The translations under genes were made by a program, and so were the position numbers. Shown here piece after piece: positions 1-64,000 of a stretch of 64,000 nt of DNA; within the stretch, counting starts at the first letter, position 1; the number at the start of each line of letters is the position of its first letter. The notes under the pieces are model-generated. The model had not been told where the DNA came from. It made no database searches and was given only the letters and a program-made list of their open reading frames with translations. The stretch is from positions 62,001 through 126,000 of the forward strand of contig BQJC01000002.1 of NCBI GenBank assembly GCA_021604505.1, read 5' to 3'. Origin of the DNA: Nitrospinaceae bacterium. GTDB lineage: Bacteria > Nitrospinota > Nitrospinia > Nitrospinales > VA-1.

Positions 1-228
1 ATAGAGGCTAGGGACCACATCGGCATGCTGTTCAAAATCGCCACCGTGTTTGCCGAATTCGGCATCCAGGTGCATCGCGCCAAGGTCTCCACCAAAGGCG
101 ACCGCGGGGTGGACGTATTTCATGTGTCCCTGAACGACAAAAAAATCGTATTCCCGAAACTGATCCGCCGGATCAAAGAGAAACTCGTTCAAATCCTGCT
201 GACGGAAAAGTTGGAAGACATCGCCTGA
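1..228 (+). CDS. glnD: PII uridylyltransferase GlnD, C-terminal fragment
   Basis: The reading frame is open from base 1, so this is the 3' end of a gene that begins outside the window. The 75 visible codons form an ACT domain of the GlnD type: RDHIGMLFKIATVFAEFGI, then a run ending in GVDVFHV. GlnD uridylylates and deuridylylates PII signal proteins according to glutamine level, and its last domain is an ACT domain of this kind. The nucleotidyltransferase and HD domains are not in view, so another ACT-domain enzyme cannot be fully excluded, but the DRGVDVFHV pattern is typical of GlnD. The next gene starts 127 bases downstream, after a palindromic repeat. Confidence 0.75.
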   Translation: MEARDHIGMLFKIATVFAEFGIQVHRAKVSTKGDRGVDVFHVSLNDKKIVFPKLIRRIKEKLVQILLTEKLEDIA

Positions 229-259
229 ACTGTAAAAATTTCCTTCCTCGTTTAGGAAG

Positions 260-316
260 AGTAGAATATTCGTCCTCTCCCCCTTGGGGGAGAGGATTCA
301 GGTGAGGGAGGATGTT
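260..316. repeat. Dispersed palindromic repeat, copy A
   Basis: A 57-base element with the core CCTCTCCCCCTTGGGGGAGAGG, a near-perfect inverted repeat, followed by ATTCAGGTGAGGGAGGATGTT. A second copy at 15691-15748 matches along its whole length with only a handful of differences. This copy lies between glnD and the cytochrome c gene and overlaps an in-frame upstream extension of that gene, which is one reason to place the gene start at the later ATG. Confidence 0.8.
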
Positions 317-355
317 TTTAAAAAATACTTTCAAAAATTTTCCGCACCCAAAACC

Positions 356-712
356 ATGAATCTTTCCTTGATAGGACTTTTATTATTCCCCGGATGGCTG
401 TTGGCGTCCTCTCACGATGCACCACAACCCAGACTGGAATTAGGAAAGGAAATTTATCTCAAGCGATGCAAGGTCTGTCACGGAATGAATGGGGATGGCA
501 AAAGCTTCGCCGCCAACGCATTGAATCCGCCGCCCAGAAACTTCACCTCTCCGGAATCAAAAAAACAACTCACCCTGAAACGCATGATCGACGCCGCCAC
601 CAACGGCCGCCCCGGCACCGCCATGATGCCCTGGAAGGACAATCTAACGACGGGTGAAATCCGAGCTGTCGTGCATTACATCCGAACAAAACTGATGGGC
701 TTAAGTCATTGA
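356..712 (+). CDS. Small periplasmic class I cytochrome c
   Basis: A 118-residue protein with an N-terminal hydrophobic signal sequence (about residues 1-18, ending near LLASSHDA) and one haem c attachment motif, CKVCH, around residues 38-42. The likely axial methionine lies in GRPGTAMMPW near residue 90, and the C-terminal helix EIRAVVHYIRT is typical of class I cytochromes c. It should be an electron carrier in the periplasm. I place the start at the ATG directly before the signal sequence. The frame stays open back to 284, but that part comes from the palindromic repeat and adds a non-signal N-terminus. The partner oxidoreductase is not evident from the neighbours. Confidence 0.85.
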   Translation: MNLSLIGLLLFPGWLLASSHDAPQPRLELGKEIYLKRCKVCHGMNGDGKSFAANALNPPPRNFTSPESKKQLTLKRMIDAATNGRPGTAMMPWKDNLTTGEIRAVVHYIRTKLMGLSH

Positions 713-813
713 AAATTAGGAGAAAAGGTTTCTAAAAATGGACTTTCCCGCCAATACAGGCTATAAGTTCATTTAAGGAAATTCATCTTACATTTAAAAA
801 TCGAGTTAAGCGA

Positions 814-1383
814 ATGGGAATAATCCTTATTAAAAGATCAAACCAAGTTAAAGGATCAATAATAATCATCTTCTTGGTATTACTAACCGGGTGCTCAACT
901 AAAGACATAGTATTAAACTATTCCCCTAGCTCAACGATGACGGTTAAAGGGGCTCTAGACGTGGGTAGGTTTGAATACTTACCGGCCAAAAACAATGATA
1001 TTAAACCCAATCAAATTAAAAATAGCGCACTGGGTAACGTTCTATTCGAAAAGAATATTCACGAATACTTCGAAGCCGCTTTATTTACGGAAGCAAGATT
1101 CGTGGGTATTGAGGTTAATAATTCTAATGCTTCCGTTTCTGGAGAAATAAGAGAATTCTTCATAGATGATTTAGGGTTCAGTGTCGATTGGACTTTAGAA
1201 GTCACTTACCTAGTTAAAAAAAACGGCCAAAGATCAAACTGTTACCATAAAACCAAAAAGATCGAAAAGAATACAGAAAAATTTGCGAATGTATTTGGCA
1301 CGTTAAATGAAATAATAAAGCTTAATATCGAGGAAGCCTTTAAGGATATGGAATTCACTGAGTGCATTAGGCTTGCATCCTAA
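814..1383 (+). CDS. AT-rich lipoprotein of unknown function
   Basis: A 189-residue protein with a basic start, a hydrophobic stretch at about residues 16-26 and a clear lipobox, LLTGC, so it should be a lipoprotein. The rest has no motif I recognise. The size and the beta-rich pattern after the lipobox faintly recall YajG-type lipoproteins, which is only a guess. Base use is clearly more AT-rich than in the flanking genes, with many AAT, ATA and TTA codons. That suggests separate ancestry or recent acquisition. There is no obvious ribosome binding site before the ATG. The gene ends 39 bases from the convergent phosphodiesterase gene. Confidence 0.75.
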   Translation: MGIILIKRSNQVKGSIIIIFLVLLTGCSTKDIVLNYSPSSTMTVKGALDVGRFEYLPAKNNDIKPNQIKNSALGNVLFEKNIHEYFEAALFTEARFVGIEVNNSNASVSGEIREFFIDDLGFSVDWTLEVTYLVKKNGQRSNCYHKTKKIEKNTEKFANVFGTLNEIIKLNIEEAFKDMEFTECIRLAS

Positions 1384-1422
1384 TATATATCCAATTCCCT
1401 GCAATCAAGCCCAATAGTGCAC

Positions 1423-2478
1423 TCAATCCAACACCTTCCCCAACTCCAACGCAATTCGCCGCAAGGTCCCTGGTCTGTCCGTCACAATGCCGTCCACCCC
1501 GAGATGGATCAGACACCATAATTTTTCCTCATCGTTAAAGGTCCAGCTGATCATCTTTATATAGTTCGAATCGCTTTTCTGATAGTTGTCCCGGATTTTG
1601 AAATCCATGGTCAAGATATGCTGGTAGATTTCCCAGGGGCTGAGAATTGGCGAACCGGTATGCATCTGCAATCCAATACCGGCAAACCGGTTTTTGAATT
1701 GCATGGCATGGGGAACCGAAGTGAACCTGTGGTAATTTGTGATTCCAACGGCGGGAATTTCCCGGTCATAGGAAAACAAAAAATCACTGAATTGGTGTTT
1801 GACCCGGTTTAAAATTTCCTCGTGTGGAGTCACAAAAATCAGGTCAAAACCCGGCGGCGGATGCATGCGATCCACCCCGTTTTTTATCGCTTGCAACATA
1901 AGCGGAGCCAACCGGCTTTCATCAGCCGGAACCCGCAACTTAAAAAAAACGGCCCTGAGTGTTTCCTGTCCAGCCGCCCATCCGATAAAGTCTTCAATGG
2001 TGGGAATCTGAATATCGGATTTTGCTTGGGTGATTTTATCTTGATATCCGTAATGCTCTCGAAACGTTGTCAACGTGAGTTCACTGATTTTTTTTCGCCA
2101 TCGCGATTCCTCCAGAGGACCAGACGGTTTGAATTTCACCACCGGTTCGCGTCCTTCCTGCCGGATTAAAGCGATCGAATCGTTCGGGTCCCAATCGTGC
2201 CAGAGAACCACCTTCCCATCCCGAGTCAGCGACAAATCCACTTGCAGAGCATTGGCTCCATCGACCTGCAAAGCTTCTTCAAAAGCTGGCAGGGTGTTTT
2301 CCGGAAATTTCGTGGTCGATCCTCTATGCGCGATCACTAAAAAACCTTGCTGAGAAAACTCAGAGCCCATCCTTGTCGGGCACTTGGCGGTCCCCTGACC
2401 CACCGTGCCACAAGAAAATATCAGCACGGCCCAGGCATAGATGAAGAGCTTCACCCCCCTTTTTCTTTGGATTTTCAT
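1423..2478 (-). CDS. Glycerophosphodiester phosphodiesterase family protein
   Basis: A secreted protein of about 351 residues with the family motifs in order: HRGSTTKFPENTLPAFEEA near residues 50-68, TRDGKVVLWHDWDP near residues 85-98, IPTIEDF, and a C-terminal WTFND...GVDGIVTDRPG. The family hydrolyses glycerophosphodiesters to glycerol 3-phosphate and an alcohol. An N-terminal hydrophobic segment ending FSCGTVG suggests export, perhaps as a lipoprotein. The metal-binding Glu of the usual ExD motif appears as Gln (LQVDLSLTRDG), so activity may be altered. The ATG at 2478 directly precedes the signal region. An upstream TTG at 2502 is the alternative start. Confidence 0.85.
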   Translation of the reverse strand: MKIQRKRGVKLFIYAWAVLIFSCGTVGQGTAKCPTRMGSEFSQQGFLVIAHRGSTTKFPENTLPAFEEALQVDGANALQVDLSLTRDGKVVLWHDWDPNDSIALIRQEGREPVVKFKPSGPLEESRWRKKISELTLTTFREHYGYQDKITQAKSDIQIPTIEDFIGWAAGQETLRAVFFKLRVPADESRLAPLMLQAIKNGVDRMHPPPGFDLIFVTPHEEILNRVKHQFSDFLFSYDREIPAVGITNYHRFTSVPHAMQFKNRFAGIGLQMHTGSPILSPWEIYQHILTMDFKIRDNYQKSDSNYIKMISWTFNDEEKLWCLIHLGVDGIVTDRPGTLRRIALELGKVLD

Positions 2479-2528
2479 AAACGACCCGTAAGGATTACGC
2501 AAAGAAACCGAAAGCCGCCCCTTTAAAA

Positions 2529-2837
2529 CTATTTTTTCATCGACCGGCCCAGTTTGGATTCCACCGACGCCATTTTGGACTCCAGGCGGCCGGATTTGCC
2601 TTCGCGGTGATCGATCTTGATCGAGCAGGAGATGCGCTTGCAGTCGGAGCGCATTTTGTCATAGCATTGTTTGACCACCCCCATCACCTCGTCCCATTCG
2701 CCTTCTAAAACCGTGCCCATCGGGTTCAGGCGGTAATCCACCCCGCTCTCGTCGACAATTTTAAGCGACCGACTGACGTAATCACTGACACTTTCCCCCT
2801 TATCCATTGGGGACATGCTGAATTCCAGAAGTACCAT
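2529..2837 (-). CDS. MTH1187-type thiamine-binding domain protein
   Basis: A 102-residue cytoplasmic protein of the MTH1187/YkoF-like (DUF77) family. It shows the family pattern: an N-terminal strand VLLEFSMSPMDKGESVSDYV, a central region with YRLNPMGTVLEGEWDEVM, and a final strand ISCSIKIDHREGK. Members form small ferredoxin-like-fold oligomers, and some bind thiamine or related pyrimidines. The exact role here is unknown. AGGAG lies eight bases before the ATG and supports the start. No thiamine gene is adjacent. It runs divergently from pheA, with about 120 bases between the two. Confidence 0.82.
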   Translation of the reverse strand: MVLLEFSMSPMDKGESVSDYVSRSLKIVDESGVDYRLNPMGTVLEGEWDEVMGVVKQCYDKMRSDCKRISCSIKIDHREGKSGRLESKMASVESKLGRSMKK

Positions 2838-2959
2838 CTTTTTAACTCCTTACGGAAAAATTTACTTGCAATCATGGATGAAACTATGAAATGATCCTCT
2901 ACTTCCATTCGAAATTCCAGCGGATTTTCGAAAATCCAAGACGAAGGCGGTAAAATGCA

Positions 2960-4042
2960 TTGCCCGACATTCAAGACTTACGCGAAAAAATAGACAAGAT
3001 CGACGATCAGCTGTTGAAGCTGATCAACCGACGGGCCGCCTTGGCGATCCAGATCGGTCAGGAAAAATCAAAAAAAAATAAAGCCAACCATTTCCACGTT
3101 CCCCACCGGGAGCGTGCAATCATCCGGCGCTTGACAGACAACAACCAGGGACCGTTCCCGGACGAATCCGTGGAAACGGTTTTCCGCGAAGTGTTTTCTG
3201 CGACTCTGGCTCTGGAAAAACCCCTAAAAATCGCCTTTCTGGGTCCGGAGACCACGTTCAGTCACCAGGCGGCCATCAAACAGTTCGGCCGCTCCGCCGT
3301 CCTGTCCCCCTTCAACAGCATCGAGGTCATCTTCTCCGAGGTCGAGCAGGGAAACTGCGACTACGGCATCGTTCCCGTGGAAAACTCCACCGAAGGGGTG
3401 ATCAACCTGACTTTAGACTGCTTTGTCGACTCGCCCCTCCTTATCTGCGACGAGGTCAAGCTGGAAGTTTCGCTCTGCCTGCTGTCGAAAGCCGAGGACA
3501 TACAAAAGATCAAGGTGATTTACTCGCATCCCCAGGCTCTGGCCCAGTGTCGGAACTGGTTGAGTCGTCACTTGCCGGGGATTGAGCAAATTCCGACCTC
3601 CAGCACCGCCAGCGCCGCCAAACAGGCCAGGAGCAAAAAAAGCTCAGCCGCCATCGCCGGAGCGCTGGCTTCCGAGGAGTACCAGTTAAACGTTCTCGCC
3701 AAAAAAATGCAGGACCGGTCCGACAACCACACCCGCTTCCTGATCATCGGCAAGGAAAAAGCCAAAAAATCGAAGCAGAACAAAACCACTGTCATGTTTT
3801 CCATTAAGGACGAGTCCGGTTCTTTACTTAAGGTTCTGCAATTGTTTGCCAAGAATAAAATCAATCTGACAAAAATACAATCCCGGCCATTGCGAAACCG
3901 AACCTGGGAATACCTTTTCTATCTTGATTTCGACGGACACATCGATGACCCCAACGTCCAGAAAGTGATCGACGCCTTGAGCCGGCAAAGCCTGTTCATG
4001 AAAGTTTTGGGGTCCTACCCAGAGTCGGGGACCAAAGCATGA
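2960..4042 (+). CDS. pheA: Bifunctional chorismate mutase / prephenate dehydratase (P-protein)
   Basis: A 360-residue enzyme that converts chorismate to prephenate and then to phenylpyruvate for phenylalanine synthesis. Residues 1-85 form an AroQ-type chorismate mutase helix bundle (LREKIDKIDDQLLKLINRRA). Residues about 92-270 form the prephenate dehydratase domain, with the catalytic DNHTRFLIIGK near its end. Residues about 275-360 form an ACT regulatory domain, whose usual ESRP appears as QSRP before the WEYLFYLDF stretch. The start codon is TTG, since no in-frame ATG or GTG fits the conserved N-terminus. The stop overlaps the tyrA start (ATGA), so the two are translationally coupled. Confidence 0.95.
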   Translation: MPDIQDLREKIDKIDDQLLKLINRRAALAIQIGQEKSKKNKANHFHVPHRERAIIRRLTDNNQGPFPDESVETVFREVFSATLALEKPLKIAFLGPETTFSHQAAIKQFGRSAVLSPFNSIEVIFSEVEQGNCDYGIVPVENSTEGVINLTLDCFVDSPLLICDEVKLEVSLCLLSKAEDIQKIKVIYSHPQALAQCRNWLSRHLPGIEQIPTSSTASAAKQARSKKSSAAIAGALASEEYQLNVLAKKMQDRSDNHTRFLIIGKEKAKKSKQNKTTVMFSIKDESGSLLKVLQLFAKNKINLTKIQSRPLRNRTWEYLFYLDFDGHIDDPNVQKVIDALSRQSLFMKVLGSYPESGTKA

Positions 4043-4902
4043 AACCATTCGGGCAAATCACCATCATCGGTTTGGGTCTTTTAGGCGGTTCTTTGGCGCG
4101 CGTCTGTAAAAAAAAGGGGCTCGTCGAAACCGTGGTCGGGTTTGGGCGCTATCCGGAAAAACTCGAAAAAGCCAAAGAGCTCGGCATCATCGACGCCTTT
4201 GAAACCGATTTGCAGACCGCGGTTAAAAACGCCGATTTGGTCGTTCTGTGCACCCCGGTCAACATGCTGGCGCCCCTGGCCGGGGAGTTGTCGCCGTTCC
4301 TCAAACCCGGGTGTCTGGTCACCGATGTCGGGTCGGTCAAGAAATCCGTGGTCGGTGAGATCCAGTCTATAATGCCCGATTCGGCGTACTTTGTCGGGTC
4401 GCATCCAATCGCCGGTGGAGAGAAATCCGGGTTCGAGGCATCGACACCGGATTTATTCGAACAGCAAAAATGCATTGTCACCCCCACGCCGAAAACCAAT
4501 GCTTCCGCGTTAGAACAAGTCAAGGAACTGTGGGAACAAGTCGGCATGCAGGTCGTCTCGATGGACGTCGAGGAGCACGACTTTATCTTCGGGGCGGTCA
4601 GCCACCTGCCGCATATCATCGCCTATGTCTTAATGAACACCATCGGCGACATTTCCACGAAGAACCACGATGAAGTCATCTCCTTTTCCGGAGGAGGGTT
4701 AAAAGATATCACGCGGATCGCTTCCAGCAACCCGGTCATGTGGAGGGATATCTGCCTGTCTAACAAGAAACCCGTTTTGAAACTGATCGACAAATTCCAG
4801 GGGACCCTGCAACAGGTCCGAAACACCATAGAAAAAGAAGACAGCCAAATGCTGGAACAAACGTTTGAGATGGCAAACAAATACCGTTTAAACCTGACAT
4901 GA
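4039..4902 (+). CDS. tyrA: Prephenate dehydrogenase
   Basis: A 287-residue monofunctional TyrA that oxidatively decarboxylates prephenate to 4-hydroxyphenylpyruvate for tyrosine synthesis. The N-terminal Rossmann motif is IIGLGLLGGSLA (residues about 9-20). Further family motifs are VVLCTPV, TDVGSVK, the catalytic SHPIAGGEKSG near residues 120-130, and SHLPHIIAYVL. There is no C-terminal ACT domain. It overlaps pheA by four bases and is followed seven bases later by cmk. In many related operons aroA lies between tyrA and cmk, but here it is absent. Confidence 0.95.
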   Translation: MKPFGQITIIGLGLLGGSLARVCKKKGLVETVVGFGRYPEKLEKAKELGIIDAFETDLQTAVKNADLVVLCTPVNMLAPLAGELSPFLKPGCLVTDVGSVKKSVVGEIQSIMPDSAYFVGSHPIAGGEKSGFEASTPDLFEQQKCIVTPTPKTNASALEQVKELWEQVGMQVVSMDVEEHDFIFGAVSHLPHIIAYVLMNTIGDISTKNHDEVISFSGGGLKDITRIASSNPVMWRDICLSNKKPVLKLIDKFQGTLQQVRNTIEKEDSQMLEQTFEMANKYRLNLT

Positions 4903-4909
4903 AAAATGA

Positions 4910-5575
4910 ATGATCATCGCAATTGACGGACCCGCGGGCAGTGGAAAAAGTTCCGCCGCAAAAATCATCGCCCAAAAAATGCAGTTCAAGCACATCAACA
5001 CGGGTTCCATGTATCGGGCCGTGGCTTGGAAAGCTCAGCAATCGGGCGTGGGCTTAAATGACGAGAAGCAGGTGGCCGAGGTGGCCTGGAATTTGAACAT
5101 ACAGTTCCTTCCCGGACCCAGGGGCCAATCCGTGTTGGTGGACGAAAAAGATGTGACCGGCCTCCTGAGAAGCAAAACCGTGGACCGGGACGCCGCCATC
5201 GTTGCTTCGCTGGGGAAAGTCCGGGAACTCCTGGTCGCCAAACAAAGGGAAATGGGGAAAAACGGCAGTATCGTCATGGAAGGACGCGACATCGGCACCG
5301 TCGTTTTCCCGGACGCCGACAAAAAATTTTTTCTGGATGCTTCCCCCGAAGAAAGGGGAAAACGCCGCTATCTGGAATTGAAAGCAAAAAACCAGCAGGT
5401 GGAACTGGACGTCATCGTTGAACAGATCAGGCTTAGGGATGACAAAGACAGAAACCGCAAGGTGTCTCCTTTGAAACCCGCAGAGGACGCCATTTGTCTG
5501 GACACCACAAACATGGATTTAAACGAAGTCGTAAACCAAATGATGGGCTGGATCGAAAAGAACCCGGCCCATTAA
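4910..5575 (+). CDS. cmk: Cytidylate kinase
   Basis: A 221-residue (d)CMP kinase that makes CDP from CMP and ATP for nucleotide and phospholipid synthesis. The P-loop GPAGSGKSS is at residues 6-14, followed by the NMP-binding GSMYRAVAW and MEGRDIGTVVFPDA, and the LID-like RLRDDKDRNRKVSPLKPA. Length and order match bacterial Cmk. It follows tyrA at seven bases and precedes rpsA by about 90 bases, the common cmk-rpsA linkage. Confidence 0.96.
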   Translation: MIIAIDGPAGSGKSSAAKIIAQKMQFKHINTGSMYRAVAWKAQQSGVGLNDEKQVAEVAWNLNIQFLPGPRGQSVLVDEKDVTGLLRSKTVDRDAAIVASLGKVRELLVAKQREMGKNGSIVMEGRDIGTVVFPDADKKFFLDASPEERGKRRYLELKAKNQQVELDVIVEQIRLRDDKDRNRKVSPLKPAEDAICLDTTNMDLNEVVNQMMGWIEKNPAH

Positions 5576-5667
5576 GGGGACCTTAAAATTTTTCATTTTG
5601 GTGTGTGCCCTGAATTGAAATTTTTGAGACATCCTCATTATTAACTGAAAGTGAGAGTTATTTGATC

Positions 5668-7383
5668 ATGAAAACAGATGCAGCCTTGATGGCCCAAATG
5701 GCCGAGGATGAACTTGCAGAACAAAAAGAAGAACTGTCTCCCAAAGACCAGGCCTCTTTCGACGAAATGGAAGCTTATTTCAGTGAAAGTCTGGGCCAGT
5801 TTAAAGAAGGGCAGATCATAAACGGAACCGTCCTTGAAATTCACAAAGACAATATTATCGTGGATGTTGGCTTTAAATCGGAAGGCAACATTTCACTGCA
5901 CGAGTTTCCCGATCATGGCAAAAGCCTGGCCCTCGGGGACGATATAGAAGTTTATCTGGAGCGCACCGAAGACAACGACGGCAACGTGGTTTTGTCCAAG
6001 GAAAAAGCCATCAAGATTAAAATATGGGACGAGTTGGTGAAAACCTACGAAGCCGACGAAATCATCGAGGGGGTTGTGGTGGCCAAAGCCAAAGGCGGGC
6101 TGACCGTCGACATCGGCCTCAAGGCTTTCCTCCCCGGTTCACAGATCGACTTGCGCCCCATCCGTAATCTCGAAAAACTGATCGGCGAGACGTTCAAAAT
6201 GAAAATCATCAAGATGAATAAAAAACGCGGGAACATCGTTCTCTCGCGAAGAATTCTTCTTGAGGAACAACGCAAGCAGCTTCGGGAAGGGACCCTGGAG
6301 CAGATGGAAGAGGGGAACCTCATCGAAGGGATCGTCAAAAACATCACCGAATACGGGGTTTTTATCGATCTGGGCGGCATGGACGGATTATTGCACATCA
6401 CCGATATGTCCTGGGGCCGGGTCAACCACCCATCCGAAATGTTCGCCATCGGCGATAAAGTCAAGGTGATGGTCTTAAAATACGATAAAGAAAAAGAAAG
6501 AGTTTCACTCGGCTTAAAACAAATCACTCCCGATCCGTGGGTGGAGGTTGAAAACAAGTTTCCCATTGGCACCAAGATCAAGGGAAGAGTGGTCAGCATC
6601 ACCGATTACGGCGTATTCGTGGAACTGGAAAAAGGCATCGAAGGTCTGGTGCACATCTCAGAGATGAGTTGGAGCCGCCACGTCAAACACCCCAGCAAAA
6701 TGGTGGCGCTCAACGATGAAGTCGAAGCCGTGGTGCTCACCCTTGATAAAGAGAGAAAACGCATTTCCCTCGGCATGAAGCAGATCGAACCCAACCCCTG
6801 GGATGGCATCGATGCAAAATATCCCATCGGCACCGAGGTTGAAGGAACCGTGAGAAACCTGACGGACTTCGGGGCCTTTGTCGAACTGGAAGACGGCGTG
6901 GACGGTCTGATCCATATTTCCGATCTCAGTTGGAAAAAGATCAAACATCCTTCGGAAGTGTTGAGAAAAAAGGATAAAATCAAATCCGTCGTTCTCAGCA
7001 TCGACAAGGAAAACTGCCGCATTTCCCTGGGAGTCAAGCACCTCGAACCGGACCCCTGGGATGACATTGCCAAAAATTATCCCATCGGCACCGACGTTTC
7101 CGGGACCATTATCAAAGTGACCGGGTTCGGAGCATTTGCCGAGTTTGGGGATGGACTCGAAGGTTTGATCCATGTTTCGCAATTGTCTTCAAATAAAGTC
7201 TCGTCTCCCGACCAGGTGGTGAAGGTGGATGACTCTATTCAAGCCAAAGTAATCAAAGTCGATATTGCCAACAAGAAAATCGCCTTGAGTATTAAAGCGT
7301 TTGAACAAAACCTGGGCATTGAGGAAATCGAAAAGGAACAAGCTGAATTCGATTCCTTCAAAGAAGACGAAAATAATGACTGA
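5668..7383 (+). CDS. rpsA: 30S ribosomal protein S1
   Basis: A 571-residue S1 protein with six S1/OB repeats. The repeats begin near residues 50, 132, 217, 304, 391 and 478, and the later ones carry the recurring pattern GxVxxITDYGVFVELxxGxEGLVHISxMSW. S1 binds mRNA and the 30S subunit and helps initiate translation. The chosen start is the ATG at 5668; an in-frame TTG lies two codons earlier. The acidic N-terminal extension (about 45 residues) and the acidic C-terminal tail EEIEKEQAEFDSFKEDEN are typical. It sits between cmk and sppA on the same strand. Confidence 0.97.
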   Translation: MKTDAALMAQMAEDELAEQKEELSPKDQASFDEMEAYFSESLGQFKEGQIINGTVLEIHKDNIIVDVGFKSEGNISLHEFPDHGKSLALGDDIEVYLERTEDNDGNVVLSKEKAIKIKIWDELVKTYEADEIIEGVVVAKAKGGLTVDIGLKAFLPGSQIDLRPIRNLEKLIGETFKMKIIKMNKKRGNIVLSRRILLEEQRKQLREGTLEQMEEGNLIEGIVKNITEYGVFIDLGGMDGLLHITDMSWGRVNHPSEMFAIGDKVKVMVLKYDKEKERVSLGLKQITPDPWVEVENKFPIGTKIKGRVVSITDYGVFVELEKGIEGLVHISEMSWSRHVKHPSKMVALNDEVEAVVLTLDKERKRISLGMKQIEPNPWDGIDAKYPIGTEVEGTVRNLTDFGAFVELEDGVDGLIHISDLSWKKIKHPSEVLRKKDKIKSVVLSIDKENCRISLGVKHLEPDPWDDIAKNYPIGTDVSGTIIKVTGFGAFAEFGDGLEGLIHVSQLSSNKVSSPDQVVKVDDSIQAKVIKVDIANKKIALSIKAFEQNLGIEEIEKEQAEFDSFKEDENND

Positions 7384-7404
7384 TTTTAAGAATAGGTGAT
7401 CCCT

Positions 7405-8316
7405 ATGACTTCTTATGATTCTCCAAAATCCAAAAGATCCTTCGGCAAAAAGATTTTGCTGTTTCTTGGTGGAGTTTTTATTTTGATGATGGTCACCAGC
7501 CTCATCAAAATGTTTTTCACAGACGGCGTCATCGAATCCGACAATCAGATCGCCGTCGTGGAAATTCAAGGGATGATCACCCGTTCGCGCGAAATCGTTC
7601 AGCAACTGAGAAAGTTCCAACGCGCCCCCAACGTAAAGGGAATCATTTTAAGAATCGATTCCCCAGGGGGCGCGGTCGGTCCTTCTCAGGAAATTTATAA
7701 CGCCGTTGTAAAAATCAAGGAAGACGGCAAGAAAAAGATTTTTGCCTCGCTGGGTAGCGTCGCCGCCTCCGGAGGATATTACATTGCCAGTCCGGCAGAC
7801 GAAATTTTCGCCAACCCCGGAACCCTGACGGGAAGCATCGGCGTGATCATGGCGTTTTCCAATATTCAAGATCTGATTTCTAAAATCGGCGTGAAGCCGG
7901 AGGTCATCAAAAGCGGGGAATTTAAAGACGCCGGTTCTCCCGTCAGACCTATTTCTACAGAAGAGCGTCAACTTCTGCAAAACCTGGTGGACGACGTGCA
8001 CCTGCAATTTGTCGAAGACGTTGCCAAAGGCAGAAACCTTTCTACCGAAGACGTGAAGCAGTTGGCGGATGGACGGGTGTTCACCGGCAGGCAGGCCAAA
8101 AAATTGGACATGGTCGATCAACTCGGCGGCTTGCAGGATGCCATCGACCTCCTTGCCACCCAGGCAAACATTGTGGGGCCTCCGCAAATCATTCAGGAAA
8201 AGGAAAAGGTTCCTTTTATCGATTGGCTGTTACAATCCACACTGCAAAAGAATCTGACGGAAACCTTTTCATCGCATGCCTTTCCGGCGCCTCAATTCCT
8301 ATGGACCTTGCGATGA
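7405..8316 (+). CDS. sppA: Signal peptide peptidase SppA, S49 family
   Basis: A 303-residue inner-membrane serine protease that degrades cleaved signal peptides. One N-terminal transmembrane segment (about residues 12-30) is followed by the S49 core: RIDSPGGAVGPSQEI, the nucleophile region SVAASGGYYIASPADEI, then GSIGVI and the VKPEVIKSGEFKDAGSP region that carries the general-base lysine. The length is that of the short, single-domain SppA type. AGGTGA lies five bases before the ATG at 7405. An upstream in-frame GTG at 7396 lies inside that ribosome binding site and is less likely. Confidence 0.94.
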   Translation: MTSYDSPKSKRSFGKKILLFLGGVFILMMVTSLIKMFFTDGVIESDNQIAVVEIQGMITRSREIVQQLRKFQRAPNVKGIILRIDSPGGAVGPSQEIYNAVVKIKEDGKKKIFASLGSVAASGGYYIASPADEIFANPGTLTGSIGVIMAFSNIQDLISKIGVKPEVIKSGEFKDAGSPVRPISTEERQLLQNLVDDVHLQFVEDVAKGRNLSTEDVKQLADGRVFTGRQAKKLDMVDQLGGLQDAIDLLATQANIVGPPQIIQEKEKVPFIDWLLQSTLQKNLTETFSSHAFPAPQFLWTLR

Positions 8317-8484
8317 TTTCACCCTTCAAGAGGCTGGGGCAGAGCTGATGGCCTTCCTCAAAAGACCCCTGTTTCTCGAAAAAAATCATAAATCATTGAT
8401 AGATTGATCTTTTAATTGTTTTTCAGAGCTTGATAAAGTTTTTCCTTCACCAAAAATCCCCCCCGATCAACCCGATCAAAAGTC

Positions 8485-8512
8485 TTGACTTCATTGACTT
8501 TAATGCTATACT
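8485..8512 (+). promoter_or_regulatory. Sigma-70 type promoter for the HU/IHF gene
   Basis: TTGACT at 8485-8490 and TATACT at 8507-8512 are separated by 16 bases, about 70 bases before the HU/IHF start codon. Both hexamers match the consensus in five of six positions. The 263-base gap after sppA otherwise holds no open frame or clear repeat. Confidence 0.65.
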
Positions 8513-8579
8513 TGCCAGCAAAATTTATTCCTGAGGATGCCACCAATTTATATTTTCGTTGGGCGGGGGGGACTGATTA

Positions 8580-8858
8580 ATGACAAAAGCAGAACTGGTT
8601 GAAAAGGTTGCAAACCAAATAGACCTGACCAAAAAGCAGACCGAAGTTGTTGTAAACACAGTGTTTCAGAGCATTACCGAGTCGCTTAGTGAAGGCAAAA
8701 AAGTAGAATTGCGAGGCTTTGGGAGTTTCCGCATCCGGGAAAGAAATGCAAGGGTCGGGCGCAATCCCAAGTCGGGAGACAAAGTCGATGTCCCCGCCAA
8801 AAGAGTCCCCTTTTTTAAAGCCGGGAAAGAACTGCGAGAACTGGTGGATAACGAGTAG
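8580..8858 (+). CDS. HU/IHF family nucleoid DNA-binding protein
   Basis: A 92-residue DNA-bending protein. The signature stretch VELRGFGSFRIRERNARVGRNPKSG spans residues about 41-65 and contains the DNA-intercalating arm with RNPKSG. The C-terminus FFKAGKELRELV is typical. Position after rpsA and sppA resembles ihfB in proteobacteria, but the sequence alone does not separate HU from an IHF beta chain, so no symbol is given. A G-rich stretch about ten bases upstream may act as the ribosome binding site. It has its own promoter. Confidence 0.93.
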   Translation: MTKAELVEKVANQIDLTKKQTEVVVNTVFQSITESLSEGKKVELRGFGSFRIRERNARVGRNPKSGDKVDVPAKRVPFFKAGKELRELVDNE

Positions 8859-8880
8859 CTTAGGTTTTCAGGAAGTGATG

Positions 8881-8899
8881 TTTCGGTCGGGCACCGAAA
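8881..8899. terminator. Stem-loop after the HU/IHF gene
   Basis: TTTCGGT-CGGGC-ACCGAAA is a perfect 7-base-pair stem with a 5-base loop, 22 bases after the HU/IHF stop codon. It is not followed by a T tract on either strand, so it may stabilise the 3' end or act as a weak terminator. Confidence 0.45.
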
Positions 8900-9168
8900 C
8901 AAAAAGAAATTTCCTGATTTTGCCTCTGGCTCCCGGATAGTTGAACAACCCCCCAGTGCTCACTACAATACGTTTACTTCCCTCCAGGCACCTTGATCGA
9001 GGCGCCCTGTTTCAGTTTGTCTTGAATCCAGCCGGTTGGCCTTCCAGAACAACGACCTCTCACCCAAGCTGTTTTCAACAGGCGACCTTTTTAGTTTTTC
9101 CATCGCAGTATTTTGCCGTAGGATAATTTCGATTAGAAACCCGGCTTCAACCCCATAATAAAAAAACC
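8900..9168. other. Gene-free interval between HU/IHF and aroC
   Basis: I find no convincing gene here. Short frames exist on both strands, but none has a ribosome binding site or a recognisable sequence. GTTGAA near 8940 can pair with TTCAAC near 9073. A small stem CTGTT-TTC-AACAG near 9068-9080 is followed by a T-rich stretch. A structured transcript of about 140 bases is possible but unproven. Confidence 0.3.
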
Positions 9169-10236
9169 ATGTCCGGAAACACGTTTGGAAAAATATTTAA
9201 GATAGCGACCTGGGGAGAATCTCATGGCCCAGGGGTCGGTGTCGTCGTAGAAGGCTGCCCGGCGGGACTCCCCATAAAGGAAGCGGAAATCCAAAAAGAG
9301 CTCGACCGCAGGCGAACCGGTCAAAGCAAAGTCACCACCACCAGAAAAGAAGGCGATAAAATCCGCATCATGTCCGGAGTATTCCAGGGAAAAACGACAG
9401 GAACCCCGATTTCCATGTGGGTGGAAAACCAGGACGCGGATTCCTCCAAGTACGAATTGATAAAAGACCTGTATCGCCCAGGTCACGCCGATTACACCTA
9501 TCAGATGAAATTCGGGTGCCGCGACTATCGCGGCGGAGGCCGTTCCAGCGCCAGGGAAACCGTTGGCCGGGTGGCCGCCGGCGCCATTGCTAAAAAGCTG
9601 TTGAAACGCCACAAAATCAAAATCACCGGATACACGCGGCAGATCGGTCCCCTGCGCGCCAAAAAAATCGACTTCAACCAGATCGAAAAAAACATCATCC
9701 GCTGCCCCGACAAAACCATGGCCGACAAAATGATCGACCACATCATGAAGGCCCGTAAAAAAGGCGACTCAGTCGGCGGAGTGGTGGAAGTGGTTGCCCA
9801 GGGCGTCCCCGCAGGCCTTGGAGAACCGGTTTTCGACCGGCTGGATGCCGACCTGGCCAAAGCCGTCATGTGCATTCCCGCAGTGAAGGGCGTGGAAATC
9901 GGGATAGGATTCGAAGCCGCCGAGATGCTCGGCTCGCAATGCAACGACGCTTTCGTTATGAAGGGTCGAAAGATCGCCACCAGAACCAACCATGCCGGCG
10001 GCATTCTGGGAGGAATATCAAACGGAGCCGACATTGTCGTGCGGTTTGTGGTGAAACCCACCTCCTCCATCAATAAAGCACAAGATACCGTCACCCAAAA
10101 AGGCAAAACCGCAACCATCCGCGTCGAGGGTCGTCACGACCCCTGCATTTGCCCTCGCGCCGTCCCCATTGCCGAAGCCATGGTCGCCCTCACCCTGATC
10201 GACCACTGGATGCGCCAGCAAAACTCCCGTCTCTAG
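9169..10236 (+). CDS. aroC: Chorismate synthase
   Basis: A 355-residue enzyme that performs the last shikimate step, converting 5-enolpyruvylshikimate 3-phosphate to chorismate with reduced flavin. The family signatures are present: GESHGPGVGVVVEGCPAG near residues 16-33, RPGHADYTYQMKFGCRDYRGGGRSSARET near residues 103-131, and GRHDPCICPRAVPIAEAM near the C-terminus. It supplies the chorismate used by pheA and tyrA about 5 kb upstream. Intervening genes and its own upstream gap suggest a separate transcript. Confidence 0.97.
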   Translation: MSGNTFGKIFKIATWGESHGPGVGVVVEGCPAGLPIKEAEIQKELDRRRTGQSKVTTTRKEGDKIRIMSGVFQGKTTGTPISMWVENQDADSSKYELIKDLYRPGHADYTYQMKFGCRDYRGGGRSSARETVGRVAAGAIAKKLLKRHKIKITGYTRQIGPLRAKKIDFNQIEKNIIRCPDKTMADKMIDHIMKARKKGDSVGGVVEVVAQGVPAGLGEPVFDRLDADLAKAVMCIPAVKGVEIGIGFEAAEMLGSQCNDAFVMKGRKIATRTNHAGGILGGISNGADIVVRFVVKPTSSINKAQDTVTQKGKTATIRVEGRHDPCICPRAVPIAEAMVALTLIDHWMRQQNSRL

Positions 10237-10387
10237 CGATCACCTTCTGCGGTCTTATCGTTTTCTGATCCACTAAAAGGATATCCAAACCGGGAAATTT
10301 AACCTTGGCACTCCCACATTATTCCTCTATCCTAGACACTGCAAGACACTTTAAAACGCTTGAAAAACACAGGTGGAACAAGGACTT

Positions 10388-11182
10388 ATGAAAGTCGGAT
10401 TGGTACAGAACAATCCCCCGTTTGGGGACATCACCAACAATTTGGCGCGGGTGCTTGAGGTCCTGGCTGATAAAAAGGCGAATCTTTTTGTTCTGCCGGA
10501 GCTTTTCACCACGGGGTATCAGTTTTTAAACCGGAAAGAGGCATTGGAGCTCTCCGAAACCATTCCCGACGGTCCGACCACCTGGGCTCTTGCCTCGCTG
10601 GCAAAAAACATCAACGCCTTCATCGTTGGCGGAATCGCCGAACGGGAAGGGGATGCCGTCTATAACAGCGCCCTGCTGGTGGGACCGGACGGATACATTG
10701 GGAAATACCAGAAAGCCCATCTCTTCGACACCGAAAAGGAGATTTTCCAGCCGGGCAGGACCCCGCTCGAGGTGTTTGACATCGGTTGCGCACGGGTGGG
10801 AATCATGATCTGTTTCGACTGGCGCTTTCCTGAAACGGCGCGCACCCTGGCCTTGAAAGACGCCGACATCATCGCGCATCCCGCCAATCTGGTTTTAAAG
10901 CATTGCCCCGATGCCATGATCACGAGGTGCCTTGAAAACCGGGTTTTTATCGCCACCGCCGACAGGGTCGGCCAGGAAGAACGCATCCCCGGCCAGCCCC
11001 TTAAATTCATGGGCCAAAGCCAGGTGGTGGACCCGTCCGGCAAAATCCTTTACCGGGCCTCACTCGACCAGGAAGAGGTCCAGGTGGTGGAACTGGATAT
11101 CGCCCCGGCCAGGGACAAAAGCATCAACCCCAACAATCATCTTTTTCAGGACAGAAGAGAAGACCTTTACAGGCTCAAATAA
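10388..11182 (+). CDS. Carbon-nitrogen hydrolase (nitrilase superfamily)
   Basis: A 264-residue nitrilase-superfamily amidohydrolase. The catalytic Glu-Lys-Cys triad is visible: Glu in LPELFTTGY (about residue 38), Lys in GKYQKAHLFDTE (about 108) and Cys in GIMICFDWRFPE (about 142). The later MGQSQVVDPSG stretch is also typical. The family hydrolyses amides or nitriles, and the substrate here cannot be told from sequence. The ATG at 10388 follows an AAGGA-like site. An in-frame GTG at 10373 is the alternative. It stands alone between aroC and a DUF1566 gene. Confidence 0.88.
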   Translation: MKVGLVQNNPPFGDITNNLARVLEVLADKKANLFVLPELFTTGYQFLNRKEALELSETIPDGPTTWALASLAKNINAFIVGGIAEREGDAVYNSALLVGPDGYIGKYQKAHLFDTEKEIFQPGRTPLEVFDIGCARVGIMICFDWRFPETARTLALKDADIIAHPANLVLKHCPDAMITRCLENRVFIATADRVGQEERIPGQPLKFMGQSQVVDPSGKILYRASLDQEEVQVVELDIAPARDKSINPNNHLFQDRREDLYRLK

Positions 11183-11302
11183 ATTTTGCTACCCTTACAA
11201 GCTTAATGAAAGCAAAAGGGTTTGCAGGAACGACTCAATCGATCGCTAATACCTGGAATCCGCTCATCGATCACAAAAAATGGGATTCGGGAAAGGAAAT
11301 TC

Positions 11303-11728
11303 ATGGAAAAAAATAAATCCAGATTTTTAAAAAAAGAAGACGGAACCATTTATGACTCGCTGACCAGCCTGACCTGGCTGGCAAACGATTCCCGGTTGGA
11401 CCTCGACAAGGAATTGACCTGGGACGATGCGGAACAATACGCAAAAGAAACCAACGAAAAAAAATTCGCCGGTCACGGCGATTGGCGACTGCCCACCGTA
11501 CACGAAGCCACATCCCTGTTTGAAAAGGACAAGCTCAATAAGGATTTTAAAGGCGGAGACATCAACATCGACTCTATTTTCCCTCCGGGAGCGGGCAATT
11601 GCACCTGGACCAGCGAAACCAGGGGCAGAGAAGCGCAGATCATTTTTTATGTGAACGGTCTTCCCTACTGGTACCGAAAAGACGATAAAACCATATCCCA
11701 CGCCGTCCGCCTGGTGCGGCGCGATTAA
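11303..11728 (+). CDS. DUF1566 (Lcl C-terminal domain) protein
   Basis: A 141-residue protein made almost entirely of a DUF1566/Lcl_C-type domain: DSLTSLTWLAND, LTWDDAEQYAKE, GDWRLPTVHEATSL, WTSETRG and a final HAVRLVRRD. These domains resemble C-type-lectin or formylglycine-enzyme-like folds and are often found in surface proteins, but this one has no signal peptide. Its function is unknown. The start at 11303 follows GGAAA. The frame is open to 11222, but that extension has no family similarity. Confidence 0.8.
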   Translation: MEKNKSRFLKKEDGTIYDSLTSLTWLANDSRLDLDKELTWDDAEQYAKETNEKKFAGHGDWRLPTVHEATSLFEKDKLNKDFKGGDINIDSIFPPGAGNCTWTSETRGREAQIIFYVNGLPYWYRKDDKTISHAVRLVRRD

Positions 11729-11767
11729 AAAATCGCAACACAATCGACGGGACGAAACCCAAGCAGA

Positions 11768-12337
11768 TCAATCTTCTTTGAGCAATTTCGGGTTGGGCAA
11801 AGTGAGCCCGAAAGCCTCGACCTGTGTTTCCTGCAGGGTGAACGACCGGTACAAGCTTTGGAACTCGTAAGTGTCTAAAGACGCATCCAGCAGTTGATCG
11901 AGCTGTTCAGAGGAAATTTTATTGTACGATGACTCGGCAAACAACGAGGTTCCGATGCCGATCCAGTGGGAGGAAAAGAATCCCTGGTGAACCAGGCCGT
12001 TGACCCCGCCGGAAAACTCCAGGGCCTTCCTCAATGCATGTTGGGCGATGTAGGCAGGAACACAACGGCCAATGGCCGCAACCTTGGAGGGATTCTGGGC
12101 CGGGTAGCGCCAGAGGGTGACACGGGTATGACCCATTTCAGCAAATTCCCGGCGGATGAGCTTAAAAACCGGCTCCTGGCGTTTCGACATCCAGGCCTCA
12201 ATTTTCACAGGCTTCAATTGCACCGGCTCACAATTTTCCTGAGCCTGGGCCTCAAGCACCCCTGACGGACCAGCAAGACACAAACCGACAAAAAACCCGG
12301 TCCATACTAAAAACCCGCTATCGGGCTTTTTTAACAT
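11768..12337 (-). CDS. Secreted protein of unknown function, paralogue 1
   Basis: A 189-residue protein with a Sec signal peptide (residues 1-about 32, ending LEAQAQ). It is a clear paralogue of the gene immediately upstream (12318-12863). Shared blocks are a Cys shortly after the signal peptide (ENCEPV), FAEMGHTRV, AAIGRCVPAYIAQHAL, GGVNGLVHQ and HWIGIGTSLF. The two conserved cysteines could form a disulphide. I do not recognise the family. Its start overlaps the end of the upstream paralogue by 20 bases, so the pair is probably co-translated. Confidence 0.8.
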   Translation of the reverse strand: MLKKPDSGFLVWTGFFVGLCLAGPSGVLEAQAQENCEPVQLKPVKIEAWMSKRQEPVFKLIRREFAEMGHTRVTLWRYPAQNPSKVAAIGRCVPAYIAQHALRKALEFSGGVNGLVHQGFFSSHWIGIGTSLFAESSYNKISSEQLDQLLDASLDTYEFQSLYRSFTLQETQVEAFGLTLPNPKLLKED

Positions 12338-12863
12338 TTTTTGGCCGCGACCCGAAATAAGGAACCGTGTCGTCCTGAATCGAAAACTTTTGATAAAGCG
12401 CTTGAAACTCTTCGGTGCTCAATGCGGGGTCCAGCAATTGCTGGACCTGCTCCGGGGTCACATTCTGCTGAGACGGTTCATCAAACATCGTGACCCCGAC
12501 CCCGAACCAGTGCGGGGCGATAAAAGCCTGGTTGACGACCTGGTCCACGCCGCTGGTGTATTTTAAAGTCATGTGCAGAACATGCCGGGCAATCTCAGCC
12601 GGAATACAGCGGCCGATCGCCACCACCTTGGCGGTATCGCCCATGGGATAGGGCCTTAAAACCACCCGGGTGTTTCCCATCTCGGCAAATTCCTTAAAAA
12701 TGGCCCGCTTCTGCTTTTTAAATTTCTTGGAGATATACCCTTCGACCTTGACCTGCTTTTCTGCGACCGGGACACACTCCGCTTCGGCAAACGCCTTAGG
12801 CAATGAAATCCCCAAATCCAGAAGTAAAACCAGCCCCACCAAAACACTCATTTTTTTAAGCAT
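12318..12863 (-). CDS. Secreted protein of unknown function, paralogue 2
   Basis: A 181-residue protein with a signal peptide (residues 1-about 26, ending AFAEAE). It is the upstream member of a tandem duplicated pair. It shares FAEMGNTRV, VAIGRCIPAEIARHVL, SGVDQVVNQ and HWFGVGVTMF with its neighbour, and the same two cysteines. It differs in having a lysine-rich stretch near residues 37-45. The ATG at 12863 follows ACAGGGA; the frame is open a further 12 codons without signal-peptide character. No named domain is recognisable. Confidence 0.8.
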   Translation of the reverse strand: MLKKMSVLVGLVLLLDLGISLPKAFAEAECVPVAEKQVKVEGYISKKFKKQKRAIFKEFAEMGNTRVVLRPYPMGDTAKVVAIGRCIPAEIARHVLHMTLKYTSGVDQVVNQAFIAPHWFGVGVTMFDEPSQQNVTPEQVQQLLDPALSTEEFQALYQKFSIQDDTVPYFGSRPKNVKKAR

Positions 12864-13009
12864 AAAATCCCTGTTCCCAAGAAAGCCGAAACCTTCCAAG
12901 CGTTAAATGTATTAAAGGCCCGTCCTTTGCTATAATAAGAGCGAAACCTCAAAAAACTGGAGACTTTTCCCAAAATCCGGAGGCGCAAGATCACCATCCA
13001 ATATTGGAC

Positions 13010-13240
13010 TCAAACGTTTTTTTGTGAATATTCTTCCGCGCACTTTTCACTGCAAAAATAGTGTTCCTTTCCGGCCACCATCTTTTGCAAAGCTTCGGCT
13101 TCGGGAACATAAGTGCCGCAATTGGGGTCTTTGACCATATCTTTGGCGGACTCCTCCTTTCGGGACGAAGAGGGGAAAAAGGTGCGCACCAAAAGAATAA
13201 AGACCGCAACGACAAGTCCTAATAGAATTAATCGGGTCAT
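13010..13240 (-). CDS. Membrane-anchored YHS-domain protein
   Basis: A 76-residue protein with one N-terminal transmembrane helix (about residues 3-20) and a YHS/TRASH-like metal-binding domain: DPNCGTYVPEAEALQKMV followed by HYFCSEKCAEEY. The three cysteines C-x(n)-C-x3-C suggest binding of a metal such as copper or zinc. The N-terminus is taken as the ATG at 13240, where the hydrophobic helix begins. An upstream extension in frame looks non-coding. It runs divergently from the sigma factor gene, 74 bases away. Confidence 0.8.
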   Translation of the reverse strand: MTRLILLGLVVAVFILLVRTFFPSSSRKEESAKDMVKDPNCGTYVPEAEALQKMVAGKEHYFCSEKCAEEYSQKNV

Positions 13241-13314
13241 CTTCCTATTGTAATTTTTACAGCAGGTGAATTCAAAGCTATTTTTAGCCAAAATCAGGTT
13301 CTGAATATTTCTAA

Positions 13315-14250
13315 ATGAACAAGAAAACCGATAAAACACAAAAAATCACCGAAGCGCCGGAAGAAAAAAATCTGCTTCCTGTGGTCCGCGGCGAAAAATC
13401 CCTCGCCAGACTGGACCCATTGGCGGCTTATCTACAGGAAATCCGCAAATACCAGGCGCTTTCTGAAGAAGAAGAACATGCCCTGGCCGTCAAATACAAA
13501 GAAACCGGCGATCTCAAGGCCGCGTACCAGTTGACCACCGCGCATCTGAGAATGGTGGTGCGCATTGCCATGACGTTCAAGCGCGAATGGAACAGCATGA
13601 TGGACCTCGTTCAGGAAGGCAACGTCGGTCTCATGAAGGCGGTCAAAAATTTCGACCCGTTTCGCGGCGTCCGGCTTTCCACCTATGCGACGTGGTGGAT
13701 TCGCTCCTACATGCTGAAATACATCCTCGACAATTGGCGGTTGGTGAGAGTCGGCACCACCAATGTGCGCCGCAAGTTGCTTTTCAACCTGCAAAAGGAA
13801 AAAGAGAAACTGGAGCGGGAAGGGTTCGCCCCCACGAGCAAATTGTTAGCGGAGCGGTTCGGCGTGGAGGAAGAAGAGGTCATCGACGTCGATGCCAGCC
13901 TGGGAGCCTCCGATGTCTCCATGGACGCTCCTTTGAGTGCGGGGGGCACCCAAACCCATGCGGACACCTACGGCCACAAGGACACTCCGGAAAGTCTCGT
14001 TGTCTCGGAAATGTTTCGGGAAGTGCTTCGGGAAAAAATCGATGCCTTCAAAGAAAATCTGAGACCCATAGAACAGGAAATTCTCGACGACCGAGTCTTA
14101 TCAGAGTCTCCCCTGTCCCTGCAGGAAATCGGAGATCGTCATGACATCACCCGCGAGGCGGTCCGTCAATCGGAACAACGCCTGCTTAAAAAATTTAAAA
14201 CCTATATTGAGGAAAATCTACCGGAAGCGGCGGATCGCTTCCGTTCATAA
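13315..14250 (+). CDS. rpoH: RNA polymerase sigma factor of the RpoH (sigma-32) type
   Basis: A 311-residue group of sigma-70 regions: region 1.2/2 with [21 protein letters not shown], region 2.2-2.4 with [19 protein letters not shown] and [19 protein letters not shown], and region 4.2 with [17 protein letters not shown]. Between regions 2 and 3, [17 protein letters not shown] matches the RpoH box that separates heat-shock sigma factors from the primary sigma factor. No long region 1.1 is present. It should direct heat-shock or general stress transcription. No clear ribosome binding site is seen directly before the ATG. Confidence 0.88.
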
Positions 14251-14267
14251 CTTTTAAGGAGGAGAAA

Positions 14268-15656
14268 ATGACCAGTCGCATCGAAACGGACAGCATGGGG
14301 GAAATCCAGGTTCCCGCCGACCGCTATTATGGAGCGCAGACCGCCCGGTCCCTCATCCATTTCGACATCGGAATAGAAACCATGCCCCGGGAAATCATCC
14401 GCGGCATGGGCATCCTGAAAAAAGCCTCGGCCATCGTCAACTCGGCGCTTGGCCTATTGCCAAAAGACAAAAAGGATCTGATGGTCCAGGCGGCGGATGA
14501 AGTGATCGCGGGCAAACTCGACCAGCACTTCCCGTTGAGAATCTGGCAGACCGGATCGGGCACGCAGAGCAACATGAACTCCAACGAAGTCATCGCCAAC
14601 CGCGCCATTGAAATCAGCGGTGGAAAGATCGGCTCCAAAGACCCCGTTCATCCGAACGATCACGTCAATATGGGCCAGTCTTCCAACGACACCTTTCCCA
14701 CGGCCATGCACATCGCCGCCGTGGAACAAATTCATGAACGGCTGATTCCCTCCATCACTGAACTGAGAGACTCTCTAAAGAAAAAGTCGCAAGAATTTGA
14801 AAAAATCATCAAGATCGGCCGCACTCATCTGATGGACGCGACGCCGCTGACGCTGGGTCAGGAATTCAGCGGCTACACCACCCAGCTCGATTACGCGCTC
14901 GACCGTATCCAAGGGTGTCTGCCGCGCATGTATCAGATTGCCTTAGGTGGAACCGCGGTCGGCACGGGGCTCAACACACACCGGGATTTTGCCGTACAAG
15001 TCGCAAAAGAGATCGCCAAACTCACTGGGCTTCCCTTCGTCACCGCGCCCAACAAATTCGAATCCCTGGCCGCACACGACGCCATCGTCGAGGCCAGTGG
15101 GGTCCTAAAAACCATCGCCTGCTCGCTCATGAAAATCGCCAACGACATCCGTCTGCTGGGCTCCGGCCCCAGGTGCGGCATCGGCGAACTCATTCTTCCC
15201 GCCAACGAACCAGGAAGCTCCATCATGCCAGGGAAGGTCAACCCCACTCAATCCGAAGCCATGACCATGGTCGCGGCGCAGGTGATCGGCAACGACACCA
15301 GCATCAACGTCGGCGGGGCTTCAGGGCATTTCGAACTCAACGTGTTCAAACCGGTGATGATCTACAACCTCCTGCAGTCCATCCGCCTGTTAGCAGACGC
15401 CAGCAAATCCTTCAATCACCATTGCGTCGCGGGAATCGAGCCGAACAATTTACAGATCGAAGCGCATCTCAAAAATTCGCTCATGCTGGTCACCGCGCTC
15501 AACCCGCACATCGGTTACGACAACGCCGCCAAAGTCGCCAAGAAAGCGTACGAGGAAAACTCGTCACTCAAGCAAGCGGCAGAAGCACTCAACCTTCTGA
15601 CACCCGAAGAGTTCGACGAAAAAGTGCGCCCGGAAAAAATGACCGGGCCGAAGTAA
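14268..15656 (+). CDS. fumC: Class II fumarate hydratase
   Basis: A 462-residue homotetrameric fumarase that interconverts fumarate and malate in the citric acid cycle. The start is fixed by a strong AAGGAGGAG six bases before the ATG. Motifs include [14 protein letters not shown] near residues 98-111, [19 protein letters not shown] near 127-145, [16 protein letters not shown] and the signature [13 protein letters not shown] near 314-326. It follows the sigma factor gene by 17 bases and may share its transcript. A palindromic repeat lies downstream. Confidence 0.96.
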
Positions 15657-15690
15657 AGGGGATTGCAACTCTGCTCAGGAGACCTAGCGG

Positions 15691-15748
15691 AGTAGGGGAT
15701 TCGTCCTCTCCCCTATGGGGGGAGAGGATTTAGGTGAGGGGGGATGTT
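15691..15748. repeat. Dispersed palindromic repeat, copy B
   Basis: The second copy of the element at 260-316. It has the same order: AGTAG, TTCGTCCTCTCCCC, a short centre, GGGGAGAGGATT, then AGGTGAGGGGGGATGTT. It lies 35 bases after fumC, between convergent fumC and fetB. The stem CCTCTCCCC/GGGGAGAGG could form a stable hairpin and serve as a transcript end for either gene. Confidence 0.8.
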
Positions 15749-15780
15749 GAGTCTTTTCTATGTTTGCAAAGGTCTAATGC

Positions 15781-16545
15781 TCAGTGAGCCGGGCGGAATC
15801 GCTCCATCAATTGCAGATCGCGGGTGAAGCACTGGTGATAGGCCATCAGCGTCACTAAGAGACAGGTGATCCCGGTCGCGCCCGCCAGCATATACATCAC
15901 CGCCAGTTGATATTTAACCGCCGTGATCGGCGATCCACCGGCGATGATGAACCCCGTCATGATGCCGGGAAGATGAACCAGACCCACGGTTTTCATGGTA
16001 TCGACAGTCGGCATCATTGCGGCCTTCACCGCCACGCCTACCGACCCGGACGCCGCCTGACGGGCATTGGCCCCTAAAGCCAGCAGAGTTTCGACCCTCC
16101 GTCTCTGGTGTCCGAGTTCTGAAATCAGACGATCCATGGCTAATGAGGACGCTTTCATGGAATTGCCGATGATCATTCCGCCCAGAGGAATGGCGTAACG
16201 CGCCTCAGGTTGAATCACTCCCGCCCCATACAAAAGACCAAAAGTGAGCAGAGAACCCATGGCAATGCCTAAAATGGCAATCCCGTGCGAGTGAGGAATC
16301 TCTTTTCCCCGGTTGCCGGAGATGACGCCCGCCACCCCGCTCATAAAAAGTAAAATAAGGAAAAGAAAAAGCGGTTGTTCAATTTTGAGAATCGCGTCCA
16401 ACAAAAACCCGACGACGATCAACTGCAACGTCGCGCGGATAGAACTAACAACCATCTCCCGCTCGATTTTCAGATGGTTGTAGTAAGAAATCAAAACAGC
16501 CGCGATCACCAGTCCGTAGGATAAAAGCAACGACTCATTTTCCAT
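15781..16545 (-). CDS. fetB: ABC transporter permease FetB-like (UPF0014)
   Basis: A 254-residue integral membrane protein with about seven hydrophobic segments, of the UPF0014/FetB family. Conserved stretches are GMIIGNSMKASSLAMDRL near residues 121-138, LGHQRRRVETLLALGA, and PTVDTMKTVGLVHLPGIMTGFIIAG. In E. coli FetAB is linked to iron export and oxidative stress resistance; export of iron here is inferred from the family. The start overlaps the fetA end by 11 bases, so the two are coupled. Confidence 0.88.
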   Translation of the reverse strand: MENESLLLSYGLVIAAVLISYYNHLKIEREMVVSSIRATLQLIVVGFLLDAILKIEQPLFLFLILLFMSGVAGVISGNRGKEIPHSHGIAILGIAMGSLLTFGLLYGAGVIQPEARYAIPLGGMIIGNSMKASSLAMDRLISELGHQRRRVETLLALGANARQAASGSVGVAVKAAMMPTVDTMKTVGLVHLPGIMTGFIIAGGSPITAVKYQLAVMYMLAGATGITCLLVTLMAYHQCFTRDLQLMERFRPAH

Positions 16546-17296
16546 CGGTATCTCCTTGTTGTTTTTCCTCCGGGTCGTGATTCAGCGTTCCCTTAAAAAA
16601 CCGCTCTAGCATTTCATTTTGACCGGAAGCCATCAATTCCCGGATATTCCCTTCAGCCACGATTTCTCCGTCCACGAGAATCAAAGTTGGCGCATTGAAC
16701 CGCACCGCCTGCGTTACGTCGTGAGTCACCCACAGGATGGCGGATTTCATTTCCCGGTTGATGGATTGAATCAATCGCTCGATCGTCGAGACGGCCGTCG
16801 GATCGAGAGCGGACGTTGGCTCATCCAGCATAAGCACCTGGGGATGATTGGCCAGTGTCTGGGCCAGCGCCACGCGTTGTTGTTCACCGATCGATAGGTT
16901 CTCCACCGGACGGTCCAGATAATCCAGCGAAAGTCCTACGTTCTGAATCAGGGATTCACAGTCTTCATTGCTTAAAGTTTGTTTTCGCAACCGCAGGCTC
17001 AACGAAATATTTTCTTTCACCGAACCCGGTAACAGGGCCGGCGTTTGAAAAACCATTCCGACCCGGCGGCGAAGTTCCATCGTGTCCATCGTCCGCGTAT
17101 TCTGGCCGTTTAAGAAAACCTCCCCGTTGGATATCGTTTCCAGACGGTTGAGACACCTTAACAGCGAGGACTTTCCGCATCCTGACGGCCCCAATATCAA
17201 GAGGAAGTCTCCGCTGGACAGAGCAAAAGAAACCTTCTTTAAAATTTCCTTGCCCTTTGAGAGGGATAAATTGGATACCTTTAACAGGTCGCTCAC
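16535..17296 (-). CDS. fetA: ABC transporter ATP-binding protein FetA-like
   Basis: A 253-residue ATPase subunit. Walker A is GPSGCGKSS near residues 36-44, the Q-loop follows in VGMVFQTPALLP, the ABC signature is LSIGEQQR near 141-148, and Walker B is VLMLDEPTSALDP, with the switch histidine in VTHD. It pairs with the overlapping fetB permease to form a transporter likely to move iron. NadA lies 23 bases upstream on the same strand, so fetAB may be read from the nadA transcript. Confidence 0.88.
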   Translation of the reverse strand: MSDLLKVSNLSLSKGKEILKKVSFALSSGDFLLILGPSGCGKSSLLRCLNRLETISNGEVFLNGQNTRTMDTMELRRRVGMVFQTPALLPGSVKENISLSLRLRKQTLSNEDCESLIQNVGLSLDYLDRPVENLSIGEQQRVALAQTLANHPQVLMLDEPTSALDPTAVSTIERLIQSINREMKSAILWVTHDVTQAVRFNAPTLILVDGEIVAEGNIRELMASGQNEMLERFFKGTLNHDPEEKQQGDTDGK

Positions 17297-17319
17297 AGAG
17301 CTCTAATTTGTAAACATTG

Positions 17320-18339
17320 TTATCGCGGTTCTGTGTATTCGAACATGCGTTCGACACATCGGAGGGCTTTTTGCTGGACATCCGGAGACAACTCGATGGT
17401 GTGTTCCGGTCCGGGGTTTTCGAGGACTTTGAGAATGTCCTCCAGGGAATTTGATTTCATGTAGCGGCAGGTGGTGCAACTGCCGACGAATTTTTTCTCA
17501 GGAAATTCCGACTCCAAGATTCCCGTCAGACCGCACTCGGTCAAAAGGAAAAACGAATCGCCCTGGGACTTTCGCACATGGTCCAGCATGCCGGTGGTGC
17601 TGCCAACGAAATCGGCTTTATCCACCACGCTTGGGCGGCACTCAGGATGGACCAGAATTTCTGTCTCCGGGAAATTTCTGCGCACCTGATCGACACTCGC
17701 CGGCTCATATTCTTCATGCACGTAACAGGTACCGTCATAAACCTCGATATTCTTTTCGATCCCTTTTCTCTGAAGAAATTTTTTCACATTCTCTCCCATC
17801 AGACGATCGGGCAGAAAATAGATCTTGTCATTTTCGATCCGCTCGATGATCGAATACACATTGGAAGAGGTCACACAGACATCGCACTCAGCCTTGACCC
17901 GGGCGGTGGTATTGATATAGCAGACAAAGGTGTGATCGGGATATTCCTGGCGCAGACGCTTCACATCGGCTTCGGTGATTCCATCGGCCAATGAGCATCC
18001 ACCATTGGGGTTGGGGTCGAGCACCGTTTTTTCCGGGTTGAGAATCTTCGCCGTCTCCGCCATAAAGCGCACCGCCGAAAACACGATCACTTCGGCTGTG
18101 GACCCTCTCGCCACTTTCGACAATCCGTAAGAATCGCCCGTGTGATCCGCCACCCCGAACAGAATTTGTGGGGCCACATAGTTGTGCGCCAGAATGATGG
18201 CGTTTTTTTTCCGTTTGAGTTCTTCGATCCGGCGGATGATGGGGAGGAGGAGCCGGCAGTTCTCTTGCGTGAACCGGCAAATGGGATTGCCGACATGAAT
18301 GTCCTTTAATTTTTCATACAACCCTTCTGCTGTGATCAT
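17320..18339 (-). CDS. nadA: Quinolinate synthase
   Basis: A 339-residue iron-sulphur enzyme that condenses iminoaspartate with dihydroxyacetone phosphate to quinolinate in NAD synthesis. Three cluster-ligand cysteines are recognisable in context: GGCSLADG, HPECRPSVVDKADFVGSTTGM and GSCTTCRYMKSN. The AHNYVAPQILFGVADHTGDSYGLS stretch near residues 50-73 is also typical. nadE, the last step of the pathway, is at 53744-55507. No nadB or nadC is adjacent. The start is three bases after the HIT gene, suggesting an operon. Confidence 0.95.
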   Translation of the reverse strand: MITAEGLYEKLKDIHVGNPICRFTQENCRLLLPIIRRIEELKRKKNAIILAHNYVAPQILFGVADHTGDSYGLSKVARGSTAEVIVFSAVRFMAETAKILNPEKTVLDPNPNGGCSLADGITEADVKRLRQEYPDHTFVCYINTTARVKAECDVCVTSSNVYSIIERIENDKIYFLPDRLMGENVKKFLQRKGIEKNIEVYDGTCYVHEEYEPASVDQVRRNFPETEILVHPECRPSVVDKADFVGSTTGMLDHVRKSQGDSFFLLTECGLTGILESEFPEKKFVGSCTTCRYMKSNSLEDILKVLENPGPEHTIELSPDVQQKALRCVERMFEYTEPR

Positions 18340-18342
18340 GGG

Positions 18343-18687
18343 TCATCCCGGAGGCCATTTCATGGCGCGTCCGCCTAAAAGGTGGTAATGGATATGATAC
18401 ACCGATTGCCCGCCATCCTCCCCGCAATTGGCCGCAATGCGAAATCCGGACTGATCGAGTTTTCTTTCCTTTGCCAGGTCGTTGGCCACCCCAAAAATCG
18501 AGCCGATCAGGGAATGGTCGCCGGCTTCAATTTCCAACAGCGTGGAAAAATGTTTTTTGGGAATGATGAGCAGATGAACCGGAGCCTGCGGGTTGATATC
18601 CTGGATCGCAAAAATCCCGTCCCCGTCGTAAACTTTTTCCGCGGGAATTTCCCCCTGGTTGATTTTACAAAACAGGCAGTTTTCCAT
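18343..18687 (-). CDS. HIT family (HinT-like) nucleotide hydrolase
   Basis: A 114-residue histidine-triad protein. It begins with the classic CLFCKINQGEIPAEKVYD and ends with the triad HIHYHLLGGR, with the catalytic central histidine near residue 102. Such proteins hydrolyse purine nucleoside phosphoramidates. It lies between pafA (91 bases upstream) and nadA (three bases downstream) and probably belongs with nadA. Confidence 0.93.
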   Translation of the reverse strand: MENCLFCKINQGEIPAEKVYDGDGIFAIQDINPQAPVHLLIIPKKHFSTLLEIEAGDHSLIGSIFGVANDLAKERKLDQSGFRIAANCGEDGGQSVYHIHYHLLGGRAMKWPPG

Positions 18688-18778
18688 AATGAACCGAAAC
18701 TAGAGATAAAAGAAAACTCGCTCAATCAAAGAGCCTTTATTTATTCAGTATATCAATTATCCCAGATATTTGGTTTTA

Positions 18779-20236
18779 TTAAAGGGAATTTTGCTCTTCC
18801 GCAGGGGGAAGCAAATCCATACTTTCCAGGTAGGAACGAATTTCGGATTTGTACGAGACGAACGGGTCCAGCATGAGAAAGGGTTCTTCATTTTTACTCA
18901 AGCGGAATCCGATCCAATCGATGAGATAACCGGCGTGGGTCCCCATCAATGCCCGGATCAACTCCCCGCGCCCGTCGGCCCGGGTTCCCTTGGGCGGATT
19001 GGTTTTTGAATGTGCGATCGCCGCATCGCTGGTTTTTCGAAACGCATCGCCGCTTTCCTCCAGGCCCCAGTAAAGCCCCGATTGGCGGTTCAAATTATGA
19101 TACTCCAGGTCCTGACTTTTCAGCCAGGGGTCCTGCCAGGCGATGTTTTCTTCTTTTTTGAATTCCGAAAGCATCCAATATTTGCTGGCCCAGTCCACCC
19201 TTCCCAGGAGAGCTTCCGGTCCCTTGGGAATGTCTTTCAACACAGATTCCCAGTGCGTCAAAATCCAGTCCGCTTCGTGCGTGGAGCCGCCCAGATATTT
19301 TTTTGCAGTGTCCAGAATGTCCAGCTGTAATTCCAAAGCGTTGCTCCGGTTGCCGTCGCGCATGGTGATTTCCCATTTGAAATCCTGATCGCGTGAAATC
19401 GAGCGCATCGCCCCGACCGACTCCGCCAGTATCCATTCCCGCTTGGCAAAACCCTGGTCCACCAAATCCAGCATCAGACCGGTGACGCCCATTTTCATGG
19501 CGGTGGCAAACTCGCTCATATTGGAATCGCCGACCAGAAGATGAATGCGCCGGTATTTACTGGGATCGGAAAGCGGTTCGTCGCGTGTATTGACGATCGC
19601 CCGGTTGTACTGCACCCACCGGTAAAACTCGTTGGGAATGTGATCCGCCCGTTGCGAAATCTGAAAGTCCACCTGTTCTTCGTCATCGACTTCCATGGAG
19701 ATGCCGTCCCAATCCCGAAACGGATGCGGGTTGCACGCCCCGATCCGCCCTGCGCCGCAATAGATTTGCCGGGTCACCAGAAAGGCCGAGAGAATTTTTA
19801 AATTGTCCCGCTCGTCAAAAGGAAATGACCGGCTGACCAGATAATTTTCATGACAGCCGAAGGTGGCGTTGGTCTCCAGATCGACATTGTTTTTTATGAT
19901 AGCCACCTGATCGGACCAGCCCAGATCCTCCACAGCGTCCTGAACCAGTTGATCACCCGCCCGGTCGTAAGTGATCAGATCCACCAGATTGGAACATTCG
20001 GGCGATGCGTATTCCAAATGCCCCATATCCAGATACAACCGGCCTCCGTTGGCCAGAAAACCGCCGTTGCCGGGCGGCTCGTCGTTGGCCCGGTAATGCA
20101 GGTCCAGCACCCCCATCTTGTTAGAGAAAACGTGGTTCTTGATGCGGTTGGCGATTTCGACCGGATCGTAACGGAACTCATTGTCCTTGATGAGAAGCCC
20201 GTACTCCGTTTCTATCCCGTAGATGCGTTTTTTCAT
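18779..20236 (-). CDS. pafA: Pup/UBact--protein ligase PafA
   Basis: A 485-residue member of the glutamine-synthetase-like Pup ligase family. It attaches the C-terminal glutamate of Pup to lysines of target proteins using ATP. The N-terminus RIYGIETEYG carries the ATP/Mg-binding glutamates. The catalytic aspartate is Asp70 in GGRLYLDMGHLEYASPE. TRDEPL and HLLVGDSNMSE are further family blocks. It is told from Dop by GHLEY in place of HPEY and by the lack of the Dop loop. It is the last gene of the proteasome operon and overlaps prcA by four bases (ATGA). Confidence 0.95.
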   Translation of the reverse strand: MKKRIYGIETEYGLLIKDNEFRYDPVEIANRIKNHVFSNKMGVLDLHYRANDEPPGNGGFLANGGRLYLDMGHLEYASPECSNLVDLITYDRAGDQLVQDAVEDLGWSDQVAIIKNNVDLETNATFGCHENYLVSRSFPFDERDNLKILSAFLVTRQIYCGAGRIGACNPHPFRDWDGISMEVDDEEQVDFQISQRADHIPNEFYRWVQYNRAIVNTRDEPLSDPSKYRRIHLLVGDSNMSEFATAMKMGVTGLMLDLVDQGFAKREWILAESVGAMRSISRDQDFKWEITMRDGNRSNALELQLDILDTAKKYLGGSTHEADWILTHWESVLKDIPKGPEALLGRVDWASKYWMLSEFKKEENIAWQDPWLKSQDLEYHNLNRQSGLYWGLEESGDAFRKTSDAAIAHSKTNPPKGTRADGRGELIRALMGTHAGYLIDWIGFRLSKNEEPFLMLDPFVSYKSEIRSYLESMDLLPPAEEQNSL

Positions 20237-20994
20237 TGTTTTAGGACCGCGGTTTTAAGTTTCTCGATTTCTTTAGGGTTGAGCGTCCGGTAAATGGACC
20301 GGCGGTCGGTCGAAGCGGAAAGCACCGCCGCCTCCAGGTTCCACTTTTCAAACGCTTCTTTCAAACCGATAGAAAGCTCAGGGGTTTCGTCTTCTTTATC
20401 CTCACCCCGGGCGATCTGATTTTTTCCCTCTTCCCAGAGTTTACACACCTCGGTCAATGCTTTATCGAGAGGAAAAGTTGCAAAGGGAGTTTCCTCCATT
20501 TTTTTATCGATCCATTCCATCACCTTGTCGTCACCGGCAATGGAACCACCTTGATTCAAGGTTTCCCAGTATCCGTCATAATTCAAGCGGAAAAAATTAG
20601 GTTTGCCGTCCGGGTCGAGTTCTAAAAGAAGAAGTTTGATCAGATAGGGCGCCCGCTGAACCTCCTCAAAGTTTTGCTTGAGCGCCGGAGCAATACCGAA
20701 CTGCAGCATTCTGGCAATGGTCACATCCTGGGCGGAACGGTTGAACCCTTCCAGATGCGCCATGTCGAGGAGCGTCATGCGCATTTTTTCCACGTCCGCC
20801 GGATGTCCCATACCGCCCATGGCGATGCGGTCATACACCTCGAATATTTTTCCCGGCTGAGGAGAAAACCCCAGCATGAGGGCGCCATCCTGATACGGGA
20901 CGGCAATGACCGGTTGGCCGCCTTGCAGTTTTTCCCGGACATAGCTGTGACGGGTGGAAATGGCCTCCATCCAGCGAAACGGTTCCTCGAACAT
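20233..20994 (-). CDS. prcA: Proteasome alpha subunit
   Basis: A 253-residue 20S proteasome alpha-type subunit that forms the outer rings and gate of the core particle. It shows the alpha-type order: RWMEAISTRHSYVREKL (H0-like N-terminal segment), PVIAVPYQDGALMLGFSP, YDRIAMGGMGHPADVEKMR, and later DGYWETLNQGGSIAGDDKV. There is no N-terminal catalytic threonine, as expected. It begins two bases after prcB and overlaps pafA. Divergence from actinobacterial PrcA appears high, but the neighbour genes make the assignment firm. Confidence 0.93.
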   Translation of the reverse strand: MFEEPFRWMEAISTRHSYVREKLQGGQPVIAVPYQDGALMLGFSPQPGKIFEVYDRIAMGGMGHPADVEKMRMTLLDMAHLEGFNRSAQDVTIARMLQFGIAPALKQNFEEVQRAPYLIKLLLLELDPDGKPNFFRLNYDGYWETLNQGGSIAGDDKVMEWIDKKMEETPFATFPLDKALTEVCKLWEEGKNQIARGEDKEDETPELSIGLKEAFEKWNLEAAVLSASTDRRSIYRTLNPKEIEKLKTAVLKQ

Positions 20995-20996
20995 CC

Positions 20997-21797
20997 TTAC
21001 CCCCGACTCATGGATTTTTGATAAATATTTGGCATATCCTCTTCAGGGATAAAACGATACCCGTCTTCGGTGACCGTGGAGATGACCGGGAACAGTTTGT
21101 CTTCCGGGCGCGCCTGACCGGTGGCGGAATCAAACTGCGCGGCGGTTTGCAAAAGGCGAATGGCCAGCTTCGTCGCTTCCGATTCGCTGCGCTCCACGAG
21201 GGGCTTCTTCCCCCAAAGGTCTTCATGTTCCAGGATGCCGCGAATCATCGGAGACCCCGATCCTGTCGCGCAATGAGTGAGAATACGAAAATCCGCGCCC
21301 AGCATGTCATAGAAATAGATCAAAGGTTTTTTATTTCTTAAATCGTAAGTGGCAAAAATCGGGCTCACCGCGCCCACGCCCTGAAGCGCCATGCCCACGT
21401 TTTCTTTGAGCAGTTTTGACAGCGCCCGGATTTTTCCTTCGGTGCTCATCGACTGCATTTGAGAGCGCCGGTAATACTCAAAATTATGAGACAGAATACG
21501 TGCCATTTCAAACGCCGTCGCCGGCACTCCGGCAATCGCCATCAGAGAATAGTCGTCGATGGGAATCACCTTGTCGCAGCGCTCATACATGATACTGTTA
21601 CCTGCCGTGGCGCGGCGGTCACCGGCCATCATCACGCCGTCCTTAAAATGAAACGCCAGAACGGTGGTGGCATTCGGCACGGTGACTTTTCCGGCTCCAT
21701 CGTAATTCTTCAAATGGGCGTGTAAGCGGTAGCCTGACTTTTGCAAAAGCTCAAAGAAATCGCCGGACGTATGAAGTGGGTCTTCTTGAGATTTCAT
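20997..21797 (-). CDS. prcB: Proteasome beta subunit
   Basis: A 266-residue catalytic subunit of the 20S core particle. A 43-residue propeptide precedes TTVLAFHFKDGVMMAGDRRA. Cleavage before Thr44 would expose the nucleophile Thr1, and Asp17 (AGDRRA) and Lys33 (ERCDKVIP) fall at exactly the canonical spacing. The true start is the ATG at 21797, which overlaps the pup stop (ATGA). The frame stays open back to 22010, but that part overlaps pup and dop in another frame and is not proteasome-like. It is followed two bases later by prcA. Confidence 0.96.
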   Translation of the reverse strand: MKSQEDPLHTSGDFFELLQKSGYRLHAHLKNYDGAGKVTVPNATTVLAFHFKDGVMMAGDRRATAGNSIMYERCDKVIPIDDYSLMAIAGVPATAFEMARILSHNFEYYRRSQMQSMSTEGKIRALSKLLKENVGMALQGVGAVSPIFATYDLRNKKPLIYFYDMLGADFRILTHCATGSGSPMIRGILEHEDLWGKKPLVERSESEATKLAIRLLQTAAQFDSATGQARPEDKLFPVISTVTEDGYRFIPEEDMPNIYQKSMSRG

Positions 21798-21970
21798 TGA
21801 CCCGTTCGCTGTTTGTATCGTTCCGATTGCTTCGGGTCCACGCGCTTCATTCGCTTTAAGAGATTGTCCCGGCCCGGACGGGAGACATCCGGCCCCGTGG
21901 GTCCGCTGTCCTGCCTGTCGGGGGTGGATTCTCGTTTTTCTTCCCTCCTCAGAGGATCGTTCATATCCAT
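21794..21970 (-). CDS. pup: Prokaryotic ubiquitin-like protein Pup/UBact
   Basis: A 58-residue hydrophilic protein, rich in charged residues, Pro and Gly, with no Cys or Trp, as expected for an intrinsically disordered modifier. The C-terminal half contains RPGRDNLLKRMKRVDP, then SERYKQRTGQ, ending in Gly-Gln. This matches the UBact/Pup C-terminal pattern; the terminal Gln would need deamidation by Dop before ligation by PafA. It contains five lysines (12, 39, 42, 47, 53). AGGAG lies eight bases before the ATG at 21970. A second ATG at 21964 forms an ATGA overlap with the dop stop. Position between dop and prcB is the standard pup locus. Confidence 0.94.
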   Translation of the reverse strand: MDMNDPLRREEKRESTPDRQDSGPTGPDVSRPGRDNLLKRMKRVDPKQSERYKQRTGQ

Positions 21971-23448
21971 GCGAACTGCTCCTTTTTTGAGTTAAGCATT
22001 TTTTCCACATCGGCGGGGGTGATCACCTGCGATAGATCCAGATCATCGCCTTGTTTAAACTCCACCCCGGTCCAATGAATTTTTTCAATATTGTCCAATT
22101 CGTTCTGGACCACCAGGCCGCGAATCATCGCCCGGGTCCCGTCCGGAGGCTGGCGAACCGCCTGCGTCACATCTTCTTCAGCAAATAGTTTCAACACGTT
22201 TTCATCCTGTTCCAATCCGCGGTAGAGACCCCGGTCCGGGTCCAGGTTATGGTATTCCAGATCGAGGCTCTTCAGCCAAGGATCGTCCCAACCTATTTTT
22301 TCTTCCTCCAGAAACTGAGTGAACAGTTTTTCCTTGATCGCCCAGTCGATGCGATCCGAAAGCTTTTCCGGGCTGTTCTCCAATTCATGCAGGGTCCGGC
22401 GCCATTCGTGAATGATCCAATCGGTTTCCTTACAGCGCCCCTTATAATTTCCCTCAACGGCATCCAGATAGAAATTTTGAATTTCAAGCGGCGTGATCGT
22501 CTGCCCCGAGACCGTTTTGAGCAAGCCTTTCCCGGTTTTATCCAGGGAGACCCGCTTCACATCCTGAACGGGATCGCCCAACTCCGGAGGATGGGGAAGT
22601 TTTTGCTCACCAACCAACGAAAGCACCAGCCGCGTGGTCCCGACTCTTAAGGCCGTGGCATAAGCGGACATATTGGCGTCGCCTAAAATCAGATGCAGTC
22701 TCCGGTATTTTTCCTTTACTGCATGCGGCTCATCCCGTGTATTAATGATGGGACGCTGAGTCATCGTCTCGATGCTCAGAAGACTTTCAATAAAATCGGA
22801 GCGCTGGCTGAGCTGGAGCCCGGAAAACTCCGGTCCCTTGCGGTTTTCAGACCCCACCTTGCCCGCTCCGGCATAAAGCTGACGCGTCACTAAAAAGGCA
22901 ACGAGGCCACAAACCCAATCGTCAAACGGCAGGTTCCTGGGAATGAGAAAGTTGTCGTGCGTTCCATAACTGTGGCCGCTGTAATCGGTGTTGTTCTTAA
23001 ACAACTGCACGACATTTTGCCCAAGATCCTGATTGCGCAACCGCGCACATTCTGCGACGATCCTTTCACCCGCCAAATCATGGGTCACCAACTGAAAAAC
23101 GCTGTTGCATTCCGGCGTGGTGTATTCCGGGTGCGTGTGATCGTTGTAAAAACGCGCTCCATTGACCAGCACCCGATCGCACTTCATCTCCCAATAGGAA
23201 TACGGCCGCTTGCGGTCCTCGGCGCAAAACTCGTCTTCTTCTTCGTCCTGCGCCAGAGACGGGACTTTAAAACCGCGAAGATCCAGATGCGAATTTTCCC
23301 GCCGGTAAGACCAGGCCCGAAACACACTGGGAATCTCGCAACGCTGAAGCAATTGCATGGATTCCTCCACCGGGTCCGAGGACTCCACATCTTCGCGGAT
23401 GATTCCGTATTCGGTTTCAATCCCCATCAGGGGAACGATGTCACTCAT
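21961..23448 (-). CDS. dop: Pup/UBact deamidase and depupylase Dop
   Basis: A 495-residue glutamine-synthetase-like enzyme that deamidates the C-terminal Gln of Pup and removes Pup from substrates. MGIETEYGIIRED opens the protein. Asp103 in GARFYNDHTHPEYTTPE corresponds to the catalytic aspartate of Dop, and the HPEY form marks Dop rather than PafA. Residues about 40-85 form an acidic insert typical of the Dop loop region (SLAQDEEEDEF). It overlaps arc by four bases (ATGA) and pup by ten. A Dop with deamidase function fits the Gly-Gln end of the pup product. Confidence 0.95.
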   Translation of the reverse strand: MSDIVPLMGIETEYGIIREDVESSDPVEESMQLLQRCEIPSVFRAWSYRRENSHLDLRGFKVPSLAQDEEEDEFCAEDRKRPYSYWEMKCDRVLVNGARFYNDHTHPEYTTPECNSVFQLVTHDLAGERIVAECARLRNQDLGQNVVQLFKNNTDYSGHSYGTHDNFLIPRNLPFDDWVCGLVAFLVTRQLYAGAGKVGSENRKGPEFSGLQLSQRSDFIESLLSIETMTQRPIINTRDEPHAVKEKYRRLHLILGDANMSAYATALRVGTTRLVLSLVGEQKLPHPPELGDPVQDVKRVSLDKTGKGLLKTVSGQTITPLEIQNFYLDAVEGNYKGRCKETDWIIHEWRRTLHELENSPEKLSDRIDWAIKEKLFTQFLEEEKIGWDDPWLKSLDLEYHNLDPDRGLYRGLEQDENVLKLFAEEDVTQAVRQPPDGTRAMIRGLVVQNELDNIEKIHWTGVEFKQGDDLDLSQVITPADVEKMLNSKKEQFAWI

Positions 23449-25061
23449 ATGATCGACCGTCTAATGGTGGTCTCAGCCTGACGGTCCGACTGATTCGGTT
23501 TGCGAACCCGGACCACATGGCGCGACTCCATATCCAGCAATTGCAACCAGTCTTCAAGATTCGATTCGGCGGGCAGAAGACTGCTTTCCGTGAACTCCGT
23601 CTCCAGACATTTCAATAGATCCTCTACCGTGATTTGCAGTTCCTTACCGATGATGGCTCGCTCGATCGCTTGTTCCTTGGCGCGTTTCACAATGCTTTCA
23701 ATCACCGCTCCGGAAATAAAATCTTTCCAATAGAGTTTTTTGAAGTCGCCGCTACGAAGCGTCAAAACCAGAACTTCCTGATCCGGAGTCCGCTGAAACA
23801 ATTTTTCCAGAAACGGTTCGGCCATATCCTCAAAGTTTTTATGCTCCATCGGAAAGCTTTCCTTGAGATACACCTTGAGGATGGCCTTGCAATCCTTGCG
23901 GTCCGGCCGTCCCACTTTGATCTTACGGTCGATTCTCCCAGGACGCAAGATAGCGGGATCAATAAGATCCGGGCGATTGGTGGCCAGGATGACAACCGTG
24001 TCCCGCAAAGATTGAATGCCGTCCATCTCGGCGCAGAACATCGGCACCAGCGTATTGGAAATATTCAAACCGCGGCTGGCCTGCCGGGTTCCTAAAACAG
24101 ATTCCGCTTCATCAATAAAGATGAAAGGAACTTGTCCCTTTTCTCTATAATCGCGAGCCTTCTGGAAAATTTCGCGGATTTTCCGTTCCGATTCGCCCAG
24201 CCACATGTTCAAGATCTCCGGGCCTTTGACGTGAATGAATCTTCCTTGCAGATCTTTTTCTTCCTTGCCGGAAAGTTTGCGGATGACTTCTGTCAATATG
24301 GCTCTTCCCATCAAAGTCTTCCCACAGCCGGGAGGCCCATAAAATAAAAATCCCTTGGGCATCTGGTATTCCATCTGACTTAAAATTTCTTTGTGAAGAA
24401 TAGGATACTCGATCACTTTGCGGACTTCTTCGATCATTTTTTCCTGACCGCCCACCTGATTCCAATCCACCGGGCTATAGTCATCATCGGTGAACCCTTT
24501 GGATTCGCGCTTGGCAAGTTTTCCCAAAATCACTTTCTGGTTGGGATCCAGAAACACTTCTTCACCCTCTTTCAAAGAGGCGGGGTCGAGATCGTCATGA
24601 TGGAGCGCCATATTTTCTGATCCTGCGCTGGAGCCGGTGACCAGCCACTGACCATTAGCGAGCTTACTCGTGATTTTGACCAGGGGCCCCTGCGCGGGCA
24701 AAGGCAATTTGGTAATGGCGACAAAGCCTTCATTGAGCGCCACCTGATCCCCTGTTTTCAGCGAATCGTTTTCTACCAACTCCGGCGAGACAGCGGCCTG
24801 ATACTCCGTGCCGCCGACGACCAGGCGATAAAGGCCGTTTTCCCCTTCTCCCAATACCGTTCCGATGCGATGGGCGGGAGATTTTAATTTTTCTACCGTT
24901 TCCTCAAGGGTCTTGATCTTCAAAGATAATTGCTGAACCATTTGCTGGGAATGAAACAAGGCATCGCGCAAATCGAAAATCTTTTCCTGCAGATTCGGTT
25001 GCGCGGAGGTTTCCTCAAGGATCTGATCGATCAACTCTATGATGTGGGTTTGGTCGCCCAT
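23445..25061 (-). CDS. arc: Proteasome-associated AAA ATPase ARC/Mpa
   Basis: A 538-residue ring ATPase that recognises pupylated proteins and threads them into the 20S core. Order: N-terminal coiled coil (about residues 20-62), two OB domains (about 65-180), and an AAA domain with Walker A GPPGCGKT at 242-249, Walker B FIFIDEAE at 313-320 and the arginine-finger region LRPGRIDRKI. The C-terminus reads ETTIRRSII and lacks the GQYL-type tail by which actinobacterial Mpa docks on the proteasome. It is the first gene of the operon, with a good promoter 34 bases upstream. Confidence 0.95.
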   Translation of the reverse strand: MGDQTHIIELIDQILEETSAQPNLQEKIFDLRDALFHSQQMVQQLSLKIKTLEETVEKLKSPAHRIGTVLGEGENGLYRLVVGGTEYQAAVSPELVENDSLKTGDQVALNEGFVAITKLPLPAQGPLVKITSKLANGQWLVTGSSAGSENMALHHDDLDPASLKEGEEVFLDPNQKVILGKLAKRESKGFTDDDYSPVDWNQVGGQEKMIEEVRKVIEYPILHKEILSQMEYQMPKGFLFYGPPGCGKTLMGRAILTEVIRKLSGKEEKDLQGRFIHVKGPEILNMWLGESERKIREIFQKARDYREKGQVPFIFIDEAESVLGTRQASRGLNISNTLVPMFCAEMDGIQSLRDTVVILATNRPDLIDPAILRPGRIDRKIKVGRPDRKDCKAILKVYLKESFPMEHKNFEDMAEPFLEKLFQRTPDQEVLVLTLRSGDFKKLYWKDFISGAVIESIVKRAKEQAIERAIIGKELQITVEDLLKCLETEFTESSLLPAESNLEDWLQLLDMESRHVVRVRKPNQSDRQAETTIRRSII

Positions 25062-25094
25062 TAGAAAAACCTTATAAATTAAAGCGAATGGTCA

Positions 25095-25124
25095 ATTGTA
25101 TGTCTAAAAAAAATTAAACGTCAA
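25095..25124 (-). promoter_or_regulatory. Sigma-70 type promoter of the Pup-proteasome operon
   Basis: On the minus strand TTGACG (25124-25119) and TACAAT (25100-25095) are separated by 18 bases. Transcription would start near 25088, leaving a leader of about 27 bases before the arc ATG at 25061. The rest of the 294-base divergent gap up to 25355 shows no gene or clear repeat. Confidence 0.65.
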
Positions 25125-25355
25125 GTCTATTTATCCAGCAAAGACTTCGGTCTTAAGCCCGATTCATTTGGTTTTCGGAATTTGAAACCAGGATGTTCGC
25201 AACTCCCATTTTTAGGCCCTTTTATAGACTCCGGGAAGAAAACCGGTTGTTTGCAATTCATCAAACATGGTAAAAAAAGATATCTCGATACTAAAACTGA
25301 ATAAGATCCGCCTTCCGTTATTCATATCCCAAATTCTCACGGTTCCCTTAACACA

Positions 25356-26678
25356 ATGCTTTCAGCTCAAAACAAACCCGTTATCGATAAATGCATTTTG
25401 AGTTTCAGCCACAACAAAGTCTCTTCGCGGCTGGAAGCAGACCGAATGAGCATTGAAAAAGCGCAACGTGAAATCGCTTCCGGTAAAAAAGGCATCAGCC
25501 ACCTGATTCTGCGCTCCCAGGATGATGAGATCGATCAGCTTAAGTTCCTGTTTCTCATACACGGCATTCCCATAATGTGCTATGCCCTGGCAAATCTACT
25601 CCGGTCCTCGCTTCGCGAAATTGTGGTTATCGGCTCTCCCGAAGTGGAAAAGGTGCTGATCCGGTTCATGGAAGTCGTCCCGACCTCAAACAAAAAAATA
25701 ATCTTCGTTCATGAAGAACCGGACAACCTGAGCCTCATCAACACCATGAGCCTGGGGAGGCAAAAGCTGACGATGGAGCCCAATGAGTTGATTCTATTTC
25801 AACCGGGGGATTTGCCTTTCATGTACGACATTCAAAAAGTTCTTGAGGACCCGGACATCGAACAGAACAACCTGATCCTGTGGCTGAATTCGAAACAAAA
25901 GATGTTTCCCCGGCATCAACAGGACCCGGACAGCGAATTTGTACAGCGCAATTACCACTATCGGGCCATATATAAAGATATCAATGAATTGCATGACATT
26001 AAAGAACCAAATGTCTACCCCATCAATCTTACCGAAGTAAATCCCGATATAATCAACCATTTGCATTCTTCCCGAAAAGACGGAAAGATTCTACGGGCCG
26101 GAATCAAACAGGCCCTGAAGTTGCCAAGCCGGTTTTTGAAACTTCTTCCGGTGATGGCTTATCACTTCAGCAATTTCGGGTCCGACTTCAAACGGTTCCG
26201 TAAAAACGACAATTATCAGTTTGGAATGCACGCAAAAAACTTTCAACGGGGGGTGTCGATCCTGCTGGACACAGCGTTTAAGGCAAAGTTGCACGATGAT
26301 CCCTCGTTTGTCAGCGATGTGGATGCGCTCGAAGACTGGGAAGACTTTGAGTCATTGACGCATCATGCCTGCAAATTACAGGGAGATGACGGACTAGCGC
26401 ACATTCATCCACTGGGCAGCGAACTTCTTTTATTTAAAAAACAGGGCATGCCAAAGTTAATCAGCGAATTGCCCATGTACCATAATTTCCCCGAATACAT
26501 TAACCGCATTCACCGGTCCCTGCAGATGAAATATGTTCCCTTCGATCCTGAGGGAAATTATATCTCTCCGAATGCCGATAACCCAAGAGTCGAGACTGCC
26601 TATCGTTGGTACAAAAGAAAATGCGGCGAATTAAAAATCCAGAACCAACAAGGAAGCCGAAAGATCCCTCCCGAATAG
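25356..26678 (+). CDS. Nucleotidyltransferase-like protein of unknown function
   Basis: A 440-residue soluble protein. Residues about 55-165 resemble a MobA/GlmU-type nucleotidyltransferase fold: FLIHGIPIMCYALANLLRS, REIVVIGSPEVEKVL, and FQPGDLPFMYDI in the place of the usual metal-binding aspartate motif. The N-terminal nucleotide-binding loop GxGTRM is not recognisable, so catalysis is doubtful. The C-terminal 200 residues match nothing I know. An ATG at 25446 with GGAAG upstream is an alternative start. It is upstream of a TonB gene and a CDP-alcohol phosphotransferase fusion and may act with the latter. Confidence 0.6.
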   Translation: MLSAQNKPVIDKCILSFSHNKVSSRLEADRMSIEKAQREIASGKKGISHLILRSQDDEIDQLKFLFLIHGIPIMCYALANLLRSSLREIVVIGSPEVEKVLIRFMEVVPTSNKKIIFVHEEPDNLSLINTMSLGRQKLTMEPNELILFQPGDLPFMYDIQKVLEDPDIEQNNLILWLNSKQKMFPRHQQDPDSEFVQRNYHYRAIYKDINELHDIKEPNVYPINLTEVNPDIINHLHSSRKDGKILRAGIKQALKLPSRFLKLLPVMAYHFSNFGSDFKRFRKNDNYQFGMHAKNFQRGVSILLDTAFKAKLHDDPSFVSDVDALEDWEDFESLTHHACKLQGDDGLAHIHPLGSELLLFKKQGMPKLISELPMYHNFPEYINRIHRSLQMKYVPFDPEGNYISPNADNPRVETAYRWYKRKCGELKIQNQQGSRKIPPE

Positions 26679-26922
26679 CCGGCAATGGTTTTAATTTCTC
26701 CAATCATAGGACCGCAAAATTTGCCATGAATGGCATGAAAAAAATTCTTTTATCCTTAAATGAAAAACCGCACGTTAAAACCGCCCTCCCCTTCGTGTGC
26801 ATCGCCCGGTCGGCAGAGTGCCTGCCCTCTCCTAAAACCCGGCCCCGAAGGCTTGCACTGGCAGGAAATAACGGGTAAATTGTTAGCATGAAACGTTTTT
26901 TCTTGAAAGACCTTCCACTCAA

Positions 26923-27927
26923 ATGAAAGCCGAATCCGCGATAAATTTCGGCATGGGATCCATCCCTTCCGAGCGGTTCTGGCTGGAAAACAGCCTTTTA
27001 AACCGGACCCGGTTGAACCGGTTTATATTTTATTCGTTCATCATCCACATAGTTGTTGTTTTGCTCCATTGGCTGATGCCGGACCAATCCGCGATCAAAA
27101 ATCCGAATCCTATCAACGTAAAATTTGTCGAACCGGAAAAACCCAAGAGCGAATTGGAGAAGGGCACGATTATCGACGCCCCAAAACCGAAAAAAATCGA
27201 AAAACCCCAATCGGCGGATCTACTTGCCAGCCATGACAGCCGCGCGCATTCCAATCTTAAAAATACACCTGAAAAAGAGTATCGACGAAAAAAAACGGTC
27301 GTTCCAAAATCATCGGGAGTCCCGAGAGTTGCCAAAAATTTACCGATGACTCCTCAAAAGAAAGTGAAGCCATCGGCCGCAAAGCAAAAAACCGAGGAAA
27401 GTAAGCATTCGTTTCCTCTTTCAGACCGGGGAACCTTTGTCCCCCTTGCTAAGGAAAAACCGAAAAATGAAAGCAACCCCAATTTAAACTCGGGAACAAA
27501 AGGATCTCTTTCTCTGTTGGATGGATTCGATCCCAATAAATATGCGTCTCTGGACACGAGGTCAGAAAATCTGGAAGAGGCCGACGATGGCGAAGACGTT
27601 TCACTCGACACCACGGAGACTAAATACGCTTCCTACTTCGCCAGGATCAAACACCAGATCGAACGCGTGTGGACCTATCCCAGTGAAGCGGCGCAAAAAG
27701 GAATCAACGGAAGACTCACACTGCGTTTTCGAATTTCCAAGGAGGGCAACCTGATCAGCGCACGTGTGGTTGACAAATCGGGCCATGAAATTCTTGACTA
27801 CGCCGCCGTCAAGGCCGTAAAAGAAGCAGCGCCCTTTTATCCCTTTCCGGAAAATATTAAAAAGGATAACCTATCCATCCTGGCCACGTTTATCTATAGC
27901 CCCACCTATGGATTGTTAAAAAATTGA
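26923..27927 (+). CDS. TonB-family energy transducer
   Basis: A 334-residue protein with a cytoplasmic start, one transmembrane helix (about residues 35-52), a long Pro/Lys-rich periplasmic spacer (about 60-200), and a C-terminal TonB domain. That domain contains YFARIKHQIERVWTYP, GRLTLRFRISKEGNL and VKAVKEAAPFYPFP. Such proteins pass proton-motive energy to outer-membrane transporters. No ExbB, ExbD or TonB-dependent receptor is adjacent. The final FIYSPTYGLLKN differs from the usual TonB end but matches other bacterial TonB-like proteins of this type. Confidence 0.85.
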   Translation: MKAESAINFGMGSIPSERFWLENSLLNRTRLNRFIFYSFIIHIVVVLLHWLMPDQSAIKNPNPINVKFVEPEKPKSELEKGTIIDAPKPKKIEKPQSADLLASHDSRAHSNLKNTPEKEYRRKKTVVPKSSGVPRVAKNLPMTPQKKVKPSAAKQKTEESKHSFPLSDRGTFVPLAKEKPKNESNPNLNSGTKGSLSLLDGFDPNKYASLDTRSENLEEADDGEDVSLDTTETKYASYFARIKHQIERVWTYPSEAAQKGINGRLTLRFRISKEGNLISARVVDKSGHEILDYAAVKAVKEAAPFYPFPENIKKDNLSILATFIYSPTYGLLKN

Positions 27928-28039
27928 GCCAATCCTCAAACCGGAATCACCATGCAAGAGTCCTGGTTTTTCCCCATATTGATTTTTGCGCCTGGTTTGC
28001 TATCCTTACGCCCTGTCTCTCAAAGGAAAAAGTTGGCCC

Positions 28040-29311
28040 ATGCCACCGCTGACTGACACCCCAAAATCTCTGCGGAAAAATACGGAACCGTTCGTGGTAC
28101 TGGTTCTACCCAATCCGCCTTCTCCGTGGAACATGATCGACTGGTATTGGAAAAAAATCGCAGGTGTCCCTTTTTTATTGAGAAATATTCTAAGTCTTCA
28201 AGAAGCCGGGGTCAGTCACCTCGTTCTCTTCACAGAAAACAGCGCCGCCAAGCTCAACGAGCTGTTCCGGCGGGCGGAAACCGACCCCAGGCTAAAGTTA
28301 AAATTACAATGTTATTCAGAACCGGGCCCATTCCTTACATGCGCCAGGGAAAACCGTCATGTCCTTTTCCTGGACGGTTCCACTCTGCAAAACAAAGACA
28401 CCGTTGCCAGTGCAATAAAACCAGATATCCAAAAACCGAACCAGGAAACCGGTCAGCCACTGCATCTCAGCACTCTGGAAGCACTCATGCGACACACCAA
28501 TGAGTGCGGCGTTTTATCCTGGCCTGAAAAATTCCAATGCACCGACCTTCCCCATCAAACATCGCCTCAACAAAATTCAAGCACCACCATGGATTTTTTG
28601 AAAAAAAATGAAAATTATAAAATCACCCAGCCTGAAGACTTTATAGAGATAGGCAACCGGCTGATCAGATCCTGCGGATTGAGCAACGACAGTTTCATGG
28701 ACAAATTAATCACACGCTCGATTTCCCGCCAATTGACCCGTCAAATTATAAAGACCCCTCTCACGCCCAACCTGATCACACTCATTAGCCTTGCGATTGG
28801 ACTGGGCTCTGCGGTCTGTTTTTTGTCGGGAAGTTACGGAATGGGCGTGGTGGGCGGCGGACTATTATTGCTCTCCACCTGGATCGACTGCACCGACGGT
28901 GAAGTGGCCCGGCTCAAGTTTTTAGAATCCCCTCTTGGAAAACAGATGGATATTATTTGCGACAACCTGGTTCACATGGCGGTCTTTTTTTCCATGGGGG
29001 TGGGATTGCAAAACGCCACTGGCAATGACCTTTTCATTTTTCTTGGCGGACTGGCCGTCCTGGGTTGTCTTATTTCCTGCGTTTCACTGGCCCCGGAAAT
29101 CATGAAAAACAAAATTCAACCGGATGCATCGAAACCCGTTAATGGCGCCCCCAAAAGCATCACCGATCAACTGGCCAACCGCGACTTCACTTATCTTTTA
29201 TTTTTCATGGCCCTGATCGCAAAACTGGATATTTTTTTAGTGCTGGCCGCCGCCGGGTCTAATGTATTCGCCGGATATGTCCTTTACAACAGGTTTAAAA
29301 CCGCTTCTTGA
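28040..29311 (+). CDS. Nucleotidyltransferase-like / CDP-alcohol phosphatidyltransferase fusion
   Basis: A protein of about 423 residues in two parts. Residues 1-about 200 resemble a nucleotidyltransferase fold (GVPFLLRNILSLQEAGVSHLVLF) but lack the signature GxGTRM loop. The C-terminal half is a membrane CDP-alcohol phosphatidyltransferase with the complete motif DCTDGEVARLKFLESP...GKQMDIICD, i.e. D-G-x2-A-R-x8-G-x3-D-x3-D, and several transmembrane helices. The architecture recalls bifunctional inositol-phosphate cytidylyltransferase/phosphotransferase enzymes. A role in making a phosphodiester-linked lipid or solute is inferred. The start is the ATG at 28040; an upstream TTG at 27986 is possible. 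Confidence 0.75.
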   Translation: MPPLTDTPKSLRKNTEPFVVLVLPNPPSPWNMIDWYWKKIAGVPFLLRNILSLQEAGVSHLVLFTENSAAKLNELFRRAETDPRLKLKLQCYSEPGPFLTCARENRHVLFLDGSTLQNKDTVASAIKPDIQKPNQETGQPLHLSTLEALMRHTNECGVLSWPEKFQCTDLPHQTSPQQNSSTTMDFLKKNENYKITQPEDFIEIGNRLIRSCGLSNDSFMDKLITRSISRQLTRQIIKTPLTPNLITLISLAIGLGSAVCFLSGSYGMGVVGGGLLLLSTWIDCTDGEVARLKFLESPLGKQMDIICDNLVHMAVFFSMGVGLQNATGNDLFIFLGGLAVLGCLISCVSLAPEIMKNKIQPDASKPVNGAPKSITDQLANRDFTYLLFFMALIAKLDIFLVLAAAGSNVFAGYVLYNRFKTAS

Positions 29312-29331
29312 AGGCACAAGCGACTTCACTT

Positions 29332-29348
29332 AAAAAATTAGATTTTTT
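29332..29348. terminator. A/T-only inverted repeat between convergent genes
   Basis: AAAAAAT-TAG-ATTTTTT lies between the convergent ends of the phosphotransferase fusion (29311) and the helicase gene (29374). The stem is A/T only and weak, but its position suggests a bidirectional transcript end. Confidence 0.3.
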
Positions 29349-29373
29349 TCAAGACCCATCGTTTTCCTTCAGT

Positions 29374-31377
29374 TTATCCCGTTTGCAGTTTTTTAATTGC
29401 GGTTTCCACCTCTGGCCTTTGAGACAAAAACCGGCTCACTTCATCCAGGTCATCGACCACGCGCGCGGGCGGCAAAGAAGCCAAAAACTTTTTTCCGTAT
29501 CCGCGATTGCGCACTCGGGAATCTAAAATCGAAACGATGCCGGTATCGGTTTGCTTGCGTATCAATCTGCCGAAACCCTGCTTCAACTGGATGATGGCAC
29601 GGGGAATTTGATAATGCCTGAAAGGATCGATCGAGCGTTTCTTTAAATCCTCCAGCCTGGCTTCGGTGAGCGGTTCCTTGGGAACGTCGAAGGGAAGTTT
29701 GGTGATGATCACGCTGGTCAACGCTTCCCCGGGGATATCGACCCCCTGCCAGAACGAACTGGTTCCAAAAATAACCGACGGAATCTCCTTGAACCGTTCG
29801 ATCATGTGGCCGGTCGGCAGGTCCCCCTGCTTGAGAAGTGGGTAGAAGCGCCCCAGATCCTCCAGTTTTTCATAAACCCGGTTCAAAACCGCGTAACTGG
29901 TGAACAGGATAAATGTTTTTCCGCCGGTGGCCCGTATGAGTTCGCGGCAGCGGTCCGCAACCCTTTCCACATACACCTCAACTTTTGCCGTTGGATCGGG
30001 CATGTCAGCGGGAACATAGAGTAGCGCCTGGGAAGCGTAGTCGAACGGCGAATCGAGAACCAATTCCTCTTTAGGCTCCAGACCAATACGCTCCTTGATA
30101 AAGTCAAATTCTCCCTCAGTGGTGAGCGTCGCAGAGGTTAAAACCATCCGGTCGATTTTATCGAACACCTGCTCTTTCAGGGGTCCGGCAATGTTCACCG
30201 GAACCCCGCGCAGGACGATTTTACAAAAACGTTTTCGTTGCGCCACTTCCAACCAGTAGACGTAATCCGGAAAATGCTGGTTGAGAAAAGCCGACAGGGT
30301 ATTGTTGAATTCGAAACACCGGGTCGCGGCGGCGGAAGCATCCAGTTGATCTTCTCCGGATTGCAAACGGCCCTCCAGAGTCTGTAATTGTTCATGAAGT
30401 TCCTTGAGGGGAACATAAATCGTGTTGTCTACGACCAAAGGTTTGTACAAACGCAAAACCCGCTCGGTTTTGCCAAACTCCTCCAGCATGCGGGTGAAAA
30501 ATCCATCCACCGCCTGCCGGACCAGGATCACCTGTCTTCTGATTGCCGGAACCAGTTCATGCTCCAGCCGGGTGAGCACGCCGCGTTTGGTTTTCGGGTT
30601 GTACAACCGGTCGAGAAAGTAATAAAGATTGGAATTGGAAATCTCAAGGCCGAGAAAAGACGTCGCTGCGTCTTCAACATTCTGCGCTTCATCAAACACC
30701 ACCGCATCGAATGCCGGAAGAACGGCCCCACTGCTGGCCACGTTGGCGAAAAATAAATGATGATTGACGATGAGTAAATGCGCGCCGAACCATTTTTTGC
30801 GGGCTTTAAAATAAAAACAGGAGTCATACGTTTCGCAGTTCTTTCCCAGACACTGGTCCTTCTGCCTTCCCACCTCTTCCCAGACAGAAGGAAGGACCTG
30901 AAACGGCAAATCATTTTTTAACCCTGTGGAGGTATTTCCCACCCAGTCGAAAACCGCCTGCATCTGTCCGTCTTCTTCAGGAGCGGTGAACAGACCCGCC
31001 TGGCCGGCCCGCTTCAATCGCCTAAGGGACAGATAGTTCTCATGGCCCAGACACAGCGCATACCGGAAAGGAATCCCCAGTTCTTCCTGTAGCAGGGGAA
31101 TGTCGTGGTTCAGGATTTGTTGTTGCAGGGTTTTGGTGTAGGTGGAGATGGCCACTTTCTTGTTATTTTCAACCGCCCACAAAATGGCGGGAATCAAATA
31201 GGCTAAGCTCTTCCCGGTCCCGGTCCCCGCCTCAACGATCAGGTGCTGTCCCTTAACCAGGGATCGTTGAATCGCTTCCGCCATTTCCACCTGCTGGGGA
31301 CGGTATTCAAAACCCGGCATGCGGCTGGAAAAATGCCCGTGCTCTTCCAGGAAGTGGTTCGAATCATTAAATATCAT
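29374..31377 (-). CDS. DinG-family ATP-dependent DNA helicase
   Basis: A 667-residue superfamily 2 helicase of the XPD/DinG type. Q-motif and Walker A read YRPQQVEMAEAI then EAGTGTGKSLAYLIP. Four iron-sulphur cysteines are visible around residues 105-205 (LCLGHE, then CLGKNCETYDSC). Walker B is VVFDEAQNVED, and later motifs are LTSATL, FGTSSFWQGVDIPG and LKQGFGRLIR. It should unwind DNA or R-loops. The ATG at 31377 has AGGT upstream and the usual spacing to the conserved core. In-frame ATG/GTG codons at 31401/31404 are alternatives. Confidence 0.9.
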   Translation of the reverse strand: MIFNDSNHFLEEHGHFSSRMPGFEYRPQQVEMAEAIQRSLVKGQHLIVEAGTGTGKSLAYLIPAILWAVENNKKVAISTYTKTLQQQILNHDIPLLQEELGIPFRYALCLGHENYLSLRRLKRAGQAGLFTAPEEDGQMQAVFDWVGNTSTGLKNDLPFQVLPSVWEEVGRQKDQCLGKNCETYDSCFYFKARKKWFGAHLLIVNHHLFFANVASSGAVLPAFDAVVFDEAQNVEDAATSFLGLEISNSNLYYFLDRLYNPKTKRGVLTRLEHELVPAIRRQVILVRQAVDGFFTRMLEEFGKTERVLRLYKPLVVDNTIYVPLKELHEQLQTLEGRLQSGEDQLDASAAATRCFEFNNTLSAFLNQHFPDYVYWLEVAQRKRFCKIVLRGVPVNIAGPLKEQVFDKIDRMVLTSATLTTEGEFDFIKERIGLEPKEELVLDSPFDYASQALLYVPADMPDPTAKVEVYVERVADRCRELIRATGGKTFILFTSYAVLNRVYEKLEDLGRFYPLLKQGDLPTGHMIERFKEIPSVIFGTSSFWQGVDIPGEALTSVIITKLPFDVPKEPLTEARLEDLKKRSIDPFRHYQIPRAIIQLKQGFGRLIRKQTDTGIVSILDSRVRNRGYGKKFLASLPPARVVDDLDEVSRFLSQRPEVETAIKKLQTG

Positions 31378-31464
31378 AGGACCTGCATGGTAAGGGGACA
31401 TCACCGGAGGGTAAAGGTATTTTTCAAACTGCCTGTATCTCCATCATTTAAAAAATGTACGCTG

Positions 31465-31493
31465 TTGACCTTAAAGCGTAAATTTTATACTAT
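31465..31493 (+). promoter_or_regulatory. Sigma-70 type promoter for the SYLF gene
   Basis: TTGACC at 31465-31470 is followed by TATACT at 31486-31491 (15-base spacer) or TACTAT at 31488-31493 (17-base spacer), about 100 bases before the SYLF start codon. Confidence 0.55.
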
Positions 31494-31592
31494 CTGAGCA
31501 TAGACAGACAAATAAACGCCCTTTTTTAGAGGCCGTTAACGGCATTTTCCCAGTCAAAGTACCCTCACCTATCCACACCTCTGGAGGTCTTG

Positions 31593-32279
31593 ATGAAAGC
31601 ATTCTCACTCAGCCTGTTTTGTTTTCTTTTGTGCGCATCCACTGTAAATGCGGCTACCGCGGACCAAAGAAAAACCCTGATCGAAGCGGTACAGGTTCTG
31701 GAGGAAATCCAGAGTTCGCCCGATCAAAATATACCAGAAAAATTGGTCGCCAACGCAAAAGCGATCATCGTTTTTCCCACCCTGATTAAAGCCGGGTTCA
31801 TTTTTGGCGCACAGTACGGTTCCGGAGTCGCGTCAGTGCGGGATGAAAAAACCGGAAAATGGGGGCCGCCGGCTTTTCTGAAAAACTACGGCGGAAGTTT
31901 CGGGTTTCAAATCGGCGCTGAAGCGGTGGATCTCGTTCTTCTGGTCATGTCGCAACGGGGAATCGAGGGGTTGATGAAAAGTAAATTCAAGCTGGGCGCG
32001 GACGTGTCGGTCGCCGCCGGGCCTGTGGGCCGTCATGCGGAAGCGGGCACGGATGCGACTTTCAAAGGGGAGATCTATTCCTATTCCCGCAGTAAAGGCG
32101 CCTTTGCCGGAGTCACTCTGAAAGGTGCCGTCATCGGTGAAAATACCGATGCGAATTGGGGCTATTACGAGCGGCCTTTGTCTCCCAAAGACATTCTGAT
32201 CGATGGGCGGGTCAAGAAATATTCGGAATCGACAAACCGCTTCATCAATGATCTGAGCCGAATCGCACCAAGAAAATAA
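31593..32279 (+). CDS. SYLF (YSC84-like) domain lipid-binding protein
   Basis: A 228-residue exported protein with a signal peptide (residues 1-about 21, ending VNAATA) and a SYLF/YSC84 domain. Typical blocks are LVANAKAIIVFPTLIKAGFIFGAQYGSGV, FGFQIGAEAVDLVLLVM, GLMKSKFKLGADVSVAAGPVGR and SKGAFAGVTLKGAVI. SYLF domains bind phosphoinositides in eukaryotes; bacterial members are periplasmic and poorly characterised. GGAGGT four bases before the ATG at 31593 fixes the start. Confidence 0.9.
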   Translation: MKAFSLSLFCFLLCASTVNAATADQRKTLIEAVQVLEEIQSSPDQNIPEKLVANAKAIIVFPTLIKAGFIFGAQYGSGVASVRDEKTGKWGPPAFLKNYGGSFGFQIGAEAVDLVLLVMSQRGIEGLMKSKFKLGADVSVAAGPVGRHAEAGTDATFKGEIYSYSRSKGAFAGVTLKGAVIGENTDANWGYYERPLSPKDILIDGRVKKYSESTNRFINDLSRIAPRK

Positions 32280-32286
32280 TCCCGCT

Positions 32287-32413
32287 CACTCCCAGCCACA
32301 GCGGGGTGGGTTCACGGACAACATCTGAATAGGCGCATTCTTTTTTAGTTCAAGCGGCAACGACTTCACCAACGAAAACTATCTCATTTTCGCTCCCAGC
32401 CGCAGCTGGGTTA
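32287..32413. repeat. Short duplicated GC-rich repeat pair
   Basis: CTCCCAGCCACAGCGGGGTGGGTT (32287-32312) and CGCTCCCAGCCGCAGCTGGGTTA (32391-32413) are imperfect copies of one 23-base unit about 100 bases apart, between the convergent SYLF and permease genes. The second copy forms a CCAGC/GCTGG stem and runs into the permease stop codon. They may be transcript ends. Confidence 0.5.
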
Positions 32414-33568
32414 GCGGAGAATTTTTTCACGAATTCGGGCGCTTGCAATATCCAGAGTGATGACGACACAGGCGATCGCCAGAAGCGCCGTTCCCGCCTC
32501 GTTGTATTTCAGCAGATTGATCCACTGTTGCAGGAGAAAACCGATCCCGCCGCCGCCGACGAACCCGATGATCGTGGACATTCTCACGTTGATGTCCCAA
32601 CGGTAAAATGTCAACGCCAGAAATTGCGGGACGATCTGCGGCACCACCCCATAAAGCACCACTTGGACAGGGCTCGCTCCGGTTGCGGCAATGGCTTCAA
32701 GAGGGCCCGGTTCCACGCTTTCAATTTGTTCGGAAAAAAGTTTTCCGAGCGTCGCAATGGAATGCACGGCAAGAGCCAGCATGCCGGCGAAAGGACCGAT
32801 CCCCACCCAGACCGCAAACAAAATCGCCATGATCAACGGTTCTATCGATCGCAGCACATTGAACATTGTGCGGGTAAAATAATAAACGGTTGTCCCCGGC
32901 AAATGACGGGTCATCAAATTCCGCGCGCCGAGAAAACTCAAAGGCGCCGCCACCAGCACTGCCAGCGTGGTGGCCATCAGCGCGAGAAACAGGGTTTCCA
33001 CCATTTTTTCCGCGGTCAATTTCAGAGTATGGCTCACCTGCCAGCCGCCGGTCTTCCAGGTAAGAACGGCGCGCACGGTCTGCTCTTTGCCTCGGGCGGA
33101 TTCCGGGACCACAAAACTCAGAAAAAATTTCCCCTGAGCGTCGGTGGTAAACGATCCCAGTGGAAACTCCTGTTCAATGGCATTGACCCAAAACACCTGG
33201 CCATGTTTCTCCGGCGGCAGATGGCTTCCCGTCACCCGGACCGCGTCGCCGATTTTCCCCTTTTTCCGCGATAATAAAATTGCTGCCTCTGTACTTGGCG
33301 AGGGAGCGGGGTTGGAATGGGTAAAAAAAGAGTTCCCGGAAAGAAAAAAGGGAGCTTCCACCGTCATGGATTCCGTTTCGAAGGTGAGCAGGTCCGGTTG
33401 CAGGAGGTCGCGGACCAATGGTTTGACAAGGTGAAAATCGCGGACCAGTTCACGCAAGTCAATTTCCGTCACCCGCCACCCATAGCTGTAAACAGCCCCA
33501 AGCACTAGGGCAATCACCAGAAACCGGGTTCTGGCAATGAGCGGTCTCCCGGTGTTCAGGGATGGCAT
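32411..33568 (-). CDS. PhnE-like ABC transporter permease with a periplasmic insert
   Basis: A 385-residue inner-membrane permease related to PhnE (phosphonate/phosphite import). After a first transmembrane helix (about residues 12-30) there is an unusual extracytoplasmic segment of about 140 residues, beta-rich and Ig-like (GDAVRVTGSHLPPEKHG). The permease core follows, with the coupling motif EAIAATGASPVQVVLYGVVPQIVP near residues 284-307 and IGFVGGGGIGFLLQQWINLL. No ATPase or binding protein is adjacent, so the substrate is unknown. GGAGAGG precedes the ATG. It lies downstream of the carbamoyltransferase gene on the same strand. Confidence 0.82.
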   Translation of the reverse strand: MPSLNTGRPLIARTRFLVIALVLGAVYSYGWRVTEIDLRELVRDFHLVKPLVRDLLQPDLLTFETESMTVEAPFFLSGNSFFTHSNPAPSPSTEAAILLSRKKGKIGDAVRVTGSHLPPEKHGQVFWVNAIEQEFPLGSFTTDAQGKFFLSFVVPESARGKEQTVRAVLTWKTGGWQVSHTLKLTAEKMVETLFLALMATTLAVLVAAPLSFLGARNLMTRHLPGTTVYYFTRTMFNVLRSIEPLIMAILFAVWVGIGPFAGMLALAVHSIATLGKLFSEQIESVEPGPLEAIAATGASPVQVVLYGVVPQIVPQFLALTFYRWDINVRMSTIIGFVGGGGIGFLLQQWINLLKYNEAGTALLAIACVVITLDIASARIREKILR

Positions 33569-33640
33569 GAACCTCTCCAGAAACAGGTCATGGAGTACCT
33601 CTTGGGCAGGATGGGTGGAACGGAAACGAAGGGTTTGAAA

Positions 33641-35461
33641 TCAATCCAGTTCAAATTCGTTGCGCCAGTCGCTATCATCTTCGAGCGGGGCCTGTTCGCT
33701 TTTGAGAAGAACGCAATCTTCCAGAACCAGGAAATCCATTCCCGTCCGCATGAAACATAGGTAAGCCTGTTCCGGCGTGCAAACGATTGGCTCGCCGCGC
33801 ACGTTAAAAGACGTGTTGATGAGAACAGGGCAATCGGTTTCCTTGCCAAAGTCCCTCAATAAATTATAGAACCGGGGATTGTAATCCGGGACCACCGTTT
33901 GCACCCGTGCGGAATAATCGACATGGGTGATGGAAGGCAGCTGCGACCTGGGAAGATTCAACAGATCAATCCCGAACAATTTTTTCTGCTCTTCCGTCAA
34001 CGCAATGCGTTTGTCTTCCCGGACCGGGGCGACCAGCAGCATATAGGGGCTTTCGGAATCCATTTCAAACCAGTCGCTGACTTTTTCCGCTTGCACGGCG
34101 GGTGCGAAGGGCCGAAACGATTCGCGGAACTTGATTTTTAGATTCATAGTAGACTGCATTTTCGGGCTTCTGGGATCTCCGATGATGCTACGCGCTCCCA
34201 GAGAACGCGGGCCAAACTCCATCCGCCCCTGGAACCAGCCAGCCACTTTCTCTTCCTGAAGAAGCCTGACCACGGTTGCTATCAATTCCGATTCGCCATA
34301 TTGTTTATAAGGATAATTATTTTCATCCAGATATTTCCGAATGGTATTCGAATCGAATTTGGGTCCCAGATAGGACCCCTTCATGGCATCCTTGCCGTTG
34401 ACGACCTTTCTTTCATTCTTCAAAACCTTGTGCCAGATGCAAAGGGCCACTCCGGCGGCCCCGCCGGCATCTCCCGCCGCCGGCTGAATCCATAGGTTGT
34501 CAAAAACCTTCTCCTTGAGAATTTTCCCGTTGCCGACACAGTTGAGCGCCACGCCGCCCGCAAGACACAGGGACTTCATTCCCGTGGATTGACGAACGTA
34601 ACGGGCCATCTTAAGCATCACCTCTTCGGTCACCACCTGCAGAGAGGCGGCGATGTCCATTTCTCTCTGTGTGAGTTTGGTTTCCGGTGTTCTGGCGGGG
34701 GCTCCCATGAGGTCCTCAAACTTGCGGTTGGTCATCGTCAACCCGCCGAGAAAATTAAAATACTTCATGTCCATCCTAAAGGAGCCATCTTCCTTGAGAT
34801 CGATCAGGTTTTCACGAATCAGGTTGACATACTTGGGTTCTCCGTAAGGGGCCAATCCCATCACCTTGTATTCCCCGCTGTTCACCTTGAAACCGAGATA
34901 ATAGGTGAACGCCGAATACAGCAAACCCAAAGAATGTGGAAAACTCAATTCCTGCACCAGATCCAGTTCATGTCCTTTGCCCACCCCAATGCTTGTGGTG
35001 GCCCATTCGCCCACGCCGTCCATGGTTAAAACAGCGGCCTCCTGAAACGGGGACGGGTAAAAAGCGCTGGCCGCGTGCGACTCATGATGCTCGGAAAAAA
35101 GCACCGGGCCGGAATAATCATCTAGATATTTACGAATGTTTTCCCGCGTCCACAACTTGTCTTTCAACCAGATGGGAATGGCGGATAAAAATTGCTTCAG
35201 TCCCGTTGGGGCGATGCTGAGATAAGTTTCTAAAATCCGTTCAAATTTGATGAAGGGTTTATCGTAAAAGCCCACATAATCCAAATCGGAGGTTTTAATG
35301 CCGGCTTCCTGCAAACAGAATTCCACGGCTTGTTTTGGAAAATCGGCATCGTGCCGCTTGCGGGTGAATCGTTCTTCCTGCGCCGCGGCTATGATCTCTC
35401 CATCGCGCACCAGGCAAGCGGCGGAATCATGGTAAAAAGCGGATATGCCTAATATATTCAT
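33641..35461 (-). CDS. NodU/CmcH-family carbamoyltransferase
   Basis: A 606-residue O-carbamoyltransferase of the NodU/CmcH/TobZ family. The N-terminal Kae1-like domain begins NILGISAFYHDSAACLV and contains EERFTRKRHDADFP, HHESHAASAFYPSPF and MDGVGEWATTSIG. The C-terminal domain carries FQGRMEFGPRSLGARSIIGDPR and TSFNVRGEPIVCTPEQA. Members use carbamoyl phosphate and ATP to carbamoylate hydroxyls of sugars or antibiotics. No sugar-modifying gene is adjacent, so the acceptor is unknown; surface glycans are a reasonable guess. Confidence 0.92.
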   Translation of the reverse strand: MNILGISAFYHDSAACLVRDGEIIAAAQEERFTRKRHDADFPKQAVEFCLQEAGIKTSDLDYVGFYDKPFIKFERILETYLSIAPTGLKQFLSAIPIWLKDKLWTRENIRKYLDDYSGPVLFSEHHESHAASAFYPSPFQEAAVLTMDGVGEWATTSIGVGKGHELDLVQELSFPHSLGLLYSAFTYYLGFKVNSGEYKVMGLAPYGEPKYVNLIRENLIDLKEDGSFRMDMKYFNFLGGLTMTNRKFEDLMGAPARTPETKLTQREMDIAASLQVVTEEVMLKMARYVRQSTGMKSLCLAGGVALNCVGNGKILKEKVFDNLWIQPAAGDAGGAAGVALCIWHKVLKNERKVVNGKDAMKGSYLGPKFDSNTIRKYLDENNYPYKQYGESELIATVVRLLQEEKVAGWFQGRMEFGPRSLGARSIIGDPRSPKMQSTMNLKIKFRESFRPFAPAVQAEKVSDWFEMDSESPYMLLVAPVREDKRIALTEEQKKLFGIDLLNLPRSQLPSITHVDYSARVQTVVPDYNPRFYNLLRDFGKETDCPVLINTSFNVRGEPIVCTPEQAYLCFMRTGMDFLVLEDCVLLKSEQAPLEDDSDWRNEFELD

Positions 35462-35482
35462 GGATCAGAAGATAAGGAGCAA

Positions 35483-35944
35483 TTAAAGGTTTAGACCCTT
35501 GGCGGTGAGCCACAAAAGTGCGAGCCCCGCCACCAATACGATCGAATTCAACTGAACGGAAAAAGAATGCCATCTTCGAAACTGAATCTCAAAGGACTGA
35601 CGATCTTCCTCGGAAGCGGAGGATTTGATTTTTAGCTTCAAATTCCGTGCCTTCGGCTGGACAACCATCCCTGCGGTGAACGTTCCCGCAATTATAACAA
35701 GGATGAGGCCCGCCTTCCAAGGGGAAACCACGGGCGCCCCCAACAGATAGGTGATCAAAAGGAGCCCGGAGCAAATATAACCCAGGAAGTAATAACGCGG
35801 GAAAATGACACCCACCAGGTTTCCGGCAGTGGGCCGGTCGAGGGATTTGAAAACGGCGGGGGCGGTAAAAAAGGAAAAAAAGACGATGGCCCCGATCCAG
35901 CACACCAGGCTCAGCAAATGAAAAAAATTTATGACCTGTTCCAT
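35483..35944 (-). CDS. DUF4149 (TMEM205-like) membrane protein
   Basis: A 153-residue protein with four transmembrane helices (about residues 5-25, 45-65, 75-95, 130-148). The N-terminal HLLSLVCWIGAIVFFSFFTAPAVF and the later RRWHSFSVQLNSIVLVAGL are typical of DUF4149. The family has no established function. It lies 23 bases after pyrF on the same strand. Confidence 0.82.
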   Translation of the reverse strand: MEQVINFFHLLSLVCWIGAIVFFSFFTAPAVFKSLDRPTAGNLVGVIFPRYYFLGYICSGLLLITYLLGAPVVSPWKAGLILVIIAGTFTAGMVVQPKARNLKLKIKSSASEEDRQSFEIQFRRWHSFSVQLNSIVLVAGLALLWLTAKGLNL

Positions 35945-35967
35945 AACAGCCTTTGTAAAGTTAAGAC

Positions 35968-36780
35968 TTATTTGCTTTTCAGCGACTGGGAAACCTCATC
36001 CAAAATTCTGCCAGCCGCTTCTTTCGGGTCTTTTGCATCGCGGATGGGCCGGCCCACCACGATCAAATCCGCTCCCAGGTCGATGGCCTGCTTTGGAGTG
36101 GTGATCCGGCTTTGATCGTCATTTCCGACCTGGCTCCAATCGGGTCGGATTCCTGGGACTATGGCTTTCAAATTGTTACCAAAATAAAGTTTAATTTGTT
36201 CCACTTCCTCGCCAGAACAAATCACCCCTGCACAATCTGACACTTCTGCCTGAATAGCCCGTTCTATGACAATTTCTTCGAGTTTGCTTAATCCAGAACC
36301 TAAAGATTCCTCATTTTCTATAGATTTATTAAAACGTTTTCTCTTTTTATTCCTAATATAATCTATGCTAAATCTTTCTAAATCTTCTTCAGAAATACTG
36401 GTTAGTATAGTTACAGCAAGGACTTCCAATTTAGCGTCTTTTACCTCTGATGGAATTTTGCGAAGCGTTTCGCCTTCCTCCAAATGAATGGTGACATACT
36501 TCACATCATGAGACGCCGCCGATATCAGGGCTCTGCTTAAAGTTGCCGGAATATCGTGTAACTTGAGATCAAGAAAAATGTCGGCGGAACTGTTTTCCTT
36601 GATCATCTTCAAGATATCCGGACCTTCCTTGACGAACAATTCGAGGCCAACCTTAAAACACCCAACCGAATGCTGAAGTTGTTTGACATACTTCTCAGCG
36701 TTTTTACGGTCGGGGACATCCAGCGCAAAAATGAGCCGTTCTCTGGCTTCATTTATCAAATCATTTCCAGCGTTCATCAA
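35968..36780 (-). CDS. pyrF: Orotidine 5'-phosphate decarboxylase with an in-frame insert
   Basis: A 270-residue enzyme that decarboxylates OMP to UMP. The catalytic DLKLHDIPATL (residues 71-81), TILTSISEEDL, GVICSGEEV and VPGIRPDWSQ...TPKQAIDLGADLIVVGRPI are intact. Between EEDL and LEEIVIERA (about residues 139-165) there is an extra Lys/Asn/Glu-rich stretch of about 25 residues. It lies within a markedly AT-rich segment (about 36180-36440), unlike the rest of the gene. The frame is kept, so the enzyme may still be active. It follows the TPR gene with two bases between. Confidence 0.92.
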   Translation of the reverse strand: MMNAGNDLINEARERLIFALDVPDRKNAEKYVKQLQHSVGCFKVGLELFVKEGPDILKMIKENSSADIFLDLKLHDIPATLSRALISAASHDVKYVTIHLEEGETLRKIPSEVKDAKLEVLAVTILTSISEEDLERFSIDYIRNKKRKRFNKSIENEESLGSGLSKLEEIVIERAIQAEVSDCAGVICSGEEVEQIKLYFGNNLKAIVPGIRPDWSQVGNDDQSRITTPKQAIDLGADLIVVGRPIRDAKDPKEAAGRILDEVSQSLKSK

Positions 36781-36782
36781 TT

Positions 36783-37673
36783 TTATTTTTCTAAAAGCAG
36801 GTTGAGGTTACGTTTCACTTGTTCGAGGTCGGGTTTAATTCGAAGAGCGTTTCGATAGTTCCGAATGGCCTGGTTTTTGTCTCCCAGTTTTTCGTTGCAC
36901 CAGCCAAGGTTGGCATGCGCCTCTGCAAAGTCCGGAGACAGTTGAATCGCCTGGGCGAATGAACGAGCGCCCTCTTTACACAGATTGCTGTTGGCGTACG
37001 CGGTTCCCAGGTTGTAATGCGTTTCAGCCATTTCAGGCATTTGCAGACTGGCTTTCTTTAAAGGATGAATAGCTTCTTCGTACCTGCCTTCGGCTAAAAG
37101 CGCTTCCCCCAGATTTTTGCTATCTTCGACGCTCCCGGAATTCAAAAGCAGAGCCTTTTTCAACGGATCAACCGCCTCCTTAAACTTTCCCAATCGGTGA
37201 TACACAGACCCCAGCTTGGAAAAATAATGCGGATCGTCCGGCTGTGACGAAACGATAAAACGAAGCGGCTCAATCATTTCTTCGTAAAGCCCCAGGTGCT
37301 CGTAGGAGCGCACAAGATTCATGCGCACCTCCACCGAGTTGGGCTCCAGACCCAACGCTTTTTCAAAATAAATAATCGAGAGGTTGAACCGTCGCAGACT
37401 CGCGTGCACCAACCCCAAAAAGTTTTGCACCTTGGCGCTTTGAGGATTCAATTGCGCGGCGTGATTTAAGGACTTCACCGCATCTTCATACCGCCCCGCG
37501 CTGGCATAGGCCACCCCTAAATTAAACTGGGGGTCAAAATCCTGCGGATGGTTTGCAACTTCATCTTCAAAATGCTCGACGGAAAACGCCGGCGGCGGCT
37601 CGGCAACCTGAGCCGAGGCAACCCCAACCCCAAACGATAGTAAGAGCGGCAGATATTGCAGGCTTTTCAGCAT
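36783..37673 (-). CDS. Exported tetratricopeptide repeat protein
   Basis: A 296-residue protein with a signal peptide (residues 1-about 22, ending GVASAQ) followed by about seven TPR units. The first is FDPQFNLGVAYASAGRYEDAVKS and the last ends in AIRNYRNALRIKPDLEQV. TPR arrays mediate protein contacts; the partner is unknown. It likely sits in the periplasm. It is two bases upstream of pyrF, which may be incidental. Confidence 0.85.
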   Translation of the reverse strand: MLKSLQYLPLLLSFGVGVASAQVAEPPPAFSVEHFEDEVANHPQDFDPQFNLGVAYASAGRYEDAVKSLNHAAQLNPQSAKVQNFLGLVHASLRRFNLSIIYFEKALGLEPNSVEVRMNLVRSYEHLGLYEEMIEPLRFIVSSQPDDPHYFSKLGSVYHRLGKFKEAVDPLKKALLLNSGSVEDSKNLGEALLAEGRYEEAIHPLKKASLQMPEMAETHYNLGTAYANSNLCKEGARSFAQAIQLSPDFAEAHANLGWCNEKLGDKNQAIRNYRNALRIKPDLEQVKRNLNLLLEK

Positions 37674-37769
37674 GGATCCAAACCTTGCAAATTAAACAGA
37701 TCGACACGCAGGCATACTAAAGCGGAAAGGGCCATTTGTAAAGCTGGCGCGGTTCATTCATCACTTCTC

Positions 37770-38726
37770 TCATTCCTGCACTCCTGGAAAGAAAAAAGCC
37801 TCGTGAAAGCGGCTCATGACGTTTCCATCTTCGATCGAGTTCCTATCGCAAGGCATCTCCTGGCCCAAAAGATCACTAAAAATACATTCCGGGATATCTC
37901 CTCCAGCAGCGATGGTGTGCCCCGATCCACTGCCAAACCTGAGGTTGATATCGGTGAATAGAAGTTCGCCTCCGGGTGGGCAAATACCCTGCAGATTGGC
38001 GGGTCCTTTAAGGTTCAACCGCAACCCCACTTGCCGGACGGATTCGATGATTTTTGAATCCATCCGAATGCGGCTGACCATGACTTCGCCGCCCCGGATC
38101 GCCAGCCGCTCCCTGGGAACGACAAGCAATGGCTTTCCCGATTTGTCAGAAAACCAATCGACGGTGTATTCCTGCCCCTGCACGTATTGTTGTATGACGT
38201 GATCGGGAAATTTGTCCGCATAAAACTCCAGGTCCCGTGGATTTTCAATCATAAAATGGTTCTTACTGCCTTCGCCACGCCTGGGCTTGGCGATCAGAGG
38301 AAACCCGGATTGGGCTTTCCCCATAAGAGGGGAAGGGATATGATTCTCTTTAAAAAAATCGGCCAGCTTCTGTTTGTCGTGACAAATCTCGATGGTTTCG
38401 GGATCCTGCAGGTAGGCCAGGATATTTTCCTGCTCAAATTCTGGCCGATGGCAGTTTAAAAACTCCACCGCCTTGTTGGTCAGGGGAAAGATAACGTGGA
38501 TGGCTTCCCGTCGGCAAATGTCCAGCAAGGTCGTTTTGCAAACCGGGTTTTTAAAGAGAGGCAGGGAATACCCGGCATCGACTGCCCGCAAAGCAGGTGC
38601 CAACGGATCGCTGTCCGCCCCCACGAGCTTTCCCGAAACCCCCTGCCGGGTTTTTGCCTTCTGAAATGACCTGACGAGAGAAACCCGCCAGTGGGGGGCT
38701 AAAAAAAGAAGGTTGAGTGCCTTCAT
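37770..38726 (-). CDS. ATP-grasp family ligase
   Basis: A 318-residue ATP-grasp protein. Residues 1-100 form a pre-ATP-grasp domain (LFLAPHWRVSLVRSFQKA, VIFPLTNKAVEFL). The ATP-binding part follows: CHDKQKLADFFKENHIPSP, FPLIAKPRRGEGSKN, VQGQEYTVDWF and FTDINLRFGSGSGHTIAAGG, which carries the metal-binding Asn. It resembles carbamoyl-phosphate-synthase-like ATP-grasp enzymes that join an acid to an amine, but the substrates are not evident. It follows the Nudix gene at 25 bases. Confidence 0.82.
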   Translation of the reverse strand: MKALNLLFLAPHWRVSLVRSFQKAKTRQGVSGKLVGADSDPLAPALRAVDAGYSLPLFKNPVCKTTLLDICRREAIHVIFPLTNKAVEFLNCHRPEFEQENILAYLQDPETIEICHDKQKLADFFKENHIPSPLMGKAQSGFPLIAKPRRGEGSKNHFMIENPRDLEFYADKFPDHVIQQYVQGQEYTVDWFSDKSGKPLLVVPRERLAIRGGEVMVSRIRMDSKIIESVRQVGLRLNLKGPANLQGICPPGGELLFTDINLRFGSGSGHTIAAGGDIPECIFSDLLGQEMPCDRNSIEDGNVMSRFHEAFFFPGVQE

Positions 38727-38751
38727 TCTGTAATCCAGCTGGAAAAAGATT

Positions 38752-39303
38752 TTAAATGAAGTTCAAATTTTCGATCTGCTGTAAGATTTTTGCAGACGCA
38801 CCCCAGATACGGTGGTGTTTGTACCAATAGAGCACCATTTCTTCCGACGCCTTAAAACCGATGTCCCGTTGCTGGGTAGAAAGCAGGGGCGCCAGAGGCA
38901 TCTCCAAAACTTCATAGACCTCATCGTCACTGGGATTGATCTTGGGCGGAGACGTTAACGCCGCCACGAAGGGAGTGATTTCAATCCCGGTCCGGGTTTT
39001 GACTTTGGTCAAACAACCCATGACCCGCGACGGCTCCACCTCCACCCCGATTTCCTCCTGGGTTTCACGCACTGCCGTACACAGCAGATCGTCGTCTTCC
39101 AATTCCACAACGCCCCCCGGAAACGCAATTTCCCCGGCGTGGATTTTTAGATGAAACGCCCGTTTGGTCATCAGGACATACGTTTGATTTTGTTTTTGAT
39201 ATAAAATCACAAGCACCGCCGCCCGCTCCGGATGCGGCTCCACCTGTTCCCGAACCACCGGAAAATGGTTTTTCAACTTGGTTGTGATTAAAAAAAGATC
39301 CAT
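38752..39303 (-). CDS. Nudix hydrolase, probable CoA pyrophosphatase
   Basis: A 183-residue Nudix enzyme. The Nudix box GGVVELEDDDLLCTAVRETQEEIGV fits G-x5-E-x7-R-E-x2-E-E-x-G. Just before it, LMTKRAFHLKIHAGEIAFPGG matches the UPF0035 signature of CoA diphosphatases (NudL/PCD1). It should cleave CoA and CoA derivatives. It precedes the ATP-grasp gene on the same strand. Confidence 0.88.
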   Translation of the reverse strand: MDLFLITTKLKNHFPVVREQVEPHPERAAVLVILYQKQNQTYVLMTKRAFHLKIHAGEIAFPGGVVELEDDDLLCTAVRETQEEIGVEVEPSRVMGCLTKVKTRTGIEITPFVAALTSPPKINPSDDEVYEVLEMPLAPLLSTQQRDIGFKASEEMVLYWYKHHRIWGASAKILQQIENLNFI

Positions 39304-39334
39304 GTTCTCTTCCCAAAGCGTCTCATCTCAGGAG

Positions 39335-39682
39335 TCAACCGGCCCAAACTGCATCATATTCCGCCGGATCGAACCCCACCGTCACCCGCTCGGCATCAAA
39401 AGCAATGGGACGTTTGATCAGTCTTCCATTGGAAACGAGCAAATTGAGGGCTTCGGTTTCGGTCATGCCGGCAATCTTATCCTTGATCTTCAGTTCTTTA
39501 TACTGGACACCGCTGGTATTGAACAATTTGCGCAGCCCTTTCGCTTTCATCGCCCGTTTCAACACAGACTTGGGCGGCGGATTTTCTGTGATGTCAAATT
39601 CCGCATATTCCAAATTTTGACTGTCCAAAAAAGCTTTGGCTTTCCGGCAGGTTCCGCATTTATTGTAACCATAAAATTTCAT
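39335..39682 (-). CDS. ArsC/Spx/MgsR-family thioredoxin-fold protein
   Basis: A 115-residue protein of the arsenate reductase-like Spx/YffB/MgsR group. It begins KFYGYNKCGTCRKAKAFLD with a CxxC pair, then has NPPPKSVLKRAMKAKG, NTSGVQYKEL and RLIKRPIA. True arsenate reductase and regulatory Spx functions cannot be separated here. AGGAG nine bases before the ATG at 39682 sets the start. Confidence 0.85.
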   Translation of the reverse strand: MKFYGYNKCGTCRKAKAFLDSQNLEYAEFDITENPPPKSVLKRAMKAKGLRKLFNTSGVQYKELKIKDKIAGMTETEALNLLVSNGRLIKRPIAFDAERVTVGFDPAEYDAVWAG

Positions 39683-39940
39683 GAACCGATTCTCCTGGAT
39701 AAAATTCATTCTGGCGATATTGTATACCATGACCTGCTAGGGGTTTCTCTCAAAACCGGCGCCTCAGTTTGCCGGGATCCACCCGTCCAGGTTCAAAAAG
39801 ACCCTATATATTGTGGGTTTCGCGTCCCCAGTCTACCAGAAGTGGTATGATTTTTCTTTACTTACCCCCTTGATTGAGATATCTTCGACCATAATATCGC
39901 CTGACCTGAAGTGCCACTTTCCTGGAGCGTTTTCCGCACG

Positions 39941-42900
39941 ATGATTTTAAAAAGCTTGGAACTGGAAGGGTTTAAATCCTTCGTGGACTCAACCCGATTG
40001 CAATTCAACAACGGGTTCACCGCTATCGTCGGTCCGAACGGCTGTGGCAAAAGCAATGTGTCCGACGCCATCCGCTGGGTCATTGGCGAACAAAGCTCAA
40101 AATCCCTGCGCGGAACCAAAACCACCGATCTCATTTTCAACGGCAGCGGTTCGAGAAAACCCGTCAACCGCGCGGAAATTTCTCTGACCCTGAAAAACGT
40201 TCCCTCCCGCATCCGTATCGCCAACGTCCCCAACCTTGCGGAAGAGGTAAAAATAACCCGGTGCTATCACCGGTCCGGAGAAAGTGAATTTTATATCAAT
40301 CAAGTGCCTTGCCGCTTGAAGGACATCACCGATTTCCTCATGGACATGGGCATCAGCCCGAAAGTCCTGTCGGTGATCGAGCAGGGGCATATTCAGGACA
40401 TCATCACCTCAAAACCCGAAGACCGGCGGATTCTTATTGAGGAAGCGGCGGGCATTCTAAAATTCAAGCACCGCCGAAATGAAGCCATCCGCAAACTGGA
40501 AGCTTCCAGCCAAAATCTGGAACGCATCTCCGATATCGTTCAGGAACTTCGCCGCCAGGCGGAATCCTTGAAGCGGCAAGCCGCCAAGGCGGACCGCTAC
40601 AAAACCTATCAGTCGGAAATCAAGGACCTCTCGCTCAAATTATTTTCCCGGAAAATCCGCCTTTTTCAGGACGAGTTGGAAGAAATCGAAACCGTTTACA
40701 ACGCTCAAAATGAACAAAAAACCCAGCAGTCGGCCCGCTTTTCCCATTTAGAAAACCAGATCACCCAACTCAATATTGAAATCGACGAAATGGCCCAGGC
40801 TTTGAGCGAAAAGAAGGACCAGGTGTATCAGCTCACCAGTCAGATTGGAAAAAACGAACACGGCATTGAGCTCAAACAGTCTGAAATCGGTCAGGCAAAA
40901 CGGGACGTTCAGGTGGCGGGAGAAGAAATCCTGCGTATGAGTGAAGAAATAAAATCGCAGACCGCCCAGGCGGAAAGCAAACGCCAGGAGTTGGGGGACG
41001 TTTCCAATGAGATCAACGAACAGGAAGAAATCCTCCATCAAAACAACCAGGGACTGGCACAGGACAAGACGGTTGTGCAGGAACTCGATAGCAAGGTACG
41101 CAAGGAAGAGGAAAAAATCCTCGCTAATTTTCACCGCATTTCACAGAAAAACAACCAACTTACCGCGTTGGACACCCGTAAGCAATTATTGGAATCCCGT
41201 AATGAACAGTTGCACCGGGAATTTGAGGAAACCCAGGTTCAAACCGGGAAAATCAAGGAAACGCAGTTGCAGGCCGCAAGCAGGCATCAGGAAAAACTGA
41301 ATGCGTTCTCCTTATTGAAAGAACAACGGGCAAATCTGGCGCGTGAGAACGGTGAACTTCAAAGCCAGTTGCAGGTCAAGCTGGATGCATTCTCCTCCCT
41401 GAAAGACAACGCCCTCACCCAGTCGTCTTTGCTATCCTCCTTAAAAGAACTGCGTAATAAGTTCGAAGGGTTTCAGGATGGAGTCAAATCCCTCATGTCC
41501 AATAACACCAACGGAAACCGTATTGCGGGTCTACGAGAGATTCTCGTGGACGTTTTAAAAACTCCCGCTGAATACGAAACGGCGGTGGAAGCCGTTCTTG
41601 GAGAAAAACTCCAGAGCATCATCGTCGATTCCTACTCCGACACGGTGGAGGCGATCCGTTATTTGCAGGATCATCAGGCCGGGCGCGGCTCCTTCATTCC
41701 CCTGCGCCCGAAATCCCACAGCCATCCGCCCGTTCACCTGAACGGCAACCCCTCCGTCGTGGGTAAAGTGGTCGATGTTGTCGAGTGCAAGGAGGAGTAC
41801 CGCAGCATCATCGAAACCTTGCTCGGGAATGTAGTGATGGTCAAAGACCTCGACACTGCATTCGAGATGCACGAAAATGAAAATTTCAACAGCATCGCCG
41901 TGACGCAAAATGGCGAGATGGTCGATGCCCAAGGTCTGGTGACCGGCGGTGCGGTGCAAAAAAATTCTTCAGGTCTCCTCACTCGTAAACGCGAAATCGA
42001 AACCCTGACGGAAACCGTGTATCGCCTCCAGGACGAAATGCACGCCGCGGAAAACAGCATCGACCATTTAAAAAACTCGTTGTCGGAACGTAAAGAACAG
42101 CTTGCAAGTATCGAAAAATCGGTTCACGAAAACGAAATCGCCTTAAACGGGGAGCAAAAAGACCTCGAACAACTTGCAAAAGAAATCGAGCGTCTGGAGC
42201 ATAAATTTTCGACTCTCGATTATGAAAAGTCCAATGTAGCCCTCGAACTCAAAGAATTGACCCAACAGCAGGAACACCTCCGGGAAGAGACCGCTCTCGC
42301 CGAACGCGAAAAAGCTCAGCTGGAAGAAAGCATCGTCAACCTGCGCCGGGAGGTGGAACAAAAACGCGAAGCGTTGGAATCCAAAAACGCCGAGATCAGT
42401 GTCGTTAAAGTCCGCATCGCTTCTCTCATCGGCAAGCGTGAAAACACCCTCACCGAAATCAAGCGACTCGACCTGCAACAGGAAAACCACCGCCATCGTA
42501 TCCAAAATCTGGAAGACGCCCGGCAGGTAAACTCCGGGAAAATTTCTGAACTTCAAACGGAGATCGAATCTCTGGAAAAACAGATTCTGGAACAGGCCCG
42601 CGAAAAAGACCGTTTGGGTGAAGAAATTGTGCTCGAAGAAGAAACCCTGACCGAAAAAGAGGAATCTCAGGAACAAATGGAAAAGGAAACCAGAGATCTT
42701 TCCCGGCAGATTCAGGAACTCACCGAATCCATTTCCAAGATCGAACTCAAGCGCTCGGAATTGAAAATCCAGACAACCCACCTGGAAGAAAAAGCCTACG
42801 ATGATTTTAACGCCACGCGCGAAGAAATGATGCGGGCGTACGATGAAAACACCGATGAACAAGCCGTCGAGGAGCAGGTTCGCGAGTTGAAAGCCAAGGT

Positions 42901-43501
42901 AGCAAAAATGGGCGAAGTCAATCTCGCCGCATTGTCGGACTTCCAGGAAACCAACGAACGTTATACCTTCCTGAACAGACAGCAGGAAGATTTAGAAGAA
43001 TCCATCCTCATGCTTCACAACACCATCGAAAAAATCAACCGCACCACCAAACAGCGTTTCCTGGAAACTTTTGAGCAGGTGAACGAGAATTTTCAGGCGA
43101 CCTTTGCCCGGCTGTTTCAAGGCGGCAAGGCAGAACTGGCCCTGACAGACGAGTCGAATCCACTGGAGTCCGGCATTGAAATCACCGCCAATCCGATGGG
43201 CAAAAGCATGCAGAATTTATCGTTGATGTCCGGCGGAGAAAAATCTCTGACCGCCATCGCTTTGATTTTTGCAATTTTCAAAGTCCGTCCCAGTCCGTTT
43301 TGCCTGCTGGACGAAGTAGACGCGCCGCTTGATGAAGCCAATGTGATCCGATTCCAGGAGATGCTGAAAGAAATGGCCCTCAACACCCAGTTCATCCTTA
43401 TCACCCACAACCAAAAGACCATGTCGTTTGCCGATGTGCTGTACGGCATCACCATGGAAGAACGCGGCGTCTCCAAAGCCGTTTCCGTCCAGCTGAATTA
43501 A
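39941..43501 (+). CDS. smc: Chromosome segregation protein SMC
   Basis: An SMC ATPase of about 1186 residues. The N-terminal head has MILKSLELEGFKSFVDST and Walker A GPNGCGKSN. Two long coiled coils (about residues 170-500 and 670-1015) flank the hinge (about 510-650, GLREILVDV to VTGGAVQK). The C-terminal head has the signature LMSGGEKSLTAIALIFAIF and Walker B FCLLDEVDAPLDEAN. It condenses and segregates chromosomes with ScpAB, whose genes are not in the window. The ATG at 39941 matches the conserved start; an in-frame GTG at 39911 is the alternative. Confidence 0.96.
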   Translation: MILKSLELEGFKSFVDSTRLQFNNGFTAIVGPNGCGKSNVSDAIRWVIGEQSSKSLRGTKTTDLIFNGSGSRKPVNRAEISLTLKNVPSRIRIANVPNLAEEVKITRCYHRSGESEFYINQVPCRLKDITDFLMDMGISPKVLSVIEQGHIQDIITSKPEDRRILIEEAAGILKFKHRRNEAIRKLEASSQNLERISDIVQELRRQAESLKRQAAKADRYKTYQSEIKDLSLKLFSRKIRLFQDELEEIETVYNAQNEQKTQQSARFSHLENQITQLNIEIDEMAQALSEKKDQVYQLTSQIGKNEHGIELKQSEIGQAKRDVQVAGEEILRMSEEIKSQTAQAESKRQELGDVSNEINEQEEILHQNNQGLAQDKTVVQELDSKVRKEEEKILANFHRISQKNNQLTALDTRKQLLESRNEQLHREFEETQVQTGKIKETQLQAASRHQEKLNAFSLLKEQRANLARENGELQSQLQVKLDAFSSLKDNALTQSSLLSSLKELRNKFEGFQDGVKSLMSNNTNGNRIAGLREILVDVLKTPAEYETAVEAVLGEKLQSIIVDSYSDTVEAIRYLQDHQAGRGSFIPLRPKSHSHPPVHLNGNPSVVGKVVDVVECKEEYRSIIETLLGNVVMVKDLDTAFEMHENENFNSIAVTQNGEMVDAQGLVTGGAVQKNSSGLLTRKREIETLTETVYRLQDEMHAAENSIDHLKNSLSERKEQLASIEKSVHENEIALNGEQKDLEQLAKEIERLEHKFSTLDYEKSNVALELKELTQQQEHLREETALAEREKAQLEESIVNLRREVEQKREALESKNAEISVVKVRIASLIGKRENTLTEIKRLDLQQENHRHRIQNLEDARQVNSGKISELQTEIESLEKQILEQAREKDRLGEEIVLEEETLTEKEESQEQMEKETRDLSRQIQELTESISKIELKRSELKIQTTHLEEKAYDDFNATREEMMRAYDENTDEQAVEEQVRELKAKVAKMGEVNLAALSDFQETNERYTFLNRQQEDLEESILMLHNTIEKINRTTKQRFLETFEQVNENFQATFARLFQGGKAELALTDESNPLESGIEITANPMGKSMQNLSLMSGGEKSLTAIALIFAIFKVRPSPFCLLDEVDAPLDEANVIRFQEMLKEMALNTQFILITHNQKTMSFADVLYGITMEERGVSKAVSVQLN

Positions 43502-43545
43502 ACCCCCCGGTTTATATCCAAACACCGAACCCCTTCCTTGTAATT

Positions 43546-43573
43546 TAGACATCGCCCGTCAAAATGCTATACT
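43546..43573 (+). promoter_or_regulatory. Sigma-70 type promoter for the leucine-rich repeat gene
   Basis: TAGACA at 43546-43551 and TATACT at 43568-43573 are separated by 16 bases, about 30 bases before the LRR gene start codon. Confidence 0.55.
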
Positions 43574-43602
43574 GAGCGTCCCAATCACTCAAAAGCGAAA
43601 TC

Positions 43603-44955
43603 ATGACGGACGCAAAAGACATCGACGACAGTCTCGAATTCCTGCGGTATTTTGAAAAGTACACGCAAAACCCCGATCTCGGAGCACTGGTTCAGGAAAA
43701 ACTAAGCGCAGATAAAAAACGCCTTAATCTCGGCCACCATAAATTAAAGGAAGAAGATTTTAAGGCTCTGGCCCAAATCCAACCCTTGAGCCGGTTGCAT
43801 TCCATGAATCTAGACGAAACCGGTCTGACGTCTTCCGGCTTAAAACATCTAGCGACGTCAAAAATCTTTTCCAACCTTAGCACCCTGTCTCTGGCCAACA
43901 ACAACCTCGATGACGAAGGGATTTTCTACCTTTCCAAATCACCGCATTTATCCCGCCTCACCGAACTCAGTTTGAGCAGCAACGAGATCGGAATGCTGGG
44001 TGCCAAAGTTTTATTCCAGTCGTCCCTCCCAGGGCAGTTAAAAAAACTGGATCTCTCCTACAACCGGATCGAACCTTTAGGAATCAAATCCATTTCAGAA
44101 GCGCCGCAAAAACTGCCGATACGCACACTCAATCTCAGAGACACCTGTCTGGGAGACGATGGCTTAAAGCAAATCGCCAGGCATGTCTGTCTGGAAGCAT
44201 TGGAGACTCTGGACCTGTCGGACAATACGATCACTTTCGCTGGAATGGAAGCCCTGGCCCGGTCGAATCCGTTTCCCAAAATCAAACGCCTGGTTCTCAG
44301 CAACAATCCGGTCGGCGACGATGGAATTTACGCAATCGCCCAGTCGGACGCTTTCTCGACGTTGGAAGAATTGACGCTCATCAACGCTTCCTTGACCACC
44401 GACAGCGCCATTTCCCTGGCCGAATCCAAAAACATGACGAATCTCAAATTGCTGGATCTCAACAACAACGACATCCGCGCTGAAGGCGTGGAGGCCCTGG
44501 CAAAATCCGCCAACATGAAGGGATTGGAAAATCTGGATCTGGGCGAAAATAAACTCGGCCCCGACGGAGCCGTCGCCATCGCGGAAAGCGAACATCTTTC
44601 CGGATTAAAGTATCTGCGTCTCAATAACAACAACATCATGGATAAAGGCGCGATCGCACTCGCCCGTTCCAAAAACCTGATCCACCTGGAAGCGCTTTTT
44701 CTCGAAAACGAAAATTGGATTCATGCGCCGGGAACCAAAGCCATCGCAGAGTCTCAATCGCTGTCCAGCCTGAGAAAGCTGGTGCTGACCCTGAATGTGA
44801 TCGGGGACGAAGGCGCCCGGTATTTGGCAAATTCCACCTCGTTAGCCGGTCTTGTGAACCTCAACGTCGCCGGAAACAGACTCAGCCCGAGCGCCGAAAA
44901 TGCCCTCATCCATTCCACCACCCTGGTCAATTTGAAAGCTTTAGAAATCGTCTGA
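43603..44955 (+). CDS. Cytoplasmic leucine-rich repeat protein
   Basis: A 450-residue protein with about 14 leucine-rich repeats of the ribonuclease-inhibitor type, about 25 residues each, from residue 55 to the end. A typical unit reads LKLLDLNNNDIRAEGVEALAKS. No signal peptide or membrane helix is present, so it should be cytoplasmic. Such repeats form a curved binding surface, and the ligand is unknown. It has its own promoter and ends 23 bases from a convergent lipoprotein gene. Confidence 0.85.
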   Translation: MTDAKDIDDSLEFLRYFEKYTQNPDLGALVQEKLSADKKRLNLGHHKLKEEDFKALAQIQPLSRLHSMNLDETGLTSSGLKHLATSKIFSNLSTLSLANNNLDDEGIFYLSKSPHLSRLTELSLSSNEIGMLGAKVLFQSSLPGQLKKLDLSYNRIEPLGIKSISEAPQKLPIRTLNLRDTCLGDDGLKQIARHVCLEALETLDLSDNTITFAGMEALARSNPFPKIKRLVLSNNPVGDDGIYAIAQSDAFSTLEELTLINASLTTDSAISLAESKNMTNLKLLDLNNNDIRAEGVEALAKSANMKGLENLDLGENKLGPDGAVAIAESEHLSGLKYLRLNNNNIMDKGAIALARSKNLIHLEALFLENENWIHAPGTKAIAESQSLSSLRKLVLTLNVIGDEGARYLANSTSLAGLVNLNVAGNRLSPSAENALIHSTTLVNLKALEIV

Positions 44956-44978
44956 AACTGCGGGAGGATAGAAAAAAA

Positions 44979-47060
44979 TCAAGGCGTAGGCGAAGAGTTC
45001 GCTTTGAGAAGGGATTTATTTTTGCGCACCGCTTTTATATTTCTACGGACGGTTTCAGAACTGCGAGTCATCCCCGCTTTTTCAAAAATCACTCGCGCCT
45101 GTTCAAAAAAGGCAATGGCCCGATCGTATTCCTCTTTCGAGCTTAGTGCCGCTCCCAGATTGTTCAAATCGCGCCCGACCTGCGCGTGATCCGGTCCCAG
45201 CGTTTTTTGATTGACTCGAAGTGCTTTTTCATAATTGTGAATGGCCTGGTCAAAGTCTCCTCTCGCCCGTAGGGCCGAGCCCAGGTTGTTCCACAAGGCC
45301 GCAAGGTTTGGATGTTCTGGCCCATAAACGGCAAGATAACTTTCTTCAGCCTGTTCATAAAACTCGATGGCCTTTTCACCGTCTCCCTTTTTCCTCCAGA
45401 TATCGCCAATCTGGCTGAGGCCAAAGGCCGCCTGTTCATTATTGGAACCATAGTTGATTTGATTTCTTTCCAAAGCCTTTTCAAAAAATTCCAGCGCCTT
45501 GTCCAGCTCTTCCTTTGCCAGCCAGGCGGAACCCAGATGGTTCCAGAGGCTTGCCAGATTCGGATGGTCTTCTCCATAAAGTCTCAAATCGCCGTTCACT
45601 GCCTTATCCCAGTTTTCTATGGCCGCATCATGATCGCCATTTCGGAATCGGACCAGGCCCAGGTGAGACCATATTTCAGTGACCAAAGGATGATCCGGTC
45701 CTACCGTCTGGAGGAAACTGTCCAGGGCCTTTTCGTAATATTCAATCGCTTGCTTGTCATCCCCCCGTGTTCGGGCTTCATCTCCCAGGCCCTTCCAGTG
45801 AACCGCGATTTTAGGATGTCGGGATTCGACCGACCTCAACTCCTTGCCGGGAGTGTTTTGAAGGTATTCGGAGGCTTCATCAAACTTTCCTAGAACCAAC
45901 AGGTACAAACCGGTTTCCTTCGTGTAGGTGGAATTTTGAGGAGCTCGTTGAACCGCGCTTTTGTAATTAGCAAGGGCGTTTCTTTGATCGAAATTGAGTT
46001 CGTGAAATTGCGCTTTTATGAACCGGTCCCGGGCCTGAGCGGAAGGATCTTCACCTGCGTCCCGCTGGTAAATAAAAGCCAGCGCCTCATCTATCCGGCC
46101 GTCATCAATGAGCTTTAAAGCCGGCTCACGATCGGTTCCCGTCAACTCCGTTTGCAATTGACGGACCACTTCTTCGATACGGATAACTTCCGCATCTGTC
46201 AGCGTTCTGACTCTGGGATCGGGCTCCGAATCGAGCAGTTGCTGACGAACCCAAAGGTACAACGGATCGCCGCGGCCGTTGGGCCGGGCCATTTGCGGAT
46301 GGTTCTTTATGAAACCCTGAGCCGTCTGCGAAAGAGCCACCGCCGAATCTTTCTCGACAACTTTCCCCATGGAAATCAACGGGACCATTTCGAAACCCGA
46401 TGCGTAATACCCCGCTTCATCCTGCCCCGCAACTTTGAATCGCTTGTTCCACCGATCGCTCACGGTAATTAGATAGTCTCTCAAACCCATCGGGTTGCCG
46501 CGCGCGGGCTCATTGCAATGATAAGAGACAAAGTTCAGCAACCGGCCGCCTGAATTGGGCGTAGCCAGCATGACAACATTTCCGAGGGGAACCATTTGGT
46601 CCAGGTGATGATGTTCATTCAATTTAAATTCCCGGACCACGGCACCGCCCAGACTGTGCGCCACAAATGAAATCGATGCATATCGATTTTTTTCTAGTAG
46701 TTCGTTCACCGTTTTCCGCAACTGCCTGGCAATTTTTGGAATCTCCAGCGGAGCACCGCATTGACTTTCATATCCGAACGACAAGACATCCGCGCCTGAA
46801 AAGGAAGGATCTTCAAAGAGACCCTGCGGCCAGAAGAAATTCTCCTTTTCCTGTGTCCAGGTCCGAACCGGATCGCCTTTCAGTCCATGGACAAAAACAA
46901 CCAGTTCATCGGCGCCGATAGTTTTAAAAACCAGGGATTCTTTGGACGGCCCGACTTTATGAGGCTGGGAGGTCGCACAACCAAGGGAAATCAAAAAAAG
47001 GACGAAGATTGAAAACCGTATTCTTAAAAAAGCGGGCAGGTGGAGAGGGCTGGAAAACAT
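44979..47060 (-). CDS. Lipoprotein with alpha/beta-hydrolase and TPR domains
   Basis: A 693-residue protein with a signal sequence and lipobox (LISLGC, Cys near residue 28). Residues about 50-290 form an alpha/beta-hydrolase: VVFVHGLKGDPVRTW, then the nucleophile elbow FVAHSLGGAVV. It resembles lipase-like or PGAP1-like domains. Residues about 340-670 hold kinesin-light-chain-type TPRs of 42 residues (for example HPNLASLWNHLGSAW and HPNLAALWNNLGSAL). The protein is probably an outer-membrane-anchored esterase or scaffold, but the substrate is not known. It lies downstream of the radical SAM cluster on the same strand. Confidence 0.85.
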   Translation of the reverse strand: MFSSPLHLPAFLRIRFSIFVLFLISLGCATSQPHKVGPSKESLVFKTIGADELVVFVHGLKGDPVRTWTQEKENFFWPQGLFEDPSFSGADVLSFGYESQCGAPLEIPKIARQLRKTVNELLEKNRYASISFVAHSLGGAVVREFKLNEHHHLDQMVPLGNVVMLATPNSGGRLLNFVSYHCNEPARGNPMGLRDYLITVSDRWNKRFKVAGQDEAGYYASGFEMVPLISMGKVVEKDSAVALSQTAQGFIKNHPQMARPNGRGDPLYLWVRQQLLDSEPDPRVRTLTDAEVIRIEEVVRQLQTELTGTDREPALKLIDDGRIDEALAFIYQRDAGEDPSAQARDRFIKAQFHELNFDQRNALANYKSAVQRAPQNSTYTKETGLYLLVLGKFDEASEYLQNTPGKELRSVESRHPKIAVHWKGLGDEARTRGDDKQAIEYYEKALDSFLQTVGPDHPLVTEIWSHLGLVRFRNGDHDAAIENWDKAVNGDLRLYGEDHPNLASLWNHLGSAWLAKEELDKALEFFEKALERNQINYGSNNEQAAFGLSQIGDIWRKKGDGEKAIEFYEQAEESYLAVYGPEHPNLAALWNNLGSALRARGDFDQAIHNYEKALRVNQKTLGPDHAQVGRDLNNLGAALSSKEEYDRAIAFFEQARVIFEKAGMTRSSETVRRNIKAVRKNKSLLKANSSPTP

Positions 47061-47169
47061 ACGAATTCTCCTGAAATTCCACGGGAAGCAACATTATTGA
47101 AAATAATATCACATTTGACACGAACAGCAAGGCCACGGTGGGGCAGGCTGCCAGAGGGCTTCTCCCTCC

Positions 47170-47991
47170 TTAGGGAACATCGCTTTTTTTAGCCAGCAGA
47201 TTGAATGTATTTTGCGTGCCAAGCAGGCGGGTGGAAAAAAACGCCGGAAATCCATAGCGGCGGGAGCAGTACGTTTCGACATCGATGACTTGCATGCCCT
47301 CTGATTGCAACAAATCGACCAGCCGGTTGGGGTCGATGCCACCGAAACGGCGCTGGAAATCGGATAACTCATAGTCCTCTTCAAACAGCGGAATTTTGCG
47401 GAGTTTCATTTCGAGCTGATAGGTCGTTTCATCTAAAATCGCGATTCCCTTATGCAGAAGATAACGGAGCGAAGATGCGATCTCCTGTTTGAGCGGTTCA
47501 AAGACGACCCAGAACCATCCGCCCGGCGGTAATTTTCTACAAACGGTACGGATCAACGATTCATAATCGTAAAGATGATGCAAAAGAGCCGACATGACAA
47601 CCGCATCGTAAGTATCTCCATCGGTTTCAACAAACTCTTCCACCGCCATGATGGTAAGCGATGACCGGTTTTTAAACGCAGCTGGAATTTTACGTTTCAA
47701 GCCTGCGATCATTTCCGGGGACAGGTCGACTCCCGTCATACGATAGCCCTCGGCTAACAGCTGAAGATAGAGGTATCCCGTCCCACAGCCCAATTCGAGA
47801 ATGCGCGAGTCTTTAGCGCCCAATCCCCCGCACAACCGGTTTAAAGATTTCTCTATAATTCGGGTTTGGAAAAAATTCGTCTGCTCCGGGTGACGGGAAA
47901 GATAAAGGCTGCCTTCCAGAGCATGGACGCGGCGGTTTTCAGAGAGAACCTTTTCCTGAAGGTCATTCCCGTTTTTAAGATCCATCGTCAT
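47170..47991 (-). CDS. SAM-dependent class I methyltransferase
   Basis: A 273-residue methyltransferase. Motif I is ILELGCGTGYLYLQLL near residues 60-75, followed by VDLSPEMIAGL, DAVVMSALLHHL and LPPGGWFWVVFEPL. The C-terminal 90 residues are not typical and may bind the acceptor. It is the last gene of the six-gene minus-strand cluster (47170-52770), 15 bases after the smaller radical SAM gene. The acceptor is unknown. Confidence 0.85.
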   Translation of the reverse strand: MTMDLKNGNDLQEKVLSENRRVHALEGSLYLSRHPEQTNFFQTRIIEKSLNRLCGGLGAKDSRILELGCGTGYLYLQLLAEGYRMTGVDLSPEMIAGLKRKIPAAFKNRSSLTIMAVEEFVETDGDTYDAVVMSALLHHLYDYESLIRTVCRKLPPGGWFWVVFEPLKQEIASSLRYLLHKGIAILDETTYQLEMKLRKIPLFEEDYELSDFQRRFGGIDPNRLVDLLQSEGMQVIDVETYCSRRYGFPAFFSTRLLGTQNTFNLLAKKSDVP

Positions 47992-48006
47992 AAAATAATT
48001 GCCTGT

Positions 48007-48864
48007 TTAAACTTCCGCCCCCGGCGCCGCCGAATAAAAAAACCGCTTGCTTGTTTTTCCGGTTTCGCATTCGTTGCAGTTTCTGCAGGTATCGGGAAAT
48101 TCTCCCGAAAGATGTTGATCACGCAACTGTTCAATCGCCGCTCCGCGCCATAAGTCATACACAGAATCCTTCCAGGCGTTGCCGAGGGAAAGTTCGGCGT
48201 TGTAATCGACGCAACAGGGGATCACCGTCCCGTCCCAGAGCACAACCAGTTTTCCATAATCCTTGCCGAACGGTTCCGGGCACACTTCTTTTCGCGGACT
48301 CTGTATGAGTTTGGGTTGCTGACGCACGTGGTCGACGATGCTTTCCCAATGGGCGATGTATTCATCGACATCCTGCTGGGTGTCCTCCTCCACCGTAAAA
48401 ACCACACCCATGCCCAATTCCGGCCGCCGGGATTCTTTTCTTTCTTTAAGTTTGATGATGTTTCTTTCGATCTTATCCAGGTTGACCCCGCGGATTTTTT
48501 TGAATGTCTCTGCCGACCCGTCGATGGAAAATCGAATGATGCTCAGAGGGCTGCCCACGATTTTGTCGATCATCTTGTCCGTCAGCAAAGTTCCATTCGT
48601 GTTCATGACGATGTGCTGGACTCCAGCATGGTGGGCGTAGTCGAACATGCGGAATATATCTTCATGTAAGAGCGGTTCACCCCAGTTGTGCATGCAAAGG
48701 TGCTCCAGGCCCGGTGAATCGTCGATCACTTTTTTGAACAGATTCAGATCCATGAAACCCTCTTTGCGGTTCATCCCCTCGGTCACAAAACAAAACGTGC
48801 AACGGAGGTTGCAGGTGTTGGTCGGCTCGATGATCAGCGAGGTCAAATTTTTTACATCCATCAT
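48007..48864 (-). CDS. Radical SAM/SPASM protein
   Basis: A 285-residue radical SAM enzyme. The cluster motif TNTCNLRCTFCF (CxxxCxxC) is near residues 16-27, followed by HNWGEPLLHEDIF and NTNGTLLTDKM. The C-terminus has a short cysteine-rich SPASM-like end: VIPCCVDYNAELSLGN and CRNCNECETG. It overlaps the glycosyltransferase gene by four bases. Substrate unknown. Confidence 0.87.
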   Translation of the reverse strand: MMDVKNLTSLIIEPTNTCNLRCTFCFVTEGMNRKEGFMDLNLFKKVIDDSPGLEHLCMHNWGEPLLHEDIFRMFDYAHHAGVQHIVMNTNGTLLTDKMIDKIVGSPLSIIRFSIDGSAETFKKIRGVNLDKIERNIIKLKERKESRRPELGMGVVFTVEEDTQQDVDEYIAHWESIVDHVRQQPKLIQSPRKEVCPEPFGKDYGKLVVLWDGTVIPCCVDYNAELSLGNAWKDSVYDLWRGAAIEQLRDQHLSGEFPDTCRNCNECETGKTSKRFFYSAAPGAEV

Positions 48865-49796
48865 TCAACCACCTTTTCGACAATGTATTCGGGACGGTTT
48901 TGTATCTGCATGTGCACACGCCCCAGGTATTCCCCGAGAAATCCGATCGAGAGCAGCTGAACGCTTGCGAAAAATGCGAAGACCGCAGAGAGGACGATGA
49001 ATCCTTCGATCAAAATTCCCTCAACCACCCGCTGATAAAGCAGAAACATCATGACCGCAAACCCCAGCATGGCGCCCAACAACCCCATATAGGTCACCAT
49101 CCGCAGGGGAAAGCTGGAGTAGCCGGTGATGAGGTCCCAGGTGAGTTGAATCAGGTTCAATATGGAATATTTCGTTCGACCTTTTTGGCGAATATGATGC
49201 TCCACCTGAATCTCTACCGAAGGCACGCCCATCCAGCTCATCAGCACCGCCATGTAGCGGGACTGATCCCGGCAGGCTTCCACTTTTTCGATCACCGGGC
49301 GGCGCATGGCGCGAAAAGAACTGAGGTTCAATTTGAATGCACCGCCAAACAATAGTTTTCCAAACCCGTGCAGATATTTTGAACCTAAAACCCGGAGCAA
49401 TCCATCCCGCCGCCGCAAAGGAATTGTGGTCACAAGATCCACCTCATCGGTGAACGCATCGAGAAGCTTGGGGATTTCCTCCGGTGGATGCTGTAAGTCT
49501 GAGTCGAGTTGAACCACGATGTCACCCCGGCAAAGACGAAACCCGGCAAGCACCGCGGCCTGCTGGCCGAAGTTGCGTGTGAACTTCAAAACTCTAAGAG
49601 CATCGTCCCGCTTTTTTAACTCCTGAAGAACCTGAAAGGACGCATCACAACTGCCGTCATCCACCAGAATAATCTCATAGGATTTTCCAAGACCTGAACA
49701 AACCGCGGTCAACCGGGAAACCAGCTCCGGCAAAATCGGCGCTTCGTTATAAACGGGAATCACCAGGGATATCTCCACCGGTTCTGATTTATCCAT
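48861..49796 (-). CDS. Family 2 glycosyltransferase, GtrB/ArnC-like
   Basis: A 311-residue membrane glycosyltransferase. The GT-A domain starts ISLVIPVYNEAPILPELV, has LVDDGSCDASFQVL and the metal-binding QLDSDLQHPPEEIP. Two C-terminal transmembrane helices (about residues 225-290) precede LGEYLGRVHMQIQNRPEYIV. Such enzymes load a sugar on polyprenyl phosphate. The frame extends upstream to 50057, but this part overlaps the next radical SAM gene and is spurious. The ATG at 49796 overlaps that gene by eight bases. Confidence 0.88.
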   Translation of the reverse strand: MDKSEPVEISLVIPVYNEAPILPELVSRLTAVCSGLGKSYEIILVDDGSCDASFQVLQELKKRDDALRVLKFTRNFGQQAAVLAGFRLCRGDIVVQLDSDLQHPPEEIPKLLDAFTDEVDLVTTIPLRRRDGLLRVLGSKYLHGFGKLLFGGAFKLNLSSFRAMRRPVIEKVEACRDQSRYMAVLMSWMGVPSVEIQVEHHIRQKGRTKYSILNLIQLTWDLITGYSSFPLRMVTYMGLLGAMLGFAVMMFLLYQRVVEGILIEGFIVLSAVFAFFASVQLLSIGFLGEYLGRVHMQIQNRPEYIVEKVVE

Positions 49797-50997
49797 TGCA
49801 GTTTGGCTGTGTGACAAATTCCTTTGCGCCCACCTTTTTAAGAACCTCGACCCCGGACTGGACCCGTATCGCCTCCACCCCCGCCTGCTGAGGGCCAATG
49901 TACTCCGACTGACAGCATCCAAGACAGCCGGGAAAAATCTTTTCTTTTTTAAGCGATTTGCGAAACGCCCTGGCTTTTTTGGAATACCAGGGAAATTCTC
50001 CGTCCCCCTCGTAGATGCTGCCCATTCGGACGTGTGGACAGCTGAACACATCGCCATAGGCCGTCACCGCGGCTTTTGACCAGGGCACATAGCATCGGTA
50101 ATCCTTGTAGGAACTTTCATTGGAATAGTAGCGGACAATTTCTTCCGGCGTGATGTAATTCGGGGAAAACCGGAGTTTGGTTCGGTAATTCCGGCTTCGG
50201 CTCATCAGTTTGGCCAATTGCTCTCTTAAAACCACCGGCGATATCTCCTCCACCGGGTTGGTGGCAACCTTCAAATGCTGGTCCTGGTCATAATCCTTGG
50301 CATGCCAGTAAGTGGCTGGATTATCCAGAACAAAATTGCAGACATCCACGCCGAGGTCGTTGGCATAATCATAAAGGGGAACCAGATCCATGACATTGGC
50401 CCGGTTGATGACGCAGGTCAGATGCACCAAAGGAAACCGGCTGTTTAATTCCTTCCGTCTTTTCATGAACCGCTCCAGCCCCTCGGTGGTTTTTCGGAAA
50501 GACCCCGCAACCGTGGTGATCCGATCGTGCAGAGCTTCATGACCTTCCAGGGAAACTCCGAGATAAAAAAACCCCGACCCCCACAAACGTTTCAGTCTCA
50601 TGTCCATCAACTGTTTCACCGTCTGTTCGGTGAGCATCGTCCCGTTGGTGATGGTGTGAACCTTGTGCCTGGATGTGGCAAAGCGCAAAATTTCCATGAA
50701 ATCGGCCTTCATGAAGGCTTCGCCGCCGGTAAACGTGATCAAGGTGTGTCTGGGAAGCGAGGCGATGGCTTTTTTCACCTCTTCCGTGGACATCTCGTTT
50801 TTGTACTTCTTTTTGCTTTCGGTGTCCTCGATGATGGCCAGATAATGGCACATGTCGCAACGCAGGTTGCACCGATAGGTCACTTCAAAAAATGCCTGGA
50901 AGGGGGGAAAGGAAGTCTCCGGGCGCAAATAAAACGGAATGAAGGAATAAACCCTGGGGATTATTTTTTGAAGAAATTTAAAATCCAGCATGGTCAA
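49789..50997 (-). CDS. Radical SAM/SPASM protein
   Basis: A 402-residue radical SAM enzyme. The motif EVTYRCNLRCDMCHYL (CxxxCxxC) is near residues 38-53, with FTGGEAFMKADFME and TITNGTMLTEQ following. C-terminal cysteines in YRCYVPWSKAAVTAYGDVFSCPHVRMG and FPGCLGCCQSEY indicate an auxiliary-cluster (SPASM-type) domain. It sits between a WbqC gene (four bases upstream) and the glycosyltransferase. The chemistry and substrate cannot be told from sequence. Confidence 0.87.
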   Translation of the reverse strand: MTMLDFKFLQKIIPRVYSFIPFYLRPETSFPPFQAFFEVTYRCNLRCDMCHYLAIIEDTESKKKYKNEMSTEEVKKAIASLPRHTLITFTGGEAFMKADFMEILRFATSRHKVHTITNGTMLTEQTVKQLMDMRLKRLWGSGFFYLGVSLEGHEALHDRITTVAGSFRKTTEGLERFMKRRKELNSRFPLVHLTCVINRANVMDLVPLYDYANDLGVDVCNFVLDNPATYWHAKDYDQDQHLKVATNPVEEISPVVLREQLAKLMSRSRNYRTKLRFSPNYITPEEIVRYYSNESSYKDYRCYVPWSKAAVTAYGDVFSCPHVRMGSIYEGDGEFPWYSKKARAFRKSLKKEKIFPGCLGCCQSEYIGPQQAGVEAIRVQSGVEVLKKVGAKEFVTQPNCNG

Positions 50998-51001
50998 TAT
51001 A

Positions 51002-51730
51002 TTAAACTTTCAAAACCCCCTCTGACGGGAGGCCATCGTCGTTAGAATTCATCCCGCTTAAAACGACCCGGCTTCGATCCCCCACATTGAATAGCAGGTC
51101 GATCACCGACAGATGGGGAACAAACCCCGGAAACCGCTGGTCGTACTCGGGATGTTGATAGTTCTGAATCTCCAGGGTGATCCCGTGTGGGCGGAATTCT
51201 TCTTCGGAAAGATAATTTATCCCAGCGTCACCCGTCAAATAGTGGGTCGCCTCCAGCTTCCGGCAGATGGAAAGAATTTTCTCACCCTTTGCCGCTTCCA
51301 CACTTATCTCAGAAGATTTCAGTGTGAGCGTTTTTATATTCAACGCTTCCTGCAGAATCTGCAGGGTTTCAAAACAGAGATCCAGAAGAAAATCCCAGTG
51401 TTTATTATATACCGACTCCAGTGAGGGGAAATAGGCGTTAAAAAAAGGCGCCTGGCCATAATGCGCGCGAATGGCGTCTTTATGTTTCCGCCGCCAGGGA
51501 ACGGAATTGTCAATCCGGGTTTCTGTCAGAAGCTGTTTATAGCGGCTTTTCTGCAAAACCGGAACCGTGAGCCAGGCCCACCCCTCGCGGGTGCGGATTT
51601 TGTTGCGGTTTCGCCAGTCCCGCTTGGTGAACTGCACATCATCCAAAAAAACAAACGTATCGGCCCGGCACATCTGGTCGAAAAAACCCAGCCACGGAAG
51701 ATAGGACGGTTGCAGAATAGCGAGGCGCAT
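51002..51730 (-). CDS. WbqC family protein
   Basis: A 242-residue protein with the WbqC signature from its start: RLAILQPSYLPWLGFFDQM, FVFLDDVQFTKRDWRNRN and WLTVPVLQ. The later LTGDAGINYLSEEEF is also typical. WbqC proteins are found in O-antigen and polysaccharide clusters and are proposed to act in amino-acid or sugar transfer; their reaction is not established. The start at 51730 matches the family N-terminus. It lies 26 bases after the dehydratase gene. Confidence 0.9.
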   Translation of the reverse strand: MRLAILQPSYLPWLGFFDQMCRADTFVFLDDVQFTKRDWRNRNKIRTREGWAWLTVPVLQKSRYKQLLTETRIDNSVPWRRKHKDAIRAHYGQAPFFNAYFPSLESVYNKHWDFLLDLCFETLQILQEALNIKTLTLKSSEISVEAAKGEKILSICRKLEATHYLTGDAGINYLSEEEFRPHGITLEIQNYQHPEYDQRFPGFVPHLSVIDLLFNVGDRSRVVLSGMNSNDDGLPSEGVLKV

Positions 51731-51756
51731 AAGGAAACATCGACCCAAAACCGGTT

Positions 51757-52770
51757 TTATGAATTGACGCCCCAGAGTTCCTTCATCCACAGAAACTTGT
51801 TCCACCATTCCCGGTTGCGGGTGTAAAACTCAACCGTACGCTCAAGGCCCTCATCAAGCGAAACTTTCGTTTCCCAGTCGAGCAACCGCTTGGCTTTGTC
51901 CTTACTGGAAATATGTCTTGAAACCTGCCCGGGGCGGTCCGCTACATATTCAATCATACTCTCCGGCAGATTCAAAATATTGAGGATTTTCCGGGCGATC
52001 TCGTTGATAGAAGTGTCCACTCCCGTTCCAAGATTAATGGTTTCCCCGGCCACCTTTTTTCTGTCGGCATGCAGAATGCGGGACAACGCCTCGCAGGTAT
52101 CCTCAACAAAGATCCAGTCGCGCAAACTTTCGCCCGACCCGTGCAAAGTCAGCGGCTGATCCTTGAGGGCGCTGACGATGAAATTGGGAATGGCCTTTTC
52201 AAGGTGCTGGCAAGGGCCATAGTTGTTGAACGGGCGCACAATGACCGCCGGGATATCGTAAGTCTGCACATAGGAATAGACCAATCGATCCGCCCCTGCC
52301 TTGGCCGCCGCGTAAGGGCTCATCGGGTTGAGCGGATGGTCTTCATCCATCGGGCTGGCGATCGAGGTCCCGTAAACTTCCGATGAGGAAATATGAACGA
52401 ACAACTCCACCGGATGGTTGACGATGGCATTAGCCAGAACCTGGGTGCCGATGACATCCGTTTCAAAAAACAGGGAATTGTCGTAGATCGACCGCGTTAC
52501 GTGCGACTCCGCCGCGAAATGCACGACGATATCGCTTTTGGCGACCAGGGAATTGACGATATCCGGATGAGTGACGTTGCCGTGGTAAAACTGAAAATGA
52601 CCGTTGGACTTGATCGCGTGATTGATGCTGTCCAGATTACCGGCGTAAGTCAGAGCATCCAGCAGAAGGATTTTATAACCGGGATGATGCCTGTGCAGAT
52701 AATTGATGAAATTGCTGCCAATAAAACCCGCGCCGCCCGTTACCAGAATGTTTTTTTCTCGGTCACTCAT
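51757..52770 (-). CDS. NAD-dependent epimerase/dehydratase (dTDP-glucose 4,6-dehydratase-like)
   Basis: A 337-residue extended SDR enzyme. The NAD-binding motif is VTGGAGFIGSNFINYL, then LLLDALTYAGNLDSI, HFAAESHVTRSI, SSSEVYG and the catalytic YAAAK. The best match in character is RfbB-type dTDP-glucose 4,6-dehydratase, though UDP-sugar enzymes are close. It is the first gene of the minus-strand cluster and probably supplies a keto-sugar. The ATG at 52770 matches the family start. Confidence 0.88.
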   Translation of the reverse strand: MSDREKNILVTGGAGFIGSNFINYLHRHHPGYKILLLDALTYAGNLDSINHAIKSNGHFQFYHGNVTHPDIVNSLVAKSDIVVHFAAESHVTRSIYDNSLFFETDVIGTQVLANAIVNHPVELFVHISSSEVYGTSIASPMDEDHPLNPMSPYAAAKAGADRLVYSYVQTYDIPAVIVRPFNNYGPCQHLEKAIPNFIVSALKDQPLTLHGSGESLRDWIFVEDTCEALSRILHADRKKVAGETINLGTGVDTSINEIARKILNILNLPESMIEYVADRPGQVSRHISSKDKAKRLLDWETKVSLDEGLERTVEFYTRNREWWNKFLWMKELWGVNS

Positions 52771-52846
52771 GATCGCTCGGAGGTAAAAGAAAATTTGACA
52801 CAAACCGCCATTACTTCTTAACGGAATGTTGGAAACGGACCTTTAG

Positions 52847-52861
52847 CCAGCGTAACGCTGG
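52847..52861. repeat. Short perfect inverted repeat
   Basis: CCAGCG-TAA-CGCTGG, a 6-base-pair stem with a 3-base loop, lies in the gap between elbB and the dehydratase gene. No T tract follows on either strand. Confidence 0.4.
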
Positions 52862-52976
52862 AGTCAATATTGACGTTCGATGGGTTTTGGGGCGGTAAAA
52901 GAAGTTTCCCTTTTGGTTTGCACGGGTCTGCTCTTTGTTTTTCTTGGTTCTTTGCGCCTTTGCGGTGAAAAGGGTT

Positions 52977-53642
52977 TCAAATCATCTTGACCAGTTCTTT
53001 AACGCTTTTCTCGATGCCGTCGGCCACTTCCGAGATGTTCTGCCCCAGCATGTATGCGGGAGTGGACACGATTTTATTGGCCTTATCCAAAACCACATCC
53101 TGAACCGCACAGTCCTGATGATGACTGCCCATTTTCTCGATTTTTTCCGAAGTGTCCTTGTCGTTACCGATGGTCAATGTGGGATGCACGGACTCTCCCT
53201 CGTAAATTTTCGCGAACATGGCCGGGGCGATGCAGGCCACCCCCTGCGGCTTTTGTTTTTGGGCAAATTCTTTCACCAGGCGCATCACTTCCGGATGCAC
53301 GTCGCAATTTTCTCCGTTGACGGCGAAATCACTTAAGTTCTTGGCGGCGCCGAACCCGCCGGGAAAAAACAGCGCATCGATATCGTCCGCCTTCACCGTG
53401 GCAATGTCCTTAATGTCGCCACGCGCGATGCGGGCCGCTTCCACCAGAACGTTTCTTTTTTCACCTTTCATTTCTTCACCGGTCAGGTGATTGACCACAT
53501 GCATCTGGTCGACATTGGGAGCCATACAGATGGCTTCCGCTCCCGCCCGGTCGATCGCCAGAAGGGTGATGACCGATTCATGAATTTCCGCGCCGTCGTA
53601 CACGCCGCACCCAGACAACACAACGCCAATTTTCTTTTTCAT
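52977..53642 (-). CDS. elbB: ElbB-type glyoxalase / class I glutamine amidotransferase-like protein
   Basis: A 221-residue protein of the ElbB/ES1 family in the DJ-1/PfpI superfamily. It begins IGVVLSGCGVYDGAEIHES, with later PGGFGAAKNLSDFA, GVACIAPAMFA (nucleophile-elbow region with Cys) and HHQDCAVQDVV. E. coli ElbB has glyoxalase activity and was linked to isoprenoid synthesis. AGGGGTGA precedes the ATG at 53642; an upstream ATG at 53651 is possible. Confidence 0.92.
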   Translation of the reverse strand: MKKKIGVVLSGCGVYDGAEIHESVITLLAIDRAGAEAICMAPNVDQMHVVNHLTGEEMKGEKRNVLVEAARIARGDIKDIATVKADDIDALFFPGGFGAAKNLSDFAVNGENCDVHPEVMRLVKEFAQKQKPQGVACIAPAMFAKIYEGESVHPTLTIGNDKDTSEKIEKMGSHHQDCAVQDVVLDKANKIVSTPAYMLGQNISEVADGIEKSVKELVKMI

Positions 53643-53743
53643 AACATTCACCCCTGCAAAAATTGAATTAACTTTATGAAAACTTATGAAGTGGAATTTG
53701 CGATGATTTTATCACAAAACCTGCAGGCCGACTGCGTCTTCCC

Positions 53744-55507
53744 TCATCCCTTAAAATGATTGGTGATCGGAAGTCTGCGGTCTTTACCAAAAGCCTTGGG
53801 AGTGATTTTGACGCCCGGAGGCCCCTGCCGGCGTTTGTATTCATTGCTGTCCACCATGCGAACGATCCGCCTGACTTCACTGGCAGGAAGCCCGAGTCCC
53901 AGCAGTTTTTTCATCGACCGGTCATCTTCTATGTAGCGTGCCAATACTTTGTCCAGCAAAGGATAAGGCGGCAGAGAGTCGGTGTCTTTCTGATCGGGCT
54001 TGAGTTCCGCGGAAGGCTCCTTGGTCAGAATATCTTCCGGGACGGTGGTTTGACCGTCTCTCCGGTTGACCCACCACCCGAGCTCATAAACCCAAACCTT
54101 CGGAACATCCTTTAAGACCGCGAATCCCCCGGCCATATCGCCATACAGCGTGCAGTAGCCGACGCTGTACTCGCTTTTATTGCCTGTGGTCAACACCAGC
54201 CAGCCGAACTTGTTGGAAAGGGCCATCAACAAATTGCCGCGAATCCGTGCCTGAATATTCTCTTCCGCAATATCCGAAGCTGTTCCCGGAAAAGCTTCCG
54301 ACAAAATGCCCCGGTACGCGCGCATCGCTTCTTCAATGGGCAGTGTCAGCGTCTCGATATTCAGGTTCGCCGCCAGTTGCAGGGAATCGTCCACGCTCCC
54401 TTGAGACGAGTGGGGAGATGGCATCAGCACCCCCACGACATTTTCCGCACCCAGCGCGTCTTTGGCGATCACCGCCGTCATGGCGGAATCCACCCCGCCG
54501 CTCAAGCCGATGACCACTTTTTGAAATCCATTTTTTAAAATATAATCGCGGGTGCCGAGAACCAGAGCCTCGTAGACCTCCTCCATTTCCTCGCGCCTCC
54601 TGAACTCCCTTTCCGGCAGTGGTTTTTTATAAGAGTCCGGCTTTTCTTTAAGGGCAATGTTGTAAGTTTTAATGCCGGACAATTTCGACGGAGTGGCCTT
54701 TTTCCTGCCAGATTTTCGCGGAATCGCAAGGTCGACCACCATCATCTCTTCCACAAACGAATTCCCATGTGCGATCAGTTTTCCAGACGGGCCGATCACC
54801 AGACTCTGTCCATCGAAAACCAGTTCGTCCTGGCCGCCCACCAGATTTGCGTACACGACAAAAGATTTGTACTGCCGTGCGCGGGAGCGGATCATCTCTT
54901 CCCGCCCTAAACCTTTTCCTTTGTGGTAAGGGGAAGACGAAATATTGAGCAGGACATCCACATTTCCTTCCCGGCAGAGTTGTTTCCCCGGCCCGTCGGC
55001 AAACCAGAGATCCTCGCACACCGTCACCCCCAGCGTCACTCCTTTTTGCGTGAAACGCACCAGACCTGTCCCTTCATGAAAATAGCGCTTCTCATCAAAG
55101 ACACCATAATTGGGAAGGCAGGTCTTACGGTAACTGCCCACAAGTTTTCCATCGGAAACCAGAGCGGCGGAATTGTAAAGCCTGCCGCGTATCGGTTCGA
55201 CATATCCAATGATCGCGGTGATGCCTTTTATGTGGGGAATCATTTTCTTGAGGGCGGCAAGATTTTTCTGGATAAAATCTTCTTTTAATAAAAGATCTTC
55301 CGGCGGATATCCTGTAATCGTCAATTCCGGAAACAGGACGACATCAGCTTCCCATTTGCGGGCCTCACGCACCCAGGTTTTCACCTTGTCCGTGTTGTAC
55401 TTGAAGTTCCCCACAATGGCATTGATCTGCGCCACCGCCACCCGAAGCGCAATCGGGGGAACGGATGAAGCGGGTTGTTTGCGTTTGCTGGTTGATTTAA
55501 CTTTCAA
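53744..55507 (-). CDS. nadE: Glutamine-dependent NAD+ synthetase
   Basis: A 587-residue two-domain enzyme that amidates deamido-NAD to NAD. The N-terminal nitrilase-type glutaminase has FPELTITGYPPEDLLLKEDF, the catalytic Cys in GVTVCEDLWF and SPYHKGKG. The C-terminal synthetase begins with the P-loop IGLSGGVDSAMTAVI near residues 313-327, with TTGNKSEYSVGYCTLYGDMAGG later. It completes the NAD pathway that includes nadA at 17320-18339. Confidence 0.96.
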   Translation of the reverse strand: MKVKSTSKRKQPASSVPPIALRVAVAQINAIVGNFKYNTDKVKTWVREARKWEADVVLFPELTITGYPPEDLLLKEDFIQKNLAALKKMIPHIKGITAIIGYVEPIRGRLYNSAALVSDGKLVGSYRKTCLPNYGVFDEKRYFHEGTGLVRFTQKGVTLGVTVCEDLWFADGPGKQLCREGNVDVLLNISSSPYHKGKGLGREEMIRSRARQYKSFVVYANLVGGQDELVFDGQSLVIGPSGKLIAHGNSFVEEMMVVDLAIPRKSGRKKATPSKLSGIKTYNIALKEKPDSYKKPLPEREFRRREEMEEVYEALVLGTRDYILKNGFQKVVIGLSGGVDSAMTAVIAKDALGAENVVGVLMPSPHSSQGSVDDSLQLAANLNIETLTLPIEEAMRAYRGILSEAFPGTASDIAEENIQARIRGNLLMALSNKFGWLVLTTGNKSEYSVGYCTLYGDMAGGFAVLKDVPKVWVYELGWWVNRRDGQTTVPEDILTKEPSAELKPDQKDTDSLPPYPLLDKVLARYIEDDRSMKKLLGLGLPASEVRRIVRMVDSNEYKRRQGPPGVKITPKAFGKDRRLPITNHFKG

Positions 55508-55526
55508 TTTTCAGGACCTGAATCAC

Positions 55527-55549
55527 GGGGTTCGGCATTCTGAAACCCC
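55527..55549. repeat. Inverted repeat in the nadE upstream region
   Basis: GGGGTT-(11 bases)-AACCCC lies 20 bases upstream of the nadE start codon, between divergent nadE and the unknown gene at 55674. It could be an operator or a leader hairpin of nadE. Confidence 0.35.
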
Positions 55550-55582
55550 TGAAATACATTTAACGCCCCTCATTTCCGGGTT

Positions 55583-55611
55583 TTGTTTGGGAGCGACCGG
55601 CAGATTATACT
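55583..55611 (+). promoter_or_regulatory. Sigma-70 type promoter for the unknown gene at 55674
   Basis: TTGTTT at 55583-55588 and TATACT at 55606-55611 are separated by 17 bases. Transcription would start about 55 bases before the ATG at 55674. Confidence 0.5.
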
Positions 55612-55673
55612 ACAATAGGACAAACATCCATTCTCTTGAATTTATTTGCCGATACCTCGGCGCAAACAATTTT

Positions 55674-56111
55674 ATGGAAGACACCAACCCCGTAGAAACC
55701 AGCATCAAACATTCGATCACCAAAAACGGTTTTCCGGAGAAAATCGTCCGCCTGCCCTTCAAACCGGTCTACCAAAGCTGCAAAACCCATGAAACTGCGT
55801 TGCCGACTGTCTTGAAAAATCTGGTAAAGGAAGAAATCTTTGGAAAAATTGCGGGCAACCACATCGAGTTTCGTTCACCGCAAACCTTGCATATACAAAC
55901 GGAAAAACCGGTCGAGGACAATCCATTCGATCTGTCAGGGATCCAGGGAGGTGCCCAGGGTGATCTCATGGCCGCCGCAAGGAGCTATCTGGAAAATATG
56001 ACACCAGAGCAAAAGGCCGAAATCCAGAAAAAAGTCGATAACATGAGCCCTGAAGAAAAAATGAACATCATGAAAATGATGTCGGAGCAATTTAAACCCC
56101 AGTCCCCTTGA
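55674..56111 (+). CDS. Protein of unknown function
   Basis: A 145-residue soluble protein without a recognisable domain. The N-terminal part reads ITKNGFPEKIVRLPFKPVYQ. The C-terminal third is helical and Met/Lys/Glu-rich, with twice-repeated MTPEQKAEIQKKV and MSPEEKMNIMKMM units. The frame is open to 55209, but that region overlaps nadE on the other strand. The promoter at 55583-55611 supports the later start. It precedes another unknown gene by 22 bases, and both may be one operon. Confidence 0.6.
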   Translation: MEDTNPVETSIKHSITKNGFPEKIVRLPFKPVYQSCKTHETALPTVLKNLVKEEIFGKIAGNHIEFRSPQTLHIQTEKPVEDNPFDLSGIQGGAQGDLMAAARSYLENMTPEQKAEIQKKVDNMSPEEKMNIMKMMSEQFKPQSP

Positions 56112-56133
56112 CCCAGAAAGCCAAAACTTTATC

Positions 56134-57015
56134 ATGCTGATTTTCGCCAAAGACATATCCGAAAGAGATCATAAACACGCCTTGGAAGACCGCGACCCGG
56201 AGTTAAAAACCTATATGGAGTACCAGCGCAAGCTGTTTCCCTACACCATCGTCAGGGCGGGACTGGATCTGGCTTACAAAGAGCTGGACGACATTCTGGT
56301 GTACATCGACAACGACTATCAACCGCCTGCCGATTCGTCCCGCAAGGAATACCCCGCCGATGTCGATCAGTGGTACCGCGCCCGGTTTCCCTGGGCATCG
56401 TCCTTTATTAAAATGGAAGACATGCATTTCGCCCTGGTCACGATGGTCAAGGCCATGGACTCGTTCCGCACCGAGGAAACTCCTAACGCCTACCATCTGG
56501 CAATCCTCTATGACGCCGTGCACAACATCGTTGCAGTCTACAACTCCATGCTGAAGGAAAACGCCAACCAGGCGCGCGACATTCATTTGAGCAGCAGCGT
56601 GCCCGTCAGCTTCGACGATTTCATCAACAATTACTGGCCGCGTCTCGATTTCATGATCCTGTCGCAACCCGACTTCCCGCACGCCGCTCACATGCCGCGC
56701 AACCGCGAGATCGAAGATGCAATCAAAAACCTGATGGCCGACGGCATCGAGCCTCTGAAAGCTCTGGAGCAAACCGCCGGAACGTTTGACCTGAAAGACA
56801 CCACCCTGGCGTTACTCAGGAGGGACTCTGTCAAGACAGGTTATCTGGAACTCAAATCCGGGGTTCAACGGGAAGCTACTTACGATGGATTGAAAGTGGA
56901 AGTGCCGGAGGGTTCACACCACGGAAAATTGACCGTGATCGATGCATCCTATCTGGCAAATTTTGAACGCGCGAAAAAATTAGGAGCCTCTTTGGGCGAA
57001 AATGTCCAGGCCTGA
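56134..57015 (+). CDS. Protein of unknown function
   Basis: A 293-residue soluble protein, mostly helical by composition, with many His/Asp/Glu residues (for example HNIVAVYNSML and FPHAAHMPRNREIEDAI). I recognise no domain, signal peptide or membrane helix. It follows the gene at 55674 by 22 bases and ends four bases from the convergent end of the large adhesin gene. Confidence 0.7.
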   Translation: MLIFAKDISERDHKHALEDRDPELKTYMEYQRKLFPYTIVRAGLDLAYKELDDILVYIDNDYQPPADSSRKEYPADVDQWYRARFPWASSFIKMEDMHFALVTMVKAMDSFRTEETPNAYHLAILYDAVHNIVAVYNSMLKENANQARDIHLSSSVPVSFDDFINNYWPRLDFMILSQPDFPHAAHMPRNREIEDAIKNLMADGIEPLKALEQTAGTFDLKDTTLALLRRDSVKTGYLELKSGVQREATYDGLKVEVPEGSHHGKLTVIDASYLANFERAKKLGASLGENVQA

Positions 57016-57019
57016 TTTT

Positions 57020-60000
57020 TTATTTGAAGAAATTTCCAAGCTTTGAACCCAGCCAGCTTGTCGTCTTCTTTTTCTTTTGGACCTTGGGAAGCGCGGCGGT
57101 ATCACCCACCCGCTTCACCCGCGCGTTTTTAATTTTGGACCGGGCTTTTTTCTCAGCTTGCTTCTTCTTCATTCTCAACAGCCGTTTCTTCTTTTTCAGC
57201 TTGGCCTCTTCACCCAGCGACCGTTTGGAAGGCCGTTTGACCATTTCGGTGTTCGAAGGTCCGAGCGGTCCCCAGAAATTGGAAAACCCGCGCAACCCGG
57301 AATGCGCTTTACGCGACCGCTTTGCGACCTGGATCAGTTCAAAACTTTCATCAAATACATTGGTCACAAACGGTCCCGACTCCGGGCTTGAAAATATTTC
57401 CGTCACCGTTTTCCCCTGGGTGGCGGGGGGTTGATTGCCAAAGAAATAATTGTCTTCCAGATTAGGAAGGATACTCACGGTCTTGTCGATGGAAACCTCC
57501 GAGAGAGTCTTTCCAAATTCCGGCAGAACCACGCTTCCCGAATCCCGGTTGGTAAAATTTTTCACCCCGTTTGCCGCAAGAGCGTTGGACTCACCGCTGA
57601 GAGTTCCAAAATAAGAAACGTTGACGTCCCCCGTTCCCGAATGGTTGATGTTGACGACATCCAGACCGTCGGTTTCAAAAATATTGATTTCCCCCGTCCC
57701 GGTATTATTGATATCCACTGAAGCCACCTTTGTTTCGATGGCGTTGCCTGGGGTCCCAAATCCTGTGACGCTGTTGACCACAAGCCCCCCACTCGCCGCA
57801 TCGATATCCAGAGTGCCTGTCACATCGCCGTCAAAAATACCTCCCGTCGTTGAATTGAGAGTGACCGCCGATGCCGATGCGCTGGAAGTTACCAGAGCTC
57901 CTGTCAAGGTGATGTTGCTGTCCGTCGTCATAGAAATCGTCCCGCCCACGGTTTGATTGCCGCTCACGATCAGCCCATTACCTCCTACAACCGTCATCAC
58001 CTGCGTGCCGCCTATCGTCGAGTTCCCCAGGGTCAAAGCGTTATTGGTCGCCAACGTCGCGTTGCCACCGGTATTCAAACTCACCGGTCCGGCAAACGAA
58101 TTGGCGGTATTGGTGAGAGAGATTCCCTGTGTTCCGGTGAAACTCGAAGCTCCGGTTACGTTGAGGGTTGCGGTGCCATTGTCGCTGATCGTTCCACCCG
58201 TGTTCACGGCCAGGCCGCCAAATGTCGACGAATTTGAAAATGCAACATTCGACCCCGACTTGGTTGCGTTCAACGTCGTCGTGCCGGTGATGTTGGCCCC
58301 GGTCACGCCGTCCACCGCAATACTGCCGTTGGTCGCATCACCAATCGTCAGGTTATCTGCGGTGATGTTTTGAAGCTCCGTCCCGGTGACACTGAACGAG
58401 CCTGCTCCGGCTCCCAATCCGATCGTGCCGCCGTTTGAGGAAAGGAGCGTCGTCGTTCCCGTACCGCTGTCGAGCGATCCGGTAAGAAGCAAATCCTTAC
58501 CTTTTATTGATAATGAATCGTTGTTTGTCGAAAGATTTCCAGAAACGATCACATCGTCATCCGCATTGACATTCAATGCGGCGAACGTTGAATTATTATT
58601 AAATGTGGCTTTGGACCCGGTCTTGGTCGCGTTCAAGGTCACCCCATTGTTGCTGTTGGTAACTCCATCGACGGTGACATCGCCATTGGTCGCATCCCCC
58701 ACCACCAGATTGCCCGCGGTGATCCTGTCAAGCTCGCTGTCGCTGACGCTAAACGTACCTGCTCCGGCTCCCAACCCAATCGTGGTTCCGTCCTTGGAGA
58801 CCAACAATGTCGTCGTTCCCGTGCCGCTATCCAATGAGCCAGTAATATTAAGATCAATATCGGCTCCAGTGACGGACAGAGCATTGTTTCCTGTCGATAC
58901 AGTTTTTCCGTCGGCAACGATAAAACTTCCCGCGCCATTATCATTGGAATCCGCATCGAATGTTGTCGTTCCATTGGAGTTAAAATCATCGTTCAAGGTG
59001 ATGCCGCTGGCGGAATTGACTGCCACCGCGCCCTGAGCCGTGATGCCGCCTGTGGTCGCTGCCAGACTGAGCGTGCCGCCGGACGAAACGTTGACGCCGT
59101 TGGCCAGAGTGATCCCCGTTCCAGCGCTCAGATTCGCGTTGCCGGTGGAATTTAAACTGCTGTTTAACGTGAGCCCCTGACTTGCCGTCAAGGTCGTCGT
59201 GCCCGTCCCAGTGATACCGCCCGTTCCGCCGTTCAACACCAGGTTTCCAGCGTCCGCCGTCACGGAAGCATCCGCCGCAATTTCACTTCCGGCGTGCACC
59301 GTCAGGCCGTTGAAAGTCGAACCGGTATTGGCGAAGGTCACTTTCGACGAAGATTTCGTTGCGTTCAACGTCGTCGTCCCGGCGATGTTGTTGCTGTTTG
59401 CCGCGGTAACGCCGTCCACATTGATATCGCCGTTCGTGCTGTCTCCCACCACCAGATTGCCTGCCGTGATGTTTTGAAGCTCTGCGCCGCTGACGCCGAA
59501 TGCACCGGCACCAGCCCCCAACCCAATCGTGGTTCCGGCTTTTGAGGCCAGCAGTGTTGTCGTCCCCGTGCCACTGTTGAGTGACCCGTTTAAAGCAATA
59601 TTTCCCCCGGTGATGGACAACGAATTATTGCCGGTCGCCACCGTCTTGCCGCTGGCGACCGTGAAACTGCCTGTGCCGTCGTCATTGGAATCGGCATCGA
59701 ATGTTGTCGCCCCGGCGGAGGTAAAATCATCGTTCAAGGTGATGCCGTTAGCGGAGCTCACCGTCGCTGAACCCTGAGCGTTGACACCGCTTGTCGCACT
59801 CAGAGAAAGCGTTCCATCTGATGAAACGTTGACGCCGTTGGCCAGAGTGATTTTTGTTCCGGCGCTCAGATTCGCATTGCTGGAAGCGGCCAGATCAGAA
59901 TTCAACGTGATTCCATCTGCTGAATTAACCGTCACCTTCTTGAATGTCGAACCTCCGTTAGCAAACGTCACCGAAGATCCTGATTTGGTTCCTTTCAATG

Positions 60001-61957
60001 TCACTGTCCCTGCGATGTTGTTGCTGTTGGCCGCAGAAATACCGCCCACCGTGATATTGCCGGTCGTGCCATTGCCGACCACAAGATCGGCCGCTGTGAT
60101 GTTTTGCAGTTCCGTACCGCTGACTGAAAATGTTCCGGCTCCGGTCCCTAAACCGATCGTGCCGCCGTTGGAAGAAAGAAGGGTGGTCGTACCCAGAACA
60201 CTGCTGATCGATCCGGAAAGAATCAGGTTGTTCCCCTGAAGAGTGATGTTTCCTTCGGTGGATTCCAGAGACCCAAGCGTCAGGTTGCCTCCGGTCGCGG
60301 TCAAACTGATGGCGCGGTTGGATTGAATCTTATCATTGGTGTCGAGGAAAGTGATGCCGCCAATGCCCGCCGTCATGGTGAGAGATCCGCTGATGTTCAG
60401 GTTGAGAACGTTGTCCGACAGGTTGTTCATTGTGATGGAGTTGGTGGCCAGTATATTGATGTCGGTGTTCCCGGAAAGCGCTTCCAGGGTATTTTCAAAA
60501 AACGTGGCCGCTCCGCTGGCCGATCCTGAACCGTTACCGATGACAACGTCATCCGGGTCGAGAAGCAGAGTTCCCCTTAGACCGTTTGGCGCCGAGGTGT
60601 CCGCCCAGCCGTCAAAGAACAGTTCTTCCTTGCCCGACACTTCAATAAAACCGCCGTTCCCGTTTTTTCTGCCGCCGCGCGCAAAAACCGAGCCGAAAAA
60701 CCGCATGCGGCGGTTGGCCCAGAAGATGCTTCGCCCTCCGTCTCCCGACCAGAGAGCGTCATTAAATATAGAAACTTCCTCCTCGACAAAAACTTCCGAT
60801 GCGGTGGGATAATCGCCCTGACCCTGGTAATCGCCTCCCACCAAAATCTCTCCGCCGCCGCTGTGCCCGGAGGCATTCAACAGAGCACTGTCAAATAAGC
60901 CGATTCGATCGCCAAACACATGAACCGTGCCGCCGGTTTCATCTTCATTCACACCGGATGCGTCGAGCGTCCCGGAGACATCCACCAGCCCTTCATCCCC
61001 GCCCAAAAGCACGATGGACCCGTTTTGCTCGACCACCGTCTTGGCCTGAATGATACCCGACATGTTGATCACCCGGTCCACCACATCGCGGGCGGCGTTG
61101 ACCTCCAAACGCACCCTGCCTCCATCGGCATAGATGGCTCCGCTGTTGGAAACCAAAGACGACAGGACTTCCCCCTCCAACCCGGTAATCTGCTCGGTGA
61201 TCTTACTGTCTAATCCTAAGTTGATCAGTTGATCGCCGTATAAATCCAGAGTGAAGGTGTTTCCTGAAGCCAGGCCCACCCTTCCGAGACGCGCTTCGAT
61301 AACACCGAAATTTTGCACACCGGGAGCCACTAGAGCGACCAGCCCGCCCTGAGCAGCAGTGATCCTCCCGCGGTTGACCACGATGCCGCCGCGGGTCGAT
61401 GGGATATTGAAATTATAGTGCCCGGCCAAAAAATCCTGATTGCTGATATTGCCGGTTGTGGCCACCAGCCCGTGCACGTCGACCCGGGAGCCTGCACCGA
61501 ACAAAATCCCGTTTGGATTGATCAGGAAAAGGTTGCCGTTTGATTTGAGTGTTCCAAAAATATCCGACCGCTCATTGCCGGTCACCCGGTTGAGCGTCAC
61601 ACCATTGGAGGACGGTAATTGAAACTCGACCTGCTCGCTGGCGGCGATTCCAAAGGCACGCCAATCGATGATGGCCTGATCGGTCGCCTGCTGAATGACC
61701 ATCGTTTCCGGAGAAGGCTGGTTGATGGTGGCGGACCCCGCCTGAACGGTTGGATCCGAAGGCAGGGCGAAGACCATCGAAGGGAAAATGCCCATCAAAT
61801 ACACCAGGAACGAAACCAGAAAGATCAGCGCGTCGCCGGGCTTACCGGGCGTCCCGAACACCAGTCTGGAGCGGCGGCCCGGACGCTTTGGGCCGGGTTT
61901 TTCGGGCGGCTTGAAAAGGTCCGGAAGAATCGTCTGGCTGTGTTTAAATGCATTCAT
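57020..61957 (-). CDS. Two-partner secretion exoprotein (TpsA, filamentous haemagglutinin type)
   Basis: A 1645-residue exoprotein. A long N-terminus with a basic region and a hydrophobic segment (about residues 42-64, ending MVFA) forms an extended signal peptide. Residues about 66-330 form the TPS domain that TpsB recognises, with NGVTLNRVTGN and NLFLINPNGILFG. Residues about 480-1400 are Gly/Thr/Asn-rich beta-helix repeats. A 50-residue unit (for example TTTLLSSNGGTIGLGTGAG) occurs four times near 60060-60220, 59400-59600, 58670-58830 and 58310-58480. The last 90 residues are strongly basic, rich in KKK, and end SKLGNFFK. It begins nine bases after tpsB. Confidence 0.9.
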   Translation of the reverse strand: MNAFKHSQTILPDLFKPPEKPGPKRPGRRSRLVFGTPGKPGDALIFLVSFLVYLMGIFPSMVFALPSDPTVQAGSATINQPSPETMVIQQATDQAIIDWRAFGIAASEQVEFQLPSSNGVTLNRVTGNERSDIFGTLKSNGNLFLINPNGILFGAGSRVDVHGLVATTGNISNQDFLAGHYNFNIPSTRGGIVVNRGRITAAQGGLVALVAPGVQNFGVIEARLGRVGLASGNTFTLDLYGDQLINLGLDSKITEQITGLEGEVLSSLVSNSGAIYADGGRVRLEVNAARDVVDRVINMSGIIQAKTVVEQNGSIVLLGGDEGLVDVSGTLDASGVNEDETGGTVHVFGDRIGLFDSALLNASGHSGGGEILVGGDYQGQGDYPTASEVFVEEEVSIFNDALWSGDGGRSIFWANRRMRFFGSVFARGGRKNGNGGFIEVSGKEELFFDGWADTSAPNGLRGTLLLDPDDVVIGNGSGSASGAATFFENTLEALSGNTDINILATNSITMNNLSDNVLNLNISGSLTMTAGIGGITFLDTNDKIQSNRAISLTATGGNLTLGSLESTEGNITLQGNNLILSGSISSVLGTTTLLSSNGGTIGLGTGAGTFSVSGTELQNITAADLVVGNGTTGNITVGGISAANSNNIAGTVTLKGTKSGSSVTFANGGSTFKKVTVNSADGITLNSDLAASSNANLSAGTKITLANGVNVSSDGTLSLSATSGVNAQGSATVSSANGITLNDDFTSAGATTFDADSNDDGTGSFTVASGKTVATGNNSLSITGGNIALNGSLNSGTGTTTLLASKAGTTIGLGAGAGAFGVSGAELQNITAGNLVVGDSTNGDINVDGVTAANSNNIAGTTTLNATKSSSKVTFANTGSTFNGLTVHAGSEIAADASVTADAGNLVLNGGTGGITGTGTTTLTASQGLTLNSSLNSTGNANLSAGTGITLANGVNVSSGGTLSLAATTGGITAQGAVAVNSASGITLNDDFNSNGTTTFDADSNDNGAGSFIVADGKTVSTGNNALSVTGADIDLNITGSLDSGTGTTTLLVSKDGTTIGLGAGAGTFSVSDSELDRITAGNLVVGDATNGDVTVDGVTNSNNGVTLNATKTGSKATFNNNSTFAALNVNADDDVIVSGNLSTNNDSLSIKGKDLLLTGSLDSGTGTTTLLSSNGGTIGLGAGAGSFSVTGTELQNITADNLTIGDATNGSIAVDGVTGANITGTTTLNATKSGSNVAFSNSSTFGGLAVNTGGTISDNGTATLNVTGASSFTGTQGISLTNTANSFAGPVSLNTGGNATLATNNALTLGNSTIGGTQVMTVVGGNGLIVSGNQTVGGTISMTTDSNITLTGALVTSSASASAVTLNSTTGGIFDGDVTGTLDIDAASGGLVVNSVTGFGTPGNAIETKVASVDINNTGTGEINIFETDGLDVVNINHSGTGDVNVSYFGTLSGESNALAANGVKNFTNRDSGSVVLPEFGKTLSEVSIDKTVSILPNLEDNYFFGNQPPATQGKTVTEIFSSPESGPFVTNVFDESFELIQVAKRSRKAHSGLRGFSNFWGPLGPSNTEMVKRPSKRSLGEEAKLKKKKRLLRMKKKQAEKKARSKIKNARVKRVGDTAALPKVQKKKKTTSWLGSKLGNFFK

Positions 61958-61966
61958 TGGGGGAAA

Positions 61967-63673
61967 TCAATACCTCGCTGACAGGCTGAAAAATACGCGC
62001 GGGTCCCTGTTTCCTTCCGTAGCGACGTCGCGGTTCAAGGGCTTGGCGACCTCGACCGTGCCGGAAAGATATTGGGTTAAATTGAACCGCGTGCCGAGAC
62101 CTGCGGACGCCAGATCCTGTCGTCTGGCCCCTGTCGGAGTCGGAACCCGGTTCCAGACAGACCCGTAGTCGATGAACGCGTAGGCTTGCAGGTTGCGCAA
62201 AAATTTCTTTTTCAACTGAAATGCCCGTTGCAGCTCCAGCTTGAAGGCCACCCCCTGGTCTCCAGTGATTTCGGAAGGATCGAACGCCCGCCCAAAAGAA
62301 AGCCCTCCGACCCCAAATTCTTCTGAAGCCAGAAGTTTTTCAAAGGAATATTGCCCGGCGGCGGAACCTGAGAGCATCCAGGACGGCGCCAACTGTTGCA
62401 GGCGCTGGATTTTAGCGGAGATTTTAGTGAAATCGCTCCTTCCCTGAGAGCGGGACAAATTGAGGGACCCGGGTTCCGTGGCATCGAGAATGTTCAAGCC
62501 TTGACTGACGTTGACACTGAACAAGTTGATGCCGCGAAAGCGGTCGGCATTATCGTAAGTCAATCCCAGTTCGATGATTCGCAACCGGTCCTCGGAATCC
62601 AGGGTTCCTAAAATATCGGTTTTTGTATTCCGATGGGTGTAGGAAAGATGGCCTCGCAAATTTTCACCGCGTGAACGAATGAACGGATGTGTCAGCCCCA
62701 GGGAGAACGTAAAGGTCTCCCCCTCCACATTGAACACCTCCAGACTCGAGCCGGGCTGGGAATTGCTGACCGACCCGGAAACGTTGAGCATGGTTCCTTC
62801 GTTGGTGACGGGAGCTTCATAAAATCCGTTGACGTAAAACAATTCCTGAGGATCGCTGGTGATCACGCCCTGAATTCCGGTTCGCTCGTAAAACCCCAGA
62901 AGAGAATTTTCAGACGCCCCGGCAAACAATTGAATCGGGCCGTTGAATTTGGTGCCGCGGTTATCCACCCCGGCATGCGCATCGATGGGTTTATTTTCCA
63001 GGATCAGAGTGAGGTCGGATGTCCCCGGCTTGTCTTTCGAAGGCGTCAAAACGGATTTGACCGATACCCCCGGCAAATCGTCGATCAACAACAGGTAGCG
63101 TTCCAGATCCTTGGCGTGCAGGGGACGCGATTTTAACAGACGCTTTCTATAAGCGTTCAACAAAGGCTTGGGGCCCCTGACCTGGCCCTGCACTCGCACG
63201 TTGTCTACGGCTCCTTCCATGATGTTGACCCGCACAACGCCTGCATCGATCTTTTGCGGGGGAACGATCGCCTTGCTCAAAATATAACCTTCATTTCTGT
63301 ACTTTTTGGTGATCGCGTCGGCGATCCGGTAAACGTGCGCAAGCGTGATTTCCCGGCCCAGGAAATTGCGGTACAAATGCAAAAATTGACGGTTCCTGTA
63401 CACGGTGGAGCCCTGAATCAGGAGGCGTTGCAATTTGAATTTGACCTTTTTGAGCTCTTTAGGGAAAAGTGGGGTCATCGTATCGGGCTCCACTGGAACG
63501 ACCGTGGATTGTGGCGTTTGAGGCTGCTCCTGGTTTTTTATGAACCGGTCGGGTGCCGCCTGTTTGAACACCCGGTCCCGGCCTTCGGGACTGATTTGCG
63601 CACTGGCTTCCATGGCCGACAAAAAAACCCCGGCTCCTGCAAAAATGAACACCAAACCAAGTTGCAAAAATTT
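61967..63673 (-). CDS. Two-partner secretion transporter (TpsB, ShlB/FhaC type)
   Basis: A 568-residue outer-membrane protein. A signal peptide (about residues 1-26, ending MEASAQ) is followed by POTRA domains (about 70-215, with LLIQGSTVYRNRQFLHLY and IADAITKKYRNEGYILSKAIVP) and a 16-strand barrel ending in an aromatic residue (FFSLSARY), typical of Omp85-family proteins. It should export the TpsA encoded next. AGGAAA lies four bases before the GTG at 63673. The frame is open to a GTG at 63709 without a ribosome binding site. Confidence 0.88.
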   Translation of the reverse strand, partial: KFLQLGLVFIFAGAGVFLSAMEASAQISPEGRDRVFKQAAPDRFIKNQEQPQTPQSTVVPVEPDTMTPLFPKELKKVKFKLQRLLIQGSTVYRNRQFLHLYRNFLGREITLAHVYRIADAITKKYRNEGYILSKAIVPPQKIDAGVVRVNIMEGAVDNVRVQGQVRGPKPLLNAYRKRLLKSRPLHAKDLERYLLLIDDLPGVSVKSVLTPSKDKPGTSDLTLILENKPIDAHAGVDNRGTKFNGPIQLFAGASENSLLGFYERTGIQGVITSDPQELFYVNGFYEAPVTNEGTMLNVSGSVSNSQPGSSLEVFNVEGETFTFSLGLTHPFIRSRGENLRGHLSYTHRNTKTDILGTLDSEDRLRIIELGLTYDNADRFRGINLFSVNVSQGLNILDATEPGSLNLSRSQGRSDFTKISAKIQRLQQLAPSWMLSGSAAGQYSFEKLLASEEFGVGGLSFGRAFDPSEITGDQGVAFKLELQRAFQLKKKFLRNLQAYAFIDYGSVWNRVPTPTGARRQDLASAGLGTRFNLTQYLSGTVEVAKPLNRDVATEGNRDPRVFFSLSARY

Positions 63674-63869
63674 CACCGGGTTTCCTATTTTCCCTTTTTT
63701 ATCAATCACTTTTTATTTCTTATCGGACACAACGTTTGAATATTGAGAAGATTACAATGAGGAAATCCGAGTAAAACAGACGAAATCCGTGCGCTTCCGG
63801 GAATTTCGATGGCTATGTTTAAAACAGGCAATTTCCTTTGATTCCGGATGGATGAAAAGTCGATTTTCT

Positions 63870-63892
63870 TTCCGATCAACAACTTATCGGAA
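63870..63892. repeat. Inverted repeat in the TPS leader
   Basis: TTCCGAT-(9 bases)-ATCGGAA is a perfect 7-base-pair stem between the sigma-54 promoter and the tpsB start. It may be a leader hairpin or a binding site. Confidence 0.45.
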
Positions 63893-63928
63893 TGGCGGAG
63901 GACTTGCTTGAGCTAGTAAACCATTCAT

Positions 63929-63953
63929 AAAAAAAGCGTTAGCAACGGTTTTT
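63929..63953 (-). terminator. Stem-loop at the 5' end of the TPS transcript
   Basis: On the minus strand the sequence is AAAAACCGTTGCTAACGC followed by seven T. CGTT pairs with AACG around GCT, and the flanking A and T runs extend the stem past one C-C mismatch. It occupies about +2 to +26 of the predicted sigma-54 transcript. It could protect the 5' end or act as an early attenuator. Confidence 0.45.
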
Positions 63954-63964
63954 CAGCATATTTG

Positions 63965-63980
63965 AGCAAAGTCCGTGCCA
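63965..63980 (-). promoter_or_regulatory. Sigma-54 promoter of the TPS operon
   Basis: On the minus strand TGGCACGGACTTTGCT matches the consensus TGGCACG-N4-TTGCW at every conserved position, with GG at -25/-24 and GC at -13/-12. The predicted start is near 63954. Enhancer sites would lie upstream, outside the window. Control by an enhancer-binding activator is inferred. Confidence 0.75.
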
Positions 63981-64000
63981 AATGAGAGAAAGACCCTTGC

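Follow-up and report, generated by a model that had tools for sequence, protein, structure and literature searches.

In Actinobacteria, a modifier that ends in Gln needs deamidation by Dop before it can be ligated by PafA (PMC7947786, PMC8755798), and Mpa docks on the 20S particle through a C-terminal GQYL motif (PMC8755798; PMC8223512). The active-site residues of Dop and a Trp of the Dop-loop have been described from Dop-Pup structures (PMC8599861). The name UBact comes from Lehmann et al. (2017, BBRC), as cited in PMC12751074, and on the strength of that citation the family is not new. Here, we examined a window of 64,000 nucleotides, that is, the whole stretch of DNA analysed, from a bacterium that its named relatives place in Nitrospinota, and we document in it a modifier gene, its family, its operon, its conservation and the intact residues of its partner enzymes. 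We put at about 0.94 the probability that this gene codes for UBact and that UBact serves as the Pup-like modifier in a complete proteasome system of the pupylation type.

The minus-strand frame 21970-21794 translates as MDMNDPLRREEKRESTPDRQDSGPTGPDVSRPGRDNLLKRMKRVDPKQSERYKQRTGQ, a protein of 58 amino acids ending in Thr-Gly-Gln, exactly as a sequence-only reading of the window had claimed. The overlaps with both neighbours that this reading described are also there: the 5′ end runs 10 bases into dop, whose stop lies at 21961, and the 3′ end shares the 4 bases ATGA with the start of prcB (ATG at 21797). An AGGAG Shine-Dalgarno sequence stands 8 bases upstream of the ATG of the small gene. Profile searches of the product passed the curated cut-offs of both UBact models, with 71.8 bits for Pfam PF20513 (cut-off 27.8) and 73 bits for NCBIfam ubiq_like_UBact, NF033388 (cut-off 35), and exactly one match to these models was found in the genome, so that the proposed Pup/UBact-type identity could be narrowed specifically to UBact. 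The tail QRTGQ presents the Gly-Gln after QR[TS] of the family, and Dop/PafA homologues, ARC and the 20S genes lie alongside, in a compact minus-strand operon with the order ARC-Dop-UBact-PrcB-PrcA-PafA (Table 1). The gene had been called hidden; it is indeed masked by a long prcB frame, but pipelines that use NF033388 or PF20513 do find it. Because two curated models are passed, the match is single in the genome, the frame is conserved and a Shine-Dalgarno sequence precedes it, sequence comparison confirmed the 58-codon frame as a genuine gene, far beyond chance. Judged by its sequence, it is an ordinary member of the known UBact family from a Nitrospinota genome.

Table 1. Features of the UBact operon in the window, in the order of transcription.
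Feature	Position	Strand	Evidence
ARC/Mpa-type proteasomal AAA ATPase, N-terminal coiled coil, C-terminus RRSII	23445..25061	(-)	TIGR03689 373 bits, below cut-off; OB + AAA domains
Dop-type enzyme (deamidase/deconjugase), acidic Dop-loop, conserved loop Trp	21961..23448	(-)	Pfam Pup_ligase 486.6 bits; best NCBIfam model Dop, below cut-off; 4b0r alignment
AGGAG Shine-Dalgarno of UBact, inside the 3′ end of dop	21979..21983	(-)	Sequence
UBact, 58-aa protein modifier, Thr-Gly-Gln end	21794..21970	(-)	PF20513 71.8 bits; NF033388 73 bits; 58/77 phylum genomes
PrcB, 20S beta subunit, real start ATG 21797	20997..21797	(-)	Pfam Proteasome; TTVLAF N-terminal Thr, GDRR, CDK residues
PrcA, divergent 20S alpha subunit	20233..20994	(-)	Pfam Proteasome 26.1 bits; TIGR03691 52 bits, below cut-off
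PafA-type ligase, without Dop-loop	18779..20236	(-)	Pfam Pup_ligase 427 bits; best NCBIfam model PafA, below cut-off; 4b0t end-to-end alignment

UBact was present in 50 of 60 relatives and in none of 14 control genomes. Within the phylum 58 of 77 genomes carried it. Each of the four families in the order of the window is represented among them; a search of five further families of the class found none. Scanning GTDB genomes yielded 80 UBact loci, spread over Nitrospinota, Nitrospirota, Armatimonadota and Verrucomicrobiota. UBact lay immediately before prcB in nearly all loci long enough to show it; the order dop-UBact-prcB was seen in 31 loci from Nitrospinota and in 20 others, bearing out the expectation that the small frame is kept at this place in relatives, and an overlap of the ATGA type joined UBact and prcB in 57 of 78 loci. 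Twenty Nitrospina-type loci (among L045-L073) had UBact shifted to a position between prcA and prcB. Three Nitrospinaceae loci each contained a second prcB-like gene (L051, 4327-5127; L057, 4327-5127; L060, 4220-5119), with the N-terminal Thr intact in the two second copies read, and a mixed beta ring is possible there.

Comparison of 21 diverse UBacts identified G23, P24, P27, L38, K39, R40, M41, V44, D45, P46, Y52, Q54, R55 and G57 as invariant, and across phyla the core LKRM, VDP, Y, QR and G stayed constant. A census of 114 tails, in which some loci are counted twice, gave RTGQ in 90, RSGE in 10, RTGE in 7 and RSGQ in 6, while one was cut by a contig end. The ending R[TS]G[QE] was thus found in 113 of 114 loci, the sole exception stopping at a contig edge, and it is a property of the whole UBact family and not special to the window gene. 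Among named Nitrospinota loci 52 tails ended in Gln and one in Glu; the remaining loci comprised 16 Glu and 11 Gln tails, the Gln group including a Nitrospinota locus cut by the contig end (L088), and the genus Nitrospira holds both types. The single Nitrospinota UBact found with a C-terminal Glu (L087, 5932-6168, Nitrospinia OFTM166) sits in a locus that is otherwise complete and keeps Dop.

The genome of the window contains exactly two Pup_ligase paralogues. The Dop-type enzyme aligned over residues 7-465 with Acidothermus Dop (4b0r) and retains both Glu residues of GIETEYG; the Arg, Tyr, Asp and Glu within GARxYxDHxHPEY; NTRDEPH; the His residues of the active site; and the Trp of the Dop-loop. 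The PafA-type enzyme aligned to Corynebacterium glutamicum PafA (4b0t), and the Dop-loop is absent from it. PrcA, PrcB, ARC, Dop and PafA all scored under the NCBIfam cut-offs, which were trained on actinobacteria. Since Dop and PafA both keep their active-site residues, and Pup is absent from the genome, deamidation by Dop followed by ligation by PafA is, by analogy, a sound prediction, and the first of these steps had already been proposed from the Gln end.

Modelled on the actinobacterial system, every biochemical step of UBact tagging can be given a putative form. UBact would be made with a C-terminal Gln and be translationally coupled between dop and prcB. Dop would convert this Gln to Glu by deamidation, and PafA would then activate the gamma-carboxylate with ATP and attach UBact to lysines of the substrate. 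The last 26 residues of UBact, probably two short helices split by Asp-Pro, may bind both the groove of Dop and PafA and the coiled coil of ARC, whereupon the N-terminal half would be threaded into ARC and then into the PrcA/PrcB chamber. Dop would also be able to remove the tag.

How UBact is recognised is the point at which the sequence-only reading was least successful. It had held that the basic block SERYKQRTGQ sets UBact apart from Pup and implies a different recognition mode by ARC and PafA. The last ten residues of Mycobacterium tuberculosis Pup, VRAYVQKGGQ (checked against 7px9; the Mpa sequence was checked too), nevertheless carry the same net charge of +2 as SERYKQRTGQ. The inversion is found in the preceding helix, where DNLLKRMKRV of UBact (+3) stands against DDLLDEIDDV of Pup (−6), and the spacing Leu-Leu..Met/Ile..Val is common to both, so that a different mode does not follow. 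Besides the charge of this helix, a mode unlike that of Pup is favoured by the more acidic UBact-side enzymes, with a median net charge of −24 for Dop and −22.5 for PafA versus −9 to −16, and by an ARC coiled coil that is a little more acidic than the one in Mpa (about −2 versus +1). Against it speak the shared hydrophobic spacing, the identical charge of the last ten residues and the small number of charge-flipped columns (R397 to D and R409 to E in Dop, R357 and R361 to E in PafA, and others), none of which could be placed in the groove. We therefore consider a separate recognition mode unlikely. A sign-blind shuffle test on the UBact/Pup register gave 0.0005, which is weak evidence because the recoding was chosen after the pattern had been seen. 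A Pup-like binding mode with swapped charges appears the likelier one from the sequences compared, and the Dop, PafA and ARC coiled coil on the UBact side, only somewhat more acidic overall, would fit such an exchange.

A further question is whether tagging by UBact leads to the proteasome. The ARC of the window ends in RRSII and does not carry GQYL, and ARC tails across UBact loci (L035-L112) were rich in Ile/Val, for example RRSII, RRNVI and VNQII, again with no GQYL. Because the tail is devoid of the penultimate Tyr of the actinobacterial motif, coupling between ARC and the 20S particle is not assured. The absence of the motif throughout the UBact loci read would suit the idea that UBact in this lineage is a reversible modifier and does not serve mainly for proteasomal degradation. 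We hold this to be improbable, given that the 20S genes belong to the same overlapping operon and that the N-terminal catalytic Thr of PrcB is intact.

Returning to UBact as the modifier of a proteasome system, we asked how close it stands to Pup. A true Pup (PF05639) in place of UBact would occupy the same position, with the same partner enzymes and a similar C-terminal register. Yet the Pup model matched neither the window protein nor anything else in the genome, the C. glutamicum control being positive, and comparison of the UBact and Pup profiles, which aligned in the expected helix register with UBact four residues shorter, gave an E-value of 0.13, which is not significant. In addition, the tail is Thr-Gly-Gln and not the Gly-Gly-Gln/Glu of Pup, and PDB chains, including Pup, showed no significant sequence homology to UBact. 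We consider it very improbable that the protein is a true Pup; common descent of UBact and Pup is possible.

The longest prcB frame extends to 22010, 71 codons past ATG 21797. Among 53 named Nitrospinota loci the prcB frame above the UBact end was open for at least 71 codons in just one and closed within 10 codons in 25, so the extension is an artefact, as the sequence-only reading had judged, and the true start of prcB is ATG 21797, overlapping the UBact stop. The alternative of a prcB start near 22010, with the 58 codons being a chance overlap and no gene, has those 71 open codons in its favour and can be dismissed, since the extension is confined to one of the 53 loci and the UBact frame is conserved, scores over curated cut-offs and has a Shine-Dalgarno sequence.

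UBact was also found on metagenomic phage contigs. We scanned 2.9 million IMG/VR contigs with an alignment of diverse UBacts and then with a phage-specific alignment, obtaining seven loci from the former and two from the latter, that is, nine contigs and six distinct proteins. The phage UBacts tested all scored above the Pfam UBact cut-off, UBact-model matches were found on contigs with phage hallmark genes, and every copy ended in Glu. An origin of these frames from host loci was ruled out: no ARC, Dop, Prc or PafA lay nearby, and the same queries found a Nonomuraea control locus.

One lineage is T4-like (L118-L123, L139, L140) and carries a Glu-ending UBact upstream of a dNMP kinase gene, as well as a phage tmRNA. 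In a 36-kb contig of this type (G079), UBact occupies 27877-28041, shortly upstream of dNMP kinase, an arrangement repeated in L121, L122 and L123, and the contig also encodes a phage primase, thymidylate synthase, ribonucleotide reductase and exonucleases. Of the last 28 residues of the T4-like UBacts, 21 to 24 are shared with the nearest UBact of Nitrospinota, and no other group exceeds 18; dN/dS among these copies was 0.04 to 0.21 in the cases that allowed its computation. A cytochrome c adjoining UBact in G079 showed up to 70% identity to Nitrospinales proteins (best E-value per genome about 1e-29 to 1e-55); in families of the class that lack UBact, the same cytochrome c reached only 1e-8 to 1e-15. 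The tmRNA tags of the phages, ANDYDVAIAA and ANDYSYAIAA, are similar to ANDYDVAVAA, the tag found in the genome of the window. The cytochrome c and the tmRNA tag indicate that the T4-like UBact phages probably infect Nitrospinales. A ClpP-like protease is encoded on one UBact-bearing phage contig (L123, 3180-3734). A second case, unrelated to the T4-like lineage, is a UBact-like frame ending in RQRSGE (L124/L136, 2768-3079, contig G083), located in a Mu-like head cluster with the portal gene on one side and the minor-head gene on the other. The Glu end of phage UBact would bypass deamidation by Dop; it may have been inherited from a host donor, since L087 shows that Glu occurs in a Nitrospinota host.

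A similar scan for Pup gave 33 viral contigs with Pup relatives (L142-L174). The three phage Pup proteins tested all match Pfam Pup, and in seven loci (L144, L148, L152, L153, L158, L164 and L168) Pup has terminase, portal or other head genes in its vicinity. The stretches read around phage Pup, reaching up to 8 kb on each side, showed no ARC, Dop, Prc or PafA, and the scan made found no Dop/PafA relative on any viral contig. No PHROG family matches the phage modifiers. A search of GenBank phage records found neither UBact nor Pup, and the phage finding therefore rests on metagenomic contigs. A search of the open-access literature returned no report of phage-encoded Pup or UBact, which thus appear to be new. 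As no viral Dop or PafA was found, the phage would supply the tag alone and rely on host enzymes. On balance we favour the view that these phages carry their own modifier and use the ligase and proteasome of the host, so that host tagging is redirected, saturated or replaced during infection.

Taken together, the main use of the window gene is that it offers a clean operon, a Gln-terminal modifier and an ARC without the usual proteasome-docking tail, and the most interesting result, phage-encoded UBact and Pup, lies outside the window. Should phages indeed supply pre-activated UBact or Pup, their takeover of the host would be aimed at bacterial proteasome tagging too, and they would offer naturally occurring modifier variants as well as a direct way to test what role pupylation has in infection.

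Compared with known systems, the locus shares with the UBact family (PF20513, NF033388) both curated models, the C-terminal R[TS]G[QE] and an operon with Dop, PafA, ARC and 20S subunits, and differs from it in nothing essential. With actinobacterial Pup (PF05639) UBact has in common its size, the Gly-Gln/Glu end, the partner enzymes and the hydrophobic register of helix 1; in contrast, it shows no significant match to Pup, its helix 1 is basic and not acidic, the stretch between the helices is about four residues shorter, and a single Gly replaces Gly-Gly. The two enzymes belong to the Dop/PafA carboxylate-amine ligase family (PF03136), with its active-site residues and a Dop-loop confined to Dop, whereas they fall below the actinobacterial equivalog cut-offs and are more acidic.
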